Assembly: GCF_900170025.1 (NCBI RefSeq)
Contig: NZ_FWEX01000006.1
Coordinates: 1,387,089-1,451,088 of the forward strand
Origin: Nitrospira sp. ND1
GTDB taxonomy: Bacteria > Nitrospirota > Nitrospiria > Nitrospirales > Nitrospiraceae
DNA: 64,000 bases
Direction of reading: 5' to 3'
In this document: piece by piece, positions 1 through 64,000 of the stretch
Position numbering within the stretch: the first letter of the stretch is position 1
Layout of the letters: the number at the start of each line of letters is the position of its first letter
The notes under the pieces: generated by a model
Databases searched by the model: none
Told to the model about the DNA's origin: nothing
What the model saw: the letters and a program-made list of their open reading frames with translations, nothing else
Made by a program: the position numbers and the translations under genes

Positions 1-1
1 C

Positions 2-970
2 AACGGCACCAGACTCGCCCGCATGATCACCGACCTCCTGGACCTCTCGCGTGTCGAGGCCGGTAAACTCGTGCTCTCTTTCGAACAGGTGTGCCTTCCG
101 ACGATCGTGAGCGACGTCATCGAACAACTCCTGCCGCTCGCCATCACCAAGCACCTCAATATCGAACTTCACAGTCCGGATCCAGAACTGCTGGTGTGGG
201 CGGATCAGGACCGGCTCAGTCAGATTTTGACGAATTTATTGGATAATGCTATCAAGTACACTCCTGACGGAGGACAGGTCTCGGTGGAGCTTTCGGTCGA
301 TACGCACGACATGGCTCGTATCGTCATCCGTGATAACGGCCAAGGCATCCCCCCGGATGCGCTTCCCAAACTCTTTGATCCGTTCTTCCGCGTGCAGCAA
401 GAAGAGCGAAGCCAAACCAAGGGATTGGGACTCGGGTTGGCGATCGTCAAAGACTTAGTCGATCTACACGGCGGCAGCATCACGGTTCGTAGCGAGGTGG
501 ATCAGGGAACGGAGTTTACCTTCACCCTTCCCCTGCATTCGCGCGAACCATCTCCCGCCGGCCAGTTGCCCGCCGTTCGCCGCACGGTGTTGGTCGTCGA
601 CGACGATCCTGACATTTGTGACCTGCTGCGGGATCGCCTGGAGGCGGAAGGCGTTCATGTCTGCACCGCGGCGGACGGTCGCGCCGCATTACGGATGCTG
701 GCGGAGACGACGGTCGATGGAGTGTTGCTTGATATCGCCCTGCCGGAATTGGACGGGTTTGAAGTCCTGCGACAGTTGCGTCCCACTCACCCCACGTTGC
801 CGGTGGTCATGATGACGGCCGTGGAGGCGCTGGATCGCGCCATGGCGGCAGTGGAATCCGGCGCTCAAGATTACCTCCTGAAGCCCTTCGATGGAACCAG
901 GCTGCGGCAAATCGTCGATCGTTGGTTCGTCATCGGCTCCGGTCAATCCGAGTCTCCGATAGGACGGTAA
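2..970 (+). CDS. Hybrid histidine kinase with C-terminal receiver (5'-truncated by window edge)
   Basis: The frame is open from the first bases of the window, so the true start lies upstream. The visible part begins in the second helix of a HisKA dimerisation domain (RMITDLLDLSRVEAGK). A complete HATPase_c domain follows, with N box LDNAIKYTPDG, G1 box DNGQGIPPD, F box FDPFFRV and G2 box GLGLGLAIV. After a short linker comes a full receiver domain: acidic pocket VVDDDPD, phospho-acceptor Asp in LLDIALPELDG, conserved Thr in MMTA and Lys in YLLKPF. It should be a cytoplasmic-facing sensor kinase that passes phosphate to its own receiver. The phospho-accepting His and all sensing domains lie outside the window. 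The stop codon is 4 bases before the next gene, so the two are probably co-transcribed. Confidence 0.9.
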   Translation, partial: NGTRLARMITDLLDLSRVEAGKLVLSFEQVCLPTIVSDVIEQLLPLAITKHLNIELHSPDPELLVWADQDRLSQILTNLLDNAIKYTPDGGQVSVELSVDTHDMARIVIRDNGQGIPPDALPKLFDPFFRVQQEERSQTKGLGLGLAIVKDLVDLHGGSITVRSEVDQGTEFTFTLPLHSREPSPAGQLPAVRRTVLVVDDDPDICDLLRDRLEAEGVHVCTAADGRAALRMLAETTVDGVLLDIALPELDGFEVLRQLRPTHPTLPVVMMTAVEALDRAMAAVESGAQDYLLKPFDGTRLRQIVDRWFVIGSGQSESPIGR

Positions 971-974
971 CCCC

Positions 975-2363
975 ATGCCTCTCGCTCAGCGATTCCGCCG
1001 CGCCCTGCTTCTCTGCCTGTTGTGTTCGGCCGCCGGATTCGTCTTCGCTGCCGCTTCCGCCAACGCTCAAACCCCACGGCTCCAGGGCCAGTCCGCTGCC
1101 GCCGCCGCCATGGGGAACGCCTTCGTCGCTCAGGCCGATGACCCTTCCGCGCTTCATTACAACCCCGCCGGCATGACACAATTGCATGGATTCCAAACCC
1201 TGTTCGGAACCACGCTGATCGGGGGCACCACCCAGTTCACGAGTCCCACCGGCGCACAAGTGACAGGCGATCGCAACGGAAGCGTGGCCTGGCCCCCTCC
1301 CGGCCACGTGTACCTGGTCGCGAATCTCAAGGACCTCGGCCTGTCGGCACTCGGGAACTTCACCGCCGGTATCGGGATGAACAATCCGTTCGGTTCATTG
1401 ACCAGATATCCGAACGATGGGCCGTTTCGCACGGCCATCACCTTCACCACCTTGCCGTTACTCGATATCAAACCCACCATCGCCTACAAACTGAACGACC
1501 AACTCTCGTTCGGATTGGGCGCGGATATTTACACCTTTTCCGGGCTCTTCGGAGAAGGCCATCTCGAACAGAAATCCATCTGGCCCGGCGGGCTGGGCAT
1601 CCCGGCCGGCTCCCTGATGGAGATCAACGGAAGCGACACCACGGCAGGATTTAACGTCAGCCTCCTGTACACCCCCTTCCGCAACAGCGACGGGAAACCA
1701 CTCGTCAACATCGGCATGGTCTATCGCAGTCAAGCCACCTTTCATCTCACGGGCAACTTTCTCGCCAACGGCGCATCAGTCGCCGGCGCCACAGCCACCT
1801 TCGTCCTGCCGCAAGTCTTCTCCGGCGGCATCGGCATCTGGCCGGTTCGTACGTCCGAGCGCGAATGGAAACTGGAATTCGATGTGGACTACACGGGATG
1901 GAAATCCAACAGGAACCTCGATGTCCATTTGACGAACGGCGCCCTGTTGCCGTTTCCGCAAAATTGGCAGAGCACCTATACCGTCATGATCGGCACCGAA
2001 TACCGATGGCTGCGCCTGGCCTCGATGCCGGATTGGGACATTGCCCTTCGGGCCGGCTACATGAACCAGCAGGCACAAATACCCGATCGCACCTTTAATC
2101 CTGGAGTCCCCTCAGCCAATACCCACATTCCCTCCGTCGGGATCGGGTTGGCCTGCCATGAAAACGGTTCGTTCCTCGGGCTGGTGCGTTGCGGCGAACT
2201 GGGAATCGGCCCGCTGAAGCCGAAATTGTTCGCCATCGATCTCGCGTATCAAGCGGGTCTGTATGAAGTACGCACCATCGCAGGCAACCAAAACCCAACC
2301 GTCAATGGCCGATACGACAGCATGGTTCATGTCGGCTCGCTGTCGTTGCGGTTCAATTACTGA
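975..2363 (+). CDS. FadL/OmpP1/TodX-family outer-membrane channel
   Basis: 462-residue outer-membrane protein. An N-terminal signal peptide (hydrophobic LLLCLLCSAAGFVFAAASA) ends near ANAQT. The mature protein opens with the family's typical start: a small-residue-rich QSAAAAAMGNAFVAQADD, then PSALHYNPAGM (NPA motif), as in FadL-type transporters of hydrophobic compounds. The rest alternates short polar and aromatic stretches expected of a beta barrel and ends in an aromatic C-terminal strand (SLSLRFNY). The substrate cannot be told from sequence; long-chain fatty acids or aromatic hydrocarbons are the known ligands of the family. Its start lies 4 bases after the upstream hybrid kinase, suggesting one transcript and a possible sensory link. 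Confidence 0.85.
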   Translation: MPLAQRFRRALLLCLLCSAAGFVFAAASANAQTPRLQGQSAAAAAMGNAFVAQADDPSALHYNPAGMTQLHGFQTLFGTTLIGGTTQFTSPTGAQVTGDRNGSVAWPPPGHVYLVANLKDLGLSALGNFTAGIGMNNPFGSLTRYPNDGPFRTAITFTTLPLLDIKPTIAYKLNDQLSFGLGADIYTFSGLFGEGHLEQKSIWPGGLGIPAGSLMEINGSDTTAGFNVSLLYTPFRNSDGKPLVNIGMVYRSQATFHLTGNFLANGASVAGATATFVLPQVFSGGIGIWPVRTSEREWKLEFDVDYTGWKSNRNLDVHLTNGALLPFPQNWQSTYTVMIGTEYRWLRLASMPDWDIALRAGYMNQQAQIPDRTFNPGVPSANTHIPSVGIGLACHENGSFLGLVRCGELGIGPLKPKLFAIDLAYQAGLYEVRTIAGNQNPTVNGRYDSMVHVGSLSLRFNY

Positions 2364-2850
2364 GTCCAACACGTTTCTGCCGGCTCCGATCGTTATGTCC
2401 TGCCCCGTTTCTTCCCTTCAGGCACAACATGCCCCACGCCTACGGCAGAGGCTCTTCGGCCTCGGGACAACCGTTCGTCGATGCGCCGCGATGGCCTCAT
2501 CTTCAGGCATCGACGGCATGACGGTTGCTTCTTCCACTGCCATGGGTCAATGCAGCCGAGGGAACAGGTGGATCGAATCGTGCTCGTGCCTTTTCGGCGT
2601 GGCAGAGAGCCGGTTTCCTGTCGCCGGTTGTCAACCAAGAGCAACCGCATGACAAGGCCTCCTGTCGTGCCCATCCAGCGCTGATCAGACCGCCTTCTCC
2701 ACGCCATCTGCCGCGTCTTCGCCATCACAGGAGACGCGGCAACCTCTCTCCAGGCCAGATCCTGAACCGTCCTTTCCAGCTACTTTTTAATCACATCTCT
2801 CTATCTCGCCCGCGAGTCGCCCCTCACCCCTTCATGCAGGCATCCACTGT
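2364..2850 (+). other. Non-coding or decayed stretch, no recognised gene
   Basis: Frames are open in places, but none of the translations resembles a protein: they are rich in Arg, Ser, Pro and Cys as expected of random GC-rich DNA. A TTG-initiated frame from 2525 starts with a signal-peptide-like LLPLPWVNAAEG but continues as low-information sequence. It could be the wrecked 5' part of the DUF928 gene whose 3' part follows, but I cannot show this. Confidence 0.4.
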
Positions 2851-3183
2851 ACCGGGCTTCGGGAATATGGAATTGAATTCAAGGACCAGGAATCCTACCG
2901 ATGGTTCGTCACGTTGGTCGTGGATCCTGATGAACCTTCACGGGACATTGTCGCAGGCGGAACCATCGAACGGATCCCCTATAGTGAAGCCTGCTCGCTG
3001 GGCATGCCATGCACCTGGACCTCTTGCGATCGTGACGCGATCTATCGTTATTCCGAATCCGGCCTCTGGTACGACGCCATCGCCTGTCTTCTCGACCTCA
3101 TAACATATGAGGGGGACAAACAGTCGTTGGAGCGAATGCTTCATCACCTCTTGAAACAGTCCGGAGTGAACCTGCCTACATAA
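2851..3183 (+). pseudogene. DUF928-family gene remnant (3' part only)
   Basis: The frame is closed by TAA at 2788-2790. Homology-like sequence starts about 2854 with no ATG, GTG or TTG before 2908-2914, well inside the conserved block. The translation contains the two hallmarks I associate with DUF928 proteins: a YRWFVTLVVDPDEPSRDIV strand ending in GGTIERI, and a C-terminal ESGLWYDAIACLLDLI helix followed by LLKQSGV. The usual signal peptide and N-terminal half are missing, and I could not find them upstream in any frame. I therefore call it a 5'-deleted or frameshifted pseudogene. A functional gene starting at GTG 2914 (89 codons) is possible but would lack half the domain. Family assignment is from memory of the motif pattern. 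Confidence 0.55.
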
Positions 3184-3462
3184 GATCCTCTTCCTGCATT
3201 GCTTCAGCCCCGTTATCCAATCTGATACGCGGTGAATGAGATCCGATACAGGCGCTGTTCGCGAGGCGCCCCCGCGTAAAGACAACGGTTCTTGTCAGAT
3301 CGCTCTCCCAATGCAGAATTTCTCAAAAGGTTTGGGAGAATCGGCGAACACTTTTTTCTCAGGCACGTACGGCACGGCTGTTGCTACTTCCAGGGGTGTA
3401 TAGGGATTGTTGCATTCTTGAGGTAACCGGAAATATCTATTCAGTACAGAAAGGAGCCTGAC

Positions 3463-3582
3463 ATGGAACTCGTCATCAGTGGTCTCCTGATCGGAGTCAG
3501 TGGCATGTTGGCTCTCTTGATTGTTGCCGTATGGAAAGACGCCGCCCCGCAGCAGCCTGAAACACATCCGCCGCAGCGGTGA
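3463..3582 (+). CDS. Small single-span membrane protein, 39 residues
   Basis: ATG at 3463 is preceded by a strong ribosome-binding site (AGAAAGGAG, 3448-3456). The peptide is MELVISGLLIGVSGMLALLI continuing VAVWKDAAPQQPETHPPQR: an N-terminal transmembrane helix of about 22 residues, then a short charged, proline-rich cytoplasmic-type tail. No family is recognised. The site spacing, clean hydrophobic helix and positive residue after it make this a credible small gene. It stands alone between the DUF928 remnant and a ribbon-helix-helix gene. Confidence 0.5.
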   Translation: MELVISGLLIGVSGMLALLIVAVWKDAAPQQPETHPPQR

Positions 3583-3690
3583 ACTTCATGACACTGACCA
3601 TATCCCTGCGCAACGGACTCGCGCATCGATATGACGCAGGCGCCGGGCCAAGCGCTCAACATCAGTGTTCGCGTGCAAAGGAGTGGCACC

Positions 3691-3972
3691 ATGAATCGAT
3701 TTATCTATCTGCGATCCCAGAAACGCCAACGTATGACCGTCAGCCTGCCGACCGAGCTCCTGGAACGCATGCGCGATGCCGCTTATTGGACATCGGGCAC
3801 CACTATGGCCGGCCTCATTTCATCCGCGATCGAAGATCTCCTCCATAATCTGGAATCGCAGAATGGCCGACCTTTTTCGCCACGTCTTCAAGATTTGAAA
3901 CCAGGTCGTCCGCGCGCAAATAAAACCAATCGGGCGCCTGTATCTGAAGACATACAGACTGTATCCAACTAG
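3691..3972 (+). CDS. Ribbon-helix-helix (CopG/ParD-like) DNA-binding protein
   Basis: 93 residues from ATG 3691, chosen over the longer frame from 3631 because AAAGGAG lies just upstream (3677-3683). Residues 14-48 fit a ribbon-helix-helix fold: a short strand RMTVSLPTELL, then helix ERMRDAAYWTS and helix MAGLISSAIEDLLHNL. The C-terminal half is basic and unstructured (LKPGRPRANKTNR). Proteins of this look are common on plasmids and integrative elements, often near partition or transfer genes, but no such partner is seen here and no toxin gene is adjacent. It may be a remnant of a mobile element or an orphan regulator. Confidence 0.6.
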   Translation: MNRFIYLRSQKRQRMTVSLPTELLERMRDAAYWTSGTTMAGLISSAIEDLLHNLESQNGRPFSPRLQDLKPGRPRANKTNRAPVSEDIQTVSN

Positions 3973-4190
3973 ATACGTGCTTCGATCCGAGAGCTCCTCT
4001 CTCGACCTCGCTCCTTGCGTAGACGGCCGAAATCGCGTGAATCCCCCGATAATTCACGCGTCTGCTTTCCGCATACCGAGAATCCCATAAGCATGCATTT
4101 TGCGTGAGAGTACTTCTAATCATATGGTCCTCGTGCTTGTCTTCTGTCCAACCATGCCCGACACCGCCGGGCCGGGATCCACGGTATGCC

Positions 4191-6284
4191 ATGCGCCCTC
4201 TGATGCACCCCCCCGGCACCGTCTCCTCCCCCCTATCTCCCTCTCCGCCGGCTAAGCGACACCCTGTGGCGGCAGGACCGACCAGGAATCGGTTACGACA
4301 CTCTGCCCCTCCACTATGTGGTGGGCTCTTGATCTGCTGCTGTGCCATCGGCGCTCATGCTCAGGACGCATCGCCTCCCGCGACGACTCCAACAGCAGCG
4401 GCACCGGTCAGCGAAGAGCTCGAATTGCTCAAAGAGGAAGAAACCGTCAGCATCGCCACTCGCCATGAGCAACCCATCTCGCAAGCACCCTCCAACGTCT
4501 ACGTCATCACCGACGAGGACATTCGGCACTCGGGCGCGACCGACATTCCCACTATTCTCCGCCGCGTACCCGGGCTGGATGTCATGCAGGTCACCGGTGC
4601 GGACTTCAATGTCAGCGCACGAGGCGACAATCAACTCTTCGCCAACAAAATTCTCGTGATGGTGGACGGTCGCTCGATCTACATCGACGGCCAGGGCCTC
4701 GTGTTCTGGAAATCTCTTCCGGTCACCCTTCCGGAGATTAAACGCATCGAGGTACTGAAAGGACCCGCCTCTGTTGTTTACGGCTTCAATGCCTTCGACG
4801 GGGTGATCAACATCATCACGAAGTCCGCTCAGGACATGAAGGGCACGACGTTGCAGTTCGGCGGCGGGGAACTCGGCACCATCTCCAGTTCCGCTGTCCA
4901 GGCTGGATCAGCGGGCAAACTTGACTACCGTCTCTCCATCGGCCATGACCAGAATCAACAATGGCGCAACCATGACGCACTCGCCTTCCGGTCGAACAAG
5001 TTCAACGTGCAGACGCAGTACAACTTCTCCGGTGACGCCACCTTGCGCGTTGCCGGAGGGTTCATCGATACCAATCGCTTCGACGGCCCCGTTTCAAACG
5101 TCCAGATTCCTCGTTCCCAATTCAATCAAGGATATACGGACGTGCATTACCAGTACCGCAATTTCTCCGTGCGCGGCTGGTGGCAGGGCAATGACATCCC
5201 CGTCGACTCCGCCACACATCCGCTTCTCTCGCAATTTGTCCGACAGGCGAACGCGACGGACGGGTCCAATGTGTCTTTCACCACGAACACCTATAACATA
5301 GAGGCACAACACAGCCTCGAATTCGTCTCGGCCAACCGGCTGAGTTATGGCGTCAATTATCGTTACAACACAGTCGACGGCAGTGCCGTCTCAGAATTAG
5401 GGCGAGAAGATCGTCTCGGGGTCCATCTCCAGGACGAGTGGAAGATACGTCCATCTCTCACCCTCGTGGCCGGAGTCCGCTACGACCTGCACACAAGAAT
5501 CAACGGCACCTGGAGTCCGCGTGTCGCCCTCGTCTACAACCTAACGCCGGAGCATACATTTCGCGTCAGCGGATCTGTCGCCTACCGCCCCCCGACCCTA
5601 TTCGAATCGAATCTTGATCTTCGCATCTTGCCGACCGTTCCACCGCTGTTCGCACCCATCCCGCTGTTTGGCTCACAGACACTCAATCCTGAGCAGATCA
5701 TTTCCTACGAAGCGGGATACCAGGGCTGGTGGATGAAACACCGGCTCCGGACCAGGCTCGACCTCTTCTTCAATCACCTCTCCGACTTGATCAACTTCCA
5801 AACCGTCGGCACCGCGCGCACGCTCGTCAACGGCGGCGAGGCGGATATCTACGGAACCGAAGCAGGCTTGGAGTTCCTCGCCACTCGCTGGCTCAGCGGC
5901 TTTGCGAATGTGTCCTACCAGAAGATCGGACAAACCTTCACCGGCGTCTCACGGCGCGGCGGCCCGGACTGGAAAGCGAACGTGGGCCTCCGCGGCGACT
6001 GGGACAACGGCCTCAACGGAGAAATCGCAGTCCATTACGTTGCAAGCGCCACTTACCCCTTGATCGAATTTTTTACCGCGCTCGCACCGGTGCTTCCTAG
6101 CCCCACCAGTCCGACAGTCGATAGTTACACCCTGTTGAACCTGCGTGGCGGATACCGATTCTGGCATGACAAGGCTGAATTGGCCGTGGCCGTCTACAAC
6201 GCGCTCAACGACAAACACAAGGAACATCCGCTGGGCGATACGCTCGGGAGCCGCGTGATGGGTTGGGTCACCTTGAGGTTTTAA
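4191..6284 (+). CDS. TonB-dependent receptor (first of a tandem pair)
   Basis: ATG 4191 is preferred over GTG 4104 because it gives a shorter leader before the signal peptide (core GGLLICCCAIGAHAQ). The mature protein starts with a short linker (EELELLKEEETVSIATR). A plug domain follows (SNVYVITDEDIRHSG, ILRRVPGLDV, ILVMVDGRSIYIDG, RIEVLKGPASVVYG, DGVINIITKSA). The rest is a beta barrel of about 500 residues ending in the aromatic terminal residue of MGWVTLRF. There is no STN signalling domain at the N terminus, so it is not a classical FecA-type transducer. The ligand is unknown: siderophores, vitamin B12, metals and carbohydrates are all known in the superfamily. The paralogue starts 2 bases after its stop. 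Downstream genes encode signal-transduction proteins. Confidence 0.9.
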   Translation: MRPLMHPPGTVSSPLSPSPPAKRHPVAAGPTRNRLRHSAPPLCGGLLICCCAIGAHAQDASPPATTPTAAAPVSEELELLKEEETVSIATRHEQPISQAPSNVYVITDEDIRHSGATDIPTILRRVPGLDVMQVTGADFNVSARGDNQLFANKILVMVDGRSIYIDGQGLVFWKSLPVTLPEIKRIEVLKGPASVVYGFNAFDGVINIITKSAQDMKGTTLQFGGGELGTISSSAVQAGSAGKLDYRLSIGHDQNQQWRNHDALAFRSNKFNVQTQYNFSGDATLRVAGGFIDTNRFDGPVSNVQIPRSQFNQGYTDVHYQYRNFSVRGWWQGNDIPVDSATHPLLSQFVRQANATDGSNVSFTTNTYNIEAQHSLEFVSANRLSYGVNYRYNTVDGSAVSELGREDRLGVHLQDEWKIRPSLTLVAGVRYDLHTRINGTWSPRVALVYNLTPEHTFRVSGSVAYRPPTLFESNLDLRILPTVPPLFAPIPLFGSQTLNPEQIISYEAGYQGWWMKHRLRTRLDLFFNHLSDLINFQTVGTARTLVNGGEADIYGTEAGLEFLATRWLSGFANVSYQKIGQTFTGVSRRGGPDWKANVGLRGDWDNGLNGEIAVHYVASATYPLIEFFTALAPVLPSPTSPTVDSYTLLNLRGGYRFWHDKAELAVAVYNALNDKHKEHPLGDTLGSRVMGWVTLRF

Positions 6285-6285
6285 A

Positions 6286-8352
6286 TTGAACGTGACGTCT
6301 TTTGAATTGAACACAGCCTGGTATCCGTTGTCGGCAGTGCTGTTGCTCCTGTGCCTCAGCAGCGTTGCGGCTGCCGAACCGCCGCCGGTCATCGACGAGT
6401 CCATGACTTCCGCCGTCAGCAATGAACTGGAACTCTTGAAAGAAGAAGAAACCGTGAGTATTGCATCTCGTTATGAACAGCCGATTTCCCAGGCTCCGTC
6501 GAACGTGTATGTGATCACGGACGAAGATATCCGGCAATCCGGCGCTATTGATTTGCCGACTGTCCTTCGCCGCGTTCCGGGCCTGGAAATCATGCAGATG
6601 ACAGGCGGCGACTTCAATGTGAGTGCCAGGGGAGGAAACCAGCCCTTCGCAAACAAGATGCTCGTCATGGTGGATGGACGATCCATCTACGGCGATGTCC
6701 AGGGGACCGTCTTCTGGAAATCCATTCCGGTCACCCTACCTGAAATTAGACGCATCGAAGTCCTCAAGGGTCCCGCCTCGGCCATGTATGGGTTCAATGC
6801 TTTCGACGGGGTCATCAACATCATCACCAAATCGCCTGAAGAGATGAAAGGCACGACCCTGCAATTCGGAGGAGGTGAACTCGGCACGATCAGCAGCGCC
6901 GCGGTCCATGCCGGGACCATCGGGAAGTTCGGTTACCGCCTCTCCATCGGTCGCGATCAGACACAACAGTGGCGGGATCGTGATGCTCTGGGGTTTCGGT
7001 CGAATAAGTTCAATGTACAAACCGAGTACGCCTTGTCGTCGACTTCCAAACTGCAGGTATCAGGCGGGCTGGTCGACACCAATCGGTACGACGGGCAGGT
7101 CGGGGAAGTCACCAGCAATTCGATCCGGCCATCGCTCGCTTACGCCAATGTCCTCTATGAGCAGGGCGCCTTTCTCATTCGAGCCTGGTGGTCAGGATAC
7201 ACGGACAACGCAACGATTACTCCCAACTCTCAATTGGTCGATCTCCTGAGCATTACCGACCGCAACGGACAATCGACCAATCCCTTCTCCGGGAATACCT
7301 ATAACGTCGATGTGCAACATGCAACCAATCTGTGGGCGACTCACCGGCTGCTCTATGGCGCCACGTATCGCCACAACTCATTGTCGAGCACGACGATCGA
7401 CCGGTTCAGTCGTGAAGACCGCCTGGGGCTCTTCATCCAGGATGAATGGCGCGCCGCATCTTCGCTGACGATCGTCGCCGGGCTGCGCTACGATCTCCAC
7501 ACACAAATCACCGGGACTTGGAGCCCGCGTGTGGCCATCCTCTACCAGCCCGTTGAGGGCCACACCTTTCACCTCTCCGGATCGGCTGCCTACCGGCCCC
7601 CGACCCTCTTCGAATCCCATCAGAACCAACGCGTGACCACGACCATTCCGACTGGTGTGCCGTTTCCGCCCTCAATCTCGTCGACGGTTCCGATCAGCGG
7701 CTCGACCCGGCTCGCCCCTGAACAGATCATTTCGTATGAGGCCGGCTATCAGGGCTGGTATTGGAAACATCGCTTGAGGGTGCGGGCGGACCTATTTTTC
7801 AACCATGTCTCCGATCTGATCGGCAGCCGAATCACCTCCGGCGGCGCTTCCGAATTCGTCAACGACCAGGGCTCTGCGGACATCTATGGCGGCGAGGCCG
7901 GAATTGAATTTCTCGCCAGCCGCTGGCTCAGCGGATTTGCCAACTATGCCTATGAGGAAATCGGCCAGTCGTTCAGCGGGACGGTCAAACGGGGTGCCCC
8001 GCGATCGAAAGTCAGCGCGGGTCTGAGAACCGAATGGGACAACGGCCTGAGCGGGGAAATCAGTTACTACTATGTCGGCGCAACCACGTATCCCATTGCA
8101 CAAACCTTCACGACATTGGCGAGTATTCCGACGACCGGCGTCATCGCGCCGGGGGATCGCGTCGACAGTTACAACCTGCTCAATCTCCGCGTCGGATATC
8201 GATTCTGGCAACAGAAGGCCGCCGCCGGGTACATGCGCGACGCGGAAGTCGCCTTCTCGATCTTCAATGCACTGAACGACAAGCATCGGGAGCATCCGCT
8301 CGGCGACCGGATCGGCAGTCGGTCGATGGGATGGGTCACTGTGAGATTTTGA
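6286..8352 (+). CDS. TonB-dependent receptor (second of a tandem pair)
   Basis: Starts at TTG 6286, separated by a single base from the stop of the first receptor; an in-frame GTG at 6292 is an alternative. The signal peptide core is SAVLLLLCLSSVAAAEP. The plug is nearly the same as in the first copy (LELLKEEETVSIASRYEQP, RIEVLKGPASAMYG, DGVINIITKSP, GTTLQFGGGELGTISS). The barrel runs to MGWVTVRF. The extracellular-loop regions differ in length and composition between the copies (for example about 7620-7700 versus 5600-5690), while plug and strand segments stay close. This is what duplication followed by ligand-site divergence would leave. No STN domain. Confidence 0.9.
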   Translation: MNVTSFELNTAWYPLSAVLLLLCLSSVAAAEPPPVIDESMTSAVSNELELLKEEETVSIASRYEQPISQAPSNVYVITDEDIRQSGAIDLPTVLRRVPGLEIMQMTGGDFNVSARGGNQPFANKMLVMVDGRSIYGDVQGTVFWKSIPVTLPEIRRIEVLKGPASAMYGFNAFDGVINIITKSPEEMKGTTLQFGGGELGTISSAAVHAGTIGKFGYRLSIGRDQTQQWRDRDALGFRSNKFNVQTEYALSSTSKLQVSGGLVDTNRYDGQVGEVTSNSIRPSLAYANVLYEQGAFLIRAWWSGYTDNATITPNSQLVDLLSITDRNGQSTNPFSGNTYNVDVQHATNLWATHRLLYGATYRHNSLSSTTIDRFSREDRLGLFIQDEWRAASSLTIVAGLRYDLHTQITGTWSPRVAILYQPVEGHTFHLSGSAAYRPPTLFESHQNQRVTTTIPTGVPFPPSISSTVPISGSTRLAPEQIISYEAGYQGWYWKHRLRVRADLFFNHVSDLIGSRITSGGASEFVNDQGSADIYGGEAGIEFLASRWLSGFANYAYEEIGQSFSGTVKRGAPRSKVSAGLRTEWDNGLSGEISYYYVGATTYPIAQTFTTLASIPTTGVIAPGDRVDSYNLLNLRVGYRFWQQKAAAGYMRDAEVAFSIFNALNDKHREHPLGDRIGSRSMGWVTVRF

Positions 8353-8420
8353 CGGAATCATCGGCATGCTCAGAGCAAGGTTTCAGGCCATGAGAACTCC
8401 GGAGTGACAGCGAGGCCGCT

Positions 8421-11400
8421 ATGACAGCCATTACACCCGGCCATTCGATCCTCGTCGTGGACGACGATCCAGACATCGCCCTCGGGCTACAAGACTTACT
8501 CGACCACGACGGCTATCAGGTAAACGTCGCCGGCACCTGTGCAGAAGCGCTCACGCAAGCGCATGAGCATCAGTACAATGCCGTCTTGCTGGATTTGGGC
8601 TTGCCGGACGGAGACGGCTCCTCGGTCCTGCGAACATTGCAAGAACAACAACCGCAGCTTCCGGTCATCATCCTCACGGCCTACACAAGCGCCGACCGTA
8701 CCGTCGGTTCACTCACACAAGGCGCATTCGCCTACCTCACCAAACCCTATAACCGGGACGAATTGCGGGCCGTCCTGCGCCGGGCGATCGGCATCCAGGC
8801 GCTCGCCGCCAAAGCCGAGCACGCCGAACATGCGCTGAGCGAAAGCGAAGCACGATTTCGATCTCTGGTCGAGGCCGCCACCGACTCCATCGTGCTGGCG
8901 GACCACAACGGTCATATTCTCTCCTGGAATCAAGCCTCCTCCCGCTTGTTCGGGTATACCGATGACGAAGTCCGAGGGAAACCCCTGACCATGTTGATGC
9001 CGCAACGGTATCGCGTCGCTCACGAGCGAGGGCTCGCCCGCGTGAAGGACACCGGTCAGTCCCGCCTTATCGGTCGTCTGGTCGAGCTGGAGGGCCTGCG
9101 CAAGGACGGCAGCGAGTTCTCGATCGAGCTGTCGTTGGCCATGTGGAAAACCGATGTCGCCGTCTTTTTCAGCGGCATCATTCGCGACATTACTCAACGG
9201 CGCAAGGCAGAAGAGATTCTCGACCGCCTTCGCCATCTGCACGAAGTCATCCTCACGCAAGCAGGGGAAGGCATCTACGGACTGGATCGCGACGGCCTGA
9301 CCACCTTCGTGAATCAGACCGCCGCTCAAGTGCTCGGATATGACCCATCCGAACTTATCGACCAATCGATGCACACACGGCTCCACCATTCCCGGCCGGA
9401 CGGCAGCGCCTATCCGGCCGATCACTGCCCGATCTATGCGGCCCTTCACGACGGCGTAGTCCACCGTGTGCCGCGCGATGTCTTCTGGAGAAAGGACGGC
9501 ACCAGTATACCGGTGGAATATGTGAGCACCCCGATCATTGAGAAGGGCACGGTGGCAGGGGCCGTGGTCGTCTTCCGCGACATCACTGAGCGACTGGAAG
9601 CCGAACTTGCCGTCGAAGAAAGCCAGGAGCGATTCCTCCAGCTGGCGGAGCACATCCGGGAAGTGTTCTGGATCACCGATCCGGCCAAGACCAGAGTGCT
9701 CTATATCAGTCCCGGGTACGAAGAAGTCTGGGGGCGTTCCTGCGAAAGCCTCTACGCGATGCCGGACTCGTGGATGGACGCCATCCATTCAGACGACCGG
9801 CTACGGGTCCGGGACGCGGCCATGAGCCGGCAAATTTCGGGAGCGTACAGTGAGGAATATCGCATCCTCCGCCCCGATGGATCGGTGCGATGGATCTGGG
9901 ATCGCGCATTCCCGATTCGTGACGCGTCGGGGACGGTCTATCGCATCGCAGGCTTCGCGGAGGACGTGACGGAGCGCAAACGGGTTGAAGCGGCGCTGAT
10001 CGAAAGCGAACGTCGGTATCGGGTCCTGTTCGACGACAATCCGTCCATGTATTTCATGGTGGACGCCGCAGGCATCGTCCTGTCGGTCAACCGCTTCGGC
10101 GCCGATCGTCTCGGATATGACGTCCCCGAACTACTCGGATCGTCCGTGTTGAACATTTTCCACCCCGACGATCAGGACGACGTACGCCGGAACCTTGCCG
10201 CCTGCCTTTCCGAAATGGGCCGGCCCAGAGGTTGGGAGTTTCGCAAGGTTCGGAAGGATGGCAGCGTCATCTGGGTGCGAGAAACCGCCCAGGCTGTGCT
10301 GAACGACCAACAGGCTCCGGTTGTGCTGATCGTGTGCGAAGACATCACCGCCATGAAAGAGGCGGAACTCGCCCTCCACGACAGCGAAGAATTTAAGAAT
10401 CAAATCTTACGTAGCAGCGCCGACTGCATCAAAGTGTTGGACCTGGAAGGCCGGCTCCAATACATGAACGACGCCGGGCAGACGATTTTACATATCAGGG
10501 ATCTCAATGCCTACCTCAATAGACCTTGGGTGGATCTTTGGGAGGGGGATGATCGGAATGCCGCCCTGGCTGCATTGGAAGCGGCCAAGGCCGGCGAGGT
10601 CGGAAAGTTCGTCGGCTTCTGCCCCACCACCGACGGAATCGCAAAGTGGTGGGATGTACAGGTCACCCCCATGCTCGACACGCGGGGCTATACCCGACGC
10701 CTCCTGGCTATTTCCCGTGATATCACCGACTACAGACAGGTTCAGGAATCGCTGCGCGCCAGCGAAGAGCGACTCGAATCGGTCATCCGCGGATCGAACG
10801 ATGGATTCTGGGACGGCCATGTGCTTCCCGACCAGCCCTGGTACTCGCCGATGACGCCGGTCTGGTGGTCGCCGCGCGTGCGTGAGATGCTGGGATACAA
10901 CGAGCAAGAATTTCCCGATATCCTCGACAGTTGGGCCTCCCGACTGCACCCGGATGATCGCGAAATCGTATTCGATCGGCTCACGGACTGCCTCAAAAAT
11001 GGCAGCTCTCATTACGACGTCGACTACCGGTTGCTGACCAAGCAGGGTGACTACTGCTGGTTTCACGCGCGGGCCGAAGTGTTGGATCGGGATGCGCACG
11101 GGTATGCGCTCCGCATGGCCGGCTCGCTGCAATGCATCACGGAGCGCAAGCAGGCAGAAGCGCACCTACGCCTCAGCGAAGAACGGTTGCGCAGGGCCCT
11201 GACCGAATCGGAAGTCGGCATCTGGGATTGGGATCTGCAGTCCGACCGTCTCTACTGGTCACCTGACGTCGAGGTCTTGTTCGGTCTGACCCCCGGGTCT
11301 TTTCCCGGCACCTATGCCGCTTATATCGGCCTGATTTATGCGCTGGATCGCGGGTCGGTCCTGATGCAGATCGAACACAGTTTGCACGACCAGGCCACTC

Positions 11401-11543
11401 TCAACATCCGGCATCGCGTCGTGTGGACCGATCACAGCATCCATTGGCTGGCCTGGACCGGCCGTATTCATCGCAACGCCGACGGGGTCGCCACACGCGT
11501 CCTCGGTATCGTTCACGCGATAAAGGGTCACTCGGACACGTAG
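8421..11543 (+). CDS. Receiver protein with seven PAS domains and no output domain
   Basis: 1040 residues. Residues 9-125 form a receiver domain with acidic residues D14-D16, phospho-acceptor D58, T86 and K108. Seven PAS/PAC units follow, at about 145-265, 270-395, 400-520, 525-650, 655-775, 780-915 and 920-1035. Most close with the PAC signature (GIIRDITQRR, VVFRDITERL, GFAEDVTERK, CEDITAMKEA, ISRDITDYRQ, LQCITERKQA). The protein stops right after the seventh PAS (GIVHAIKGHSDT). There is no HisKA, HATPase, GGDEF, EAL or helix-turn-helix domain. The stop at 11543 is followed by a new signal-peptide gene, so this is not a simple frameshift into a kinase. It probably works by protein contact with the neighbouring kinases, as a sensing or phosphate-sink adaptor. 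Confidence 0.85.
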   Translation: MTAITPGHSILVVDDDPDIALGLQDLLDHDGYQVNVAGTCAEALTQAHEHQYNAVLLDLGLPDGDGSSVLRTLQEQQPQLPVIILTAYTSADRTVGSLTQGAFAYLTKPYNRDELRAVLRRAIGIQALAAKAEHAEHALSESEARFRSLVEAATDSIVLADHNGHILSWNQASSRLFGYTDDEVRGKPLTMLMPQRYRVAHERGLARVKDTGQSRLIGRLVELEGLRKDGSEFSIELSLAMWKTDVAVFFSGIIRDITQRRKAEEILDRLRHLHEVILTQAGEGIYGLDRDGLTTFVNQTAAQVLGYDPSELIDQSMHTRLHHSRPDGSAYPADHCPIYAALHDGVVHRVPRDVFWRKDGTSIPVEYVSTPIIEKGTVAGAVVVFRDITERLEAELAVEESQERFLQLAEHIREVFWITDPAKTRVLYISPGYEEVWGRSCESLYAMPDSWMDAIHSDDRLRVRDAAMSRQISGAYSEEYRILRPDGSVRWIWDRAFPIRDASGTVYRIAGFAEDVTERKRVEAALIESERRYRVLFDDNPSMYFMVDAAGIVLSVNRFGADRLGYDVPELLGSSVLNIFHPDDQDDVRRNLAACLSEMGRPRGWEFRKVRKDGSVIWVRETAQAVLNDQQAPVVLIVCEDITAMKEAELALHDSEEFKNQILRSSADCIKVLDLEGRLQYMNDAGQTILHIRDLNAYLNRPWVDLWEGDDRNAALAALEAAKAGEVGKFVGFCPTTDGIAKWWDVQVTPMLDTRGYTRRLLAISRDITDYRQVQESLRASEERLESVIRGSNDGFWDGHVLPDQPWYSPMTPVWWSPRVREMLGYNEQEFPDILDSWASRLHPDDREIVFDRLTDCLKNGSSHYDVDYRLLTKQGDYCWFHARAEVLDRDAHGYALRMAGSLQCITERKQAEAHLRLSEERLRRALTESEVGIWDWDLQSDRLYWSPDVEVLFGLTPGSFPGTYAAYIGLIYALDRGSVLMQIEHSLHDQATLNIRHRVVWTDHSIHWLAWTGRIHRNADGVATRVLGIVHAIKGHSDT

Positions 11544-11591
11544 ACAGGGGGCATTCGGCAATCGCTCACGGGGCCGGCTGGATCGACGAGG

Positions 11592-12569
11592 ATGCAGACT
11601 GTGACGTTCCCATTCGTACAATCACCCTCCACCACGGGCTCCGCCGATCGGTTTCGACGGAGCCTGAGTTGCACCGTCATCGCCCTCGTCTGTCTACTCT
11701 TCAGTCCAGGGCTGGCCTCGGCCACGGACGTCGTCATTCTCAAGTCGTCGGACATCGCCGCCTATAACCAAGCCATCAGCGGCTTCAAAGCCGCCCTTCC
11801 AAACGACGTCGTGCTCGCCGAATATGATTTACAAGGTGATTTGGAGAAAGGACGGAAACTGGCCCGCAAGATCCGTGCAGCCGACCCGGCGCTGGTGTTC
11901 GCCGTCGGCTTGAAGGCGGCGAAGGCAGCACAACTCGAGATCGTCGACATTCCAGTGGTCTATGCCATGGTGCTGGATCCGGCCAAGTACGGGCTTAACG
12001 CCCCGAACATGACGGGCGTGCTCATGGAAATTCCAATGGAGCGGCAGCTCATCATGATTAAATCCCTGCTGCCTCGTCTCAAACACGTCGGGACCTTGTA
12101 CGATCCATCCAAAACCGCGACGCTGATCGAAGACGCGCGGCGATTGCTCAAATCCAACGGGACGGAACTTGTCCCGATCCCGCTCAACAACGAGCGGGAT
12201 GTGCCGGGCGCTCTGCGCACCTTGCTGCCGTCGATCGACGCATTGTGGCTCGTCCCGGATTCCACCGTACTGACCGATGAATCACTACGCTTTATCTTGA
12301 ATACCGCATTGGAGGAACGCGTGCCGGTGGTCGGATTTTCCCGCGAGTTCGCCCGAAGCGGGGCCCTGCTGTGCCTGTCGGTCAACTATGGCGATATCGG
12401 ACGACAAGCGGGGCAACTCACCCGCAAGATCCTGGACGGTCACCTCTCACTCCCCGCAAAACCTTTACACCCGGACCGTATCGAAATGAGTCTGAATCGT
12501 AAAACCGCCAAGTTCCTCGACATCGAGATCCCCAGAGACCTCGAGGAAAAGGCCGACGAGCTCTATTGA
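11592..12569 (+). CDS. Periplasmic ABC-type substrate-binding protein (ABC_sub_bind/DUF534 family)
   Basis: 325 residues with a signal peptide (TVIALVCLLFSPGLASA, cleavage near ATD). The mature part has the two-lobed layout of the PF04392 family: VVILKSSDIAAYNQAISGF at the start, LVFAVGLKAAK, VVYAMVLDP, TGVLMEIPM, HVGTLYDPSKT and LWLVPDSTVL. No lipobox is present, so it should be free in the periplasm. Neither an ABC permease nor an ATPase gene lies in the window near it. Its stop overlaps the start of the next gene, a membrane-bound histidine kinase with a periplasmic domain, which suggests it acts as the ligand-binding subunit of a sensor rather than in uptake. Confidence 0.85.
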   Translation: MQTVTFPFVQSPSTTGSADRFRRSLSCTVIALVCLLFSPGLASATDVVILKSSDIAAYNQAISGFKAALPNDVVLAEYDLQGDLEKGRKLARKIRAADPALVFAVGLKAAKAAQLEIVDIPVVYAMVLDPAKYGLNAPNMTGVLMEIPMERQLIMIKSLLPRLKHVGTLYDPSKTATLIEDARRLLKSNGTELVPIPLNNERDVPGALRTLLPSIDALWLVPDSTVLTDESLRFILNTALEERVPVVGFSREFARSGALLCLSVNYGDIGRQAGQLTRKILDGHLSLPAKPLHPDRIEMSLNRKTAKFLDIEIPRDLEEKADELY

Positions 12570-14884
12570 TGAAAGGACCCACCGTGAAAGGCCCCGCGCA
12601 CTACCTCACCTCACCCTCGTTGTACCCGAGCGGCCCGGGACGATTTATCAGTCTCAGGACGAAGTTCGTCGTATTTTTCAGCTTGATCATTATTCTGACC
12701 TGCTCGGGAATGAGTTGGTACTTCATTCACAGTAAACGCATCGCCATGACCGAACGAGTGCAAGATCTCGGAACTATTCTGGTCAAGAATCTCGCCCACA
12801 ACGTACGATACGGCATCATCATCCAGGAACGAGTCATCCTGGAGCAGTTCATCGACGGTGTCATGGGAGTCGACGAGGTGGTCTATGCGCTGATCACCGG
12901 CGCAGACGGCCAGATCCTCGCCGCAAAGAGCAAAGGCAAACTCGACAGCCCGCTCGGGACCGTCCGATCGGCAGAACGACCTTTTTATCCGCGTCCTGAC
13001 ATTGCGGACGCGGTGATCAAGCATTCAGGCACGGAGCCGACCATCACGCGCCTCAGGCTCAGCGGTGCGAACACAATCCCTCTGCGGGAGAAGGACTCGA
13101 CCCTTCCAATTTCGACATCGGGCATTCACGAAGAGACGTTCTACGATTTTGCCATCCCGGTGATGAAGCGCTCGGAATCCCGCCTGGAAGCGCTGGCGCT
13201 CCAGGAGGAAGAAACACGCAAAGCGGCGAACGCACCGACCACCCCTCAGGTCTTCGGCGTCGTCCAAATCGGCTTGACCGAGGTGCCGATGCAACGAGAA
13301 CTGGCGAAAGTTCTGCGAAACTTTCTCCTGCTCACCCTCGGCATCATCACGGCCGGCATTCTCTGCACGAATCTGCTGGCCCGCCGGATCATCACTCCCT
13401 TGCGCCATCTCGCCGCAGGCGCACGCAAAGTCAGCGAGGGCGATCTTTCCACCTTTGTCGTTCCGACGACCCAGGACGAAGTCGGCCAACTGACGGCGCT
13501 GTTCAATTTGATGACCAAATCTCTTCAAGAACGCAATCAGGCCATCTCCGCCAACCTTGAAACCATCCGGCGACATGTCACGCAACTGACCACCTTGAAT
13601 CAGTCCAGCACAGCCATCACCTCCACGCTCGACCTTGACCGGCTCCTCTCAATTGTATTGCAGCTGCTCAGTGAAAATTTGGGATTCGCCCGGATGGTCC
13701 TGTTTTTATGGGATAGCGAGCGAGGCATCGCGACGGTGGGGCAAATGCTGGGCATGCCCCCGGAAGTGGAAGAAGCCGCTCGGCGGCTTGAGATTCCCGT
13801 GTGCGAAGACGGCGGGTTTGCCGCCGAACTTCTGATACGTGGCAAGCCCCTGTTCGTTCCGAGCATTGAGCCGGTCGCCGATCGCATCTCCCCCGCAGTG
13901 CTTCCCTGGCTTCGTCAGGTGGGAATCTCCTCCTTCGTCGCTGCGCCTCTTCGGAGTCAACAGCGGATTCTCGGCTACCTGGGCGCCGACCGAGGCACCC
14001 ATCCCTGCAGCCAGGAAGATCTCGATCTTCTGGTCACCATTGCCAGTCACGTGGCGGTTGCCGTGGACAATGCGCGCGCTTATACCGAACTGGCCACGTT
14101 GACGGACCATCTCGAACGACGCGTTCAGGAACGAACGCATGAATTGCAAGCGGTGAACGAGCGCCTGCAGGAGCACGACCAACGGCGCTCGAAATTTGTG
14201 TCGGTCGCGTCGCATGAATTACGCACGCCGATGACCTCCATCAAAGGTTTCGTCGAGAACATGCTGGACGGCCTCACCGGTCAACTCTCAGAGCGGCAAG
14301 AGCACTATCTCCAGCGGGTGAAACACAATGTGGATCGACTCACACGAATCATCAATCAACTGCTGGACTGGTCTCGCCTGGATGTCGGCCGGATCGAGAT
14401 CAAGCCCGAATCACTGCACATCGATGAGTTCGTCCGGGATGTGGTGGAGAGCTTTCAGACACTCGCCGCCGAAAAATCCATCGTCCTCGAAGTCCTGTCC
14501 TGCGAACAACCGATCACCGTGCGTGCCGACCGCGACAAGCTGGAGCAAATTCTTTGGAATCTGGTCGGCAACGCCATCAAATTCACTCCACCTTCAGGAC
14601 ATGTCTCAGTGAGCTGCAGCATCTGCGACGCGAGGTACGCCCAGATTACGGTGGCCGACACCGGCTGCGGAATTGCCCCCGACGAGTTACCCCATGTCTT
14701 TAATGAGTTCTCCAAGGTCGAATCAGCCATGCCCTCTTCACAAGGGGCGCAACTCGGGCTCTTCATCACGAAGAGTCTGGTGGCCCTGCACGGCGGACAG
14801 ATGTGTGTGGAAAGCCGGCTCGGTGTCGGAACTCAGTTCTACTTCACCTTGCCTCTCGACAACTCACCCGCATCGACGCCGTAG
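12569..14884 (+). CDS. Membrane histidine kinase with periplasmic loop, HAMP and GAF domains
   Basis: ATG 12569 overlaps the upstream stop (TGATG), implying translational coupling; TTG 12566 is a less likely start. Domain order: transmembrane helix about 33-53, a periplasmic region of roughly 195 residues, second helix about 249-271, HAMP about 272-325 (EGDLSTFVVPTTQDEVGQL), GAF about 350-500, and a coiled segment. HisKA follows with H549 in VASHELRTPM, then HATPase_c (N box LVGNAIKFTPPSG, G1 ADTGCGIAPD, G2 GAQLGLFIT). The G2 box has Gln in place of the more usual glycine pattern, though the LGL core is kept. No receiver is attached, so it needs a separate partner; the receivers at 8421 and 15124 are candidates. 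The periplasmic region could bind the coupled binding protein. Confidence 0.9.
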   Translation: MKGPTVKGPAHYLTSPSLYPSGPGRFISLRTKFVVFFSLIIILTCSGMSWYFIHSKRIAMTERVQDLGTILVKNLAHNVRYGIIIQERVILEQFIDGVMGVDEVVYALITGADGQILAAKSKGKLDSPLGTVRSAERPFYPRPDIADAVIKHSGTEPTITRLRLSGANTIPLREKDSTLPISTSGIHEETFYDFAIPVMKRSESRLEALALQEEETRKAANAPTTPQVFGVVQIGLTEVPMQRELAKVLRNFLLLTLGIITAGILCTNLLARRIITPLRHLAAGARKVSEGDLSTFVVPTTQDEVGQLTALFNLMTKSLQERNQAISANLETIRRHVTQLTTLNQSSTAITSTLDLDRLLSIVLQLLSENLGFARMVLFLWDSERGIATVGQMLGMPPEVEEAARRLEIPVCEDGGFAAELLIRGKPLFVPSIEPVADRISPAVLPWLRQVGISSFVAAPLRSQQRILGYLGADRGTHPCSQEDLDLLVTIASHVAVAVDNARAYTELATLTDHLERRVQERTHELQAVNERLQEHDQRRSKFVSVASHELRTPMTSIKGFVENMLDGLTGQLSERQEHYLQRVKHNVDRLTRIINQLLDWSRLDVGRIEIKPESLHIDEFVRDVVESFQTLAAEKSIVLEVLSCEQPITVRADRDKLEQILWNLVGNAIKFTPPSGHVSVSCSICDARYAQITVADTGCGIAPDELPHVFNEFSKVESAMPSSQGAQLGLFITKSLVALHGGQMCVESRLGVGTQFYFTLPLDNSPASTP

Positions 14885-15123
14885 CAGGCTATGTGGTAGT
14901 GCGACAGCGTCCCCTCGGCTGTATCCGATCCGATAAACCCCGCATTTATTTGAACACTCGCAGGCAGCGCCACACGGCGCACACGGCTTCCCTCTCTCGC
15001 TGTTCCTCACAGAATCAATGGGTTCCCGCTCTGTTGGCTCACGCTTCATCGGCGCACCGGCGGCATAGGTATTGCGCTCACAGCAAATCGTGAAGACTTC
15101 TCACAATCCGGAACAGTCGCACC
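14885..15123. other. Gap between kinase genes, no gene seen
   Basis: 239 bases with short open frames only and no convincing promoter, terminator or repeat. The gap suggests the next gene may have its own promoter. Confidence 0.4.
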
Positions 15124-17856
15124 ATGCGCCCTCCCATTCTCATAGTCGATGACGATCCGGATATCCGGGAATCTCTCACGGACATGTTAGGTCACGAGGG
15201 ATACCTCGTACACAGCGCCGCCTCCGGAACCGACGCCCTTCAACAAGCCAAACAGACGCGCTACGACGCAGCGCTCCTCGACATCCAATTGCCCGACCTC
15301 AACGGACTCTCGGTCTTGAAAGTGCTCATGGAATTAGATGCGAGTCTCCCCGTCATCATCCTGACCGGAAACGTCACGCCTGAAAACACGATCGGCTCTC
15401 TGGCCAAAGGGGCCTTCGCGTATCTGACCAAGCCCTATAATTCCCAAGAACTCAAAGCCATCCTTCGCCGGGCCGTCTCGGTGAAAGGGCTGGCCGTCCT
15501 GGCCGAGCATGTAGAGGAGGCGCTGCAGGCCAGCGAAGAACGCTTCCGGGCGTTGGTGGAGTCGGCGACCGACGCCATGGTGCTCGCCGACCAGAGCGGC
15601 CTCATCATCTGGTGGAACGGCGCCGCCGAGCGAATGTTCGGTCACACCAAAGAAGAGGCCCTCGGGCGCCCGCTGACCATCATGATGCCGGAACGGTTTC
15701 GCGCCGCGCACGCGGCCGGCGTCACACGTCTCGCCCAGGGTGGAACAGCCACGATCATCGGGCATACCATCGAAATGGTCGGCTTGACAAAAACCGGAGA
15801 CGAATTCCCGATTGAGCTCTCGCTGGCATCCTGGCGTGCGAGTGAAGGGATGTTTTTCAGCGGCATCATTCGCAATATTGCGCGGCGCAAACGCGCCGAA
15901 GAGTCTGTCGTCAGGTTGAGCCATCAGAACGCGCTGATTCTCGACAGCGCCGGGGAAGGCATCTTCGGACTAGACCCGCAAGGATGCGCCACCTTCGTGA
16001 ACGCAACTGCGGCGCGGATGCTCGGATGGAGCGCGGCAGAACTGATCGGCAAGCCGTTGGCACCGCTCTTTTATCGAATCGGCAACGACAATGCGCTGTA
16101 CGCCTCAGACCCTTTCTGTCTCCGCGCAGCGCTTCATGACGGCGCCATTCACCGCATCCAAAACGAGACCTTCGCCAGGAAGGACGGCTCGCTGTTTCCC
16201 GTCCAATACGTCACCAGTCCCATCCGTGAGCGAGACCGGCCGGTCAGCGCAGTCGTGGTCTTCCAGGACATCAGCGCTCGCAAACAGCAGGAGGGCCTAC
16301 AGCAGGCACAACTCTCCGTCAGCCATATCCTCGCGCAAGCCGGCACCGTCGAAGAAGCCATCCCGCAACTTCTCCACGTCGCAGGCACAATGGGTGCGTG
16401 GGATATGGCGCTCTTGTGGCAATGCGGGCCAATGGGAGACAAGCTGACTTGTCAGGGAGGCTGGATCCGTCCCTCACATCGATGGGATGAATTTCTCTCG
16501 GTCTGTCGCAACAGTGAGTTCCCGCCGGGGATGGATTTCCCTGGCATCGCCTGGGCCTCAAAACTTCCGCTCTGGATATCGGACGTCCTGGCGGATTCCC
16601 GATTCACCCGCGCACCGACCGCCTCTCGCCTGGGTATTCAGGGGGCCTGCATCGTCCCCATCCGGACCGGCAGCATCATCCACGGAGTGCTTGAGTTGTA
16701 TACCGAACAGCGGCGGGCCTCCGACAGCCACTTGATTCAGATCCTCGCCGACACGGGCATGAAGATCGGACAGTTCATCGATCGCACAGGAGCCGCGCAG
16801 GCATTGCGTGCGGCGCATCACATGACTCAGAGCCTGCTGGCCAGTCTGCCCGGCGCCATTTTCCTGTGCGGAAGCGACTGGCACGTTCAGTATGCCAATG
16901 CGTTGGCCCATCAGTATTTTGCGCCTCCCGGCGAATCGCTGATCGGCCGTCCGCTGTGCGAATGTCTTTCCCTCAGCGAGCCCGCGCTCCAACAGCTGAT
17001 GGTGGAATGGAACACGCACAGGGCAGACTCGCCTCATCGGCTCTCTGAACGTGAGTGCGAAGTCGCCGCACGGTTGTATCGCTATCGGTTTTTTCCGGTC
17101 TCGACCCCGGAATCCCCGCAGTACCAAGTGGGCATCCTGTTGTGGGATATCACCGACGACAAACAACTCCAGGATGAACTGATCCAGGCTGAAAAACTCT
17201 CCAGCCTTGGCACCATGGTGTCTGGTATGGCGCACGAAATCAACAACCCGGCCCAGGCTATCCTCAGCATGGCCGAGTTGATCCAGGATGAGGACGATCC
17301 GGACACGATAAAACAGTTTGCCGCCGATATTGTGGGCTACGCCCGTCACGTCTCCACCGTTGTGCGGGATTTCTCCGGCTATGCCCGCGCGGCCGGCAGG
17401 GATGGAGCGACGGAAATCGATGTGGCAGAACGTTTGCTCGAAGCGGTCAAGATGGTCCGGCGAGGGCCTCATTTCGGCCACGTGGAGATCGCCACACAGT
17501 TCGAAGCCCCTGTGTTTCTTCGCGCGCGAAAGGGAGAAGTCGATCAGGTGTTTGTCAACTTGATCGGCAACGCTATCCAGGCCATGGAGGGGATCGGCTG
17601 CTTGACGTTAGCGACCGGTCTGGACGGCAGATGGATCCAGGTGACCATTGCCGATACCGGTCCGGGCATCCCGGATTCCATCCGCCCGAGGATTTTCGAT
17701 CCGTTCTTCACCACCAAAACAGCTGGCAAAGGGACGGGACTCGGACTCAGCATCGTGCACAAGATCGTGACCAAATATGCCGGAACCATCACGGTGGACA
17801 GCACCGAAGGCGGAGGCACCACCTTCCGGTTACGGTTTCCGGCACTCGTTCAGTAA
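15124..17856 (+). CDS. Receiver-PAS-PAS-GAF-PAS histidine kinase
   Basis: 910 residues without transmembrane helices, so probably cytoplasmic. The N-terminal receiver (about 1-120) has D9-D11 and phospho-acceptor D53 and closes with YLTKPY. PAS units lie at about 138-260 and 265-390, a GAF-like domain at about 395-545 and a further PAS at about 560-680. HisKA has H704 in GMAHEINNP and is followed by HATPase_c (N box LIGNAIQAMEG, G1 ADTGPGIPD, F box FDPFFTTK, G2 GKGTGLGLSIV). The HEINNP form is typical of NtrB/HPK4-type kinases. The receiver and first PAS resemble those of the receiver/7-PAS protein at 8421 (LTKPYN; EERFRALVESATDAMVLAD versus a close counterpart), pointing to duplication. An N-terminal receiver on a kinase usually means its activity is controlled by another kinase. 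Confidence 0.9.
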   Translation: MRPPILIVDDDPDIRESLTDMLGHEGYLVHSAASGTDALQQAKQTRYDAALLDIQLPDLNGLSVLKVLMELDASLPVIILTGNVTPENTIGSLAKGAFAYLTKPYNSQELKAILRRAVSVKGLAVLAEHVEEALQASEERFRALVESATDAMVLADQSGLIIWWNGAAERMFGHTKEEALGRPLTIMMPERFRAAHAAGVTRLAQGGTATIIGHTIEMVGLTKTGDEFPIELSLASWRASEGMFFSGIIRNIARRKRAEESVVRLSHQNALILDSAGEGIFGLDPQGCATFVNATAARMLGWSAAELIGKPLAPLFYRIGNDNALYASDPFCLRAALHDGAIHRIQNETFARKDGSLFPVQYVTSPIRERDRPVSAVVVFQDISARKQQEGLQQAQLSVSHILAQAGTVEEAIPQLLHVAGTMGAWDMALLWQCGPMGDKLTCQGGWIRPSHRWDEFLSVCRNSEFPPGMDFPGIAWASKLPLWISDVLADSRFTRAPTASRLGIQGACIVPIRTGSIIHGVLELYTEQRRASDSHLIQILADTGMKIGQFIDRTGAAQALRAAHHMTQSLLASLPGAIFLCGSDWHVQYANALAHQYFAPPGESLIGRPLCECLSLSEPALQQLMVEWNTHRADSPHRLSERECEVAARLYRYRFFPVSTPESPQYQVGILLWDITDDKQLQDELIQAEKLSSLGTMVSGMAHEINNPAQAILSMAELIQDEDDPDTIKQFAADIVGYARHVSTVVRDFSGYARAAGRDGATEIDVAERLLEAVKMVRRGPHFGHVEIATQFEAPVFLRARKGEVDQVFVNLIGNAIQAMEGIGCLTLATGLDGRWIQVTIADTGPGIPDSIRPRIFDPFFTTKTAGKGTGLGLSIVHKIVTKYAGTITVDSTEGGGTTFRLRFPALVQ

Positions 17857-17950
17857 GAGAAACCGTCACGATGAGGGTATGATTCGATTGTAGCCTGACG
17901 AGAAGAGCCTCGCGAGGAGTCAGCCGGCAAACTTGAAACCGCGACAGATA

Positions 17951-18712
17951 TCAGGACTGTGAGCGAGGAGCGTACGCCCGCTTAAATACCGAGCGCAATC
18001 CGAAATAGGCGAAGGAATCTTTCAGGTTGGAGTACAGGCGCTTGAACGCGCCCATGTCGGGATTCGTCACATACTCCATGGTCAGTACGATCCGCTCTTC
18101 CTGCTCTCCGAGCGGCGTGACGGCATGCCAGAGTTTGTCGCCATTGAAGATCACCAGATCGCCTGGCGCAGTCGCCAATTCACGGTGCACCGGTTGTTTC
18201 CCCGGCACATCTTTGAAAAGATCGCAGACTAAGCGGCACTGCTTGGACTGATCGAGTAAGCCCATCAGAATGGTGTACCGGGCGCCTTTGTAGTAGGACG
18301 TATCGTAGTGATACCCGATGTGATCGCCGGCTTCCGTGTAGTAATAGAGCGCACAGGAATGGGGATCGTTGTCGGGACACAGCAGCAAATTCACCTTGGT
18401 CAACCGATTGAGCATCGCCCGGAAGGCGTCCGAGCGATACAGGTCGATGAACTGCGGCGCTTTCTCCATCACGGCATAATAGCCGACACTGCCGCCCTTC
18501 TTATGCCCGGGAATATAATTGCGGTTCAACCCTGACTTGAGCATCTGGGCTTGCTGAGCCAGGGTGGCCTCCACAAAATCGCGCGGCAAAAACTCTGGGA
18601 TATACAGGAATTCGTTCTGATCCCAATATTCCCGCTCAAGCCGGTCAAGATCCAGCGCCGCAATCGCCCGCTCCACCGCCTCGGTCACGCTGCTTGTACA
18701 GGTTGGGCTCAT
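17951..18712 (-). CDS. 2-oxoglutarate/Fe(II)-dependent oxygenase family protein
   Basis: 253 residues from ATG 18712, chosen over the frame start at 18772 because a good ribosome-binding site (AAAGGCGAAGG) lies immediately upstream. The double-stranded beta-helix iron triad is visible: H135 and D137 in GYHYDTSYY and H196 in KLWHAVTPLG, with R207 (ERIVLTMEY) as the probable 2-oxoglutarate anchor. It resembles the soluble prolyl-hydroxylase-like/phytanoyl-type branch. The substrate is unknown. Transcription is convergent with the kinase gene at 15124. Its closest neighbour on the same strand is lolA, 239 bases upstream. Confidence 0.75.
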   Translation of the reverse strand: MSPTCTSSVTEAVERAIAALDLDRLEREYWDQNEFLYIPEFLPRDFVEATLAQQAQMLKSGLNRNYIPGHKKGGSVGYYAVMEKAPQFIDLYRSDAFRAMLNRLTKVNLLLCPDNDPHSCALYYYTEAGDHIGYHYDTSYYKGARYTILMGLLDQSKQCRLVCDLFKDVPGKQPVHRELATAPGDLVIFNGDKLWHAVTPLGEQEERIVLTMEYVTNPDMGAFKRLYSNLKDSFAYFGLRSVFKRAYAPRSQS

Positions 18713-18951
18713 ACCTTCGCCTTTCGTGAAGCGTCGTTCGTATCTCGTCCGGAGAACGAGCGTATGGCGCATAGCTGGTAGCAGCAGTCGGCGAAGCAGA
18801 GCGAATGGCCAATAGCCGACGACAGGGAGTCCGAAATCAGAGGCGCAGAGCTTCTCATACCATCCTCAGCCATATGCTATAAGCCATGAGCTATACGCTC
18901 CGATCTCTCACGAGATACGCTTCACGATTCACGCGTCACGGATGTCGAGAG
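18713..18951. other. Spacer with short degenerate repeats
   Basis: About 240 bases between lolA and the oxygenase. The part near 18870-18950 is made of short recurring words (AGCCATATGCTATAAGCCAT, then a variant; TTCACGATTCACGCGTCACG). Such strings look like slipped, degenerate spacer sequence. I see no gene and no clear promoter. Confidence 0.35.
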
Positions 18952-19674
18952 CTAGGGTCTGCTCAGCACCGGCGCCCGCACGATTTCTACATCGGCCGGG
19001 GCCTTGAAATCAAATAGGTCGTCCTTCAGTCCGCTGTTCGGCTTCAACTCTGAAAACTCAAAGGTCGCGATATTGCCGCTGACCTCATGCAGGGCGATCG
19101 TCTTGAGGAAGTACGTCTTCGGCTGTACTTCGATCACAATCTTCTGAATCGCGCGCTCCGGTTCGGCCCGTCCCTGCTTCGGAGTCAAAGAGACCAGCAG
19201 AATGCCCCCTGCGCCACGGTCCTTGTTCGCCGTGGGTTCGATGTCGAACTCTTCATCCAGTTTGGCCACCCCTTGCAGCAATTGCAGCGGCGCCTGGGAA
19301 GCGGCCATATAGGTGAGCTTGCCCACCAGCACCTGCTTGTGCTCCGGCACATACATTTTGACGTCGTCTTTGTTGACGTAAATTTCTTCCGTAGCCGGTT
19401 CGATATAATCCCATCGGAGACGCCCGGGCTTCTTGATATAGAAATGTCCGGTCGAAATCACGGGCGTCGAAAATCCTTCGATCCTGGTTTTTTGCGTGAA
19501 CGAGGCCTGCAAGTCCTTGGTCTTTTCATAGCGGGTCTGGATCTTCTTCACGACCTCTTGGACCTCCTGCAGAGACTGGAGGTCCACCGCCGGCTCATCG
19601 GGCTTCACCGGTTGAGCCACTGCCGGAATTCCACTCATGAGCAGCACCGCAACGATTAAGAATATCCGCATCAT
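18952..19674 (-). CDS. lolA: Outer-membrane lipoprotein carrier protein LolA
   Basis: 240 residues with a signal peptide (FLIVAVLLMSGIPAVAQP). LolA is the periplasmic chaperone that carries lipoproteins from the LolCDE complex to the outer membrane. The family pattern is clear: QTRYEKTKDLQASFTQKT near the N terminus, then GHFYIKKPGRLRWDYIEP, then YVPEHKQVLVG; an aspartate- and lipid-binding half-barrel layout is expected. The start (ATGATG) overlaps the ftsK stop by 4 bases, so the two are translationally coupled. The ftsK-lolA order is also seen in other bacteria, including E. coli. Confidence 0.9.
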   Translation of the reverse strand: MMRIFLIVAVLLMSGIPAVAQPVKPDEPAVDLQSLQEVQEVVKKIQTRYEKTKDLQASFTQKTRIEGFSTPVISTGHFYIKKPGRLRWDYIEPATEEIYVNKDDVKMYVPEHKQVLVGKLTYMAASQAPLQLLQGVAKLDEEFDIEPTANKDRGAGGILLVSLTPKQGRAEPERAIQKIVIEVQPKTYFLKTIALHEVSGNIATFEFSELKPNSGLKDDLFDFKAPADVEIVRAPVLSRP

Positions 19675-22106
19675 GCCTCATCTCCACCGACCGGCCCACG
19701 ACGGCCGAGGACCTCTCGACGCCCGTCCCGGCCTGCTGCTCCGACCACACCTTCCGCTTCCATCTGTTCGATCATACGGGCCGCCCGGGGATACCCGACG
19801 CGGAGACGCCGTTGAATCAGGGAAGCAGAAGCCTGGCCGGTGGACAATACCAGATCCTTGGCCTGTTCGTAGACTTCGTCCTTGGCTTGCTCCTCTTCCG
19901 CCTCTTCGATCTTGAGCGATTGGAGTTCCCGGCAGTACGAGGGCAACGCCTGCTTCTTGACGAATTCGACCACCCGCCGCACATCATCGTCCGACACATA
20001 CGACCCGTGAATCCGCATCAGCTTCCCGGTCCCCGAGGCGAGATACAACATATCGCCGCGACCAAGCAGCGCCTCGGCGCCGTTGGCATCCAGAATCGTG
20101 CGCGAGTCGGTCTTGGACGAGACTTGAAACGCGATACGCGCCGGGAAATTGGCCTTGATGAGGCCGGTCAACACATCGACCGATGGCCTTTGGGTCGCCA
20201 ACACGAGGTGAATCCCGGAAGCGCGCGCCATCTGGGCCAGACGCGCAATCTTGTCCTCCACATCTTTCGGGGCTACCATCATCAAGTCCGCCAGCTCGTC
20301 GATCATGACCATGATGTAGGGCAGGGGCTCCGGCGGACTCGGCTTGACCGAATCAGTCGGCCCATTGTCGCCGGCGGGCTCCGCATCTTCTCCCTTGGAG
20401 AGACGCTCCTCTTCGGACAGAAACGTCAGTTCGACCTGCTCAGGCTTGCCGGATTGCCAGACATCCGACACGGCCCCTTGCACCTCGGAAATCCGTCGGT
20501 TGTAGGCATCGATGCTCCGCACCCCCGCATCAGCCAGCAGCTTGTAGCGCCGCTCCATTTCCTGGACCACCCACCCCAACCCGCGCGCCGCCGATTTGGG
20601 ATCGGTAATGACGGGACGAAGCAAATGCGGAATGCCATCGTAACTTTGGAACTCCAGCATTTTCGGATCGATGAGCAGCAGTTTTACTTCGTCCGGACGG
20701 GCGTTGAACAGAATGCTCAACAACATCGTGTTCAACCCCACGCTCTTGCCGGCTCCGGTCGCGCCGGCAACCAGCAGGTGAGGCATCGTTCTCAGGTCCG
20801 CACAGACCGCACCGCCGAAGATATCTTTCCCGAGCGCGAGCCCCAATTTGGAGCGTGAGCGCGAAAAGGCGTCGCTGGTGACGACTTCCTTCATGGACAC
20901 CATTTCGCGATGAGGATTCGGCACTTCAATCCCGACGACCGACTTCCCGGGCAACGGCGCCACGATACGCAAGCTGATGGCTTTGAGTGCCAGGGCCAGG
21001 TCATCGGCAAGGTTGACGATGCGCGCGACCTTCGTCCCCGGCGCGGGCTCGAACTCGTACATCGTCACGACCGGACCCGGTCGCACCTCCGTCACCCGCC
21101 CTTCGATCGCAAAACTCTTCAGCGCCTTGGTCAGGATTTCGGATTGCAGTTTCAACTCATCGTCGCTGAGACGGGCAAGCGGGCCGGAGGGATCGCTCAG
21201 CAGTTCCTGGGGATCAGGCAGGACATAGCCGTCAGATACGGAGGGACTGGTCGCAACTGCTGCTGCCGGCTCGTCCGCCGACACCGCGCGTTTTTCGACC
21301 TTCATCGGGGGCTGAATCTTAGGGGGAATGACGGGAACGGGAATCTGCTCCACCGCTTCAGCCACCACCTGCACTTCGCGGTCAAAGTCCTGTTCCTCAA
21401 CCTCGCGCGAAGCTCGCGACTTCTTCTCACGGACTCGCTTGGGTTGCGCCTCCTCCTGCTTCGTCGGCCACTCCGGAACCAGCCCGGCCATCCGCTCGCG
21501 CGCGGCCGCCCACCAGTCGGGAACCCGCTGCAGCAGCGCCGTCAGCGACAGCGGCACCGTAAACAGGAGCGCCACCATCAAGCCGGCGAGGATCACGATA
21601 TGCGCGCCGGTCGTGGCAAAGTAACTTCGGACCCCGTCGGCCAACACCTGCCCGATAATCCCGCCGGCCAGACCTCGATTGACCCAGCCGCTGGAAATCG
21701 TGGGCACCGCCGTCACTTCCAAATGCAGCAGGGCACTCAAGAACACCATGGCCGCCAGACCGCTGCCGGCGTTTCTGATTCGCATAGTGAGCGGGATCGG
21801 CGTGAAGCAACGCGCGCCGAGCAGTCCGAGAAGAATGGGAAAGAGGTAGGCGGCGCCGCCGACCATGAAAAAACAAGCGGCCGCCGACAGCGCGCCCACC
21901 GACCCGATCATGTTTTTGGGCTGATTGCCGGCTGCTCCGGATGCCGCAATCGATTTGGCGTCGCCGGGAACGAACGACACCAGACTGAGCAGGATCAGGA
22001 GACCGGCTGCGATCAGGAGAACCCCGATCACTTCGCGCTTCACATGAGAGGAACGGGAAGGGGCTGAGCGGGCGTCACCGCGCTTTGCCGTGGTGGATAC
22101 ACCCAT
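19671..22106 (-). CDS. ftsK: DNA translocase FtsK/SpoIIIE
   Basis: 811 residues from ATG 22106; a TTG at 22142 would add 12. The protein pumps chromosome termini across the closing septum and activates XerCD recombination. The N terminus has four or five membrane spans (GVLLIAAGLLILLSLVSF and later helices), then a short acidic, proline-rich linker, the alpha/beta motor and the gamma domain. Walker A is GATGAGKSVG (about 445-455) and Walker B is IMVMIDELADLMM. The C-terminal winged helix that reads KOPS sites is present (STGQASASLIQRRLRVGYP). The linker is short compared with E. coli FtsK (1329 residues), so this is the compact form common outside the gammaproteobacteria. Confidence 0.95.
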   Translation of the reverse strand: MGVSTTAKRGDARSAPSRSSHVKREVIGVLLIAAGLLILLSLVSFVPGDAKSIAASGAAGNQPKNMIGSVGALSAAACFFMVGGAAYLFPILLGLLGARCFTPIPLTMRIRNAGSGLAAMVFLSALLHLEVTAVPTISSGWVNRGLAGGIIGQVLADGVRSYFATTGAHIVILAGLMVALLFTVPLSLTALLQRVPDWWAAARERMAGLVPEWPTKQEEAQPKRVREKKSRASREVEEQDFDREVQVVAEAVEQIPVPVIPPKIQPPMKVEKRAVSADEPAAAVATSPSVSDGYVLPDPQELLSDPSGPLARLSDDELKLQSEILTKALKSFAIEGRVTEVRPGPVVTMYEFEPAPGTKVARIVNLADDLALALKAISLRIVAPLPGKSVVGIEVPNPHREMVSMKEVVTSDAFSRSRSKLGLALGKDIFGGAVCADLRTMPHLLVAGATGAGKSVGLNTMLLSILFNARPDEVKLLLIDPKMLEFQSYDGIPHLLRPVITDPKSAARGLGWVVQEMERRYKLLADAGVRSIDAYNRRISEVQGAVSDVWQSGKPEQVELTFLSEEERLSKGEDAEPAGDNGPTDSVKPSPPEPLPYIMVMIDELADLMMVAPKDVEDKIARLAQMARASGIHLVLATQRPSVDVLTGLIKANFPARIAFQVSSKTDSRTILDANGAEALLGRGDMLYLASGTGKLMRIHGSYVSDDDVRRVVEFVKKQALPSYCRELQSLKIEEAEEEQAKDEVYEQAKDLVLSTGQASASLIQRRLRVGYPRAARMIEQMEAEGVVGAAGRDGRREVLGRRGPVGGDEA

Positions 22107-22205
22107 GCGGCGGATCGTAGCACAGGGAAAACGCCTTTTCAAACAAACGGGGAATGTTGCGCAAGCCGATGAAGCCGCGCTTACTCACGCTCACAGGGAC
22201 CGGAG

Positions 22206-23012
22206 TCAGACCGGATCGCGATCGAACGCGCGCGCAAGTGTGCGGTAGTCGTCGAGCGTGAGCATCTCCGCTCGAGCTTGCGGCGGCACGCCGGCTTCCG
22301 CAGTGGCCCGCGCAATCTGCTCGGAAGGATAGCCTTCATCACGCAGGGAATTCACCAGCGTCTTGCGGCGATGGGCGAACGACGCGCGCACCAGCCGCCG
22401 GAACCGTTCGTGCCGGACCGGCTCGAACCCTTCCTGCGTGTTGATCCGAAGATGCACCACCGCCGATCCGACAGTCGGACGGGGACGGAAACAATTCGCA
22501 GATACACGAAAGGCCAGTTCCACCTCGGCCGCCTCCTGGGTCAATACCGACAGCACCCCGTAGTCCTCGCTGTTCGGCTTGGCCGCCAGCCTGAGCGCCA
22601 CTTCCGTCTGCAGCATAAGTACCAGACGATCGAGGCGGGCACGCGCATCGAGCAGCGCGAAGAGAATCGGCGTAGAGACGTAATAGGGAAGATTCGCCAC
22701 CACCACCGTACGCAGCGGCAAGGTCTCGAAGGGAAAGGCGAGGGCGTCCCCGATCCGAAGGTCCAGGTTTCGGCAATGCCCCAGACTTTCCTGCAGATGA
22801 GGCTGCAACTGTGGATCGATCTCAACGGCAATGACGCGTCCCGCTTCGGCACACAAACCGGCGGTCAGGGCCCCACGCCCCGGTCCGATCTCCAAGACAG
22901 TGTCCTCCGGGCCAAGCGCCGCTAGGGACACGATCTTGCGGATAATGTTCGGGTCGATGAGAAAATTCTGACCGAGTCGTTTCAGGGCTGGAGGGAAGGA
23001 GGGAGCCATCAT
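22206..23012 (-). CDS. rsmA: 16S rRNA (adenine1518/1519-N6,N6)-dimethyltransferase
   Basis: 268 residues. KsgA/RsmA dimethylates two adjacent adenines in helix 45 of 16S rRNA during late 30S assembly. The sequence opens with the family's LGQNFLIDPNIIRKIV. The SAM-binding loop is VLEIGPGRGALT and the NLPY catalytic motif is VVANLPYYVSTPIL. A C-terminal helical domain contains FAHRRKTLVNSL. Length is as usual. It is transcribed in the same direction as ftsK with about a 100-base gap. An inverted-repeat element begins 15 bases upstream of its start codon. Confidence 0.95.
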   Translation of the reverse strand: MMAPSFPPALKRLGQNFLIDPNIIRKIVSLAALGPEDTVLEIGPGRGALTAGLCAEAGRVIAVEIDPQLQPHLQESLGHCRNLDLRIGDALAFPFETLPLRTVVVANLPYYVSTPILFALLDARARLDRLVLMLQTEVALRLAAKPNSEDYGVLSVLTQEAAEVELAFRVSANCFRPRPTVGSAVVHLRINTQEGFEPVRHERFRRLVRASFAHRRKTLVNSLRDEGYPSEQIARATAEAGVPPQARAEMLTLDDYRTLARAFDRDPV

Positions 23013-23026
23013 CTCGCACAGCTTTC

Positions 23027-23231
23027 TAGCAGGATGCGGAAAAACTCATTTTTTGCATCATACGTCGCGATCAGCTCACCTGCCGTGTCGGCGGCAGAAT
23101 CACCGCAGGATGCGCAAAAAGGCCGTCCAGCAAGGCCGCAGCGAGCGAGGAAGCGAATCGTACTCGGGCCGTACGGTGAGCTTCTGAGCGATGCGAGAAC
23201 GCCGCGGGCGGACTTTTTCCGCATCCTGCTA
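23027..23231. repeat. Inverted-repeat element, family 1 (composite copy)
   Basis: The outer ends are perfect 18-base inverted repeats: TAGCAGGATGCGGAAAAA at 23027-23044 and its reverse complement at 23214-23231. A second, internal left end (GCAGGATGCGCAAAAAGGCC) begins at 23105, so one element may have inserted into or recombined with another. Inside lies a second dyad around GTACTCGGGCCGTAC. The block CCAGCAAGGCCGCAGCGAG is shared exactly with the copy at 37129-37252. No open frame resembles a transposase. The right end contains the TAG stop of the gene at 23229-23549. It looks like a non-autonomous MITE or large REP-type palindrome. Confidence 0.8.
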
Positions 23232-23549
23232 ACCGGCGGCCGGAGGGGCCGCGGCCCGAATGCGTTTGGCAAGCGTCACGAGGTAGGAGCGATAACTTTC
23301 CACCTCGTCGGTGAACTCTTCGATCAAATCGTTGGTGAACGCCATACCGGGCTTTTTTCGCGCCAACTCATCGGCCGCACTCTGTCCGGCATGCTGCTGG
23401 AGCAGGGCCACCGTGCGGATCTTCCACTGCCCCATGCGTTCAGTGCCCAAGGTGGTGTTGAAATCCTGAATGGTCCTTGTCGCGATCGCATCCAATTCCT
23501 TCACCTGCTGATCGATCATCGTCGCCGCGGAAAGTCCTGTCTCTGCCAT
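23229..23549 (-). CDS. Uncharacterised helical protein, 106 residues
   Basis: No signal peptide or transmembrane segment. The sequence is predicted to be almost all helix (IDQQVKELDAIATRTIQDF, TDEVESYRSYLVTLAKRIR) and ends in a short Ala/Pro tail (AAAPPAAG). I do not recognise a family. It lies between pdxA, 20 bases upstream on the same strand, and rsmA, so it is probably the last gene of a CaCA-pdxA transcript. Its TAG stop is formed by the terminal repeat of the element at 23027-23231, so the C terminus may have been set by the insertion. Confidence 0.6.
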   Translation of the reverse strand: MAETGLSAATMIDQQVKELDAIATRTIQDFNTTLGTERMGQWKIRTVALLQQHAGQSAADELARKKPGMAFTNDLIEEFTDEVESYRSYLVTLAKRIRAAAPPAAG

Positions 23550-23569
23550 GGACGTATTCCCCTTCTTTC

Positions 23570-24613
23570 CTATCGGGACGTTTTGGTAACCGGTGACCAG
23601 GATTCGGCCAGGCGGGCCGCCACCTTCACGGCCTCCAGCAGGCTCCCATGCTCGGCAACCCCTTTTCCGGCGATGTCATAGGCCGTTCCATGATCCACTG
23701 AGGTCCGGATAATCGGGAGCCCGACGGTCAAGTTCACGCAGGTGCCGAACGCGACCAGCTTCAGAGGAATAAGCCCCTGATCATGATACATCGCCACCAC
23801 ACCATCGTAGTCGCCGCGGGCGGCCTTCCCGAACAGGGTATCGGCTGGAAGCGGATCGCTGGCCTTGATACCCGCCGCCCTGGCCAGTTTGACGGCCGGT
23901 GCGATGCTGGTCGACTCCTCGTTGCCGAACAGACCATGCTCTCCAGCGTGGGGATTCAACGCCGCCACGCCGATTCTGGGACGCGCAATGCCGAAATACT
24001 TCGTCAACCCGAGATGTGCGAGGCGGATGGCCTTGCTGATCCGTTCCGTGGTCAGCAGCGGGGACAGGGCATTGATCGCCACATGGGTGGTGGTGAACAT
24101 GATTTTGAGCGGCCCGCCGACAATCATCATCCCGAACTCTGTGGTCTTGGTCAGATCTGCCAGCAGTTCCGTGTGTCCCGGGTAGTGAAAACCGGCCATG
24201 TTCATGGCTTCTTTATTGATGGGAGCCGTGACGATCCCACCCAGGCTCCCCGCCTGCGCCAGCTTCACCGCTTCCTTGATGAATGCGATGGAGGCTGCAC
24301 CGGTCACCGCGGTAGCGGCACCCATGCGAAATTTCGGTAACGGACTTTCCAGCGGGTCTGCCACGGCCACCTGCCCCGCCTTCAACCGCTGGCCGTTCGC
24401 CGGATTGAAGTCCACCACCTGCAGAGGGAGCTTCAGCCAGGCGATCGTCCGTTCCATGACGTGACGGGAGCCGACGACAACAGGAGTACAGAGGCGCATC
24501 AGAGCCCTATCGGCCAAGGCCTTGGCGATGACTTCCGGTCCGATCCCGGCCGGATCTCCCATTGTGAGACCCAGGACAGAACGCGCTGTCTTGGTCGTGC
24601 GTTTAGGAGCCAT
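23570..24613 (-). CDS. pdxA: 4-hydroxythreonine-4-phosphate dehydrogenase
   Basis: 347 residues from ATG 24613; the frame extends further, but this start overlaps the end of the upstream gene by 11 bases and fits the family N terminus. PdxA oxidises 4-phosphohydroxy-L-threonine in the DXP-dependent pathway to pyridoxal phosphate. Visible motifs: LGLTMGDPAGIGPEVIAKAL, metal-binding histidines in HYPGHTELLADLT, the YHDQGLIPLK segment, and HGTAYDIAGKGVA near the C terminus. No other PLP gene is nearby. Confidence 0.95.
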   Translation of the reverse strand: MAPKRTTKTARSVLGLTMGDPAGIGPEVIAKALADRALMRLCTPVVVGSRHVMERTIAWLKLPLQVVDFNPANGQRLKAGQVAVADPLESPLPKFRMGAATAVTGAASIAFIKEAVKLAQAGSLGGIVTAPINKEAMNMAGFHYPGHTELLADLTKTTEFGMMIVGGPLKIMFTTTHVAINALSPLLTTERISKAIRLAHLGLTKYFGIARPRIGVAALNPHAGEHGLFGNEESTSIAPAVKLARAAGIKASDPLPADTLFGKAARGDYDGVVAMYHDQGLIPLKLVAFGTCVNLTVGLPIIRTSVDHGTAYDIAGKGVAEHGSLLEAVKVAARLAESWSPVTKTSR

Positions 24614-25616
24614 GTGCGTACAAGAACAGTGTGTACCCAAGGTACAGCAGCGCGCTACCGCTGAGCAACCAGGGCCGCCAGTGTCCGGACCAGACTGCCT
24701 GCAGTAGACTCAAGCTCATAGCGAGCACGGCGAGCACCATGGTCGCCAGCGCCGTTGGCCCCAGCGTCCATTCGGTGCCCAGCAACCCGACAGAGACGGG
24801 AATCGAGCCCTGAAACACCATCGCACCAGTGACATTTCCAACGGCCAGCCGATCCTTCTTCCGATACAACCAGAGAAAACTGTTCGACATCTCCGGCAAC
24901 TCAGTGGCCAACGGAGCGATCAGCAACGCGAGGATGAGCGGCGAGACCTGCATTTCCGCTGAAATGGAATTCGCGGCCGTCACGAACAGATGGGCCCCAC
25001 CGACCAGGCCCAGCAGGCCCACGATTCCCTGCGCGCCGATCACCAGATACGACGGACGAGAGGACCGGCGTGCGAACAACAGTGGCTCCAGTTCACCACC
25101 TCCCTCACCCTCTTCATCTTCGGCCGAGAACTTGAGCTTCATGTAATAGACGTACATGCCCAACAGCACTGCCGCGACAGCCACGTGAAAGAGCTTGGAG
25201 GGGATGACCGCGCAGGTCAACGCCAGCGCATAACTGATCAGGAAGAAGCTGATATCGACGCGGACTTCGCCGTAATTGAGCTTGAACGTCGCCGTCCGCT
25301 TACCGAGCTTCGCGTAGAGCAGCAACAGCAGCGCTAGAATAGGCAGGACCAGCGTGCTGAGCATGAACGGCGCCCCGAGAATGGCGCCCAGACCGACCTC
25401 CATCTGCTCTCGCCCGGCCCCGAAAAAAATCGCGATGATCGGAATCGACGTCTCCGGTAGGGTCGTCCCGACCGCCGCGAAGACGCTCCCGACCGCGCCT
25501 TCAGAAATGTTGAGACGCTTGCCGAGCCATTCAATGGCGTTCGTAAAGAGATGGCACCCGGCGAGGGTGACGACGACCGAGGCCACAAACAATCCCACAT
25601 AGAGCAGGATCGTCAC
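24603..25616 (-). CDS. Sodium/calcium-exchanger (CaCA) family membrane protein
   Basis: 337 residues from GTG 25616, with about ten transmembrane helices in two inverted halves. Both alpha repeats are present: GSVFAAVGTTLPE in the first half and APLATELPEMSNS in the second, each with the acidic ion-binding Glu. A charged cytoplasmic loop (SAEDEEGEGGGELEP) separates the halves, as in YrbG/NCX-type proteins. It probably exchanges a cation such as Ca2+ for Na+ or H+ across the inner membrane. Ion specificity cannot be told. Its last codons overlap the pdxA start. Confidence 0.85.
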   Translation of the reverse strand: MTILLYVGLFVASVVVTLAGCHLFTNAIEWLGKRLNISEGAVGSVFAAVGTTLPETSIPIIAIFFGAGREQMEVGLGAILGAPFMLSTLVLPILALLLLLYAKLGKRTATFKLNYGEVRVDISFFLISYALALTCAVIPSKLFHVAVAAVLLGMYVYYMKLKFSAEDEEGEGGGELEPLLFARRSSRPSYLVIGAQGIVGLLGLVGGAHLFVTAANSISAEMQVSPLILALLIAPLATELPEMSNSFLWLYRKKDRLAVGNVTGAMVFQGSIPVSVGLLGTEWTLGPTALATMVLAVLAMSLSLLQAVWSGHWRPWLLSGSALLYLGYTLFLYAHGS

Positions 25617-25674
25617 TGGAGGCCTCGCGAGGAAGGCACCTCAAACGAGAAGACAACGGCGGCAGTTTCTGTGT

Positions 25675-26883
25675 TCACCTGCTCCCTTTTTCCTTTTTCG
25701 CATGTCCTGCCGTGCGCCGATAGGCCTGCATGGCCTCTTCCAAAATGTCTTTCACCGGACGGCCGCTCTGTTCGGCAATCCGCTTACAATCCTCATACTC
25801 AGGAGCGGCTTTGCTCCGACCCGGTTGGGAGTCCGCCACCTTGATAGACACCTCGTGGCCATGGACCTGTACCGGGACAAATCGTCGTGGCAGCACCCGT
25901 CGCTGCACCTCATGGGTCCTGACCCCGAGCGCCGTCGTGTCGGCGAACAACACGGCCAGCACGGCCTCCACCTTCTCCTGGGGAGCCAGCACGGAGAGTA
26001 CATTCCCGGGACGGCCCTTTTTCATCGTGACCGGTGCCAGGGTCGCATCCACGGCTCCCGCAGCAAACACCCGATCGAACACGGTCTCGTAGACCTGCGG
26101 ATTCAAGTCGTCGATGTTCGTCTGAAGTTCAACGATGGTTTCCAGCGAACCTACGGCGGCCGGTTCTTCACCGACGAACACTCGTAACACATTCGGCCAA
26201 TGCGCCGGATCGGCAGTTCCCGCCCCATACCCCACCCGGCGCACCTGCATATGAGGCAAGCGACCGAATTCTGTCGCCAGGGTTCGCACCAGCGCGACTC
26301 CCGTCGGAGTCGCCAGTTCCCGCTCAGGCCCCCCGGCATAGATAGGCAGGCCGACTGCCAGCGCAGCCACGGCCGGACCCGGCACAGGCAACGATCCGTG
26401 TGCCGACATGAGGGTGCCCGATCCCACATTGATCGCGGAGGCCGTCACGCGCTGCACCCCCAGGAGATGGATCCCCAGGACCCCGCCGACCACATCGACA
26501 AACGAATCGATCACGCCGACTTCGTGAAAATGCACATGCGAGGGTTCGACGCCATGGGCCTTCCCCTCAGCGTGAGCCAGCACATCGAACACGGCCTGGC
26601 TCTTTTCTTTCACCGCCGGGGGCAGGCCGCTCTTCAGTAGAATCCGTTTGATCTGCGCCAGGGTTAACGGGGCGCGAAAGCCCTTCTCGACCAGCACATC
26701 GACTTTAGTGGCAGTGAGGGCCCCGCGCTCGACCCGTTTCCGCGTCAGGCGAAACCCCTCGATCCGCAACAAGGCCAGCCCGCGCACGAGATCTTTAAAC
26801 GGCAATCCCGCATCGACCAGCGCACCCAAGGTCATGTCGCCGCTGATGCCGGAGAAACAGTCGAAATGAAGATGTGTGGCCAC
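25675..26883 (-). CDS. larC: Nickel-pincer cofactor biosynthesis protein LarC (nickel insertion)
   Basis: 402 residues. GTG 26883 is preferred over ATG 26904 because AGGAG sits 4 bases upstream of it. LarC inserts nickel into the dithio-pyridinium mononucleotide precursor in a CTP-dependent step, giving the cofactor used by lactate racemase LarA and relatives. The N terminus HFDCFSGISGDMTLGALVD is diagnostic. The His-rich HVHFHEVG and the C-terminal VSIKVADSQPG block are also present. In Lactobacillus plantarum the protein is made by a programmed frameshift joining LarC1 and LarC2; here both parts are one unbroken frame. larB lies 0.8 kb upstream, beyond a + strand gene; larA and larE are not in the window. 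Confidence 0.9.
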   Translation of the reverse strand: MATHLHFDCFSGISGDMTLGALVDAGLPFKDLVRGLALLRIEGFRLTRKRVERGALTATKVDVLVEKGFRAPLTLAQIKRILLKSGLPPAVKEKSQAVFDVLAHAEGKAHGVEPSHVHFHEVGVIDSFVDVVGGVLGIHLLGVQRVTASAINVGSGTLMSAHGSLPVPGPAVAALAVGLPIYAGGPERELATPTGVALVRTLATEFGRLPHMQVRRVGYGAGTADPAHWPNVLRVFVGEEPAAVGSLETIVELQTNIDDLNPQVYETVFDRVFAAGAVDATLAPVTMKKGRPGNVLSVLAPQEKVEAVLAVLFADTTALGVRTHEVQRRVLPRRFVPVQVHGHEVSIKVADSQPGRSKAAPEYEDCKRIAEQSGRPVKDILEEAMQAYRRTAGHAKKEKGSR

Positions 26884-27052
26884 GTCACTCCTACGATTCA
26901 TCATCCACTGCGAGCGAGCGGCATCTTACCGGAGCCGCATCCAGACAGCAATCATTCCGCTCGTTCATTGACAGCCCTTCGATGCTGTGTTATCCCCAAT
27001 CAAGAGACGCATTCCATCGGACCACCGGCCCACACGCTGCGACTTCAACACC

Positions 27053-27625
27053 ATGATCAATGCCACACCATTCAGCTCTACGATTGTCCTTCGCGCATTG
27101 CGTGCCGTACGACTCGGCCTCCTGTTTCTCTTAGGTGCGGCCCTTCTGCTGGGAGGACATCCCATGGATGCGTTGGCCAAAACCAAGGGCAAGAGCAGCG
27201 TCCCGCGCCCGGAGCCGGACCTGAAAATTCTCTCGCTGCATGCCGCGCCGATGCCCTACCGCCCGCAAGACGGGCCCTTTCATTTCATCGCGACCGTGCA
27301 ACTGCCCAAGGAAGTCGATGAACAATTGATGCTGGAGGTGTCCGCTCTTGTCACCTCCTCCTCCATGACCTCGCTCCGCTTCCTGTCGATCCGGCAGCCG
27401 GTCAATGAACATGCGCAGACAGCCACCAGCGCCGCTGGGGACACGCCACAGAAACATGTGCAGGTGGATCTCGTGTGGGACGGACTGGACCACAACAAGC
27501 AGCAAGTGCCGGTCGGGTCCTATGAATATGAAGTGCGGGTCAAATTACTGAGTAACGGAGAAAAGGGCCAACGCACGCAGATGTTGTCGTGGCCCAAACG
27601 CGGCAAGTTTGTCGTGAAGAACTAA
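27053..27625 (+). CDS. Secreted protein with an Ig-like fold, function unknown
   Basis: 190 residues from ATG 27053; the open frame from 26987 is less likely because the signal peptide (LGLLFLLGAALLLGG...MDALA) then starts too late. The mature part is short (about 150 residues) and beta-rich, with FHFIATVQLPKEVDEQLMLE and VPVGSYEYEVRVKLLSN. That resembles the FlgD-like/Ig-type 'build a vector and scale it' pattern (PVGSYEYEV). No catalytic motif is seen. The gene lies on the + strand between the - strand larC and larB, so larBC are not one simple operon. Confidence 0.6.
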   Translation: MINATPFSSTIVLRALRAVRLGLLFLLGAALLLGGHPMDALAKTKGKSSVPRPEPDLKILSLHAAPMPYRPQDGPFHFIATVQLPKEVDEQLMLEVSALVTSSSMTSLRFLSIRQPVNEHAQTATSAAGDTPQKHVQVDLVWDGLDHNKQQVPVGSYEYEVRVKLLSNGEKGQRTQMLSWPKRGKFVVKN

Positions 27626-27645
27626 GCCGTCGATTCCGGAACGCC

Positions 27646-27666
27646 GACCGGCCCACTCCGCCGGTC
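27646..27666. terminator. Possible bidirectional terminator hairpin
   Basis: GACCGGC and GCCGGTC pair perfectly (7 bases) around a 7-base loop, in the 52-base gap between the convergent ends of the secreted-protein gene and larB. There is no T tract on either side, so intrinsic termination is uncertain. Confidence 0.35.
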
Positions 27667-27677
27667 AGCGCACTTCG

Positions 27678-28430
27678 TTATGCTTCCCCCACCATGTTGA
27701 TTCGATGCGCGAGGCAACCGGCTCCGAAACCGTTGTCGATGTTCATGACTCCGACTCCTGCCGCGCAGGAATTCAACATGGTCAACAATGCGGCCAACCC
27801 GCCGAAGTGTGCGCCGTAGCCCCGGCTCGTCGGCACCGCAATCACCGGTTGCCGAACCAGTCCGCCGACCACGCTTGGAAGCACGCCATCCATGCCGGCC
27901 ACCACGATGAGGGCCCGGGCATCATGCAACCGTTCCTGCTGCCCCAGCAGGCGATGCAAGCCGGCCACTCCCACATCGTACAACGTGTCGGTCTTGCTCC
28001 CCATGATATCGGCCGTCACACGCGCTTCTTCCGCCACGGGAATATCGGCGGTGCCGGCGGTGACGATCAATACGGCCCCCCGGCGCACCAACTTGGGCGG
28101 CGCAATGGCGACGACCCGCGCCGCTTCGTGGTAGACCGCCCGCTTGCTCACGCGCAGGAGCGCCCGCGCAACCGAGGGTTCCACCCGCGTCGCCAGCAAG
28201 GCGTTGTTCTTCCTCAAGAGCGTCTTCGCGATGGCAACCACCTGTGATACCGTCTTGCCTTCGCAAAAAATGACTTCCGGAAACCCCTGGCGTAGCGCGC
28301 GATGGTGATCGAGCGAGGCAAATCCCAAGTTTTCATACGGCAGGGTGCGTAACCGGTGAAGCGCATCCGGCACCGCAAGAGCGCCCTGCTGAACCTTCGT
28401 GAGCAACGCCTGGAGCTGGTCCTGATTCAT
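27678..28430 (-). CDS. larB: Nickel-pincer cofactor biosynthesis protein LarB (carboxylase/hydrolase)
   Basis: 250 residues. LarB carboxylates the pyridinium ring of nicotinic acid adenine dinucleotide and hydrolyses the phosphoanhydride, the first step of nickel-pincer cofactor synthesis. The C-terminal half is PurE-like: IVTAGTADIPVAEEA, VGVAGLHRLL, VVAGMDGVLPSVVGGLV and PTSRGYG. The N-terminal part (DHHRALRQGFPEVIFCEGK) is the typical LarB extension. The start overlaps the gpsA stop by 4 bases, so larB is translationally coupled to gpsA rather than to larC. Confidence 0.93.
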   Translation of the reverse strand: MNQDQLQALLTKVQQGALAVPDALHRLRTLPYENLGFASLDHHRALRQGFPEVIFCEGKTVSQVVAIAKTLLRKNNALLATRVEPSVARALLRVSKRAVYHEAARVVAIAPPKLVRRGAVLIVTAGTADIPVAEEARVTADIMGSKTDTLYDVGVAGLHRLLGQQERLHDARALIVVAGMDGVLPSVVGGLVRQPVIAVPTSRGYGAHFGGLAALLTMLNSCAAGVGVMNIDNGFGAGCLAHRINMVGEA

Positions 28431-29455
28431 GACGGGCTCTTCTCCCCCTTGGCTTCGCGCTCCATGAGATCACCGACCGCCTGACGACAGGACTTGTCGG
28501 CAAAGAGCACCGCGTTTACTTCCTGCACAATCGGCATATCCACCCCACAGCGCAGGGCGAGCCCCAATGCCGCCTTGGCCGTGCGCACGCCTTCCGCCAC
28601 CGCCTGCATGCTCGCGAGAATTCCCTCCAAGCGTTCGCCTTTACCCAACCGCACCCCGACTGAATGATTGCGGCTCAAGGGACCGGTGCAGGTCAGAATG
28701 AGATCACCGACCCCTGAGAGGCCATAGAAAGTCCGTGGATCAGCACCCATCGCCACACCCAGCCGGATCATTTCGGCCAGGCCGCGGGTAATGAGCGCGG
28801 CGCGGGCGTTATGCCCGAGTTCCAACCCATCCACGACACCGGCAGCCAGGGCCATCACGTTTTTCAAGGCGCCGCCGAGTTGCACGCCGATCAAGTCATC
28901 GTCCGCATAGACGCGAAAGTTCGGCGTCATGAACAGCGACTGGATCGCCTTGACGACACCGGCATCCTGCCCGGCGAGACACAGCGCCGTCGGTTTCCCA
29001 CGGCTGACCTCACTGGCAAAACTCGGTCCCGACAAGACCAACAAGGAACCCTGCATGTGCGAGGGCAACACGCTCTGCATGACCTGCGTCACGAGCGCAA
29101 GCGTCTCTTCTTCGATCCCCTTGGTCGCACTGACCAGCGGAATGGGCTGCGGCAATAAGACTGCAACCCGGCTCAGCACCGTTCTCGCTACATGCGAGGG
29201 CACCGCAAAAATCAGGCAATCAGCGCCTGCGATGGCGTCGGATAAGACATTCGTTGCCGAGAGGGTCGGCGGAAGCAACACGCCCGGAAGGTACACCGTA
29301 TTTTCACGCCTGAGCTGGATCGCCTGAACGACTTCCGGCTCATGGGCCCACAAACAGACGGGCACCTGTTTCTCGGCCAGATGCCGGGCCAACGCCGTCC
29401 CCCAGGCCCCGGCGCCGATGACTGCCACATGCTTGATGGCCGGTTGCTCCATCAC
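28427..29455 (-). CDS. gpsA: NAD(P)-dependent glycerol-3-phosphate dehydrogenase
   Basis: 342 residues. GpsA reduces dihydroxyacetone phosphate to sn-glycerol-3-phosphate for membrane lipid synthesis. The nucleotide-binding loop is VIGAGAWGTALARHL. KGIEEETLALVTQV and the conserved block GGALKNVMALAAGV...GLELGHNARAAL, which carries the catalytic lysine and substrate-binding residues, are intact, as is SGVGDLILTCTGPLSRN. Length is normal. A consensus promoter lies about 70 bases upstream on the same strand. The stop overlaps larB. Confidence 0.95.
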   Translation of the reverse strand: MMEQPAIKHVAVIGAGAWGTALARHLAEKQVPVCLWAHEPEVVQAIQLRRENTVYLPGVLLPPTLSATNVLSDAIAGADCLIFAVPSHVARTVLSRVAVLLPQPIPLVSATKGIEEETLALVTQVMQSVLPSHMQGSLLVLSGPSFASEVSRGKPTALCLAGQDAGVVKAIQSLFMTPNFRVYADDDLIGVQLGGALKNVMALAAGVVDGLELGHNARAALITRGLAEMIRLGVAMGADPRTFYGLSGVGDLILTCTGPLSRNHSVGVRLGKGERLEGILASMQAVAEGVRTAKAALGLALRCGVDMPIVQEVNAVLFADKSCRQAVGDLMEREAKGEKSPS

Positions 29456-29525
29456 TGCCCCACCACCATGACGTGGCAGAGCGGGCCGGCAGCTGGAATG
29501 CAGAATGCAGACTTCATGGACGCGG

Positions 29526-29555
29526 ATTATAGGAAGGGGCTTTGAAAGCTGTCAA
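29526..29555 (-). promoter_or_regulatory. Consensus sigma70-type promoter for gpsA-larB
   Basis: On the - strand TTGACA (29555-29550) and TATAAT (29531-29526) both match the sigma70 consensus exactly, with an 18-base spacer. The predicted transcript would start near 29519, giving a leader of about 60 bases before the gpsA ATG. Confidence 0.75.
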
Positions 29556-29633
29556 CGAAGCGATGCCCTCTCTCGCCACTGGAAATCCTGCCGCCGTCGC
29601 GTTAGGCTACAGACTTCATCTGGAACGACTGTC

Positions 29634-29993
29634 ATGAAACCCTGTCCTGCCTGCGGACGTGGCCTACCGGAAATCAACCGCTATTGCACCCACTGCGGAG
29701 CAGGTGTTAGCCCTGACACCAGCCGGAGAACGGCGGCGACTCCTCCCGGACCGGCCAAGGAACAGCTGAACCTGAATATCCTGTACGGCATGGTGACCGT
29801 CCTGATTGTCTCCCTACTCATGCCGCCCTGGGAAACGCCCCCCTCACAGCCGGCGGCCTTTCTCGGGTTTCATTTCATCCTCTCCCCGCCGCAACCGGAT
29901 GCCCTCGTCAGCCGGCTGCTGCTCACGATTGAGCTCACCACCACCGCCATCGCCGGCCTGTATCTGTCGTTTCTATTCCGCACGAGACAATAG
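29634..29993 (+). CDS. Zinc-ribbon membrane protein
   Basis: 119 residues from ATG 29634; a longer frame from 29505 has no support. The N terminus carries a CxxC...CxxC zinc ribbon (CPACGRGLPEINRYCTHCG). A polar linker follows, then two transmembrane helices (ILYGMVTVLIVSLLM and LLTIELTTTAIAGLYLSF). The loop between them is proline-rich (PPWETPPSQP). Function unknown; zinc-ribbon plus membrane-span proteins are common, poorly characterised envelope proteins. It is divergent from gpsA and precedes an inverted-repeat element. Confidence 0.7.
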   Translation: MKPCPACGRGLPEINRYCTHCGAGVSPDTSRRTAATPPGPAKEQLNLNILYGMVTVLIVSLLMPPWETPPSQPAAFLGFHFILSPPQPDALVSRLLLTIELTTTAIAGLYLSFLFRTRQ

Positions 29994-30084
29994 CCGGTCC
30001 ATCGTCGGACGTCACGCGTCACCCGTGAACGGACTGTCCTTCCGGTCACCATTGCGCTTGACCAATGACGGTTGCCGTTTCTGC

Positions 30085-30263
30085 TTAACCCGGACTATTC
30101 ATGACTACCTACTCCGGCGTCCGACCCTCTCGCCCGGCGAGGCTTTTCTCGTTCGCTCATCGACGGACTGCGAGTACGCCTGCGTCGGCCTCACGTGCGA
30201 GTGACCTCGGCTGGCTTCCGTCTCGAACGCCTCGCGACGGCATTCATGAATGCTCCGGGTTAA
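30085..30263. repeat. Inverted-repeat element, family 2
   Basis: The 20-base ends TTAACCCGGACTATTCATGA (30085-30104) and the matching right end (30244-30263) are inverted repeats with three mismatches. The 139-base interior is GC-rich and has no gene. The terminal sequence is clearly related to the element at 44638-44779 (shared core CCCG...ATTCATGA). The right end includes the TAA stop of the amidinotransferase gene (30260-30262). It resembles a MITE or a long bidirectional terminator. Confidence 0.75.
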
Positions 30264-31060
30264 TCCAGGGCGAGAGTCAGGCATTTGGCTGCGCCGCCCG
30301 ACTTCATGAATTCGTCCAACTGAACGGGATGGGCGCGATAGCCTCGATCTTCCAGGAGCTTCGTCGTGAGCGGACAACCGGCGGGGATCACGACCTGTTT
30401 GCCGATACAGACCGCATTGCAGGCAAATCTAAGCGCTTCTTCTTGAGGCACCGCGAGCCGACGATCCTCCGGGACCCGTTCCGCGATGGCCGCCTGGCCG
30501 TAGGAATCGAAGGCCAAGGGGAGATAGAGCAGGTCCCCGCCGCTGAGCGGACAAAAACAGGTGTCGAGGTGATAGAAGCGGCTGTCGATCAATTCGAGAG
30601 GAATGATTTCCCGCTGGAAGATTTCGCTTAACTTCGGAAACGCCCGTATATCCGACCGCTGGCGGTATCCGCCGAACCAGGTGTCCGGAAATCCCAGCAG
30701 ATCGCCGGCGCCTTCGAAATACAGGGACGGGTCGAGCGTCAATACTTCATATCCGCGTTCACCGAACCATCGCGCAAAATGCGCTTCCTCCCGCTGTCGC
30801 TCCGGATAGCGAAAGCGGCTCACCAGCGCGCGACGACCGACGACGACTCCCGCATTGGCCGTAAAGACCAGGTCGGGCAGCCCCTGAACAGGCTGCATCC
30901 GCTCAACCCCGACACCGACATCCTGCTCCAGCACGGTCATCAGCGCCTGCCATTGCCGGACGGCACGCGCTGGATCCACACCGTTTTCCCGCCGCATCCA
31001 GGGATTGATCTCGTAATCGATCTGAAAATAATCGGGGGGGCACACGAGCAGGCGGCTCAT
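30260..31060 (-). CDS. Amidinotransferase-fold enzyme, probable arginine dihydrolase
   Basis: 266 residues from ATG 31060, which overlaps the upstream stop as ATGA; a GTG at 31069 is the alternative. The guanidine-modifying fold residues are visible: Asn in YEINPW, DLVFTANAG near residue 69, Glu/Asp in YFEGAGD, His in FYHLDTCF and the nucleophilic Cys in AAKCLTLALD near the C terminus. An Asn in the FTANAG position, rather than the Asp of typical deiminases, is what I recall as characteristic of cyanobacterial ArgZ/AgrE arginine dihydrolase, which turns arginine into ornithine, CO2 and two ammonia. The upstream partner is the ornithine cyclodeaminase domain found fused to this enzyme in AgrE. 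A dimethylarginine hydrolase or deiminase role is the main alternative. Confidence 0.75.
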   Translation of the reverse strand: MSRLLVCPPDYFQIDYEINPWMRRENGVDPARAVRQWQALMTVLEQDVGVGVERMQPVQGLPDLVFTANAGVVVGRRALVSRFRYPERQREEAHFARWFGERGYEVLTLDPSLYFEGAGDLLGFPDTWFGGYRQRSDIRAFPKLSEIFQREIIPLELIDSRFYHLDTCFCPLSGGDLLYLPLAFDSYGQAAIAERVPEDRRLAVPQEEALRFACNAVCIGKQVVIPAGCPLTTKLLEDRGYRAHPVQLDEFMKSGGAAKCLTLALD

Positions 31061-32301
31061 GGACGCCACCCGAGTTCACGCGCGAGTTCCGTGAGAAAGG
31101 AGGCGGCATCCATGACAAGGCCGACGGCTTGGAAACTGCCACGGTCAGCCAATTTCGTCGGCACCGCCGGATTCACATCGACGCACACCGTGGGCACGGT
31201 GGCCGGCAACAAATTGCCGGTCGCGATCGCATGCAGCGTGGATGCAACCAGTAAGGCAAGTCCGACCCCTGGAATTTCCGCGCGCATGGCCTGCTGCGCC
31301 GCCATGGAGTCCGTCAGCACCCCGGGCAAGGGACCGTCGTCGCGAATGGTGCCCGCCATCACCAGCTTCACATCGCACCGCACAGAGGCCGCCATGATTC
31401 CGCCGGTGATGACGCCCGACCGCACAGCCTGCTCGATGCTGCCGATGGTACGAATGCGATTGATGGTGCGCAGATGATGCTCATGCCCGTGCGGCACCGA
31501 ACGGCCGGCCGTCAGCCCATACCCGAGCGACGTGCCGTAGAGTGCGGCTTCCATATCGTGCGCAGCCAAGGCATTGCCGCAGAACAAGACCTGTATGTAC
31601 CCGGACTCGATCAACCACGCCAGGGCCTCTCGCCCCCCGGCGTGCACGATCGCCGGGCCGCCGGCAAAGAGCACCTTGGCCCCGGCGCGCCCCTGTCGAT
31701 GCCATTCGCGCAACTTCTGCATGCGCTGAGCGATGTCGGCAATGACAGGGTGATGCGGCCGCTCCGACGACACCACAGATTCCATAAATCCGAACACGTC
31801 ACGCTCGACAGGACGAGCGAGGGGTGTAACCCTGATTCCCTCCCGCCCGGTCACGATGAGGTCGCCGGCTGTCACCGCCCCCATGGGAACGGTCCTGGCG
31901 CGGGCCTTGGCCGGATCGACACAGATGCCAAGGTCCATTTCCATGCCCTCCACCTCCACCCACTCGCCATCCAGACGAATCTGGGTCGGCAAATGTGTCG
32001 TCGCATAGAACTGTTCGGGAAACACTCCCGGAGCCGGTGCCGGCTCGAAGCGACAGTCCGCTTCACGCTCAATGGCGGCACCGTGAGGTTGGATGGCCCG
32101 CAGAATTTCGGCCAACAGGCGGCCGGACGGGGCTCGCACCACAATCCGCGCCTGGGAAGAGGCATCCCTGGTCGCGCCGATCTTGACGTCCTGCAGATCG
32201 AAAGTACCGCCCATCATCAGAATCGTATCCAGGACTTTGGCCAGGATCAACGAATCGATAATGTGCCCCTGCAGGAACACGGTTTCTTGCGATGCGGTCA
32301 T
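31057..32301 (-). CDS. LOR/SDH-type ornithine cyclodeaminase (TIGR00300 family)
   Basis: 414 residues from ATG 32301, preceded by AGAGGT; the open frame up to 32562 is not used because its extra N terminus has no domain character. The N-terminal part (VFLQGHIIDSLILAKVLD, then FDLQDVKIGATRDASSQARI) is the LOR/SDH conserved domain. The C-terminal part has the NAD-binding region (VLFAGGPAIVHAGG, VLFCGNALAAHD) and the AAHDMEAALYGTSLG and GHEHHLRTINRIRTIGSIEQ blocks. In methanogens this single-domain form makes proline from ornithine; in Nostoc it is the C-terminal half of AgrE. The overlap with the downstream amidinotransferase suggests a two-gene version of the same pathway, arginine to proline with ammonia release. 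Confidence 0.85.
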   Translation of the reverse strand: MTASQETVFLQGHIIDSLILAKVLDTILMMGGTFDLQDVKIGATRDASSQARIVVRAPSGRLLAEILRAIQPHGAAIEREADCRFEPAPAPGVFPEQFYATTHLPTQIRLDGEWVEVEGMEMDLGICVDPAKARARTVPMGAVTAGDLIVTGREGIRVTPLARPVERDVFGFMESVVSSERPHHPVIADIAQRMQKLREWHRQGRAGAKVLFAGGPAIVHAGGREALAWLIESGYIQVLFCGNALAAHDMEAALYGTSLGYGLTAGRSVPHGHEHHLRTINRIRTIGSIEQAVRSGVITGGIMAASVRCDVKLVMAGTIRDDGPLPGVLTDSMAAQQAMRAEIPGVGLALLVASTLHAIATGNLLPATVPTVCVDVNPAVPTKLADRGSFQAVGLVMDAASFLTELARELGWRP

Positions 32302-32408
32302 GACGGACCTCTCACGACTCGTGCCGGCGCCGGAGCGGAAGGCGTCCGGGAGGAACATGCCTGACTCTGTAAATTCTACCATCTGCCGGAAGGAATGAGG
32401 CGCGAGGG

Positions 32409-33461
32409 TCAGTCGCTTTTCTTCACCACTTCCCGCAGGACGCTCGTGGCGTAGGAACCGGGAGGGAGCCAGAAGCCAAGGGTCAGCACAGTGCCCTCCA
32501 GCGACCAGGACAACTCGTTGAGACGGACGCGCAGGGCTCGCCGTTCGCCACGGAATCCACATTCGGCGCCGGCTTTCGACAGAAGCTCCGGCGTGGTGCC
32601 CAGCTCAGCCACCACGGCCTGTTCAATGTCACCCGGGACCCCCGTCGCCCAGGGTGCGCGGGAGCCAAAGAGTGGTCCGGTCGGACTGATCTCAAACCGG
32701 TCGGCACGCGGCTGCTCGACCTCCGGCTGCTCTACAGGAAAACAGGCACCGTTGTCCGATTTCATCGCCCAGTCGCCCAGAAACACCCGGTCGATGCTCT
32801 CGATCCGTTTGGCGACGATGCGATTGAACACATGGGACTGGTAGGCATTCATGAACCAGATGCGTTTGTTGCGAGGCATCTTGTTCCGACGGGCCGCGTC
32901 CTGGAGCAACTCGGCACCCAATTGAAAGTTCGTCCCCGATCGCCCTTGCCGTTGCGGACCAAAATAGTTGGGGACGCCCCGCCGCACGAGTTCATCGAAC
33001 AACTCTTGCAGGTCGTCTTCGCTGCGCTCCCGAACATCCCGGATCACCAGACGAAACTGGTTGCCCGCATGATGCCCCTTACGAAGCCGGTTGCGATGGC
33101 GCCCCAGGACTTCCAGCGCCAGCAACCGCTCGTCGGTGGGTAATGCCGAGATGGTCTCTGCCTTCACTCCCTGCAACGACAACATCTGCGTCGTCACGGC
33201 CTGCGCATCTTTCAGCCCGGCCACCCCGATGGTCTGGGCTTTCACGTGGAGCTGGGAGGCAAGTCGCAAGACGAGATCCGGCGTGGACAGCCCCCGTTTC
33301 TTTACCCGGATATACAGATGCTCACCTTCGCCGCAAGGCAAATACAGTGGCCGTTCCTCCACACAAAAATCATCCGGAGTACTGCGAATCCGGCCGCCGA
33401 GGGCAGGAACCGAGGCGGTCAAATAGGGCACCGTGTCATCGAGCCAGGACGGAGGCGGCAT
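32409..33461 (-). CDS. truD: tRNA pseudouridine(13) synthase TruD
   Basis: 350 residues. TruD makes pseudouridine at position 13 of certain tRNAs. The catalytic Asp lies in VAGLKDAQAVTTQ. Other family blocks are VEERPLYLPCGEGEHLYIRV, GNQFRLVIRDV, VPNYFGPQRQGR and FMNAYQSHVFN. The TRUD insertion domain and the C-terminal RALRVRLNELSW block are present, so the gene is full length. AGGAAACC precedes the ATG. It shares its upstream region with a divergent secreted-protein gene. Confidence 0.95.
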   Translation of the reverse strand: MPPPSWLDDTVPYLTASVPALGGRIRSTPDDFCVEERPLYLPCGEGEHLYIRVKKRGLSTPDLVLRLASQLHVKAQTIGVAGLKDAQAVTTQMLSLQGVKAETISALPTDERLLALEVLGRHRNRLRKGHHAGNQFRLVIRDVRERSEDDLQELFDELVRRGVPNYFGPQRQGRSGTNFQLGAELLQDAARRNKMPRNKRIWFMNAYQSHVFNRIVAKRIESIDRVFLGDWAMKSDNGACFPVEQPEVEQPRADRFEISPTGPLFGSRAPWATGVPGDIEQAVVAELGTTPELLSKAGAECGFRGERRALRVRLNELSWSLEGTVLTLGFWLPPGSYATSVLREVVKKSD

Positions 33462-33504
33462 AGGTTTCCTTCTCGTGCTTCATCGGGCACAATTGCGGTC
33501 ATTT

Positions 33505-33535
33505 GGGTAGGCACAGGCCCTACCCGTGTTATACT
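33505..33535 (+). promoter_or_regulatory. Extended -10 promoter with a dyad over the -35 region
   Basis: TGTTATACT (33527-33535) is an extended -10 box. Just upstream, GGGTAGG (33505-33511) and CCTACCC (33519-33525) form a perfect 7-base inverted repeat with a 7-base centre where the -35 element would be. The layout suits an operator for a repressor or activator of the gene at 33583, but no regulator is identified. Confidence 0.45.
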
Positions 33536-33582
33536 CGAATGAGGCCGTCCACGACTCCTGCAATTATCTGTAGACGAACCCG

Positions 33583-34248
33583 ATGTCGATCCGATTTGGT
33601 CATATCTGCTGCGCCGTCTGGCTGCTGTGCTGCGCGATGACGGCCGGCTTCGCCCCCTCATCCATGGCCGCGACCCGGTTGAACGGCATCGATGTCTTCG
33701 CCCAATTCACCCAGCACATCCGCCGCCAGGCTGACACCGACAAGCAGGCCTTTGCTGTGGCCAGTCAATGCATGACCTGGTTCTACAAGCAGCAGCGGCA
33801 CAAACCCGACCCGCCTGCCGTGCAGAACATTGCCTGGAGCCGACAGACAACGTCACCATGGATCTTCGCTGATTCTTCAGAGCAGGAAGGCTCCGACTGC
33901 CGCACGCGTTACCCGGGCGGGATCGACGCCGTTCGCAACGACTTCCAACGCACCCAGGCGTTTCTCTCCCTCAGCCTGACCTTTTACGAGTTCGCCCTGG
34001 TCGGGGACGGCGACGACAACTCGACCTACAGCAGCCGTGAACTGCACGACATGCTGATGGCGCTGAACCTGGCCGCTGAACCATCGCTTGGAGCGGATGC
34101 CCATCTCCGTTCCCTCACTTCACACTTCGATTCCCTACACGAAGCCCGGGGCATGGAAGCGCTCATGACCGGCATGGGCAAACTGTATGACCAGGGCTAC
34201 CGCGTTACCACCGCAGACAAGGCGCATCTCAATCGAGTGATGGAATGA
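33583..34248 (+). CDS. Secreted protein of unknown function
   Basis: 221 residues. The signal peptide (CAVWLLCCAMTAGFAPSSMAA) is clear. The mature part starts ATRLNGIDVFAQFTQHIRRQ. It is mixed helical with a few cysteines (SQCMTWFYKQQ, SDCRTRYPGG) and a C-terminal helix. The DGDDNSTYSSRELHDML stretch is acidic and looks like an EF-hand-type loop (DGDDNSTYSSRE), so calcium binding is conceivable. No family recognised. Its last codons overlap the metallophosphoesterase start (ATGA), so the two proteins are made together. Confidence 0.65.
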   Translation: MSIRFGHICCAVWLLCCAMTAGFAPSSMAATRLNGIDVFAQFTQHIRRQADTDKQAFAVASQCMTWFYKQQRHKPDPPAVQNIAWSRQTTSPWIFADSSEQEGSDCRTRYPGGIDAVRNDFQRTQAFLSLSLTFYEFALVGDGDDNSTYSSRELHDMLMALNLAAEPSLGADAHLRSLTSHFDSLHEARGMEALMTGMGKLYDQGYRVTTADKAHLNRVME

Positions 34249-35078
34249 TCTCCTCCTTGATGCGGTGGCAGGAGCTGACGCGCGTCTGGATCGGCCATTG
34301 GCTGAGCCGCCCCTTTCATCATCTGTTCAATGTGATGCCGGGGGTCGAAATCGGGCTGTCCGCGCCGGCCATCACCCGCCTCTCCCTCATCCATGCTCCG
34401 CTGGCGGGCCGGCGAGCCGTGCATCTCAGCGACCTCCATCTGGACCGCTATCGCCCCAGACACCGGGCGCTCGTCCGCACCGTCGCCGACTTGAGGCCGG
34501 ATTGGATCTTTATCACCGGCGACCTCCTGAACGTCCGCGACGGCCTGCCGCATGTGCTTCGCTTTCTGACGGAACTCCGGCGTCTGGCACCGGTCTTCGT
34601 CACGCTCGGTAACCACGACCACTACAGTGGCATCCGGGTGGACGAATTTACCGAGCAATTCGACCGACGCAAGGTCACGCTCCTGCTCAACCAAGTCACG
34701 TTCCTGCCGATGGACACAGGGGAACTGGCCATCGTCGGGCTTGACGATCCGTCACTGCACCGTGCGGATCTCCGTTGCATTCCCTCATCGCGGGCGGGAC
34801 GATTCACTCTCGTGCTGGCGCATGCGCCGAATATCCTGGACCAGCTCGCGCCTGAACACCACGTGGACTTGACCCTCTGCGGACACAGCCATGCCGGGCA
34901 GTGGCGGATCCCCTCCATTCCCACGTTCTGGTTGCCGCCGGGCTGCCATGGGCGGACAAACGGCATGTATACCAAAGGCACCCACCGGCTCTACGTGAAC
35001 CGTGGGATCGGATGGTCGGTCATCCCCATGCGGTTGAATTGCCCGCCTGAAATCGTTCTGCTCGAATGGGCCGCGTAA
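34245..35078 (+). CDS. Metallophosphoesterase (YaeI-like)
   Basis: 277 residues with the full calcineurin-like metal-site series: HLSDLHLD, ITGDLL, LGNHDHY, LAHAP and CGHSHAGQ. After a short N-terminal region lies a hydrophobic stretch around the start of the fold; the YaeI/LpxH-like branch is often membrane-associated. YaeI-type enzymes hydrolyse phosphodiesters, but the natural substrate of this one is unknown. The last conserved block is TKGTHRLYVNRGIGWS. It is translationally coupled to the secreted protein upstream. Confidence 0.88.
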   Translation: MISSLMRWQELTRVWIGHWLSRPFHHLFNVMPGVEIGLSAPAITRLSLIHAPLAGRRAVHLSDLHLDRYRPRHRALVRTVADLRPDWIFITGDLLNVRDGLPHVLRFLTELRRLAPVFVTLGNHDHYSGIRVDEFTEQFDRRKVTLLLNQVTFLPMDTGELAIVGLDDPSLHRADLRCIPSSRAGRFTLVLAHAPNILDQLAPEHHVDLTLCGHSHAGQWRIPSIPTFWLPPGCHGRTNGMYTKGTHRLYVNRGIGWSVIPMRLNCPPEIVLLEWAA

Positions 35079-35115
35079 TCGTTCGACCATCTGCTCTGCC
35101 CGCTACGTTACCTTC

Positions 35116-35760
35116 TCATCGAATACGTTCCAACGCCTCGCGTGCCCGACTCCGCACCGTTTGATCCCAGTCTTCCTTGCTGACATAGGCCAACTTGTCC
35201 TTGGCCGCGCTGGCTCGCAACCGACCGAGGCCCAATGCCGCGCTGGATCGCACATAAGCATGGTCATCTTCCAAGGCCGCCAGGAGATGGGCCACAGCCG
35301 CGTCGTCGCCGATCACTCCCAGGTGGCTTGCCGCCATTCCCCGTACCTGATGTTGTTTGTCTCCCAACGCCCGCTTGAGGGTCGTCACAAATAATTCCTG
35401 GAACTGCGATGCGATCGCTTCGAGCCCAACCCGCCGGTATTCGTTCACCTCGATCACCGCGAATGCCAGCGTGAGTCGTTTGTCGGAGGCGGTCTGGCTC
35501 TCGAATAACTTGATCAATCGCGCCCGCTGCTGATTCCTTCGACGGCGTTTGACGATCTTTCCAATGAGGATCCACGCGACCGCCATGATCGCAAGCGACA
35601 GGGCGGCCAGGGGAAGCGCCTGGTCGATGATGAGGTCCTGCATGTCCGGTGACAGACGCTTCCACACCCAAACGCCGGATACAACAAGACCCAGCAGGAG
35701 AAGAATCGTGGTCAGATTGGCTTGGCCGGATTGCGCGTGACGAGGCATGGCAGGCGACAT
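35116..35760 (-). CDS. Membrane-anchored HEAT-repeat protein
   Basis: 214 residues. Two N-terminal hydrophobic helices (LTTILLLLGLVVSGVWVW and LPLAALSLAIMAVAWILIG) are followed by a basic KIVKRRRRNQQRAR stretch. The C-terminal half is armadillo/HEAT-like, with repeats around HQVRGMAASHLGVIGD, AYVRSSAALGLGRLRA and VRSRAREALERIR. It is probably an inner-membrane protein with a cytoplasmic protein-binding surface. No specific partner can be named. It is convergent with the phosphoesterase and divergent from MarR. Confidence 0.75.
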   Translation of the reverse strand: MSPAMPRHAQSGQANLTTILLLLGLVVSGVWVWKRLSPDMQDLIIDQALPLAALSLAIMAVAWILIGKIVKRRRRNQQRARLIKLFESQTASDKRLTLAFAVIEVNEYRRVGLEAIASQFQELFVTTLKRALGDKQHQVRGMAASHLGVIGDDAAVAHLLAALEDDHAYVRSSAALGLGRLRASAAKDKLAYVSKEDWDQTVRSRAREALERIR

Positions 35761-35810
35761 GATAGGGGGACGGTCTGTGCGGCGTCAACGCGACCTTGGG
35801 CGGCCGACTC

Positions 35811-35840
35811 TTGACAGCTACCCGATGGGATGACTAGGCT
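35811..35840 (+). promoter_or_regulatory. Promoter of the MarR gene, possibly giving a leaderless transcript
   Basis: TTGACA (35811-35816) is a perfect -35. With an 18-base spacer the -10 is TAGGCT (35835-35840), a weaker match. The expected transcription start (about 35847) falls almost on the ATG at 35850, and no Shine-Dalgarno sequence is present in between. Confidence 0.5.
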
Positions 35841-35849
35841 GCGCGCGCA

Positions 35850-36308
35850 ATGGAGTTACCCGACCTCAAAGACGATCCACACCTCAAAGTCCTGCGCCCG
35901 TTGGTCGAGACCTACCTCGCCTTTTGGCGCATGGATAGCCGTCACGTGCGTTCGTTGAAGCTGACCCCCTCCCAATTCGACGTGATTGCCACGTTGGGCG
36001 ATACCAAAGGACTGACCTGCGCCGAACTCTCTACCGCCACCTTGGTGACCAAGGGGACCCTGACCGGCGTGCTGGACCGCCTGGAGGATAAGGGGTTGAT
36101 TCGACGCACGCCGGTCGCCGATGACCGACGAAGCACGCGCATCTGCCTGACCGAGAAAGGCGACCGCCTGTTCAAGAAAACATTTGCGGCCCACATCGCA
36201 TTTTTACGCCCCTTTTTCGAACGAGCGCTCACCACCGCAGAAGCGGAGCAATTGCGCACGCTCCTCCGCCGCCTCCACCGGAGCTTTCAGGAGAAGCCGA
36301 CGGCATGA
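35850..36308 (+). CDS. MarR-family transcriptional regulator
   Basis: 152 residues with the winged helix-turn-helix of MarR: LTPSQFDVIATLGDTKG, LTCAELSTATLVTKGTLTG (recognition helix), VLDRLEDKGLIRRTP and a basic wing DDRRSTRICLTEKG. Helices at both ends would form the dimer. MarR proteins usually repress their own operon and respond to phenolics, peroxides or metals. The stop overlaps the downstream metallo-hydrolase start by 4 bases, which suggests that hydrolase is the regulated partner. No Shine-Dalgarno sequence is visible before the start. Confidence 0.9.
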   Translation: MELPDLKDDPHLKVLRPLVETYLAFWRMDSRHVRSLKLTPSQFDVIATLGDTKGLTCAELSTATLVTKGTLTGVLDRLEDKGLIRRTPVADDRRSTRICLTEKGDRLFKKTFAAHIAFLRPFFERALTTAEAEQLRTLLRRLHRSFQEKPTA

Positions 36309-37063
36309 TCCGGGTCACGGTGCTGGGCTCAGGCACAAACGTTCACCCGACACGCGCTGCGGCCGGGTACCTGGTTCAGACCGACCAGACTTTTCTCCTC
36401 GACTTCGGACCCCGCACGCTCAGCAACTTGATCACCAGCGGTGTCGATCGGCACCGGATTACACATATTCTGTTTTCTCATTTCCACGCCGACCACTTTG
36501 CGGATTTCATTCCCTTCTTCTTCGATGCCGTCATCTTCTGCAAGTACCAAGGCGGCACCAGACCTCCGTTGACCCTGATCGGTCCGCATGGCACCGCCAA
36601 GTTGATGCGCGCGATGATGACGACATTCCCGAGTTTCAACCGCGCACCGTTTCGCGTCACGGTTCGAGAAGTCTCCGATCGCGCCTTCCGCCTCGGCGAT
36701 ACCCGCATCAAACCCGGGACGGTGACCCATGCGCCTCGACTGCATTGCGTAGGCTACCGCATCGAATATCAGGACCATGTCGTCACCTACTCGGGAGATT
36801 CCCTCTATTGCGACAACCTGGTCCGTCTCTGCCACGAGGCGGATCTTGCCATTCTGGACTGTTCCTTTCCGGAAAACCGCCCGGGCGCAGGACATCTCCA
36901 CGCCGGGCTCTGCGGCCGCGTGGCGCAGGAAGCCGGCATCAACCAACTTGTACTGTCCCATTTTTATCCGATTGCAGAACGGTATGACGTCTGCGCACAG
37001 GCGGGAAACTATTTCTCAGGACGCATTCGGATGGCGCGGGACCTGCTCAAGCTCAAAGCTTAG
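36305..37063 (+). CDS. Metallo-beta-lactamase-fold hydrolase (RNase Z-like branch)
   Basis: 252 residues. Metal ligands are visible: SHFHADHFADFI (HxHxDH), VTHAP, TYSGDSLYCDN and the late SHFYP histidine. The N-terminal VTVLGSGTNVHPTRAAAGYL resembles the RNase Z/AtsA-type subgroup (GTG then substrate-binding loop). The exosite typical of RNase Z is not obvious, so tRNA processing should not be assumed. It is translationally coupled to the MarR gene upstream (ATGA overlap). Confidence 0.85.
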   Translation: MIRVTVLGSGTNVHPTRAAAGYLVQTDQTFLLDFGPRTLSNLITSGVDRHRITHILFSHFHADHFADFIPFFFDAVIFCKYQGGTRPPLTLIGPHGTAKLMRAMMTTFPSFNRAPFRVTVREVSDRAFRLGDTRIKPGTVTHAPRLHCVGYRIEYQDHVVTYSGDSLYCDNLVRLCHEADLAILDCSFPENRPGAGHLHAGLCGRVAQEAGINQLVLSHFYPIAERYDVCAQAGNYFSGRIRMARDLLKLKA

Positions 37064-37128
37064 CTAGGAACCGTCGGTGGTTCGTTCTAGAACATAAAAG
37101 AGAGAGGCACGCTGGCGAGAACAGACGA

Positions 37129-37252
37129 GCAGGATGCTCAAAAAGCCCGTCCAGCAAGGCCGCAGCGAGTGAAGATCCGAGGCGTACCCTTGCGGTACGT
37201 TGAGGATCTGGACGAAGCGAGACGAAGCTGACGGACTTTTTCAGCATCCTGC
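37129..37252. repeat. Inverted-repeat element, family 1 (single copy)
   Basis: 124 bases with inverted ends: GCAGGATGCTCAAAAAGCCC at the left and the reverse complement of GCAGGATGCTGAAAAAGTCC at the right. The interior contains a second dyad (GATCCGAGGCGTACC paired with GGTACGTTGAGGATC). It shares CCAGCAAGGCCGCAGCGAG with the 23027-23231 element. The right end overlaps the TAG stop (37252-37254) of the - strand SirB1-like gene. No coding content. Confidence 0.8.
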
Positions 37253-38112
37253 TACAGCCCTTCTTCTCGTTGCTCACACCCCAATATTTCAATGAAGCGA
37301 GGCAGGCGGGTCTTTTTCAGCGGCTCATCGAGCTTATTGTAGATGGCGAGCAGATTCTTGATCATACGGGCGAGAATCGCGCGAGTGGGACTCTTCTGGA
37401 GAAACCGGTCTTCGAATCCGTAACCGGCTTCCGTCAGGAAACGGGCGCAGTTTTTCTCCGTCAGCAGTGCGCCCCCGTTGAAACAATCGATGAAGATCTT
37501 ATACCGATCGGAGTCGAACTTCACGAGGAAGTGGCCCGGCATGCCGATCCCCTGCACCGGCAGGTGCAACCGCTTTCCAATGAGCAGATACACGGTTGAA
37601 AGACTGATCGGGATTCCTGTTCGCCGGTCCATCACACAGTTGAGATAACTGTTCTCGACCTCATAGTAGTTCTTGGTGTTTCCTCTAAACCCCGCTTCGG
37701 TGAACAGGTAGCGATTGAGCGCCTTGACAGTCTCTTCCCCTGAGACCCGGGACCCGATCTGCTCCCGCACATCCTGAGCCATACGATCCAATTGTCGCTG
37801 ATAGCTCTGGACGTCAAGCGTCGGATAGGCATACCGCGCCAACAGGAACGCCCCCGTTTCAAGATCGATGTGATCTTCCGGAAGGGCGATGAGATCCCGG
37901 AGTTCTTCTTCCAGCCTGGTCCCGCGGATTTCCTCCAGCACCGTGACGATACGATCGGCCATCTCCGGCTGCTCGATCTCCGCTTCCTGCAGGAGCGGCA
38001 CGGCGGAGTCGCCGAAATCGATGAGCTTCCCGCTGATCGTCTTGACGATCCGTTCGTCCTCATCGCCGAGGAGTCGAATCAAGGCGCGGATTTGGCTTTC
38101 ATTCACAAACAT
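37252..38112 (-). CDS. SirB1-family transglutaminase-like protein
   Basis: 286 residues from ATG 38112, preferred over an upstream extension because MFVNESQIRALIRLL starts the domain. The family pattern includes LIALPEDHIDLETGAFLLARYAYP, NRYLFTEAGFRGNTKNYYE, SYLNCVMDRRTGIPISLSTVYLLIG, then VGMPGHFLVKF-like GIGMPGHFLVKF and FIDCFNGG. SirB1/TPR-type transglutaminase relatives keep a Cys (NCVMDRRTGIP) and His (GHFLV) pair, but biochemistry is largely unknown. It is last in a - strand set with an ABC exporter. Its stop codon lies inside the inverted-repeat element at 37129. Confidence 0.8.
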   Translation of the reverse strand: MFVNESQIRALIRLLGDEDERIVKTISGKLIDFGDSAVPLLQEAEIEQPEMADRIVTVLEEIRGTRLEEELRDLIALPEDHIDLETGAFLLARYAYPTLDVQSYQRQLDRMAQDVREQIGSRVSGEETVKALNRYLFTEAGFRGNTKNYYEVENSYLNCVMDRRTGIPISLSTVYLLIGKRLHLPVQGIGMPGHFLVKFDSDRYKIFIDCFNGGALLTEKNCARFLTEAGYGFEDRFLQKSPTRAILARMIKNLLAIYNKLDEPLKKTRLPRFIEILGCEQREEGL

Positions 38113-38138
38113 GGAAGGACTCCGCTGCGCAATCCCAT

Positions 38139-38918
38139 TCACCCGATCGCCCGCCGGAAAGCGCGCGCGCCGCCATAGAGGCACAGCGCATCGAACAACA
38201 CCATCACCCCGATGACCATGCCGACATGGGGCAGGGCTTCAGCCCATCCCTGCAGAATGAGCGGCCGCACGGCATCAATCGCCCAGGTCATGGGATTAAA
38301 CTGCGCGAGAAAACCCATCCAGCCCGGCATCGCCGCCAGCGGCACCAGGGCCGAGCTCAAGAAAATCATGGGCAGGGAGAGAAACCCGAGGACCGAGAAA
38401 AAATCGCCGTGGCTTTTCACTGAAAAGGCCATGGCCATGGAAATCGCCGTCAGCCCGACACCGAACATCATGCCGATGAACAAGATCGTCGCCACCCCCA
38501 ACAATCCCGTGACCGGCTGCACCCCGAACAACCAGGCCACACCAAGAATGACCAGCACTTGCAGCGACGTGATGGTCGTCACAAAAATGAACCGGCTCAG
38601 AATCACCGACGTGCGGTGAATCGGGGTGGACATCAGCCGTTCGAGAAACCCGTTCTCCTTGTCGAAGAGCAGATCCACGCCACCGGCCAATCCGTTGTTC
38701 AACACCGTCATAACGACCACACCGGCGGTCAGAAAGCTGATGTAGCTCGACGCTTGCGTCACCTGCATGTCTGCGGCGCGTTGAAACAAATTCCCGAAGA
38801 AGATCAACCAGAATAACATCGGCTGGACCAGGGTAAAGAGCATGCTGAACTTTTCCCGGCTCAGCCGGCGCACCCAGCGCATCGTCAGTGCCCGAATCTC
38901 CTGCCAATATTCTTTCAT
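38139..38918 (-). CDS. ABC-2 type exporter permease
   Basis: 259 residues, six transmembrane helices. The N-terminal LTMRWVRRLSREKFSMLFTLVQPMLFWLIF and later FLERLMSTPIHRTSVILSRF are the ABC-2 pattern (drug-exporter/DrrB-like). The PMIFLSSALVPLAAMPGWM stretch matches the conserved region before the last helices. It should pair with the ATPase encoded upstream. The cargo is unknown; antibiotics, lipids and hydrophobic compounds are typical for this subgroup. Confidence 0.85.
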   Translation of the reverse strand: MKEYWQEIRALTMRWVRRLSREKFSMLFTLVQPMLFWLIFFGNLFQRAADMQVTQASSYISFLTAGVVVMTVLNNGLAGGVDLLFDKENGFLERLMSTPIHRTSVILSRFIFVTTITSLQVLVILGVAWLFGVQPVTGLLGVATILFIGMMFGVGLTAISMAMAFSVKSHGDFFSVLGFLSLPMIFLSSALVPLAAMPGWMGFLAQFNPMTWAIDAVRPLILQGWAEALPHVGMVIGVMVLFDALCLYGGARAFRRAIG

Positions 38919-38947
38919 AGACCCTTCACAACGCTCTTGATCGAGCC

Positions 38948-39919
38948 TTACTGACCCTCTGCCTTCGGTTGGTCGTCTTTGATAGACCGCCCCGTATGGG
39001 CAATAAACACATCATCCAATCGCGGCCGGTGATAGTCGATGAACTCCAGCTGACAGGTCAGACGATTCGCCGCTTCAAGAATGGCCGGCAGGGCCTTCTC
39101 GGGAGAATCGACTCGAATATCCAGCCCGGTCGGGGTGGTCGTCACAGCTCGAATGGCCGGCAGATTCTTCACCGCCGCCGCAAGCAACTCGACACGTTCA
39201 TGCTCCCGCACCGTCAGCGACACCAAGTCTCCGCCCAAACCGGCTTTCAACTCGTTGGGAACGCCCAGGGCCTTGATCCGACCTCCGTCAATGATAGCGA
39301 TCCGATCACAGAGCTGATCGGCCTCATCCAGATAGTTGGTGGTCATGACGACGGTAATGCCCCGCTCCCGCATGGCCCGGACATGATCCCAAATGCGCAA
39401 CCGGCTTTGTACATCCAAGCCGAGCGTCGGCTCGTCGAGAAAGAGGATCTTCGGGTCGGGCAAGAGACCGCAGGCGATATCCAATTTCCGTTTCATGCCA
39501 CCGGAATAGGTCTTTGCGGGACGATCAGCCTGCTGCTCTAATTCAACCAGCTTCAATAATTGGGGAATACGTGTGGACGCGTCTTCAGGCGACAGGTGAT
39601 AGAGATCGGCGAGTAGCTCGAGATGTTCCCGCCCCGTCAGGAACCGATCGATCGCCCGCTCCTGAGGCACGTACCCGATCGTCTTCCTGACGCGGTCGGC
39701 ATCCTTCACCGAATCCATGCCGAGAATCGTCGCCGACCCGGATGTGGGATGGAGCAGCGTGATCAGGATACGGAGTGTGGTACTCTTACCGGCGCCGTTC
39801 GGGCCGAGCAGACCGAATATCTCTCCCGCATAGACCTGAAAGGACAGGTCATCAACGGCACGGACCTTCTCGTACGTTTTCCCGAGATGCGACACCTCGA
39901 TGGCGACCGCCCGCGACAT
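38948..39919 (-). CDS. ABC exporter ATP-binding protein (DrrA-like)
   Basis: 323 residues from ATG 39919, which shares a base with the upstream stop (TGATG). Walker A GPNGAGKSTTLR, Q-loop YVPQERAIDRF, signature YSGGMKRKLDIA and Walker B ILFLDEPTLGLD are all intact, and H-loop VMTTNYLDEAD has Asn at the usual His position. The C-terminal 90 residues after the ATPase core form the DrrA-type accessory domain (ALPAILEAANRLTCQLEF). It works with the permease downstream as a dimeric exporter. Confidence 0.88.
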   Translation of the reverse strand: MSRAVAIEVSHLGKTYEKVRAVDDLSFQVYAGEIFGLLGPNGAGKSTTLRILITLLHPTSGSATILGMDSVKDADRVRKTIGYVPQERAIDRFLTGREHLELLADLYHLSPEDASTRIPQLLKLVELEQQADRPAKTYSGGMKRKLDIACGLLPDPKILFLDEPTLGLDVQSRLRIWDHVRAMRERGITVVMTTNYLDEADQLCDRIAIIDGGRIKALGVPNELKAGLGGDLVSLTVREHERVELLAAAVKNLPAIRAVTTTPTGLDIRVDSPEKALPAILEAANRLTCQLEFIDYHRPRLDDVFIAHTGRSIKDDQPKAEGQ

Positions 39920-40608
39920 CAGCCCCACCCTCCGGCACCGTGCCGCTCCGCCAGCTTGAACTGGATGAGGTCGCTGAGACGGCGGGCCTGCTGCGGCACA
40001 TGGTCCGCTTCCAGCAAAAACTGCTTCTCCAGCGGGGTGCAGTCGAGATACGTCGAGAGGGAATTCACGAACACCTCGTCGCTCACATCGGGCCGGACCA
40101 GGCTGTGCAGCGGCGAGGCTTCCTCATCGGCCTTGAGATATTCGTCGAGCACGTCCGTCAGATAGCGGCGTAGCGCCGGCTCCATGGAGACAGCGCCTTC
40201 CCGCGGCTTCAGCGCGACCCGGGCTTCGCGATAACTCTTCTCATAAAACTCTTCGTGTATTTCATAGCGCTCAAGGCCTTGGAGGAGGATGTTCGAGCGG
40301 CCATCGGGCAAGGCTTGAACACTGGCCAACCGTCCGACACACCCGATCGAAAAGATCGGGGGATTTCCGTCGTACTGTTCTTCCCATCCTTCTTTAAGCA
40401 ACGCCATCCCGATGCATTGCCCTCCCGCCGCCGCATCCGCTACCATCTGGCGGTAGCGCGGTTCGAACACATGGAGCGGCAGATAGGTTTTGGGAAAGAA
40501 GACGAGGTTGGGAAGGGGAAACAACGGAATGCGCTCCGGCACCGGAAACGGCTGCGCCTTTCCCGATAACTCCCGGCTCGACTGGTCACGTTCGGGCTCA
40601 AGAAACAT
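39919..40608 (-). CDS. LON substrate-binding-domain protein (no protease)
   Basis: 229 residues covering only the N-terminal substrate-binding domain of Lon: RIPLFPLPNLVFFPKTYLPLHVFEPRYRQM, IGMALLKEGWEE, IGCVGRLASVQALPDGRSNILLQGL and a C-terminal helical part with VSDEVFVNSLSTYLDCTPLEKQFLLE. No AAA+ or protease domain follows. Such stand-alone LON-domain proteins (YcaC/PF02190-type) are of unknown role. The stop overlaps the ABC ATPase start, so it heads a four-gene operon with the exporter and the SirB1-like protein. Confidence 0.85.
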   Translation of the reverse strand: MFLEPERDQSSRELSGKAQPFPVPERIPLFPLPNLVFFPKTYLPLHVFEPRYRQMVADAAAGGQCIGMALLKEGWEEQYDGNPPIFSIGCVGRLASVQALPDGRSNILLQGLERYEIHEEFYEKSYREARVALKPREGAVSMEPALRRYLTDVLDEYLKADEEASPLHSLVRPDVSDEVFVNSLSTYLDCTPLEKQFLLEADHVPQQARRLSDLIQFKLAERHGAGGWG

Positions 40609-40786
40609 GGCTCACGATAGCTGATGCTTTGCAAAATTGTCAACGCTTCCGGGCAAGGCAGTCACGGAAATGACCCTCGCAAAACCCTCATGAATACTGG
40701 CGTTCCGTCGGTCCCTCATCAAATATGGCACCGCATCATAGGCCGCCACTCCTCACCGCGCACAGGCGACAGCCGGTGAGTCGGAC

Positions 40787-41926
40787 GTGATCACAGTGCG
40801 CCATTCTGCATTCGCCGCCCTGGCGGTTATGGTCGTGCTTCTGACCGGCACCGTTCATTCTGTGGCAACGGACAACCAGGCACCGTCATTTGACACCGCC
40901 AAGCCCGGCTACCGGTATGAATTTCCTAAAGACCATGGCGCCCACGAACGGTTTCGTACTGAATGGTGGTATTACACCGGCCATCTCACGGCTGCCGGAG
41001 GCCGGCAGTTCGGATTTGAGCTCACCTTTTTCAGGCGAGGCATTCCACCGGAACAAGTCCGGACTCAGCCCTCGCAGTGGTCGATTCAACAACTCTATCT
41101 GGCCCACTTCGCCCTCACCGACCTCGACGGCAACCGATTCCTTTTTGCCGATAAACTCAGTCGCGAAGGTCTCGGAAAGGCCGGCGCGGAGACGGACCGG
41201 CTGCATGTCTGGATCGATCGCTGGTCAGCCACCATGGATGATCCCACGTCGTCCCGACAGAAGCTCCAGGCCGCCACCGATGCATTTGCGATCGATTTGC
41301 AGGTCACCCCGGGGAAGTCGCTCGTGCTCCACGGCCGGGAGGGCATCAGCCGCAAGGGCGCGCGACCTGAGCAGGCCTCTCACTATTATTCGTTCACCCA
41401 CCTGACAACCGAGGGGGAGATTCGCATCGGCGCGGACACCTTTTCCGTCTCCGGTCTCAGCTGGATGGATCACGAATTCGGCTCAGCCGATCTGGAGCGG
41501 GATGTCGTGGGATGGGACTGGTTCAGCCTGCAGTTGAGCGACGCGACCGAACTGATGTGGTATTCCCTGCGGCGGGCCGATGGATCGGCGGACCCCGTCT
41601 CCAGCGGCACCTTGGTCTTTGCCGATGGACGAACTCAGCCGCTCACGGCCCGGGACCTCACCGTTGAGTCGCTCGACTATTGGACAAGCCCGCGATCGAA
41701 GGCGCAGTATCCGCAACAGTGGCGAATCACGGCGCCCAGCCTGGGACTCAATCTGGATGTGCGATCGTTGCTCGCCGACCAGGAACTGAATACCGCGCGC
41801 AGCACCCGCGTGGTGTACTGGGAAGGGGCCGTATCCGCCACCGGACAGGCCCACGGCACAGCCGTCACGGGACGTGGCTATGTCGAACTCACGGGATACG
41901 CCGAGCGCTTCACCCAGCGACTGTAG
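40787..41926 (+). CDS. Secreted lipocalin-like/CrtC-family hydratase or AttH-like protein
   Basis: 379 residues from GTG 40787; signal peptide (FAALAVMVVLLTGTVHSVA). The mature part carries two lipocalin-like halves typical of the AttH/carotenoid 1,2-hydratase group: FPKDHGAHERFRTEWWYYTGHL, GFELTFFRRGIPP, SGLSWMDHEFGSADL and WYSLRRADGS. Similar proteins are called 'predicted secreted hydrolase'. In CrtC the conserved acid/base residues add water to carotenoids; no carotenoid genes are nearby, so lipid or hydroxylated polyene binding is a cautious guess. In other genomes relatives sit beside ABC transporters, but not here. Confidence 0.75.
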   Translation: MITVRHSAFAALAVMVVLLTGTVHSVATDNQAPSFDTAKPGYRYEFPKDHGAHERFRTEWWYYTGHLTAAGGRQFGFELTFFRRGIPPEQVRTQPSQWSIQQLYLAHFALTDLDGNRFLFADKLSREGLGKAGAETDRLHVWIDRWSATMDDPTSSRQKLQAATDAFAIDLQVTPGKSLVLHGREGISRKGARPEQASHYYSFTHLTTEGEIRIGADTFSVSGLSWMDHEFGSADLERDVVGWDWFSLQLSDATELMWYSLRRADGSADPVSSGTLVFADGRTQPLTARDLTVESLDYWTSPRSKAQYPQQWRITAPSLGLNLDVRSLLADQELNTARSTRVVYWEGAVSATGQAHGTAVTGRGYVELTGYAERFTQRL

Positions 41927-41965
41927 CCACTCGCCTGATGTCTACCTTGACTCAATCGCCACGCT

Positions 41966-43039
41966 ATGGTTAGGTCTGCGGCCATTGTGATGACACGACG
42001 AACTCGAATGGCTGCCCTGCTCCGGACATCCGTCTGCCTGGTCGGCTTGTTCCTCCTGGCCTGCGGGTCGCGCGAAGCGGCGGTGGTCTCGATCGCGCTC
42101 CATCCGTCGAACCCCAACATCGTCTATGTCGCGACGAACGAAGCCGTGCACAAGACCCGCGACGGTGGCGCGACCTGGGAACAGTTTCAGGCGTTCACGG
42201 CCCGCCGCGTGACGACCCTGGCGATCGACCCGAAACTCCCTGCCACGGTCTACGCGGGCACAATGGGCGATGCCATCTACAAGAGCCCGGACGGCGGGCA
42301 GCATTGGCTCCCGCACAATGTCGGGCTCAAAGAGCATGTGTCCTTCGTCAATGAAATCATCTTCCATCCCGACAATACCGAGCTCATCTACCTTGCCACG
42401 ACGGTCGGCGCCTTTGTCAGCAAAAACGGAGGCCGGGAATGGGAAGAGCGGATGGCGGGCATGAAGGAAGTGCATATCGTCACCTGCATCACCATGGATC
42501 ATCAACACCCTCGCGTCTTGTACGCCGGGACGACAGGCGGCACCTATCGCAGTGAAGACGGCGGCACGACCTGGCAGAAGAAAAACAACGGACTCATACC
42601 TGACGATGTGCTGAACGCCGCCATGGCGCTCGGGGTGAATATGCTGGCGGTCGATCCGCGTAATTCCGACATCGTCTACGCCGCCACCACCAAGGGGCTT
42701 TTTCGATCCACCAACCGGGCCGACTACTGGGAACAGATCGGCCAGAACCTGGCCAATCAATTCATCAGCACCCTGGCCCTGCATCCGACCGATCCCAACA
42801 TTGTGTACATCGGTGGCCCGGAGGGTATTCTCAAGACCGTCGATGGCGGGAAAACCTGGCAAGCCCACAACCAGGGACTGACGACCATGAATGTGCGGAC
42901 GATCAGCCTCAGCCCGAGCGATCCTCAACTGCTCTATCTGGGGACCAATGGTAGCGGGTTGTATCGGTCGATCAACGGCGGCGCACAGTGGACCCCGATC
43001 CCCCTGACCAGTCACGCGCAAGCGGCGCCCGCGCCGTAG
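41966..43039 (+). CDS. Lipoprotein with Asp-box/sortilin-like beta-propeller repeats
   Basis: 357 residues from ATG 41966; ATGs at 41990 and 42008 are equally possible starts. A lipobox (GLFLLAC) follows a short hydrophobic helix, so it is lipid-anchored. The rest is made of repeats of about 45 residues with Asp-box motifs: TRDGGATWE, SPDGGQHWL, SKNGGREWE, SEDGGTTWQ, TVDGGKTWQ and SINGGAQWT, each preceded by a VYAGT-type strand. That is the layout of six- to seven-bladed propellers such as BNR/sortilin-like proteins and YCF48. It may bind proteins or polysaccharides. No catalytic glycosidase residue is apparent. Confidence 0.8.
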   Translation: MVRSAAIVMTRRTRMAALLRTSVCLVGLFLLACGSREAAVVSIALHPSNPNIVYVATNEAVHKTRDGGATWEQFQAFTARRVTTLAIDPKLPATVYAGTMGDAIYKSPDGGQHWLPHNVGLKEHVSFVNEIIFHPDNTELIYLATTVGAFVSKNGGREWEERMAGMKEVHIVTCITMDHQHPRVLYAGTTGGTYRSEDGGTTWQKKNNGLIPDDVLNAAMALGVNMLAVDPRNSDIVYAATTKGLFRSTNRADYWEQIGQNLANQFISTLALHPTDPNIVYIGGPEGILKTVDGGKTWQAHNQGLTTMNVRTISLSPSDPQLLYLGTNGSGLYRSINGGAQWTPIPLTSHAQAAPAP

Positions 43040-43057
43040 GATTGGCGAGATCTCCCG

Positions 43058-43666
43058 ATGCCGATCGTCCTGCTCATCAGACATGGAGAAACGGAGTGGA
43101 ATCGATCCGGCCGGGTGATGGGCGATCAACCGATTCCCCTCAACCGGACCGGCGAAGAACAGGCCCGCACCTGCGCCGGCATCCTGTCTCGCACCCCGAT
43201 CGCGGCCATCTACACCAGCCCGGTCCTGCGGGCCGCGCAGACCGCCGAGATTCTACGTGGGCCACAGGAGATCCCGCTACATCAGGTTCCCGGGCTGAGT
43301 GAGATCGGCGTGGGGAATTGGATCAATCGCTATTGGCATGAATTCGCCGACGACCCGGCCAAGCGGGAGTGGTACACCCACCCGGACCGGGCCCGGCCTT
43401 CCGGCGGAGAAACGCTGCGCGAGGTGCAACAGCGGGCGGTGGCGGCAGTGGAACAAGCCCTCGCGCCCGCCCACGACAGCCCCGTCGTGATCGTGTCCCA
43501 CGGGGATGTCATTCGGGCGATTCTCGCGCACTACCTGCAGCTCGACCTGGCGATCATCCGCCAGGCTCGCATCGATCACGTGGCGGTCAGCGGGTTGGAC
43601 CTGACAGGCACCGCAGCCCAGCTGCTGTTCCTCAACCATCGCCCCGGCTTAGAAACGCTTCTGTAG
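43058..43666 (+). CDS. Histidine phosphatase family protein (phosphoglycerate-mutase-like)
   Basis: 202 residues. The RHG motif (LLIRHGETEWNRSG) supplies the phospho-accepting His. A second histidine follows in VSHGDVIRAIL. Other core residues are TGEEQARTCAG and SPVLRAAQTAEIL. The family covers cofactor-dependent phosphoglycerate mutases, alpha-ribazole phosphatase CobC and broad phosphatases. I cannot tell which one this is; the context gives no cobalamin genes. It starts 18 bases after the propeller lipoprotein and may be co-transcribed. Confidence 0.88.
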   Translation: MPIVLLIRHGETEWNRSGRVMGDQPIPLNRTGEEQARTCAGILSRTPIAAIYTSPVLRAAQTAEILRGPQEIPLHQVPGLSEIGVGNWINRYWHEFADDPAKREWYTHPDRARPSGGETLREVQQRAVAAVEQALAPAHDSPVVIVSHGDVIRAILAHYLQLDLAIIRQARIDHVAVSGLDLTGTAAQLLFLNHRPGLETLL

Positions 43667-43682
43667 TCGACCACCCTACCTT

Positions 43683-44174
43683 CTAGGGTTGGGCGGCAGC
43701 AGGGGCCGCAGCTTCTGCGCCCTTGCCGTAGTACCGGCTGCCATACCGTTTCAATTCCTCCGACAATGCCGACCATTCCTCGGCTGTCAGCAAGGACTTC
43801 ATCTTGAACCGAAGGCTGAGCATCCGTGCGGACGAACGCATCCGGTTGTTGTTCAACTCGTCCAGAATTTTCGTAAACTCCTCCGGCGTCGCCGCATAGT
43901 TGGCGTTCAGCTCGTAGAGCGCGCGATGAGACTGGCGATGCTGCTCCCGTGCCGACTTGATCTCCGTGATCATCTCTCCCATCACCGTATTGACCTGCTT
44001 CGCGGTCTCCGGATTTTTGACATGCTTTTCAACCAAGCCGTTCACATCCTGAGAAGCCTTGCTCCAATAATAGTCGCCCTTCCCATGTCCATAACTCCCG
44101 TGGTGATGGGATGAACAACCGGTCAATCCGGTCACAAGCACGGCGATGAGGACAACCAAGGATCGATAACGCAT
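43683..44174 (-). CDS. Spy/CpxP-like small lipoprotein
   Basis: 163 residues. The start at ATG 44174 is set by GGAGG 6-10 bases upstream; earlier in-frame ATGs are less likely. The signal ends in a lipobox (VTGLTGCSS), so the protein is lipid-anchored. A His/Gly-rich HHHGSYGHGKG stretch follows and could bind metal. The remaining part is helical with a VMGEMITEIKSAREQHRQSH segment and an LTAEEWSALSEEL motif, reminiscent of LTxxQ periplasmic chaperones (Spy, CpxP, ZraP). The similarity is weak. Confidence 0.6.
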   Translation of the reverse strand: MRYRSLVVLIAVLVTGLTGCSSHHHGSYGHGKGDYYWSKASQDVNGLVEKHVKNPETAKQVNTVMGEMITEIKSAREQHRQSHRALYELNANYAATPEEFTKILDELNNNRMRSSARMLSLRFKMKSLLTAEEWSALSEELKRYGSRYYGKGAEAAAPAAAQP

Positions 44175-44284
44175 TACAGCCTCCATACATAAGAAAAATG
44201 AATGCCTCGCACGAAAACGCGTTGCGCCGCACGTCGTTCCTCCCGTAAGCTTCCTTTGAACAGGGCACCGCACAGGAGACCGAC

Positions 44285-44641
44285 ATGGGCACACAGAAGG
44301 ACCACCGGCAGGGAACAGGCTCGGTGGAATCGCTCCGGGACGAATTCCGGGAGCATCTCCACATATTCTACAGCACGCTCAAGCTGGCCGCGCCCTACGA
44401 CACGGTCGAGAAAGCCCTGGGAGCCCTGACCGCGAGACTCAAAACGTTGTCGCCAGAAGAACTCCAACAGGTATCCACGGACTCGTCCTTGCGATGGACG
44501 TGCTTCCGGCAGGCCTTCGTCGAATCCGGCCTGAGCGCGAAGCATCGCGGGATCATCGCCGGCCTGGCACGATCCGGAGCGGCACTGGACCTGCCGCCTG
44601 AATTCGAGCCCCTGCTCAACCTCTATCGTCCGACCAGCTAG
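44285..44641 (+). CDS. Uncharacterised helical protein, 118 residues
   Basis: ATG 44285 has AGGAG upstream. No signal peptide or membrane span. The sequence is helical (LRDEFREHLHIFYSTLKLA, ALGALTARLKTLSPEEL). It is not recognised. Its TAG stop lies within the left terminal repeat of the element at 44638-44779. The gene is divergent from the Spy-like lipoprotein and convergent with the membrane protein at 44776. Confidence 0.6.
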   Translation: MGTQKDHRQGTGSVESLRDEFREHLHIFYSTLKLAAPYDTVEKALGALTARLKTLSPEELQQVSTDSSLRWTCFRQAFVESGLSAKHRGIIAGLARSGAALDLPPEFEPLLNLYRPTS

Positions 44642-44779
44642 CCCGCATTATTCATGAGCGCTTCTGCTGCAATCGCGGATTCGCAGCTGCGACAGGCCTA
44701 TCGGCGGGCGGGCACGCCGCTCGTCTCGCATCGCGACTCCGCAATCTCGCGACGAACCATCATGAATAATGCGGGCTAG
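44638..44779. repeat. Inverted-repeat element, family 2, between convergent genes
   Basis: 142 bases with perfect 20-base inverted ends: CTAGCCCGCATTATTCATGA at the left (44638-44657) and its reverse complement at the right (44760-44779). The interior continues the dyad (AATCGCGGATTCGCA pairs imperfectly with CGCGACTCCGCAAT), so the whole element could form one long hairpin. The TAG stops of both flanking convergent genes lie in the ends. It could therefore be a MITE or a bidirectional terminator. No coding content. Confidence 0.85.
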
Positions 44780-45396
44780 GCCGCCCCTTCACTCTTCAAC
44801 GCCACGTCGCGCAGCTCCGTATAGACCTGCATCAGCCTCGTATTTTCGATGCGATAGGCCACCGTAATCGTCAGCAGGCCGAATGCGACCACGATCATTC
44901 CCACCCCGGTAACGCCGATGCCCAGCAGGACACTCCCCAGTGAGTCGAGCCCGCCCTGCAGCAGATAGGTAATCACGAACCCGAGCGTCCCGAGCCCCAC
45001 CAGACTGAACCACAGAAACGTGAGAATCGAAGAGGACCAGGGCACCCGCTTCGTGCACACCAGCTTCAGGCCCTCCGGTTCCGGCGCCCATTCGATGGAG
45101 CCCTTCAGCGGCCAGGCCGTTCTGAACCGCAGGGAAAAGAGGCGATGGGTCGGCCTGATGACCATCCGGTTTGCCTCCGGAAAGACCCGTGCGACGCCGT
45201 GGGGCAGACTCAAGAAGCCGTTCTGATCGAAGGTGCGCAGCAGTTGGGGAATGGTCAGCGCAGCGAACCGGTCCTGCACCCGCCCGATCCCGTACCCGTA
45301 CCGACTGGCGTCGGACGAGAGACGGGCAAAGTACATCCAGTCACCGACGATCAACCCGACAAACAACACGATGGCAAACGCACCGGCCAAGATCAT
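44776..45396 (-). CDS. Multi-span membrane protein, unknown function
   Basis: 206 residues from ATG 45396; a TTG at 45459 in the same frame would add 21. There is one helix at the N terminus (LAGAFAIVLFVGLIVGDW) and two more in the second half (FLWFSLVGLGTLGFVITYLL and LLGIGVTGVGMIVVAFGLL). The loop between them contains a beta-type segment with RMVIRPTHRLFSLRFRT. No family recognised. Its stop TAG overlaps the right end of the inverted-repeat element. Confidence 0.6.
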   Translation of the reverse strand: MILAGAFAIVLFVGLIVGDWMYFARLSSDASRYGYGIGRVQDRFAALTIPQLLRTFDQNGFLSLPHGVARVFPEANRMVIRPTHRLFSLRFRTAWPLKGSIEWAPEPEGLKLVCTKRVPWSSSILTFLWFSLVGLGTLGFVITYLLQGGLDSLGSVLLGIGVTGVGMIVVAFGLLTITVAYRIENTRLMQVYTELRDVALKSEGAA

Positions 45397-45475
45397 AGCG
45401 GAAACTTCCCATAGGGGTTCACGGAGAATCAAGCCCGGACGGTATACAGGAGCACTCAAAAACCCGAGGAACCAG

Positions 45476-45505
45476 TTGACTCCCCATGAGTGCTTTGGCT
45501 ACATT
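45476..45505 (+). promoter_or_regulatory. Sigma70-type promoter upstream of the methyltransferase gene
   Basis: TTGACT (45476-45481), 18-base spacer, TACATT (45500-45505): 5 of 6 and 4 of 6 matches to consensus. It would give a leader of about 140 bases before the ATG at 45651, long enough for further control, although no structured motif is obvious. Confidence 0.5.
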
Positions 45506-45650
45506 AAGCCCGTTCTTGTCCGGCGGGTGAGGACGAGTCATCCGGATTGCGGTCCCGCCTTCATAGATTTTTCCACGCCACACTTCTCATCGCCGTCGCT
45601 TCTGCACTGCAGAGTGTGCGGGCGGAGAGGCGTGATTTTGCGGAGGGACG

Positions 45651-46337
45651 ATGGATATCGCCAAAGTCGAGCGAGTGTACACCAGTTATTCCGGCGTCTA
45701 CGATCATATTTTCGGAAAAATCTTCCACGAATCGCGCGAAGCGTGCGTGCGCAATCTTAGAATCCGACCAGAAGAGAAAATTTTGGAAGTCGGCGTGGGA
45801 ACCGGAATCGCCCTGGAGTACTACCCGAAGAATTGCGAAATCATCGGCATCGATCTCTCCTCAGGGATGCTGGCGAAGGCCAGACAGCGCCAGTCGCACT
45901 ATCATCTTGACCATGTGCGACTGATGTTGATGGACGCCGGGAAAATGGACTTCGCCGACGACAGCTTCGATACCGTGATGGCAGCCTATGTCGTGACTGC
46001 CGTACCGGATTACCGCAAAGTCGTGAACGAAATGATTCGCGTCTGCAAGCCAGGCGGACGCATCATCATGCTGAACCACTTCAGCAACGGCAACAAACTG
46101 ATTGCTGCCGTGGAAAAAGTGATTTCTCCCCTCTGCAAGCATATCGGCTTCCGAACCGACCTCTCGTTGAACACCGTGCTCGAAGGGACCAACCTCCACG
46201 TCGCCCGTAAAGAAAAAGTCAACCCGATGAAGTTCTGGCACTTGGTGGAATGTGTCAACCAGAAGGGTGCCAAGAACGGCAGCGTGAATGGACACGGGAG
46301 CGTGAATGGGAACGGAAGGCACGGACATCACAGCTAA
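45651..46337 (+). CDS. Class I SAM-dependent methyltransferase (PmtA-like)
   Basis: 228 residues; GGAGGG lies just upstream of the ATG. The SAM loop is LEVGVGTGIALEYYP, motif II IGIDLSSGMLAKA, then MLMDAGKMDF and MIRVCKPGGRIIM. The pattern, including the N-terminal YDHIFGKIFHESREAC, resembles bacterial phosphatidylethanolamine N-methyltransferases, but ubiquinone-type methyltransferases are close relatives and the substrate is unproven. The last 20 residues are a low-complexity Asn/Gly/His tail with a repeated GSVNGHG-type unit. The gene stands alone with its own promoter. Confidence 0.8.
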   Translation: MDIAKVERVYTSYSGVYDHIFGKIFHESREACVRNLRIRPEEKILEVGVGTGIALEYYPKNCEIIGIDLSSGMLAKARQRQSHYHLDHVRLMLMDAGKMDFADDSFDTVMAAYVVTAVPDYRKVVNEMIRVCKPGGRIIMLNHFSNGNKLIAAVEKVISPLCKHIGFRTDLSLNTVLEGTNLHVARKEKVNPMKFWHLVECVNQKGAKNGSVNGHGSVNGNGRHGHHS

Positions 46338-46358
46338 CAGGCTGATTTAGTCTCCACC

Positions 46359-47177
46359 TCATCCGCTGGCCTGATGTGTGGGTCTGAATGAGTTCCACTT
46401 CACCCATTCCTCGTGTGAGAGAAACGTCTGCCCTACAAGGCACGTCCCGCGATACCGTTGCGTGACCAGGTCGGTCACCAGGCTCAGAAGTCGACCACCC
46501 AAGCGACCGGCAGCGTCACGTGCCTGCAGGCGGAGTCCGAATCCGGCTCCATCTAGGGGCCCATACGCCTCCACGCGGAGCGCCGCTGCAGCACCGGCCG
46601 CCATGTCGGCAGCCATCGCTAACTCTCCCTCCCAACACATCAGACTGTGCCGACCTTGCCGACGCGTCGCTGCCTTCCAGATACAGGGCACACCCGCCTG
46701 ATCCAGCCGGGCAAGCAGCCATTCCACTGTGGGGGCCTCACCGGAATCGGCCTGAAACGTCCATTGCGCAATCTCGCCTCCCATGTCCGATTCACTAGCC
46801 GGCAACGAGACTTCTTCCAGCGTTGCTTCTTCGCAGACTACATAAAGATTCCCGTCGGGATCGAACCAGAAGCGTAATTTCCCCTCGCTCATCTCCACCT
46901 GAATCACCCCCAGAGAAGAGCAGTCGCTGTCGTCCTGCTCAAAGAGGGAAAGATCGATGACGCCCAGCATGGTAAGTTTGGCGACCCGTAGAATGCCCTG
47001 CGTGTGATACCGCACGACCACCGTCGCCATACTCCCAGCCATCACCTCGCGACCTGAGGCTTCGTCGAAGATCCGGCGCTTGGACAGATGCACATCGGTA
47101 ATGTGCCCGCCGCGAAACCCCGCCGTGCGCGACAGGAACCAACGCAGATCATCCACCGTCTTGATCGAATGGGTCAT
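46359..47177 (-). CDS. Uncharacterised protein, 272 residues
   Basis: Start at ATG 47177 (MTHSIKTVDDLRWFLSRT); the longer frame to 47279 is rejected because its extra residues lack any pattern. No signal peptide or transmembrane span. The protein is mixed alpha/beta with FWFDPDGNLYVVCEEATLEE and WLLARLDQAGVPCIW. A C-terminal QRYRGTCLVGQTFLSHEEWVKWNSF is conserved-looking. No family recognised. It is convergent with the methyltransferase, whose stop is 21 bases away. Confidence 0.55.
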   Translation of the reverse strand: MTHSIKTVDDLRWFLSRTAGFRGGHITDVHLSKRRIFDEASGREVMAGSMATVVVRYHTQGILRVAKLTMLGVIDLSLFEQDDSDCSSLGVIQVEMSEGKLRFWFDPDGNLYVVCEEATLEEVSLPASESDMGGEIAQWTFQADSGEAPTVEWLLARLDQAGVPCIWKAATRRQGRHSLMCWEGELAMAADMAAGAAAALRVEAYGPLDGAGFGLRLQARDAAGRLGGRLLSLVTDLVTQRYRGTCLVGQTFLSHEEWVKWNSFRPTHQASG

Positions 47178-47306
47178 GAATATCCCACGGCCTTTCCCCA
47201 AGGTGGCGTTATCCGAGCGCCGCACTCTTTCCACCTTATCATGCCGGGACCGTCGATGAGCGCGTGAAGCAGAGAACACAAGGAGGGAGACGACGACGAG
47301 CGATCG

Positions 47307-47510
47307 CTAGAAAAGAGCCTGTTGCTGCTTGAACTCGGCCAACTGACGCTCTAACTCATCCACACGTTCCTGGAGACGCTGATTGTCGAGGCGCAGCAGA
47401 TCGAGACGATCCAACAATTGTTCCCGTTGGATATTCGTCCATTTCAGCGACCGCCTCAATCCAGCCAGCTCTAGCTGAGCCTGCTGTCCATCCTCAAACC
47501 CGGAACCCAT
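47307..47510 (-). CDS. Small coiled-coil protein, 67 residues
   Basis: The sequence after residue 15 is one continuous heptad-type helix (LLDRLDLLRLDNQRLQERV then DELERQLAEFKQQQ). This is like the small ZapB/SlyX-type coiled coils, although neither can be claimed. It has no signal peptide. The regular heptads argue for a real gene. It lies between an unknown protein and Wzt on the same strand. Confidence 0.5.
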   Translation of the reverse strand: MGSGFEDGQQAQLELAGLRRSLKWTNIQREQLLDRLDLLRLDNQRLQERVDELERQLAEFKQQQALF

Positions 47511-47661
47511 GCGTACGCCTCAGTCGATCGCCATCCGGCAGTAGATGGCAAATCGTAACGCACTCTCGGTCCATTACGGAGTGATTACTGATTTATCGAC
47601 AGAGAAGGTGAGCGGAGGGGGATCAACCGAATTGGATGAATACACCGGGAGCGTGAGACGA

Positions 47662-48963
47662 TCAACTCGCGCGGGCGCGGATCGGCAATGCGTTGGTCGA
47701 ACGTGTCTCTCCTGCCTCCCAGCGATAGCGAACAAGAACGCCGTTAGCCTCCCATCCCGGCGGGCACAGCTTGCCTGTGCCATAGTAGTCGGCGTCCAGC
47801 ACGGAAAAGGGCGCCACATTCTTGATCCAGTCCTGGGCATGGCCGTTCGACTCGATATAGGATTGGAAGAAATACGCGCCACCGGTGAGCGGCAACTCAG
47901 GCAAAATGAAATCGACATACCCTTCACCACGCAAGGTCAAGGGTTTCGGATCGACGATGTCGGTGGATAAAACGAACAGGTCTTGCGCCTTCCGTCCATT
48001 CACGGAAATGCTGACGCGGCAATTCAAAAATTCTTTTCCCGCCGCACAACGGTAGTACATACGAATCACCACATCTCGCCCGGTGATCGCCGCTGCGACA
48101 GGATGCCTCTGAGTATCCATCACTTCGATCCTGGTGAGCAGGATCTCGCCGAGTCCTTCCCGGTCATGACGCGCTTCGATCGCCGTCCCCGCCAGACCCC
48201 GAATGGCATCGGCATAGCCCTCAACGACCTCGTGCGTGTTGCCGATCTTAGCGACACGCCCCTTCTCGAGAAGAATCGCGCGTTCACACAACCCTTCGAT
48301 CACGGTCATGTTGTGGCTGACGATCAGCACCGTCCGCCCGCTTCGGCTCACTTCTTCCATTTTTCCCAGGCACTTCTGCTGGAAACTGGCGTCGCCGACG
48401 GCCAGCACCTCGTCCACGATCAGAATCTCAGGCTCGAGGTGTGCGGCGACTGCGAACGCCAGCCGCACGTACATCCCGCTCGAATACCGCTTGACCGGTG
48501 TATCGATGAACGCTTCCACACCCGAGAACGCCACAATTTCATCGAACTTTCGCCGCACTTCCCCTCGTCGCATGCCTAGCATCGCGGCGTTCAGGTAAAT
48601 GTTCTCGCGACCGCTCAACTCGGAATGAAACCCCGTACCCACTTCAAGCAACGAGCTGACACGCCCGTAAATATCCGCCGTTCCCGTCGTCGGCTGAGTG
48701 ATCCTGGAAAGGATCTTGAGCAAGGTGCTCTTCCCCGCGCCGTTGTGCCCGACGATTCCCAGCACTTCACCTCGCTTAACCTCAAACGAGACATCCTTCA
48801 GCGCCCAGAACGAAGGGTTCGACTCCGGTGGAACACCACCCCATCGCGTCAGGCCTCGGAGGCGATGCATCAGATGATCCCGAAGGGTATTATGCTGATG
48901 GCTTGCGGCTCCGAGCCGGTAGTGCTTCGACAGGCTGTCTGCTTTGATGGCAATATCGCTCAT
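47662..48963 (-). CDS. wzt: ABC transporter ATPase for O-antigen/polysaccharide export (Wzt-type)
   Basis: 433 residues. The N-terminal ATPase has Walker A GIVGHNGAGKSTLLK, signature YSSGMYVRLAFA, Walker B EILIVDEVLAVGD and H-loop VSHNMTVIEGL. Residues about 270-433 form the extra Wzt C-terminal domain that in O8/O9a systems recognises the capped end of the glycan (for example FILPELPLTGGAYFFQSYI). With the permease upstream it exports a lipid-linked polysaccharide across the inner membrane. The start follows the permease stop with no gap. No glycosyltransferase genes are nearby, so the rest of the locus lies elsewhere. Confidence 0.9.
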   Translation of the reverse strand: MSDIAIKADSLSKHYRLGAASHQHNTLRDHLMHRLRGLTRWGGVPPESNPSFWALKDVSFEVKRGEVLGIVGHNGAGKSTLLKILSRITQPTTGTADIYGRVSSLLEVGTGFHSELSGRENIYLNAAMLGMRRGEVRRKFDEIVAFSGVEAFIDTPVKRYSSGMYVRLAFAVAAHLEPEILIVDEVLAVGDASFQQKCLGKMEEVSRSGRTVLIVSHNMTVIEGLCERAILLEKGRVAKIGNTHEVVEGYADAIRGLAGTAIEARHDREGLGEILLTRIEVMDTQRHPVAAAITGRDVVIRMYYRCAAGKEFLNCRVSISVNGRKAQDLFVLSTDIVDPKPLTLRGEGYVDFILPELPLTGGAYFFQSYIESNGHAQDWIKNVAPFSVLDADYYGTGKLCPPGWEANGVLVRYRWEAGETRSTNALPIRARAS

Positions 48964-49842
48964 TCAAATCACGTCCGCAAACGTTCGTTCCATCGAACGG
49001 AAATAGATGAGTCCGCCGACAAAGACGACGAACACCACACCCAGACTTGGTAAGAACATCATAAAATCGACCTGAAACCCGGGAATGAGTGCCCAGCGAA
49101 ATCCCTCGACCACACTCACGACCGGATTCAGCGCATAGAGCGCTCGCCAGGACTCCGGCACCTTGCTCACGGGGTAGAGGATGGGCGACACGAACATCCA
49201 CAGCTGGATGAACATCGGTAGGATATGCCCGACATCCCGGTACTTCACGTACAGCGCGGAGATCCAGAGCCCGGCGGCCAGCGTAATCGTGGCGGCCAGC
49301 GCGGCGAACAACGGCAGGGACAGAATCCGCCAGGTCGGGATGATTCCAAACCAAGCCATGAGGCCGAGAAACGCGACAAATGCCAAGACCAGATCGACCA
49401 GGGGCGCGATGGTGGCCGAAAGGGGCAGAATCAGGCGTGGGAAATACACTTTGCTGATGAGCGGGGCTTCTCCCACTAAACTGGTTCCTCCCCTGCTCAA
49501 CGCCTGAGACACATAGAACCACGGCAGCAGGCCTGCGTAGAGGAACACCGGGTAGGGAAATCCGTCGGATGGAATTTTCCCCATGACACTGAATACAACC
49601 GTAAAAATGAGCATGGTCGCGACCGGCTGAAACATCGACCAGGCGACTCCCAGCAGGGTTTGCTTGTACCGCACGGTCACATCACGCCAGACAAGAATAT
49701 AAATCAGCTCGCGATACTGCCAGAGCGCGGCCAAATCCAAATCCAATAGGCCGCGGGCAGGCTGGATACGCACGTGCGGTAAGGTCGACGATGGCCTCTG
49801 GTCGACAGTCAACGCGGACATGGCAATTTCGTCACTCCTCAT
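48964..49842 (-). CDS. wzm: ABC-2 polysaccharide export permease (Wzm-type)
   Basis: 292 residues from ATG 49842, which has GAGG just upstream; a longer frame reaches 49899. Six helices follow an N-terminal cytoplasmic segment with LWQYRELIYILVWRDVTVRYKQTLLGVAW, the standard start of Wzm/KpsM/TagG permeases. Other family blocks are LLPWFYVSQALSRGGTSLVGE, LISKVYFPRLILPLS and YALNPVVSVVEGFRWAL. It directly abuts wzt. Confidence 0.9.
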   Translation of the reverse strand: MRSDEIAMSALTVDQRPSSTLPHVRIQPARGLLDLDLAALWQYRELIYILVWRDVTVRYKQTLLGVAWSMFQPVATMLIFTVVFSVMGKIPSDGFPYPVFLYAGLLPWFYVSQALSRGGTSLVGEAPLISKVYFPRLILPLSATIAPLVDLVLAFVAFLGLMAWFGIIPTWRILSLPLFAALAATITLAAGLWISALYVKYRDVGHILPMFIQLWMFVSPILYPVSKVPESWRALYALNPVVSVVEGFRWALIPGFQVDFMMFLPSLGVVFVVFVGGLIYFRSMERTFADVI

Positions 49843-50197
49843 GATCCTCACACCGACGGCAACCGTATCGAAAGACTGGCCCCCGCGCCTCAAAAACAAG
49901 AGGGCCTCACAGCCACATTACACTTGGTTCTAACTCGAACCGACTGTAATCGTTTATGTCAAAATTTTCCGCTTTGGTCAAGAAATTCGAACTGTTATGC
50001 CCCTTTGGGGCCCCAGCACTGCATGGATCGCCGAATCCCGGCCCCACGTCGAGCAGGCGGAAATTGCAGGACGCCCACCAGGAAAACTCCATCACCTCAA
50101 TTGCCAGGCAATACCTTGAAGAATCAACTATACCAAATGACTCTGGATGAGGAAGGATACAGGGTTGGGAGCAGTCACGTGTAATAGAAACGATCGG
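49843..50197. other. Intergenic region upstream of wzm
   Basis: Holds the putative wzm promoter (49953-49981), an AT-rich patch unlike its surroundings and a short GCCCC/GGGGC hairpin at 49999-50011. No convincing gene in either strand. Confidence 0.4.
49953..49981 (-). promoter_or_regulatory. Possible promoter of wzm-wzt
   Basis: On the - strand TTGACC (49981-49976) and CATAAA (49958-49953) with a 17-base spacer: 5 of 6 and 4 of 6 matches to the sigma70 consensus, in an AT-rich patch. The leader to the wzm start is about 105 bases. Confidence 0.4.
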
Positions 50198-50722
50198 CTA
50201 CGGTGCAGGAGGGACAGGTTTTGGAGCGGCACGCAGTTCGTCGGCAGAGACATACCGAATCGCTAACCCGGACATGTGGAGCATCCAGCCCTGCCCACCA
50301 CCGGCTCCCTGCGTGAAACTCCACGCATCCATTCGAAACGGATTCCAATAGCCGCTGCGATACGAATTACCCGACGTCGCTCCCGGTACCGCCGTGCCCA
50401 TGGTCGATTGGAATGTTGGGCCTCGATCTGCGAGGCGCCGCACGTCCGCATCTCCAAGGACAACAGCATCGGCCCCCAACTCTTTCGCCCGGGCGAGAAT
50501 CCGATCACGCAACGTGTCTTCGCTGGCATACTCACTGGTCGCAATGATGCGGGCGATCTGCACGTGTCCATGATTGGGCTCGCGCTGTAACGTCGTCACG
50601 TCCTCGCTTCCAGGTCGAGGCTCGAACGCCTTGCTGGTCAAGGGATCCACCTGCACGGAGACACAGGCGCTCGACAACCCAAGAAAAAGGATCAACGCAA
50701 GGCGGGAAGCCTGCTTCATCAT
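50198..50722 (-). CDS. Small lipoprotein with a DUF4156-like pattern
   Basis: 174 residues from ATG 50722, giving the compact signal MMKQASRLALILFLGLSSAC with a lipobox Cys; the in-frame upstream starts would make it longer without need. The middle has a LRDRILARAKELGADAVVLGD segment seen in a group of small bacterial lipoproteins of unknown function. The C-terminal part is Gly/Ser/Tyr-rich (SGNSYRSGYWNPFRMD) and ends in a Pro-rich tail. Outer-membrane location is likely because the residues after Cys (VSV) do not include Asp. Confidence 0.6.
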   Translation of the reverse strand: MMKQASRLALILFLGLSSACVSVQVDPLTSKAFEPRPGSEDVTTLQREPNHGHVQIARIIATSEYASEDTLRDRILARAKELGADAVVLGDADVRRLADRGPTFQSTMGTAVPGATSGNSYRSGYWNPFRMDAWSFTQGAGGGQGWMLHMSGLAIRYVSADELRAAPKPVPPAP

Positions 50723-50910
50723 GACTCTATTTCGAATATTCATGTCCAACGATCCAGGCTCCGACCACTTTGGCTTGATCGAGTTCCATAGTGACGGCTT
50801 GGGAGGTCCAATTCAACCCCCAATCACTCCGTGTCCCGATGGTACCCGCCACCAACTGCGGCGTCAATCCGGAAACTCTTGTATCCTATTCTTCAGTGTC
50901 ATGCTTTGCA

Positions 50911-51270
50911 CTACAACCTGCCTTCGACGACCACTCGAATCTCCTCCATCCGCCGTCGATTGACGCCAAGATCACTATAGCCGGTTCGGGAGGCCGACCG
51001 AAAATGGATCGTCTTCGTTTCATCATCAAACACGAATTCGACATCGTCCACGAATCGAAGCAGCAGGCTCCTAAATTCGTAATGGAGGTAGGCCTCGTCC
51101 TCTTCAACGAGTTTCGCACGGGGTAGATTGGCCACAATGGTTTTGAGCGTCTCTTTGGCCCCTGCCAGATTTTTCTGGTATCGATACGGCACGATTCCAT
51201 GGCCTTGATCGGATGCCTGAGTCGACACACAATTCGGACTGGATGGGCAGGGCTGGAGTGATCTGATCAT
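50911..51270 (-). CDS. DUF1499-family protein
   Basis: 119 residues. The diagnostic opening CPSSPNCVSTQA is present, followed by the QKNLAGAKETLKTIV helix, a beta segment YLHYEFRSLLLRFVDDVEFVFDD and a terminal SRTGYSDLGVNRRRMEEIR. That is the PF07386 layout. No signal peptide, although many relatives have one. Function unknown throughout the family. Confidence 0.8.
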   Translation of the reverse strand: MIRSLQPCPSSPNCVSTQASDQGHGIVPYRYQKNLAGAKETLKTIVANLPRAKLVEEDEAYLHYEFRSLLLRFVDDVEFVFDDETKTIHFRSASRTGYSDLGVNRRRMEEIRVVVEGRL

Positions 51271-51439
51271 TGCGTTATCAACAATATATAGTACCTACGG
51301 GCACGGGCTCCAAGCCGGAGACAGCTGACCAGATACACTACCCCCAATATCCCAACGAGGCTTAACACCTGATTATTGAACTGTAATGAGAGGCCCCTCT
51401 CCTGTCAACCGCTGTACCAGAGGTCTGGCAAGCTCCTGC

Positions 51440-52615
51440 CTATGGGCTTGAGTTGAGGTGAGCAACCAACCAGGCATGACACCGGGGTACGGCAGCCATC
51501 GTCGGTTGTTCGATCAGGCGAAACGTGGCAAAACACAGCAGAATGAGAACGGGCACGAGGCCTAGCACAATGGACCAATGTTCAGCGGCCGAGAGAGTTG
51601 ACGCCCATTCGCCAAGTACCAACCGATAGGCGGCAAACAACAACAGGCTATGCAGTAGGTACAGACTGTACCCCATTTCGCTCAACAGGACAGACGTCGG
51701 CCATTCAAGAATGCCGTAGATTGAGTTCCCACAGGCGATAATCGTGAACGCGCCGGTCAGTAGCATCAACGCGGGAAATGTATAAGCCGTCGGAAAGAGC
51801 CACATAGTTATCCCAAGACAAGCGACCACGACCAACCCCCAGACTCGATGGGCGAGCCTCGTACGTATGGCATCAACACGCGCCAGGCTCGCAGCCGCGA
51901 TCCCTCCACCGAACGCATACAACACAGGGCCCCGAACGTCCGGCATCACCGTCGTAAGCGTCACAACTGCCGCGGCACTGAACAGCAGCCATGAGGTCGG
52001 CGTCGCCGCGCGAAGGCACCATGAGCCGAGGGGAAGGCATGCATAAAATAACCATTCATACGGCAGAGACCACACGGCGCCGGCCAAGGGAATCGTTTCG
52101 GCAAAACCATTGACAGGGGTAATCCCAGGAATCGTAAATGTGAGCCAGCTCGCCATGTGCAGCGCAAAGGAGGCCATCGACTCCTGCAATCGAAATCCGG
52201 CACGATAGAGCGCGATACTCACCACACCGATCACTACCAATAGATACAGCGGCACCAATCGAAATACCCGGGAAAGGTACAGTCGCGACCAATCGACCGG
52301 TTGCACTCGCCCATCGAGTAGCTTGGACCAAAAGAGAAAGGCGGTAATCATGAAAAAGAGGGTCACGCTGCTCTGTCCCAAGTGCGTGTAAAAATTAGAC
52401 GGAGGGACATCCCACGTGCCGGAGCGCAGATAGAAATACCAGATGGAAGAATGGCTGAGAAACACCGCGAACGCCAGATATCCCCGGAGTCCATCTATAC
52501 ACGAATATCGGGCTGCCGATGTGGCACGAAGATGGCCGATGTCCGGAAGAAGTGTGGCAGTACCCACTGCAAGCAAGAGCGCGGCAACAGCAGGCCACAG
52601 GCTGGTAGCATCCAT
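51440..52615 (-). CDS. Acyltransferase-3 family membrane protein (OafA/YrhL-like)
   Basis: 391 residues with about ten transmembrane helices. The conserved opening IDGLRGYLAFAVFLSHS carries the RGxxA...H motif expected of O-acetyl transferases. A later FTIPGITPVNGFAETIPLAG and YGILEWPTSVLLSEMGYSLYLLHS match the family. No SGNH domain follows. It probably modifies a surface polysaccharide; the nearest partner is the Wzm/Wzt exporter 2.5 kb away. Two small lipoprotein/DUF genes separate them. Confidence 0.85.
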   Translation of the reverse strand: MDATSLWPAVAALLLAVGTATLLPDIGHLRATSAARYSCIDGLRGYLAFAVFLSHSSIWYFYLRSGTWDVPPSNFYTHLGQSSVTLFFMITAFLFWSKLLDGRVQPVDWSRLYLSRVFRLVPLYLLVVIGVVSIALYRAGFRLQESMASFALHMASWLTFTIPGITPVNGFAETIPLAGAVWSLPYEWLFYACLPLGSWCLRAATPTSWLLFSAAAVVTLTTVMPDVRGPVLYAFGGGIAAASLARVDAIRTRLAHRVWGLVVVACLGITMWLFPTAYTFPALMLLTGAFTIIACGNSIYGILEWPTSVLLSEMGYSLYLLHSLLLFAAYRLVLGEWASTLSAAEHWSIVLGLVPVLILLCFATFRLIEQPTMAAVPRCHAWLVAHLNSSP

Positions 52616-52884
52616 GTCTTGGATGAGACCATAGGAGCTCGCATTTGTCTAAGCTTTCCCGCAACCTGACCGGTGCATGTCTTACGCGTACGGAAGTCCG
52701 GCTCCCAGCCCCTCGCCCACCCACCAACCGGACATCACGCCTCTTCCCGTAGCGCTCCGTTGATTGCCGGACTGATCCTGCGGTACCCTAGCCCCTGACT
52801 GATCCAGGGTTGACGGCTGACAGCCGCTCACCGATTGCACACAGCTGAGCGCTGGCGCTCAGGTCAACAAAGGAGTTCCCGCGT

Positions 52885-54060
52885 ATGGCCGGTTTCCCGA
52901 TCGAAGTCGCAACCCGCATCAAGACGTTGCCTCCCTATTTGTTCGCAGCCATCGACAAGATGAAACAGGAGGCCCTCGCTCGGGGAGTCGATATCATCAA
53001 CCTCGGTATCGGTGATCCCGATCTCCCCACGCCCACGCCGATCATCGAGAGCCTGGCCCAAGCCGCCAAAAACCCGAAACATCATCAATATCCCTCGTAT
53101 GAAGGCATGTTTTCGTTTCGTACGGCCGTCGCGGATTGGTACAAGCGACGCTTCAATGTGGCGCTCGATCCCGCGGATGAGGTGCTGACCCTGATCGGAT
53201 CGAAGGAAGGCATCGGCCACGTCCATCTGGCGTTTATCGATCCCGGAGACATCGTCCTCGTCCCCAGCCCCGGGTATCCGGTCTATCCGGTGGGAACAAC
53301 CTTTTGCGGCGGCGTCTCCCACACCATGCCGTTGACAAAGGCCAACGGCTTCCTGCCCGACCTCAACGCCATCCCGAAAGAGGTGGCGAAGAAAGCGAAG
53401 CTGATGTGGCTGAATTCACCCAATAATCCCACCTCGGTCATCATGAGCAAGGACTACTTCAAGCGCGTGGTGGAATTTGCCCAGGAGAATCAGGTGATCG
53501 TCTGCCACGATGCCGCCTACTCGGAGATTTACTACGACGGCAAACGTCCCGCGAGTTTTCTCGAAGTGGACGGGGCGAAGGATGTCGGTGTGGAATTCCA
53601 CTCGCTTTCCAAGACCTATAACATGACCGGCTGGCGGATCGGATTCGCCGTCGGGAACAAAGGCGTGTTGGCCGGACTGGGCCGCGTGAAAAGCCAGTTG
53701 GACTCAGGCGTATTCGAGGCTGTGCAAGCAGCGGGAATCACCGCGCTCGGGTTGGACCATTCGGTCACCGATGGACTGCGAAAGATTTATCAGGAACGGC
53801 GCGATACCCTCGTGCCCGGGTTGAAGAAGCTCGGCCTGGAAGTCGATCCGCCTCCAGCGGCCTTCTACATCTGGGTGACGGTTCCCAAAGGTTATACCTC
53901 CGCCTCTTTCACAGCCCATCTCCTGGAGAAGGCCGGTATCGTCACGACACCTGGGAACGGGTTCGGTGCCCCGGGCGAAGGCTACATTCGCATGACGGTG
54001 TGCACGACGAAGGAACGACTGGCGGAAGCAGTCGAACGAATCAAGAAAGCCGGATTCTAA
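52885..54060 (+). CDS. dapL: LL-diaminopimelate aminotransferase
   Basis: 391 residues, fold-type I PLP enzyme. The lysine that binds PLP lies in HSLSKTYNMTGWRIGF. Other markers are INLGIGDPDLPTP, YPSYEGMFSFRTAVADWY, LNSPNNPTS and HDAAYSEIYYDGKRPASFLE. DapL converts tetrahydrodipicolinate straight to LL-diaminopimelate in the short DAP route used by plants, Chlamydia, Nitrospira and some others. AlaT- or AspC-like aminotransferases are the main alternative, but the overall pattern (LEVDGAKDVGVEFHS) fits DapL. It is followed by a perfect hairpin and then folK-panC. Confidence 0.85.
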   Translation: MAGFPIEVATRIKTLPPYLFAAIDKMKQEALARGVDIINLGIGDPDLPTPTPIIESLAQAAKNPKHHQYPSYEGMFSFRTAVADWYKRRFNVALDPADEVLTLIGSKEGIGHVHLAFIDPGDIVLVPSPGYPVYPVGTTFCGGVSHTMPLTKANGFLPDLNAIPKEVAKKAKLMWLNSPNNPTSVIMSKDYFKRVVEFAQENQVIVCHDAAYSEIYYDGKRPASFLEVDGAKDVGVEFHSLSKTYNMTGWRIGFAVGNKGVLAGLGRVKSQLDSGVFEAVQAAGITALGLDHSVTDGLRKIYQERRDTLVPGLKKLGLEVDPPPAAFYIWVTVPKGYTSASFTAHLLEKAGIVTTPGNGFGAPGEGYIRMTVCTTKERLAEAVERIKKAGF

Positions 54061-54072
54061 GGCAAGCGTGAC

Positions 54073-54102
54073 GGCCCCTCTTCCATTCTAAGAAGAGGGG
54101 CC
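54073..54102 (+). terminator. Hairpin downstream of dapL
   Basis: GGCCCCTCTTC (54073-54083) and GAAGAGGGGCC (54092-54102) form a perfect 11-base stem with an 8-base loop, starting 13 bases after the dapL stop. No T tract follows, so termination is probable but not certain. Confidence 0.65.
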
Positions 54103-54147
54103 CGATACGAATATCCTCATGTGCCATTGAGCCCTGTCAGGACCACG

Positions 54148-54711
54148 ATGGCCACAGCATTCATCGGTTTCGGCTCTAACCTGGGAAACCGGATCGACTT
54201 TTGTGATCGGGCCGTGACACTGCTCGGCCTGCTCCCACATTCACGGCTGGAGGCGGTGTCATCGCTCTACGAAACCGAACCGCTCGAGGATGGGGCCGCC
54301 CCCGGCCCCTCCTGGTTCCTCAACGGTGTGGTACAGATCGAAACGAACATCGCCCCGAAGAGTCTGCTGGAAATCTGCCGTGAGATCGAGCGGGCGCTAG
54401 GGCGCGATCAAGACAACCGCAAGGGGCCTCGCACCCTGGATCTCGACGTACTGTTGTATGATGACTGCATTCTCGCCGAGCCGGCCCTGACCGTCCCGCA
54501 TCCCCGCCTGCATCAACGACGATTTGTGCTCACCCCGTTGGTCGAACTCGATCCCGAGCGACGACATCCGGTGCTCGGACAAAACCTGCGCGATCTCTTA
54601 TCGCAACTCACTGATCCATCGATCGTTCGCCTGCTCGAGCCCCAACCGAACTCCCGCTATGGATCACGTCCAACCTGCAGCGCACCCCCAACAGCAGGGC
54701 CACAAGCGTGA
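54148..54711 (+). CDS. folK: 2-amino-4-hydroxy-6-hydroxymethyldihydropteridine pyrophosphokinase
   Basis: 187 residues from ATG 54148, preferred over GTG 54121 since MATAFIGFGSNLGNR is the normal start. HPPK transfers pyrophosphate from ATP to the pterin in folate synthesis. Motifs GFGSNLGNR, LYETEPL, WFLNGVVQIET and RDQDNRKGPRTLDLDVLLYD are present. It overlaps panC by 4 bases (GTGA). Confidence 0.93.
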   Translation: MATAFIGFGSNLGNRIDFCDRAVTLLGLLPHSRLEAVSSLYETEPLEDGAAPGPSWFLNGVVQIETNIAPKSLLEICREIERALGRDQDNRKGPRTLDLDVLLYDDCILAEPALTVPHPRLHQRRFVLTPLVELDPERRHPVLGQNLRDLLSQLTDPSIVRLLEPQPNSRYGSRPTCSAPPTAGPQA

Positions 54712-55565
54712 AGATCATTCGCGCGACGCCGGCCATGGCCGACTGGAGCCGCCGACTCCATCGAGAAGGCATCACGATCGGGTTCGTGCCGACGATGGGA
54801 GCCTTACACGAAGGGCACCGCGCCTTGATCCGTGCCGCCCGACTGGCCTGCGACGCTGTTGTGGTGAGCATCTTTGTGAACCCGACACAATTCGGGCCGA
54901 CGGAAGACCTTTCGAAATATCCACGCCAGCTTCGACGTGATCAAGCACTGTGCCGAAAGGAAGGTGTGGATGTCATTTTTGCCCCCACCGTCAGGACGAT
55001 GTATCCGACCGGCGCTCAAACGGTTGTGACTGTCCCGGGGATAGCCCGGCGCTGGGAAGGGGAAGCGCGACCGCACCATTTTCAAGGCGTGGCGACAGTC
55101 GTCACTAAGTTGCTGTCCCTGGTCCGGCCCGACAAGACGTGGTTCGGACAAAAAGACTATCAGCAAGCCGCCCTGGTGCAACAACTCGTGAAGGATCTCA
55201 ACTTGCCCGGGCTTCCCATTGTCCATCCGATCGTGCGGGAGGCCGACGGGCTGGCGCTCAGTTCACGCAATGTCTACCTGTCGAGTTCAGAGCGGCAGGC
55301 GGCGCCTGTGCTCTCTCGCGCACTCCAGGCCGGCGTAGCGGCGATTCGTGCCGGAGAACGGAATGGAACGCGTATCCGGCGCCACATGCTGCGCGTGGTC
55401 GCGACAGAGCCGCTCGCAACTGTGGAGTACCTTGCAGTTTGTGATCCTGCGACTCTCGAGCCGCTTTCTCTGCTCAAGCGCCAGGCTGTCCTACTCGGGG
55501 CCATCCGCATCGGGACGGTACGCCTCCTTGACAATGTGCTGACGTCATTCCGCCGCAAGCCCTAA
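54708..55565 (+). CDS. panC: Pantothenate synthetase
   Basis: 285 residues from GTG 54708, overlapping the folK stop. PanC joins pantoate and beta-alanine using ATP. The HIGH-type signature is PTMGALHEGH. SIFVNPTQFGPTEDLSKYPR, KTWFGQKDYQQAALVQQLV and READGLALSSRNVYLSS are intact. Length is normal. No panB or panD is next to it. Confidence 0.95.
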   Translation: MKIIRATPAMADWSRRLHREGITIGFVPTMGALHEGHRALIRAARLACDAVVVSIFVNPTQFGPTEDLSKYPRQLRRDQALCRKEGVDVIFAPTVRTMYPTGAQTVVTVPGIARRWEGEARPHHFQGVATVVTKLLSLVRPDKTWFGQKDYQQAALVQQLVKDLNLPGLPIVHPIVREADGLALSSRNVYLSSSERQAAPVLSRALQAGVAAIRAGERNGTRIRRHMLRVVATEPLATVEYLAVCDPATLEPLSLLKRQAVLLGAIRIGTVRLLDNVLTSFRRKP

Positions 55566-55650
55566 CATCGAAGCTTCACGCGCAATCGCGACCCGACGCC
55601 GGAAGGAGGCGGGAGTCAGGCGAATGCCACGAAGTTGAACCGTGTGGTTG

Positions 55651-56160
55651 TTATGCGCTGACGCGGGGAGGCGCTTGTTGATGCGCGAGGAGTTCGAGGA
55701 CCAGCTGACCCATACGCTGCTTGTCATCAGGTTCAAACTCCAGGAACTTCACCCCGATCGACAGCGGCTGGATGGAGCAAATCATAGCGGCGTCGACTTT
55801 GATATCGGGCTGTCCGGCAGGAGCATGCACGATCAGTTTCACGAACGTACCCCGCGGGAGCGAGGAGGATGCTTGCAACGTACAGCCGCCCATTGAGATA
55901 TCGGTGATCACCCCCCCGACTGCCGGCTGGTCCAGGATCAGCGACGCGGAAAAGTTCGCCCGCAGCCGGCGGTACTCACGCCGATCAAACTCTTGGGAGG
56001 TCTGCCGGTTACCCGGCCGGCGGGCCTGAAAGCGAGCCGTGCAGAGCTGGCAACGAACTTGAAAGATGGACAAGCGGTTCAGTGTCTTCTCCATCAAATT
56101 CGTCCCGGATGTCACTCTGACACAGGGCGTGCCGCACGCCGGACAATACAGTTCTTTCAT
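55651..56160 (-). CDS. Zinc-ribbon PilZ-domain protein
   Basis: 169 residues from ATG 56160; the open frame continues upstream to 56235 but that part overlaps the mazG gene and lacks features. The N terminus has a CPACGTPC ... VRCQLC zinc ribbon. A PilZ domain follows, with FDRREYRRLRANFSASL (arginine-rich entry expected to contact c-di-GMP) and the ITDISMGGCTLQASSSLP strand that forms the second motif (D/N-x-S-x-x-G). It is probably a c-di-GMP receptor. It is the last gene of a - strand operon with mazG-like and rmuC. Confidence 0.8.
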   Translation of the reverse strand: MKELYCPACGTPCVRVTSGTNLMEKTLNRLSIFQVRCQLCTARFQARRPGNRQTSQEFDRREYRRLRANFSASLILDQPAVGGVITDISMGGCTLQASSSLPRGTFVKLIVHAPAGQPDIKVDAAMICSIQPLSIGVKFLEFEPDDKQRMGQLVLELLAHQQAPPRVSA

Positions 56161-56161
56161 G

Positions 56162-56590
56162 CTACGACTCTGACTCCTGCATTCTTGTGTCCACTTGCGA
56201 TCGGCCCGCCAAACTCCCGGAGGATTGCGCCGCAAGCAGCGGTTCCACCTGGGCCGGAGAATAGGTCGGCGGTTTTACCCACTTGCCATCGGCTCGCTTG
56301 TAGCCACCCACTTTGCTCAAATTCGACCGATGCACCTCACGAAACACCGGATCCATATCCAATCCATAGGACACGGCTGTGCCATAGACCACATACAACA
56401 GATCGGCCAGCTCCTTCGCCACCCCGGGGAGATCCTGGGCGACCATGGCCTCCTGCAGCTCTTCGAACTCTTCTTGAATCAGCCGCACCCGAAGCTGTCG
56501 GGTCGCTTCTTCCGGAAGAGAAGGCCGGTCGCTGACGGCTATATCGAACTTGCGGTGAAACTCTTCCACCATCGCCTGCGGATCCATCAT
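56162..56590 (-). CDS. MazG/HisE-like nucleotide pyrophosphohydrolase
   Basis: 142 residues of the PRA-PH/MazG superfamily. The metal-binding helices read [14 protein letters not shown] and [16 protein letters not shown], giving the EExxE and E(L)xD patterns. [17 protein letters not shown] at the C terminus is typical of the phage/archaeal-type single-domain group. It should hydrolyse a nucleoside triphosphate or phosphoribosyl-ATP-like compound; the substrate is not known. It overlaps rmuC by 4 bases and ends one base before the PilZ start. Confidence 0.85.
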
Positions 56591-58002
56591 CCTAACGTCC
56601 CTCTACTCTCTGCCGCAAACGCAACTCCCGTCCTTGGTTCGATGCCGGAGGCTTCCAGCAACGCAATGTCTTTATCAGATGATATCCCGAGGTCTTTGAA
56701 TTTTCTAGCCGCCGGCAGCACCCGCGATTCCAAAGATCCGACTGCCTTATTATATGCACCCACGCTTTTGCCAAGCGCTTGGCCAATCTCGTTCAGATGA
56801 TCGGTCAAGACGGCCATCCGTTCGTACAATTCCTTCCCCAGTCGTCCCGCCTGCTCGGCATGTTCGTTCAACCGTTCCTGTTTCCAGCCATAGGCCACGG
56901 CGCGCAAGAGCGCCATCAGCGTCGTCGGCGTCGCAAGCACGACCCCTTGCGCAAACCCGTCTTCGATCAGCGTCGGATCCTGCTCCAACGCCGCACCGAG
57001 AAACTGCTCCCCCGGCAGAAAAAGGACGACGAATTCAGGCGTCTGTCCGAACTGCGTCCAGTAGGCCTTGAGACTGAGCGCGTCCATCCTGGCCCGCACC
57101 TGACCGGCATGGCGGAGCAGATGCGCTTGACGCTGCCGGTCATCCTCCGCCTCATAGGCATCGAGGTAGGCGGCTAAGACCGTTTTGGCATCCACCACGA
57201 TCTGCCTGCCCCCCGGCAGGTACACGACCATGTCCGGACGAATGAGCCCTTCCAAGGACCCGATCGTATCCTGCTCCACAAAGTCGCAATGGGCCACCAT
57301 CCCCGCAAGTTCAGCGACGCGACGCAGCGTCATCTCACCCCATCGCCCACGCACGGACGGAGCCCGCAAGGCCTTCACCAGATTGCCGGTTTCCTGTTGG
57401 AGCCGCTGGTGCGATTCAGCCATGAATCTCAACTGCTGGTCGAGTCCTCCATATTCCCGCTGCCGAACCTGTTCAGCCTGCTGCAGCTGTTCTTGATATC
57501 GCTGGAGCGATTCCTCCAAGGGCTTGACCAGTTCGCCGATGGCTTGCTGCCGCTGCGACAACTCGCCTTTGGCCTCTGCCTGCAAGGTGGCAAACGACGT
57601 GCGCGCGAGGTCTAAAAACGCCTCATTGTTCTGCTTCAGTGCCTGGCCAGACAGGGCCTCGAATGAGTCGTGGAGTTCTTGCCGTGCCTGCGCCAGCAGC
57701 GCCTTCTGGTCCTCCAAACTGCGGGCGACCTCTTCTATGCGGGTTTCGGCTTTGGTCCGGCCCTGCTGCGACTCGGCGAGCGCGTCGCGCAACTGCCCCA
57801 TCTCCGACTGCTGATCATCCACTCGCTGCTGCAGCGAAGCCGCCACAGCATCGGCGCGCTGCGCGCGCTCTCCGCTCTCAAGCAACCGGGCATGGTGGCG
57901 TGATTGGACACGAACGGTCACCCACCATCCGGCCACCAGAACGCCCACGGCGAGACCAACGGCGGTGCCGACCAAAAACGTTGGGGAAGTGAGGTCGATC
58001 AT
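56587..58002 (-). CDS. rmuC: DNA recombination protein RmuC
   Basis: 471 residues. One N-terminal transmembrane helix ([20 protein letters not shown]) is followed by a long coiled coil (about 35-200). The conserved nuclease-like core then has [41 protein letters not shown] and [16 protein letters not shown]. RmuC limits DNA inversions at short repeats in E. coli by an unknown mechanism. Full length. It heads the rmuC-mazG-pilZ operon. Confidence 0.92.
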
Positions 58003-58097
58003 GGCGCTTCCCTACGAATGCACCGACTGACTGGAAATCCATTCACCTAACTGTTGTAGGGAAATCGCGTAGAGGGTACGAGAATCCAGGAGAAACG

Positions 58098-60728
58098 TCA
58101 AGAGACCAATCGACTGATGCGGCCTGTGGAACTTGCGATTTCGACCTGTTCATTTTCGCGCAATAGACTGGTGGCATAGGGCACATTGACCAGGACCGGA
58201 AGGCCGTATTCACGAGCGATGATCGCCCCGTGCGAGAGCGTCCCTCCCATTTCGGCGATGAGACCGGCCGCCATTCCGAATAAAGGGGCCATACCGGGAT
58301 CGATCACCGGAACAACGAGGATGTCTCCCGCCCGCACCCGTGGCCAATCCGCGGTCGACCGAACAAGTCGGACCGGTCCTTTGGCAACCCCGGCACTGAT
58401 GGCAATACCCCGTAACACGCCTCCCTGCCCCTGATCGCTTGACTGCGCCCCCTGCTCGACGACCGCCTCCCAATCCCGAATCGTGTCGGGCACCTGCAGG
58501 GCCTCATACTGAAGCCGTTCCTCGCGGCGCCGACGCACGAGGCTCTGCCAATCACGACTTGCGCCATCAGTCAGTGCGATGCGTTCATCCAGCGTGAGAT
58601 AAAACACATCTTCCCGCACGGCGAAGCTTCCACGTTCCACCATCCGCTCACCGAGCCGAAGCAACAGATGGCGGGCTGCTGTGGAGTAATACATCAGGTG
58701 ATGGCGATTCTCCTCTCGCAAGGCACAGAAGCGACTGAGCCTCCGATACCACCAACGGAACACGAGCCAACGATGGCGTCGCCACCCGAATCGCCGGGCG
58801 ATCTCACTGAGCGCCTGTTCGCGTCGCTGAGCCTGGCGGGAAAGAACTTCTTGGGGTGGCGCCGTCACGCCGGCGCGCACCTGTGCCCGCAACAGGGCCA
58901 ACACGGCATCGGGCTGATCTGCAATTCGTGGGGACATGATATCGGACTCTCCGACTGCACGATGCCCGTACTCGGCTAAGTACTGATCAAACAGCCGCAG
59001 GAACTCCGTCCCCTGAATCGCGTCCCGATAACCACACGCCGCCCGCTCCTCCGAGAAAAACCAGTGTCGAACCGTTTCTTCTTGCTGTGCAGCTACGACA
59101 AGCTCAGCCAGCCGGACAATTTGGGAGGCACTGATGACGGTCCCCTGTCCCTGCAATGCCCCATTGAGCAACTCTCGCCAGTCTGAACCAAGCCAGCCCG
59201 GAAGCACCGTGCCCATAGCCTGAAGACTCTGCGCCACTCCACCCGCGATTGCGAAGGTCACCTCATGATCGTCGAGCCACCGCCCTATGCTGTCGAGAAT
59301 TGCGGCCAATTCCTGCACCGACAGATTTTGGATGCGATCATAGCGGTAGCGTTGCGCCATGGCCTTCATGGCAGAAAAATTCTTCGGCCCCTGCTTCGCG
59401 GCCTTACGCCACTCCCGCAGCATACCGACTCCGGCACGAAGAAGCGCGAGCGCCCCGAGAGGCCGTACCGACGGGGTAAACATCAGGGGCTCACCACCCA
59501 TCTGTTCGGTTAAGAACGCCGGATTCCCATGAAGCTGCATGACCAAGGTGTAAAACAGAGTCACGTTGAGATAGGGACGTCCATGGAACACACGAACCGA
59601 CGAGAGCCCTTCGGGGACCGTGCAACCGAGTCGGCGATAGGGGGTGATGATGTAGGCATCCATGAATCGCTCGAGAAACGACAGCCCTAACGGGCTGGGC
59701 AATTCCGGCAAGGTTTCTTTGAAATTAGCCCGCGTCCACTCACATTCGTCATTGGTCAGAGAGGGCCACGGTCGAACGGCGGTAATCGGACGGGCCTGCA
59801 CGATCCAGAGTCGCTCCACATCCAACACCCATTCGAGATCGACCGGTTGACGAAACGCGACTTCAATGCGCTTCGACAACCGTGCGAGCTCGAACAGCTG
59901 CTTGTCTGTCAGGCAGGCCTGCCGTTGTTCCGGTTCGGGAATCGACTTTTCCCGCACACCTCCAGGGGTGGCGGTCAGCTTATTCCGTTTCCAGGCAAGC
60001 ATGCGTCGTCGTACGCGGAACGGCCGATGATCGTCATCGTATACCTCCACCACATACTGATCCGGCGTCACCACTCCATTGACCAGGGAAGAAGCCAATC
60101 CTGGCACGGCATCAATCGACACCTGAGAGGTTCGACCCGTGACGGGGTGAATAGAGTATGCGACGCCTGCTGCCTGTGCGCTCAGCATGGGTTGAATGAC
60201 GACTGCCATGGCGGGACAAGGCCGGTCGGCACCGGAACGAAGAAAATACCGAAACACCCGCTCGTCCCATAACGAAATCCAACAGTCACGGATAGATTGC
60301 AGCACGGCCGCCAGGGGCACGCCCAGGGTCGTGCGATACAGACCGGCAGCGCTCATATCCGCAGCATCTTCATTCGTGGCGGAGGACCGGACGGCCCAGC
60401 GTGTCGAGGAATCCCCGGCCAGCCCTGTCAGTCGTGTTTCCAGGTCGGCCGGGAATCCTGTCGGCCAGGGCTGCTCCAGCAAGAGCCGCTGAATTCGTGC
60501 CAGCTCCTGTGCCCGTTGTCCTTCAGACAAGTGGGGTAGCTTCGTCCAGAGTGCCACCGCATCGACACCAGCCTGATCCAGGCCGTGTTGATAGACTGCA
60601 GTCGTCACACACAGCCCCTTCGGCACAGGAAGGCCAGCAGTGAGTACCTTCGCCAGGCCTGCAGCCTTGCCGCCGACAAGAAAGGGAGCACAGCTCTCAT
60701 ACAGAGAGAGGAGGAACGGATCAGCCAT
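58098..60728 (-). CDS. PEP-utilising phosphotransferase, rifampin-phosphotransferase-like
   Basis: 876 residues. The N-terminal third (1-310) is the PPDK/PEP-synthase ATP-grasp domain (LVGGKAAGLAKVLTAGLPVP, WAVRSSATNEDAADMSAAG, VYSIHPVTG-type AYSIHPVTG). The C-terminal mobile domain carries the phospho-accepting H833 in GGTLSHGAIIAREYG. The middle region of about 450 residues is not the pyruvate TIM barrel of PEP synthase and shows no known motif. This three-part layout and length match rifampin phosphotransferase (ATP domain, substrate domain, His domain). The substrate is unknown: it may be an antibiotic or a cell metabolite. It is followed upstream by glycerate 2-kinase in the same orientation. 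Confidence 0.75.
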   Translation of the reverse strand: MADPFLLSLYESCAPFLVGGKAAGLAKVLTAGLPVPKGLCVTTAVYQHGLDQAGVDAVALWTKLPHLSEGQRAQELARIQRLLLEQPWPTGFPADLETRLTGLAGDSSTRWAVRSSATNEDAADMSAAGLYRTTLGVPLAAVLQSIRDCWISLWDERVFRYFLRSGADRPCPAMAVVIQPMLSAQAAGVAYSIHPVTGRTSQVSIDAVPGLASSLVNGVVTPDQYVVEVYDDDHRPFRVRRRMLAWKRNKLTATPGGVREKSIPEPEQRQACLTDKQLFELARLSKRIEVAFRQPVDLEWVLDVERLWIVQARPITAVRPWPSLTNDECEWTRANFKETLPELPSPLGLSFLERFMDAYIITPYRRLGCTVPEGLSSVRVFHGRPYLNVTLFYTLVMQLHGNPAFLTEQMGGEPLMFTPSVRPLGALALLRAGVGMLREWRKAAKQGPKNFSAMKAMAQRYRYDRIQNLSVQELAAILDSIGRWLDDHEVTFAIAGGVAQSLQAMGTVLPGWLGSDWRELLNGALQGQGTVISASQIVRLAELVVAAQQEETVRHWFFSEERAACGYRDAIQGTEFLRLFDQYLAEYGHRAVGESDIMSPRIADQPDAVLALLRAQVRAGVTAPPQEVLSRQAQRREQALSEIARRFGWRRHRWLVFRWWYRRLSRFCALREENRHHLMYYSTAARHLLLRLGERMVERGSFAVREDVFYLTLDERIALTDGASRDWQSLVRRRREERLQYEALQVPDTIRDWEAVVEQGAQSSDQGQGGVLRGIAISAGVAKGPVRLVRSTADWPRVRAGDILVVPVIDPGMAPLFGMAAGLIAEMGGTLSHGAIIAREYGLPVLVNVPYATSLLRENEQVEIASSTGRISRLVS

Positions 60729-60743
60729 AGAGGGGGATACTAG

Positions 60744-62090
60744 CTAGAGTGCGAGGAGGAGGTAAAGATCGTTCACATTGGTCCCGGTCGGGCCAGTCAC
60801 AATATGACTACGGAGTTTCTTGAAGAACGGATAGGCATCGTTGCCCTGAAGCGCACCAGGCGGATCAAGCTTGGCGCGCCGGGCCCGCGCAGTCGTTTCC
60901 CCGTCTACCACCGCGCCTGCGACGGAAGTCGGTCCGTCTGTGCCGTCAGTCGCAAAACCTGCCACCCACACATCAGACAACCCGGCAATCTCCAATGCCG
61001 CCGCCAAGGCGAACTCCTGGGCTCGACCGCCCTTTCCCTGCCCTCGAATCGTCACCGTAGGCTCTCCCCCGGCGATGACACAACAGGGACGAGCCAAAGG
61101 GCGACCATGCGTCGCAATCTCCCGAGCTATCGCACCGAAAAACTTGGCGAGTTCGCGAGCTTCCCCCGTAACGGTAGTGGAAAGGACAAGCGTCTGTAGC
61201 CGCTTCCCCTTCGCGGCCTTCACGACGGCATCGACAGCCGCTTGATTGTCTCCAATGAGCAGATTGTCTACACGGCGAAAGAGTACGGCGCCGGCTTTGG
61301 GAGTTTCGGGCAGGGTCTTCTTCATGCCCGCCTCCAGGCGTCGACGCACCGAAGCTGGAACTTTCCGGGCAACCTCGTATCGCTCCAAAATTCTCCAAGC
61401 GTCCCGAAATGTTGTGGGGTCAGGAGCGGTCGGACCAGACCCGATCGTACCAAGATCGTTCCCGATCACATCCGAGAGGATCACACTCGCCACACGCGCG
61501 GAGGTCGCTGCGGCAAGCTGCCCGCCTTTTACACAAGACAAGTGCTTGCGAACCGCATTCATTTCGTGAATGGTCGCTCCAGACCGCAACAGCAGCTTAG
61601 TCGTCAGCTGCTTGGCCTTGAGGGTGACCCCAGGAGCGGGGGAGGGAAGGAGACTCGAGGCACCGCCGGACAAGAGGACAATCAGCAGGTCGTCCGATTT
61701 CAGCGTCCCGATTAATGCCATCATCGCACGGCTGGCCTGGAGCCCCGCCTCGTCCGGAACCGGATGCCCGGCTTCCAGGATGCGAATTTTCTTCGTCGGA
61801 GCACCATGCCCGTATTTCACCACGACCAGTCCGGTGTCGATCCTCGCCCCCAGCTGCCGCTCCAACGCCTGAGCCATGCGACCCGACGCCTTCCCGGCCC
61901 CGACCACTACAAGTCGCTGATGTTGTGAAAGAGGATAGCGCTCCGAACCGATAGTGAGTTGCCCGCGCCGGAAGCGGACCTGACGGCACACCGCCTCGTA
62001 GGGGTCGACGGCCTGCAGTCCCGCACGAAACAGTGTTGTGAAGAGGGCTCGTGCCCTGAGCTGCGAGACTACGACTTGTATCATGGGCAC
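60744..62090 (-). CDS. Glycerate 2-kinase (DUF4147/MOFRL type)
   Basis: 448 residues from GTG 62090, with ATG 62084 as an alternative. The DUF4147 half has VVGAGKASGRMAQALERQL and LIVLLSGGASSLLPSPAPGV. The MOFRL half has CCVIAGGEPTVTIRGQGKGG, RAQEFALAAALEIAG and GFATDGTDGPTSVAGAVVDG. This class phosphorylates glycerate to 2-phosphoglycerate, which can go on to PEP. The stop of the lytic transglycosylase and this start share one base (TAGTG), so the genes are coupled. The PEP-utilising gene begins 16 bases after its stop. Confidence 0.9.
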   Translation of the reverse strand: MPMIQVVVSQLRARALFTTLFRAGLQAVDPYEAVCRQVRFRRGQLTIGSERYPLSQHQRLVVVGAGKASGRMAQALERQLGARIDTGLVVVKYGHGAPTKKIRILEAGHPVPDEAGLQASRAMMALIGTLKSDDLLIVLLSGGASSLLPSPAPGVTLKAKQLTTKLLLRSGATIHEMNAVRKHLSCVKGGQLAAATSARVASVILSDVIGNDLGTIGSGPTAPDPTTFRDAWRILERYEVARKVPASVRRRLEAGMKKTLPETPKAGAVLFRRVDNLLIGDNQAAVDAVVKAAKGKRLQTLVLSTTVTGEARELAKFFGAIAREIATHGRPLARPCCVIAGGEPTVTIRGQGKGGRAQEFALAAALEIAGLSDVWVAGFATDGTDGPTSVAGAVVDGETTARARRAKLDPPGALQGNDAYPFFKKLRSHIVTGPTGTNVNDLYLLLAL

Positions 62091-63169
62091 TACGGGAGCT
62101 TCTCTTGCTTGAAACAGCGATTCGGACAGGTTTGTCGCGGCACCTTAAGCTGGTAGGTACCCTTTGGCAAGTAGTCCTTCGTGAATTCGGGGTTCAGCAT
62201 CTTCAATTCAAGAAAATAGGTTCCGTATTCCTCAGCGATCGCCGTGAGGCGGCGTTGCGGCTCTTTGATGGTAACCGTCACCGTTTCTGTTTCAAGGGGA
62301 GGGTAGAGATCCTTCTTGGTCAGACCAAGATACTTCTCCGGCTGGGAATAGATCTCTTTCGCCGCAATAATGCGTGCCACATACCGCATGGTCTCTCGTG
62401 GGCCGTGCATGCGCCAGTAGTCATTGATCTTCTGTTCTTTGATCAATTTCCGCACGCGGTCTTCCCCGGCGTTGTAGGACGCCATCGCCAGGAACCAATC
62501 TCCCTGATACAGATCCCGCAGATACCGTAGATACTTGATGGCGGCTTCGGTGGACATTTCAAGATTGCGGCGTTCATCCAGCCAGCGTTCGTTATGGAGC
62601 TTATACCGTCGCCCTGTGGAATTAATGAACTGCCAGGGACCTGATGCCTTGGCCCGGGAATAGGCGGCCGCTATACACTTGCTCTCGACCAATAACATAT
62701 ATTTCAAGTCATCCGGCAATCCGGCCTCAGCCAACTGCTTTTCTGCCGGCGCAAAACATCGACCTGTCCGTTTCGCCAGAATGATACTTTCACCTTGATC
62801 CTCGAGGAACTGATAGAACTCGTACTCGATCCGCTCGCGTACCTGCCAGTTATCCAACGGAATCGCCTGCCCGGCGAACGTCAGCTTATCGGGCAACTTG
62901 AAGGAGCTGAGGAAGAAGCGCTCTCCCTCCCGTTTGATTTCGGGGAGGATGACCAGTCGATCTTCAAGCTCAGGCACCAACTCCGACTCGCCCGGCGGCG
63001 CGACCGGCACCTGATCAGACTCCTGGGCGTTCCGGCCCTCCTCCGCCTTAGCGCCGGTCAACGCGGCAGAACTCGAATCCGCCGATAAAACCGGCATGGC
63101 GGAAGACAGGCCGAACAGCATTGTGACGCACGCTAGAAATGCCTGAACACCCCGCTCTTTGTTCCACAT
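62090..63169 (-). CDS. Secreted lytic transglycosylase with LysM-type C terminus
   Basis: 359 residues from ATG 63169, set by AGGGG just upstream and by the signal peptide (FLACVTMLFGLSSAMPVLSADS); the longer frame to 63307 is rejected. The GH23-type core reads DDLKYMLLVESKCIAAAYSRA (catalytic Glu in VESK), KASGPWQFINSTGRRYKL, YLRYLRDLYQGDWFLAMASYN and AGEDRVRKLI. The C-terminal TVTIKEPQRRLTAIAEEYG and YLPKGTYQLKVP form a LysM-like or single LysM domain. It resembles MltD. It cleaves peptidoglycan glycan strands. Confidence 0.85.
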   Translation of the reverse strand: MWNKERGVQAFLACVTMLFGLSSAMPVLSADSSSAALTGAKAEEGRNAQESDQVPVAPPGESELVPELEDRLVILPEIKREGERFFLSSFKLPDKLTFAGQAIPLDNWQVRERIEYEFYQFLEDQGESIILAKRTGRCFAPAEKQLAEAGLPDDLKYMLLVESKCIAAAYSRAKASGPWQFINSTGRRYKLHNERWLDERRNLEMSTEAAIKYLRYLRDLYQGDWFLAMASYNAGEDRVRKLIKEQKINDYWRMHGPRETMRYVARIIAAKEIYSQPEKYLGLTKKDLYPPLETETVTVTIKEPQRRLTAIAEEYGTYFLELKMLNPEFTKDYLPKGTYQLKVPRQTCPNRCFKQEKLP

Positions 63170-63263
63170 GCCCCTGTCATCCTTTCGTCGCGACTGATGG
63201 CTCATGCTAGCAACAAGCTCGCCGTGGGACAAGCATCTCCTGGTTTTGGTACACTTCGCGCCT

Positions 63264-63962
63264 ATGTCCGCCCTGACAATGCTCAACAACGAGATCGTCG
63301 CCTGCACGTGCTGTCCCCGACTGGTTGCCTACCGAGAAGCTGTTGCCAGGGATAAACGACGCCAATTCCGCGAGTGGTCCTATTGGGGTAAGCCGGTCCC
63401 TGGATTCGGAGATTCCAACGCCAGGCTCTATATCTTGGGCCTCGCGCCCGCGGCACATGGGGGGAACCGAACCGGACGCGTATTTACCGGAGACCGTAGT
63501 GGGGATTGGCTGTATGAAGCGTTGCACCGGTTCGGGTTCGCCAACCAGGCGACATCCGTACATGCGGGTGACGGCCTCACTCTCACCGACTGCTATATCG
63601 GCGCGACCGTTCGGTGCGCGCCTCCGGCAAACAAGCCGACGCCGGATGAATTCACGGCCTGCCGGCCATTTGTCCTGCGCGAACTACGGCTATTGAAGCG
63701 AATGCGTGTGATCGTCACCTTGGGCAAGATTGCATTCGATCACTATCTCAAGGCGAGCCGTGAATTGGGGCTAGGAACTCCCGGGCTACGCCCTCAATTT
63801 GGACACGGAGTCGTCTACGACTTACCTTGGGGCGTGACCTTGATCGGCTCATACCATCCCAGCCAGCAAAACACGTTCACCGGCAAGTTGACTCGACCAA
63901 TGTTCCATCGCATTTTTCTCAAGGCCCAGCAGAAACTCGCCGAGGCACCATTGCGCGATTAG
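63264..63962 (+). CDS. Family-5-type uracil-DNA glycosylase (UDGb-like)
   Basis: 232 residues from ATG 63264; the frame from 63204 is less likely since the domain starts at MLNNEIVACTCCPRLV. An Fe-S cluster cysteine pair is visible (CTCCPRL) with another later (CYIGATVRC). Motif A is GLAPAAHGGNRTGRVFTGDR; unlike families 1 and 4 it has no catalytic Asp or Asn in the first position (GLAPAAHG), as in UDGb. Motif B is SYHPSQQNTFTGKLT. The role is removal of uracil and some deaminated purines. The gene is divergent from the lytic transglycosylase. Confidence 0.88.
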   Translation: MSALTMLNNEIVACTCCPRLVAYREAVARDKRRQFREWSYWGKPVPGFGDSNARLYILGLAPAAHGGNRTGRVFTGDRSGDWLYEALHRFGFANQATSVHAGDGLTLTDCYIGATVRCAPPANKPTPDEFTACRPFVLRELRLLKRMRVIVTLGKIAFDHYLKASRELGLGTPGLRPQFGHGVVYDLPWGVTLIGSYHPSQQNTFTGKLTRPMFHRIFLKAQQKLAEAPLRD

Positions 63963-64000
63963 CCGCTTCGAGAGTCTATTTCTTTCCCATTGCATCCCAA

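Follow-up and report, generated by a model that had tools for sequence, protein, structure and literature searches.

Overlapping ornithine cyclodeaminase and arginine dihydrolase-like genes of Nitrospira as a predicted arginine catabolic pair, probably linked to the nickel-pincer nucleotide

The closest described counterparts of the gene pair analyzed here are two bifunctional cyanobacterial enzymes, AgrE of Anabaena (Alr4995) and ArgZ of Synechocystis (Sll1336), each encoded by one gene in which an arginine dihydrolase (AD) domain precedes an ornithine cyclodeaminase (OCD) domain. In Anabaena, AgrE and PutA have been described as a route from arginine through proline to glutamate (PMC8262935). 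Archaeal OCDs of the LOR/SDH type (M. maripaludis, 3c2q; the N-domain of M. jannaschii MJ1480, 3mgj) share the OCD fold, although the 3c2q chain lacks the N-domain present in the Nitrospira protein. Deoxyhypusine synthase, which oxidizes an amine with NAD+, shares its fold with OCD residues 165-413 but acts on a different substrate and catalyzes a different reaction. A last point of comparison is the lactate racemase LarA, a nickel-pincer nucleotide (NPN) enzyme that requires LarB, LarE and LarC and follows the same hidden hydride transfer logic as OCD; no sequence match between LarA and OCD was seen, and the two are linked by co-occurrence and NCBIfam naming only. To our knowledge, LarA is the only proven NPN enzyme.

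We analyzed a 64,000-nucleotide stretch of the Nitrospira sp. ND1 genome (contig NZ_FWEX01000006.1), hereafter the window, in which both domains and catalytic residues of AgrE and ArgZ are found as two genes. We consider it quite likely that these overlapping genes form a co-translated arginine catabolic pair and that its OCD is one that probably requires NPN. The features discussed below are as follows.

24603-25616: sodium/calcium-exchanger-type membrane protein adjoining larC, kept in Nitrospiraceae
25675..26904, minus strand: larC, nickel insertase of NPN biosynthesis (TIGR00299, 192.6 bits against a cut-off of 90)
27678..28430, minus strand: larB, NPN biosynthesis (NF033503, 286 bits against a cut-off of 175)
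28427..29455, minus strand: gpsA, glycerol-3-phosphate dehydrogenase, part of the conserved neighborhood
30260..31060, minus strand: AD, 266 aa, arginine dihydrolase-like protein with an alpha/beta-propeller fold of the ArgZ/AgrE N-terminal domain type
31057..31060, minus strand: ATGA, the 4 bases in which the OCD stop codon and AD start codon overlap, read in the sequence
31057..32301, minus strand: OCD, 414 aa, ornithine cyclodeaminase of the TIGR00300 family, with a LOR/SDH N-domain (residues 6-103), a beta region (105-187) and a DHS-like Rossmann domain (189-406)
32302..32315, minus strand: Shine-Dalgarno-like GAGAGG 5' of the OCD ATG, read in the sequence
32409..33461, minus strand: truD, tRNA pseudouridine synthase, upstream neighbor in Nitrospiraceae

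An earlier note on this DNA had described two genes overlapping by 4 bases, in an order opposite to that of the cyanobacterial fusion; its coordinates and overlap are correct, and the OCD-AD order was confirmed. The OCD gene runs from an ATG at 32301 to a TGA at 31059-31057, and AD from an ATG at 31060 to its end at 30260. A longer OCD frame beginning at 32562 extends into truD, but 32301 is the start we favor, given that it agrees with the start seen across the family and that the GAGAGG lies a few bases 5' of it. Of the 60 public loci with OCD directly upstream of AD, 34 show the same -4 spacing, so the overlap is not due to chance, and the ATGA would couple translation of the two genes. No Rfam element was found around the pair, nor were promoter or terminator signals above chance.

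The enzyme assignments of the earlier note are also supported. OCD matches TIGR00300 above the cut-off (451.5 against 410.8 bits, residues 7-410), and its Pfam matches (PF04455, PF21571 and PF21570) are the three parts of the AgrE C-terminal half; its identity to the OCD domains of the cyanobacterial fusions is approximately 40%. A structure model with a pLDDT of 86 matched 3c2q (Z of 41 over 333 residues) and ArgZ/AgrE (Z of 34-36), and its residues 165-413 matched deoxyhypusine synthase with Z of 17-18.5 at approximately 10% identity. Counting backward from where the aligned range ends would place K383, the only Lys invariant among 108 OCDs, close to K329, the catalytic Lys of human deoxyhypusine synthase, which suggests a catalytic or tethering role for K383.

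For AD, the best PDB matches were ArgZ (E of 1e-72) and AgrE (3e-69), and identity to ArgZ was 45% over 263 aa in an alignment with ArgZ and nine relatives. Residues N19, N69, E116, D120, R135, H164, D166 and C260 are invariant in 124 of 124 homologs. N69, in the motif FTANAG, aligns with ArgZ N71, where the ArgZ mutant structure 6juz has Ser (FTASAG) and dimethylarginine hydrolase (DDAH) structures have Asp (F-V/I-E-D); AD therefore carries an ArgZ-type active site with Asn at ArgZ position 71, and the suggestion that this Asn distinguishes dihydrolases was borne out. Relative to AgrE/ArgZ, the Nitrospira pair falls below the cut-offs of both the fused-enzyme and the dihydrolase models. NF052231 describes the bifunctional enzyme with both domains on one chain and AD first, while here there are two open reading frames with OCD first; on the arginine dihydrolase domain model NF052232, AD scored 287.3 bits against a cut-off of 450. 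Three scanned split AD proteins from other lineages also failed this model (308-353 bits), and a cyanobacterial domain (L134) passed it (531 bits). Because the ArgZ-type residues are kept while the cut-off is failed by AD and other split forms, AD appears dihydrolase-like by mechanism and lies outside NF052232 as that model is drawn.

We scanned public data for further loci and recovered 80 AD loci, of which 77 were testable and three lay on contigs too short to tell. In 60 of the 77, OCD immediately preceded AD on the same strand, and in none did it lie downstream; the remaining 17 had AD without an adjoining OCD. The pair occurs in Nitrospirota, Nitrospinota, Planctomycetota, Verrucomicrobiota and Chloroflexota, as well as in single bins labeled Armatimonadota, Gemmatimonadota and Deltaproteobacteria (taxonomy here being that of the bin labels), and in close relatives that have it AD likewise follows OCD. 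Only cyanobacteria yielded the fused AD-OCD form: each of the 56 OCDs that exceed the cut-off in that phylum lies in an open frame of approximately 700 aa, and in the six such frames checked AD and OCD share one frame (6/6). Five fused sequences formed one clade in both trees (supports of 100/99 and 100/100), so the simplest reading would be a single fusion event in the cyanobacterial line; in the AD tree an unfused Gastranaerophilales group was sister to the fused clade (96/86). Both trees were midpoint-rooted, and the direction of change is what we infer from them. The earlier view of this locus as a peculiar "split AgrE" reverses the history, as two separate genes are the rule in Nitrospirota and turn up sporadically in other phyla.

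Several variant loci were seen. In four Gastranaerophilales-type genomes (L103:5763-6789, and L109, L118 and L121), a LOR/SDH-N domain standing alone, of 75 aa in L103, lies directly upstream of AD, and both the OCD catalytic domain and larC are missing from these genomes. By our own reading of the sequence, the frame after AD in L103 resembles a glutamine synthetase, fitting a possible release and capture of ammonia. A Nitrospira bin (L051:5822-6001) keeps the usual order of truD, AD, gpsA, larB and larC but lacks OCD, and OCD is shortened in L066 and L064; these may be assembly gaps or real losses.

The predicted pathway begins with AD, which would hydrolyze the guanidino group of arginine twice (arginine + 2 H2O -> ornithine + CO2 + 2 NH3), with Cys260 as nucleophile, His164 as acid/base and Asn69 at the position occupied by Asp in DDAHs; these roles we assume to carry over from ArgZ, on the basis of aligned sequences. 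OCD would then oxidize the alpha-amine of ornithine to an imine, close the ring and return the hydride, giving proline and a third NH3, and PutA would oxidize proline to glutamate. Since the ArgZ-type active-site residues are kept in every homolog, this arginine-ornithine-proline route is well supported as a prediction; for Nitrospira itself we infer the reactions, their direction of use and the cofactor. PutA (proline dehydrogenase plus aldehyde dehydrogenase) is encoded elsewhere in the genome and stands downstream in the pathway, as in the AgrE/ArgZ system, so that on paper the catabolic route to glutamate is complete. Two copies of ProC are also present, and proline supply is thus independent of the OCD-AD route.

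One may postulate that AD is instead a DDAH, or an arginine deiminase making citrulline. Its sole Pfam match is DDAH_eukar, it falls short of the NCBIfam dihydrolase cut-off, and it scores 236 bits on the Mtb-type dimethylargininase model; however, this score is itself below that model's cut-off of 300, as are those on the two other dimethylargininase models (75 against 340 and 39 against 450), and it is not discriminating, because the ArgZ-type domain L134 reaches 239 bits on the same model. We rejected the Pfam-based reading on the ground that the cyanobacterial ArgZ-type domain yields similar Pfam and NCBIfam scores. Active-site alignment, which the earlier note had named as a way to detect a DDAH, does not group AD with the dimethylarginine hydrolases: PDB DDAHs match at approximately 1e-10 (best 5e-10), some 60 orders of magnitude weaker than ArgZ, position 69 is Asn rather than Asp, and the DDAH-like paralogs of sister genomes are a separate family with Asp. 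We therefore regard a DDAH or deiminase as very unlikely. A less remote but still unlikely alternative is that the locus serves an ornithine-ammonia cycle, in which AD returns ornithine to arginine synthesis and OCD has a minor or regulatory role. AD does occur without OCD in one Nitrospirota genome (G037), some Planctomycetota loci have AD with no OCD beside it, and in Gastranaerophilales (L103) AD lies upstream of glnA, but the OCD residues are fully conserved, both genes are co-translated across the family, and PutA is present, all of which argue against this alternative. As a separate observation, some sister-order genomes encode a second, DDAH-like protein (L144 in G041, L145 in G044, and others); L144, the one we read, carries the discriminating Asp and is distinct from AD.

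Throughout Nitrospiraceae the genes follow the order truD-OCD-AD-gpsA-larB-larC-exchanger, as they do in the cultured N. moscoviensis (L054), and larC also matches NF052512 (136.8 bits, cut-off 50). A single operon joining the pair with larB and larC was considered and not accepted: AD and gpsA are approximately 0.8 kb apart, with an opposite-strand open reading frame between them, and it is gpsA to which larB is coupled. Because that coupling is to gpsA and not to the OCD-AD pair, the linkage is best described as a neighborhood, not clearly one operon, and it may be a neighborhood only. The larB start lies within the end of gpsA in a 4-base overlap, which oddly couples a nickel cofactor gene to one for glycerol-3-phosphate dehydrogenase.

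The earlier note missed that OCD is linked to, and co-occurs with, the nickel-pincer cofactor genes. Of 48 Nitrospirota genomes with a completeness of at least 90%, all 38 that carry OCD also have larC (raw counts, with shared ancestry ignored). LarA (PF09861) was missing from 19 of these 38, and six lacked both LarA and GSU2086, so that OCD is their one candidate NPN enzyme; in the two near-complete genomes without larC, OCD, LarA and GSU2086 were all missing, and one of them (G037) keeps AD. In the cyanobacterial phylum, larC was found in 56 of 56 OCD genomes versus 36 of 90 without OCD (Fisher 5e-16, shared ancestry ignored), and among 32 diverse AD-bearing genomes it was found in 20 of 25 with OCD versus one of seven without (p 0.003, kinship ignored); completeness is not given for the five OCD-positive genomes that lack it. 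larE was above the cut-off in 56 of 61 relatives. The genome studied here does encode a LarA elsewhere (G000:C6:1182993). According to a study of December 2024, approximately 15% of genomes encode larB/C/E but lack larA, and the NPN protein of cyanobacteria had yet to be identified (PMC11796402). NCBIfam release 20 names TIGR00300 as NPN-dependent; in the literature searched we found neither the basis of this label nor a paper joining the nickel-pincer nucleotide and ornithine cyclodeaminase.

Either NAD+ or NPN could carry out ornithine cyclodeamination, which is a hidden hydride transfer. It is conceivable, if somewhat improbable, that OCD is a plain NAD+ enzyme whose association with larC reflects shared ancestry or neighborhood with no cofactor link. 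This would accord with the PDB entry 6lrg, by its title AgrE with ornithine and NAD+, with the fold shared with an NAD+ amine oxidizer, with the coupling of larB to gpsA, and with the five of 25 diverse OCD genomes in which larC is missing. The absence of the LarA-family Lar_N domain (PF09861) from the Pfam matches of OCD and AD can be noted here, as can that of LarA from the listed structural matches of the OCD model, which proves nothing. It is harder to reconcile with a plain NAD+ enzyme that the OCD-larC co-occurrence is without exception in both Nitrospirota and the cyanobacterial phylum and persists where LarA is absent, that both near-complete Nitrospirota genomes without larC also lack OCD though G037 keeps AD, and that the four Gastranaerophilales-type genomes, which have AD and only the small LOR/SDH-N domain, have no larC. 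On balance we lean toward an OCD that needs NPN made by LarB, LarC and LarE, in place of or alongside NAD+. The broader proposal, about which we are evenly divided, is that TIGR00300 OCDs are a missing non-LarA NPN client, which would make arginine-to-proline catabolism nickel-dependent in Nitrospira and cyanobacteria, with GSU2086 as a third client.

The placement of GSU2086 in this proposal follows from the finding that all near-complete larC-bearing Nitrospirota genomes but one carry LarA, OCD or GSU2086. This family (NF052581; G000:C6:1961767-1962681 in this genome, and P0003 from L039) is present in 48 of 61 relatives and co-occurs with larC; it is distantly related to the OCD Rossmann domain, weakly matches a model for homospermidine biosynthesis, and is possibly a further nickel-pincer client.

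These results extend the cyanobacterial pathway, in unfused form, to a nitrifier genus and several other phyla, in which annotation is likely to label the unfused AD as a DDAH. They also bring an independent co-occurrence argument to the question, raised in late 2024, of which protein uses NPN where LarA is missing, and a split OCD lends itself to testing more readily than a fused enzyme. Within the cyanobacterial phylum, genomes of approximately 2 Mb (e.g., G104, G107 and G109) have no OCD and carry larC frames of approximately 250 aa, not approximately 400, perhaps representing LarC1 alone or frameshifted LarC1/LarC2. Another genome of this phylum retains an OCD remnant broken by stops (G230:C1:13479-13961) together with an intact larC.
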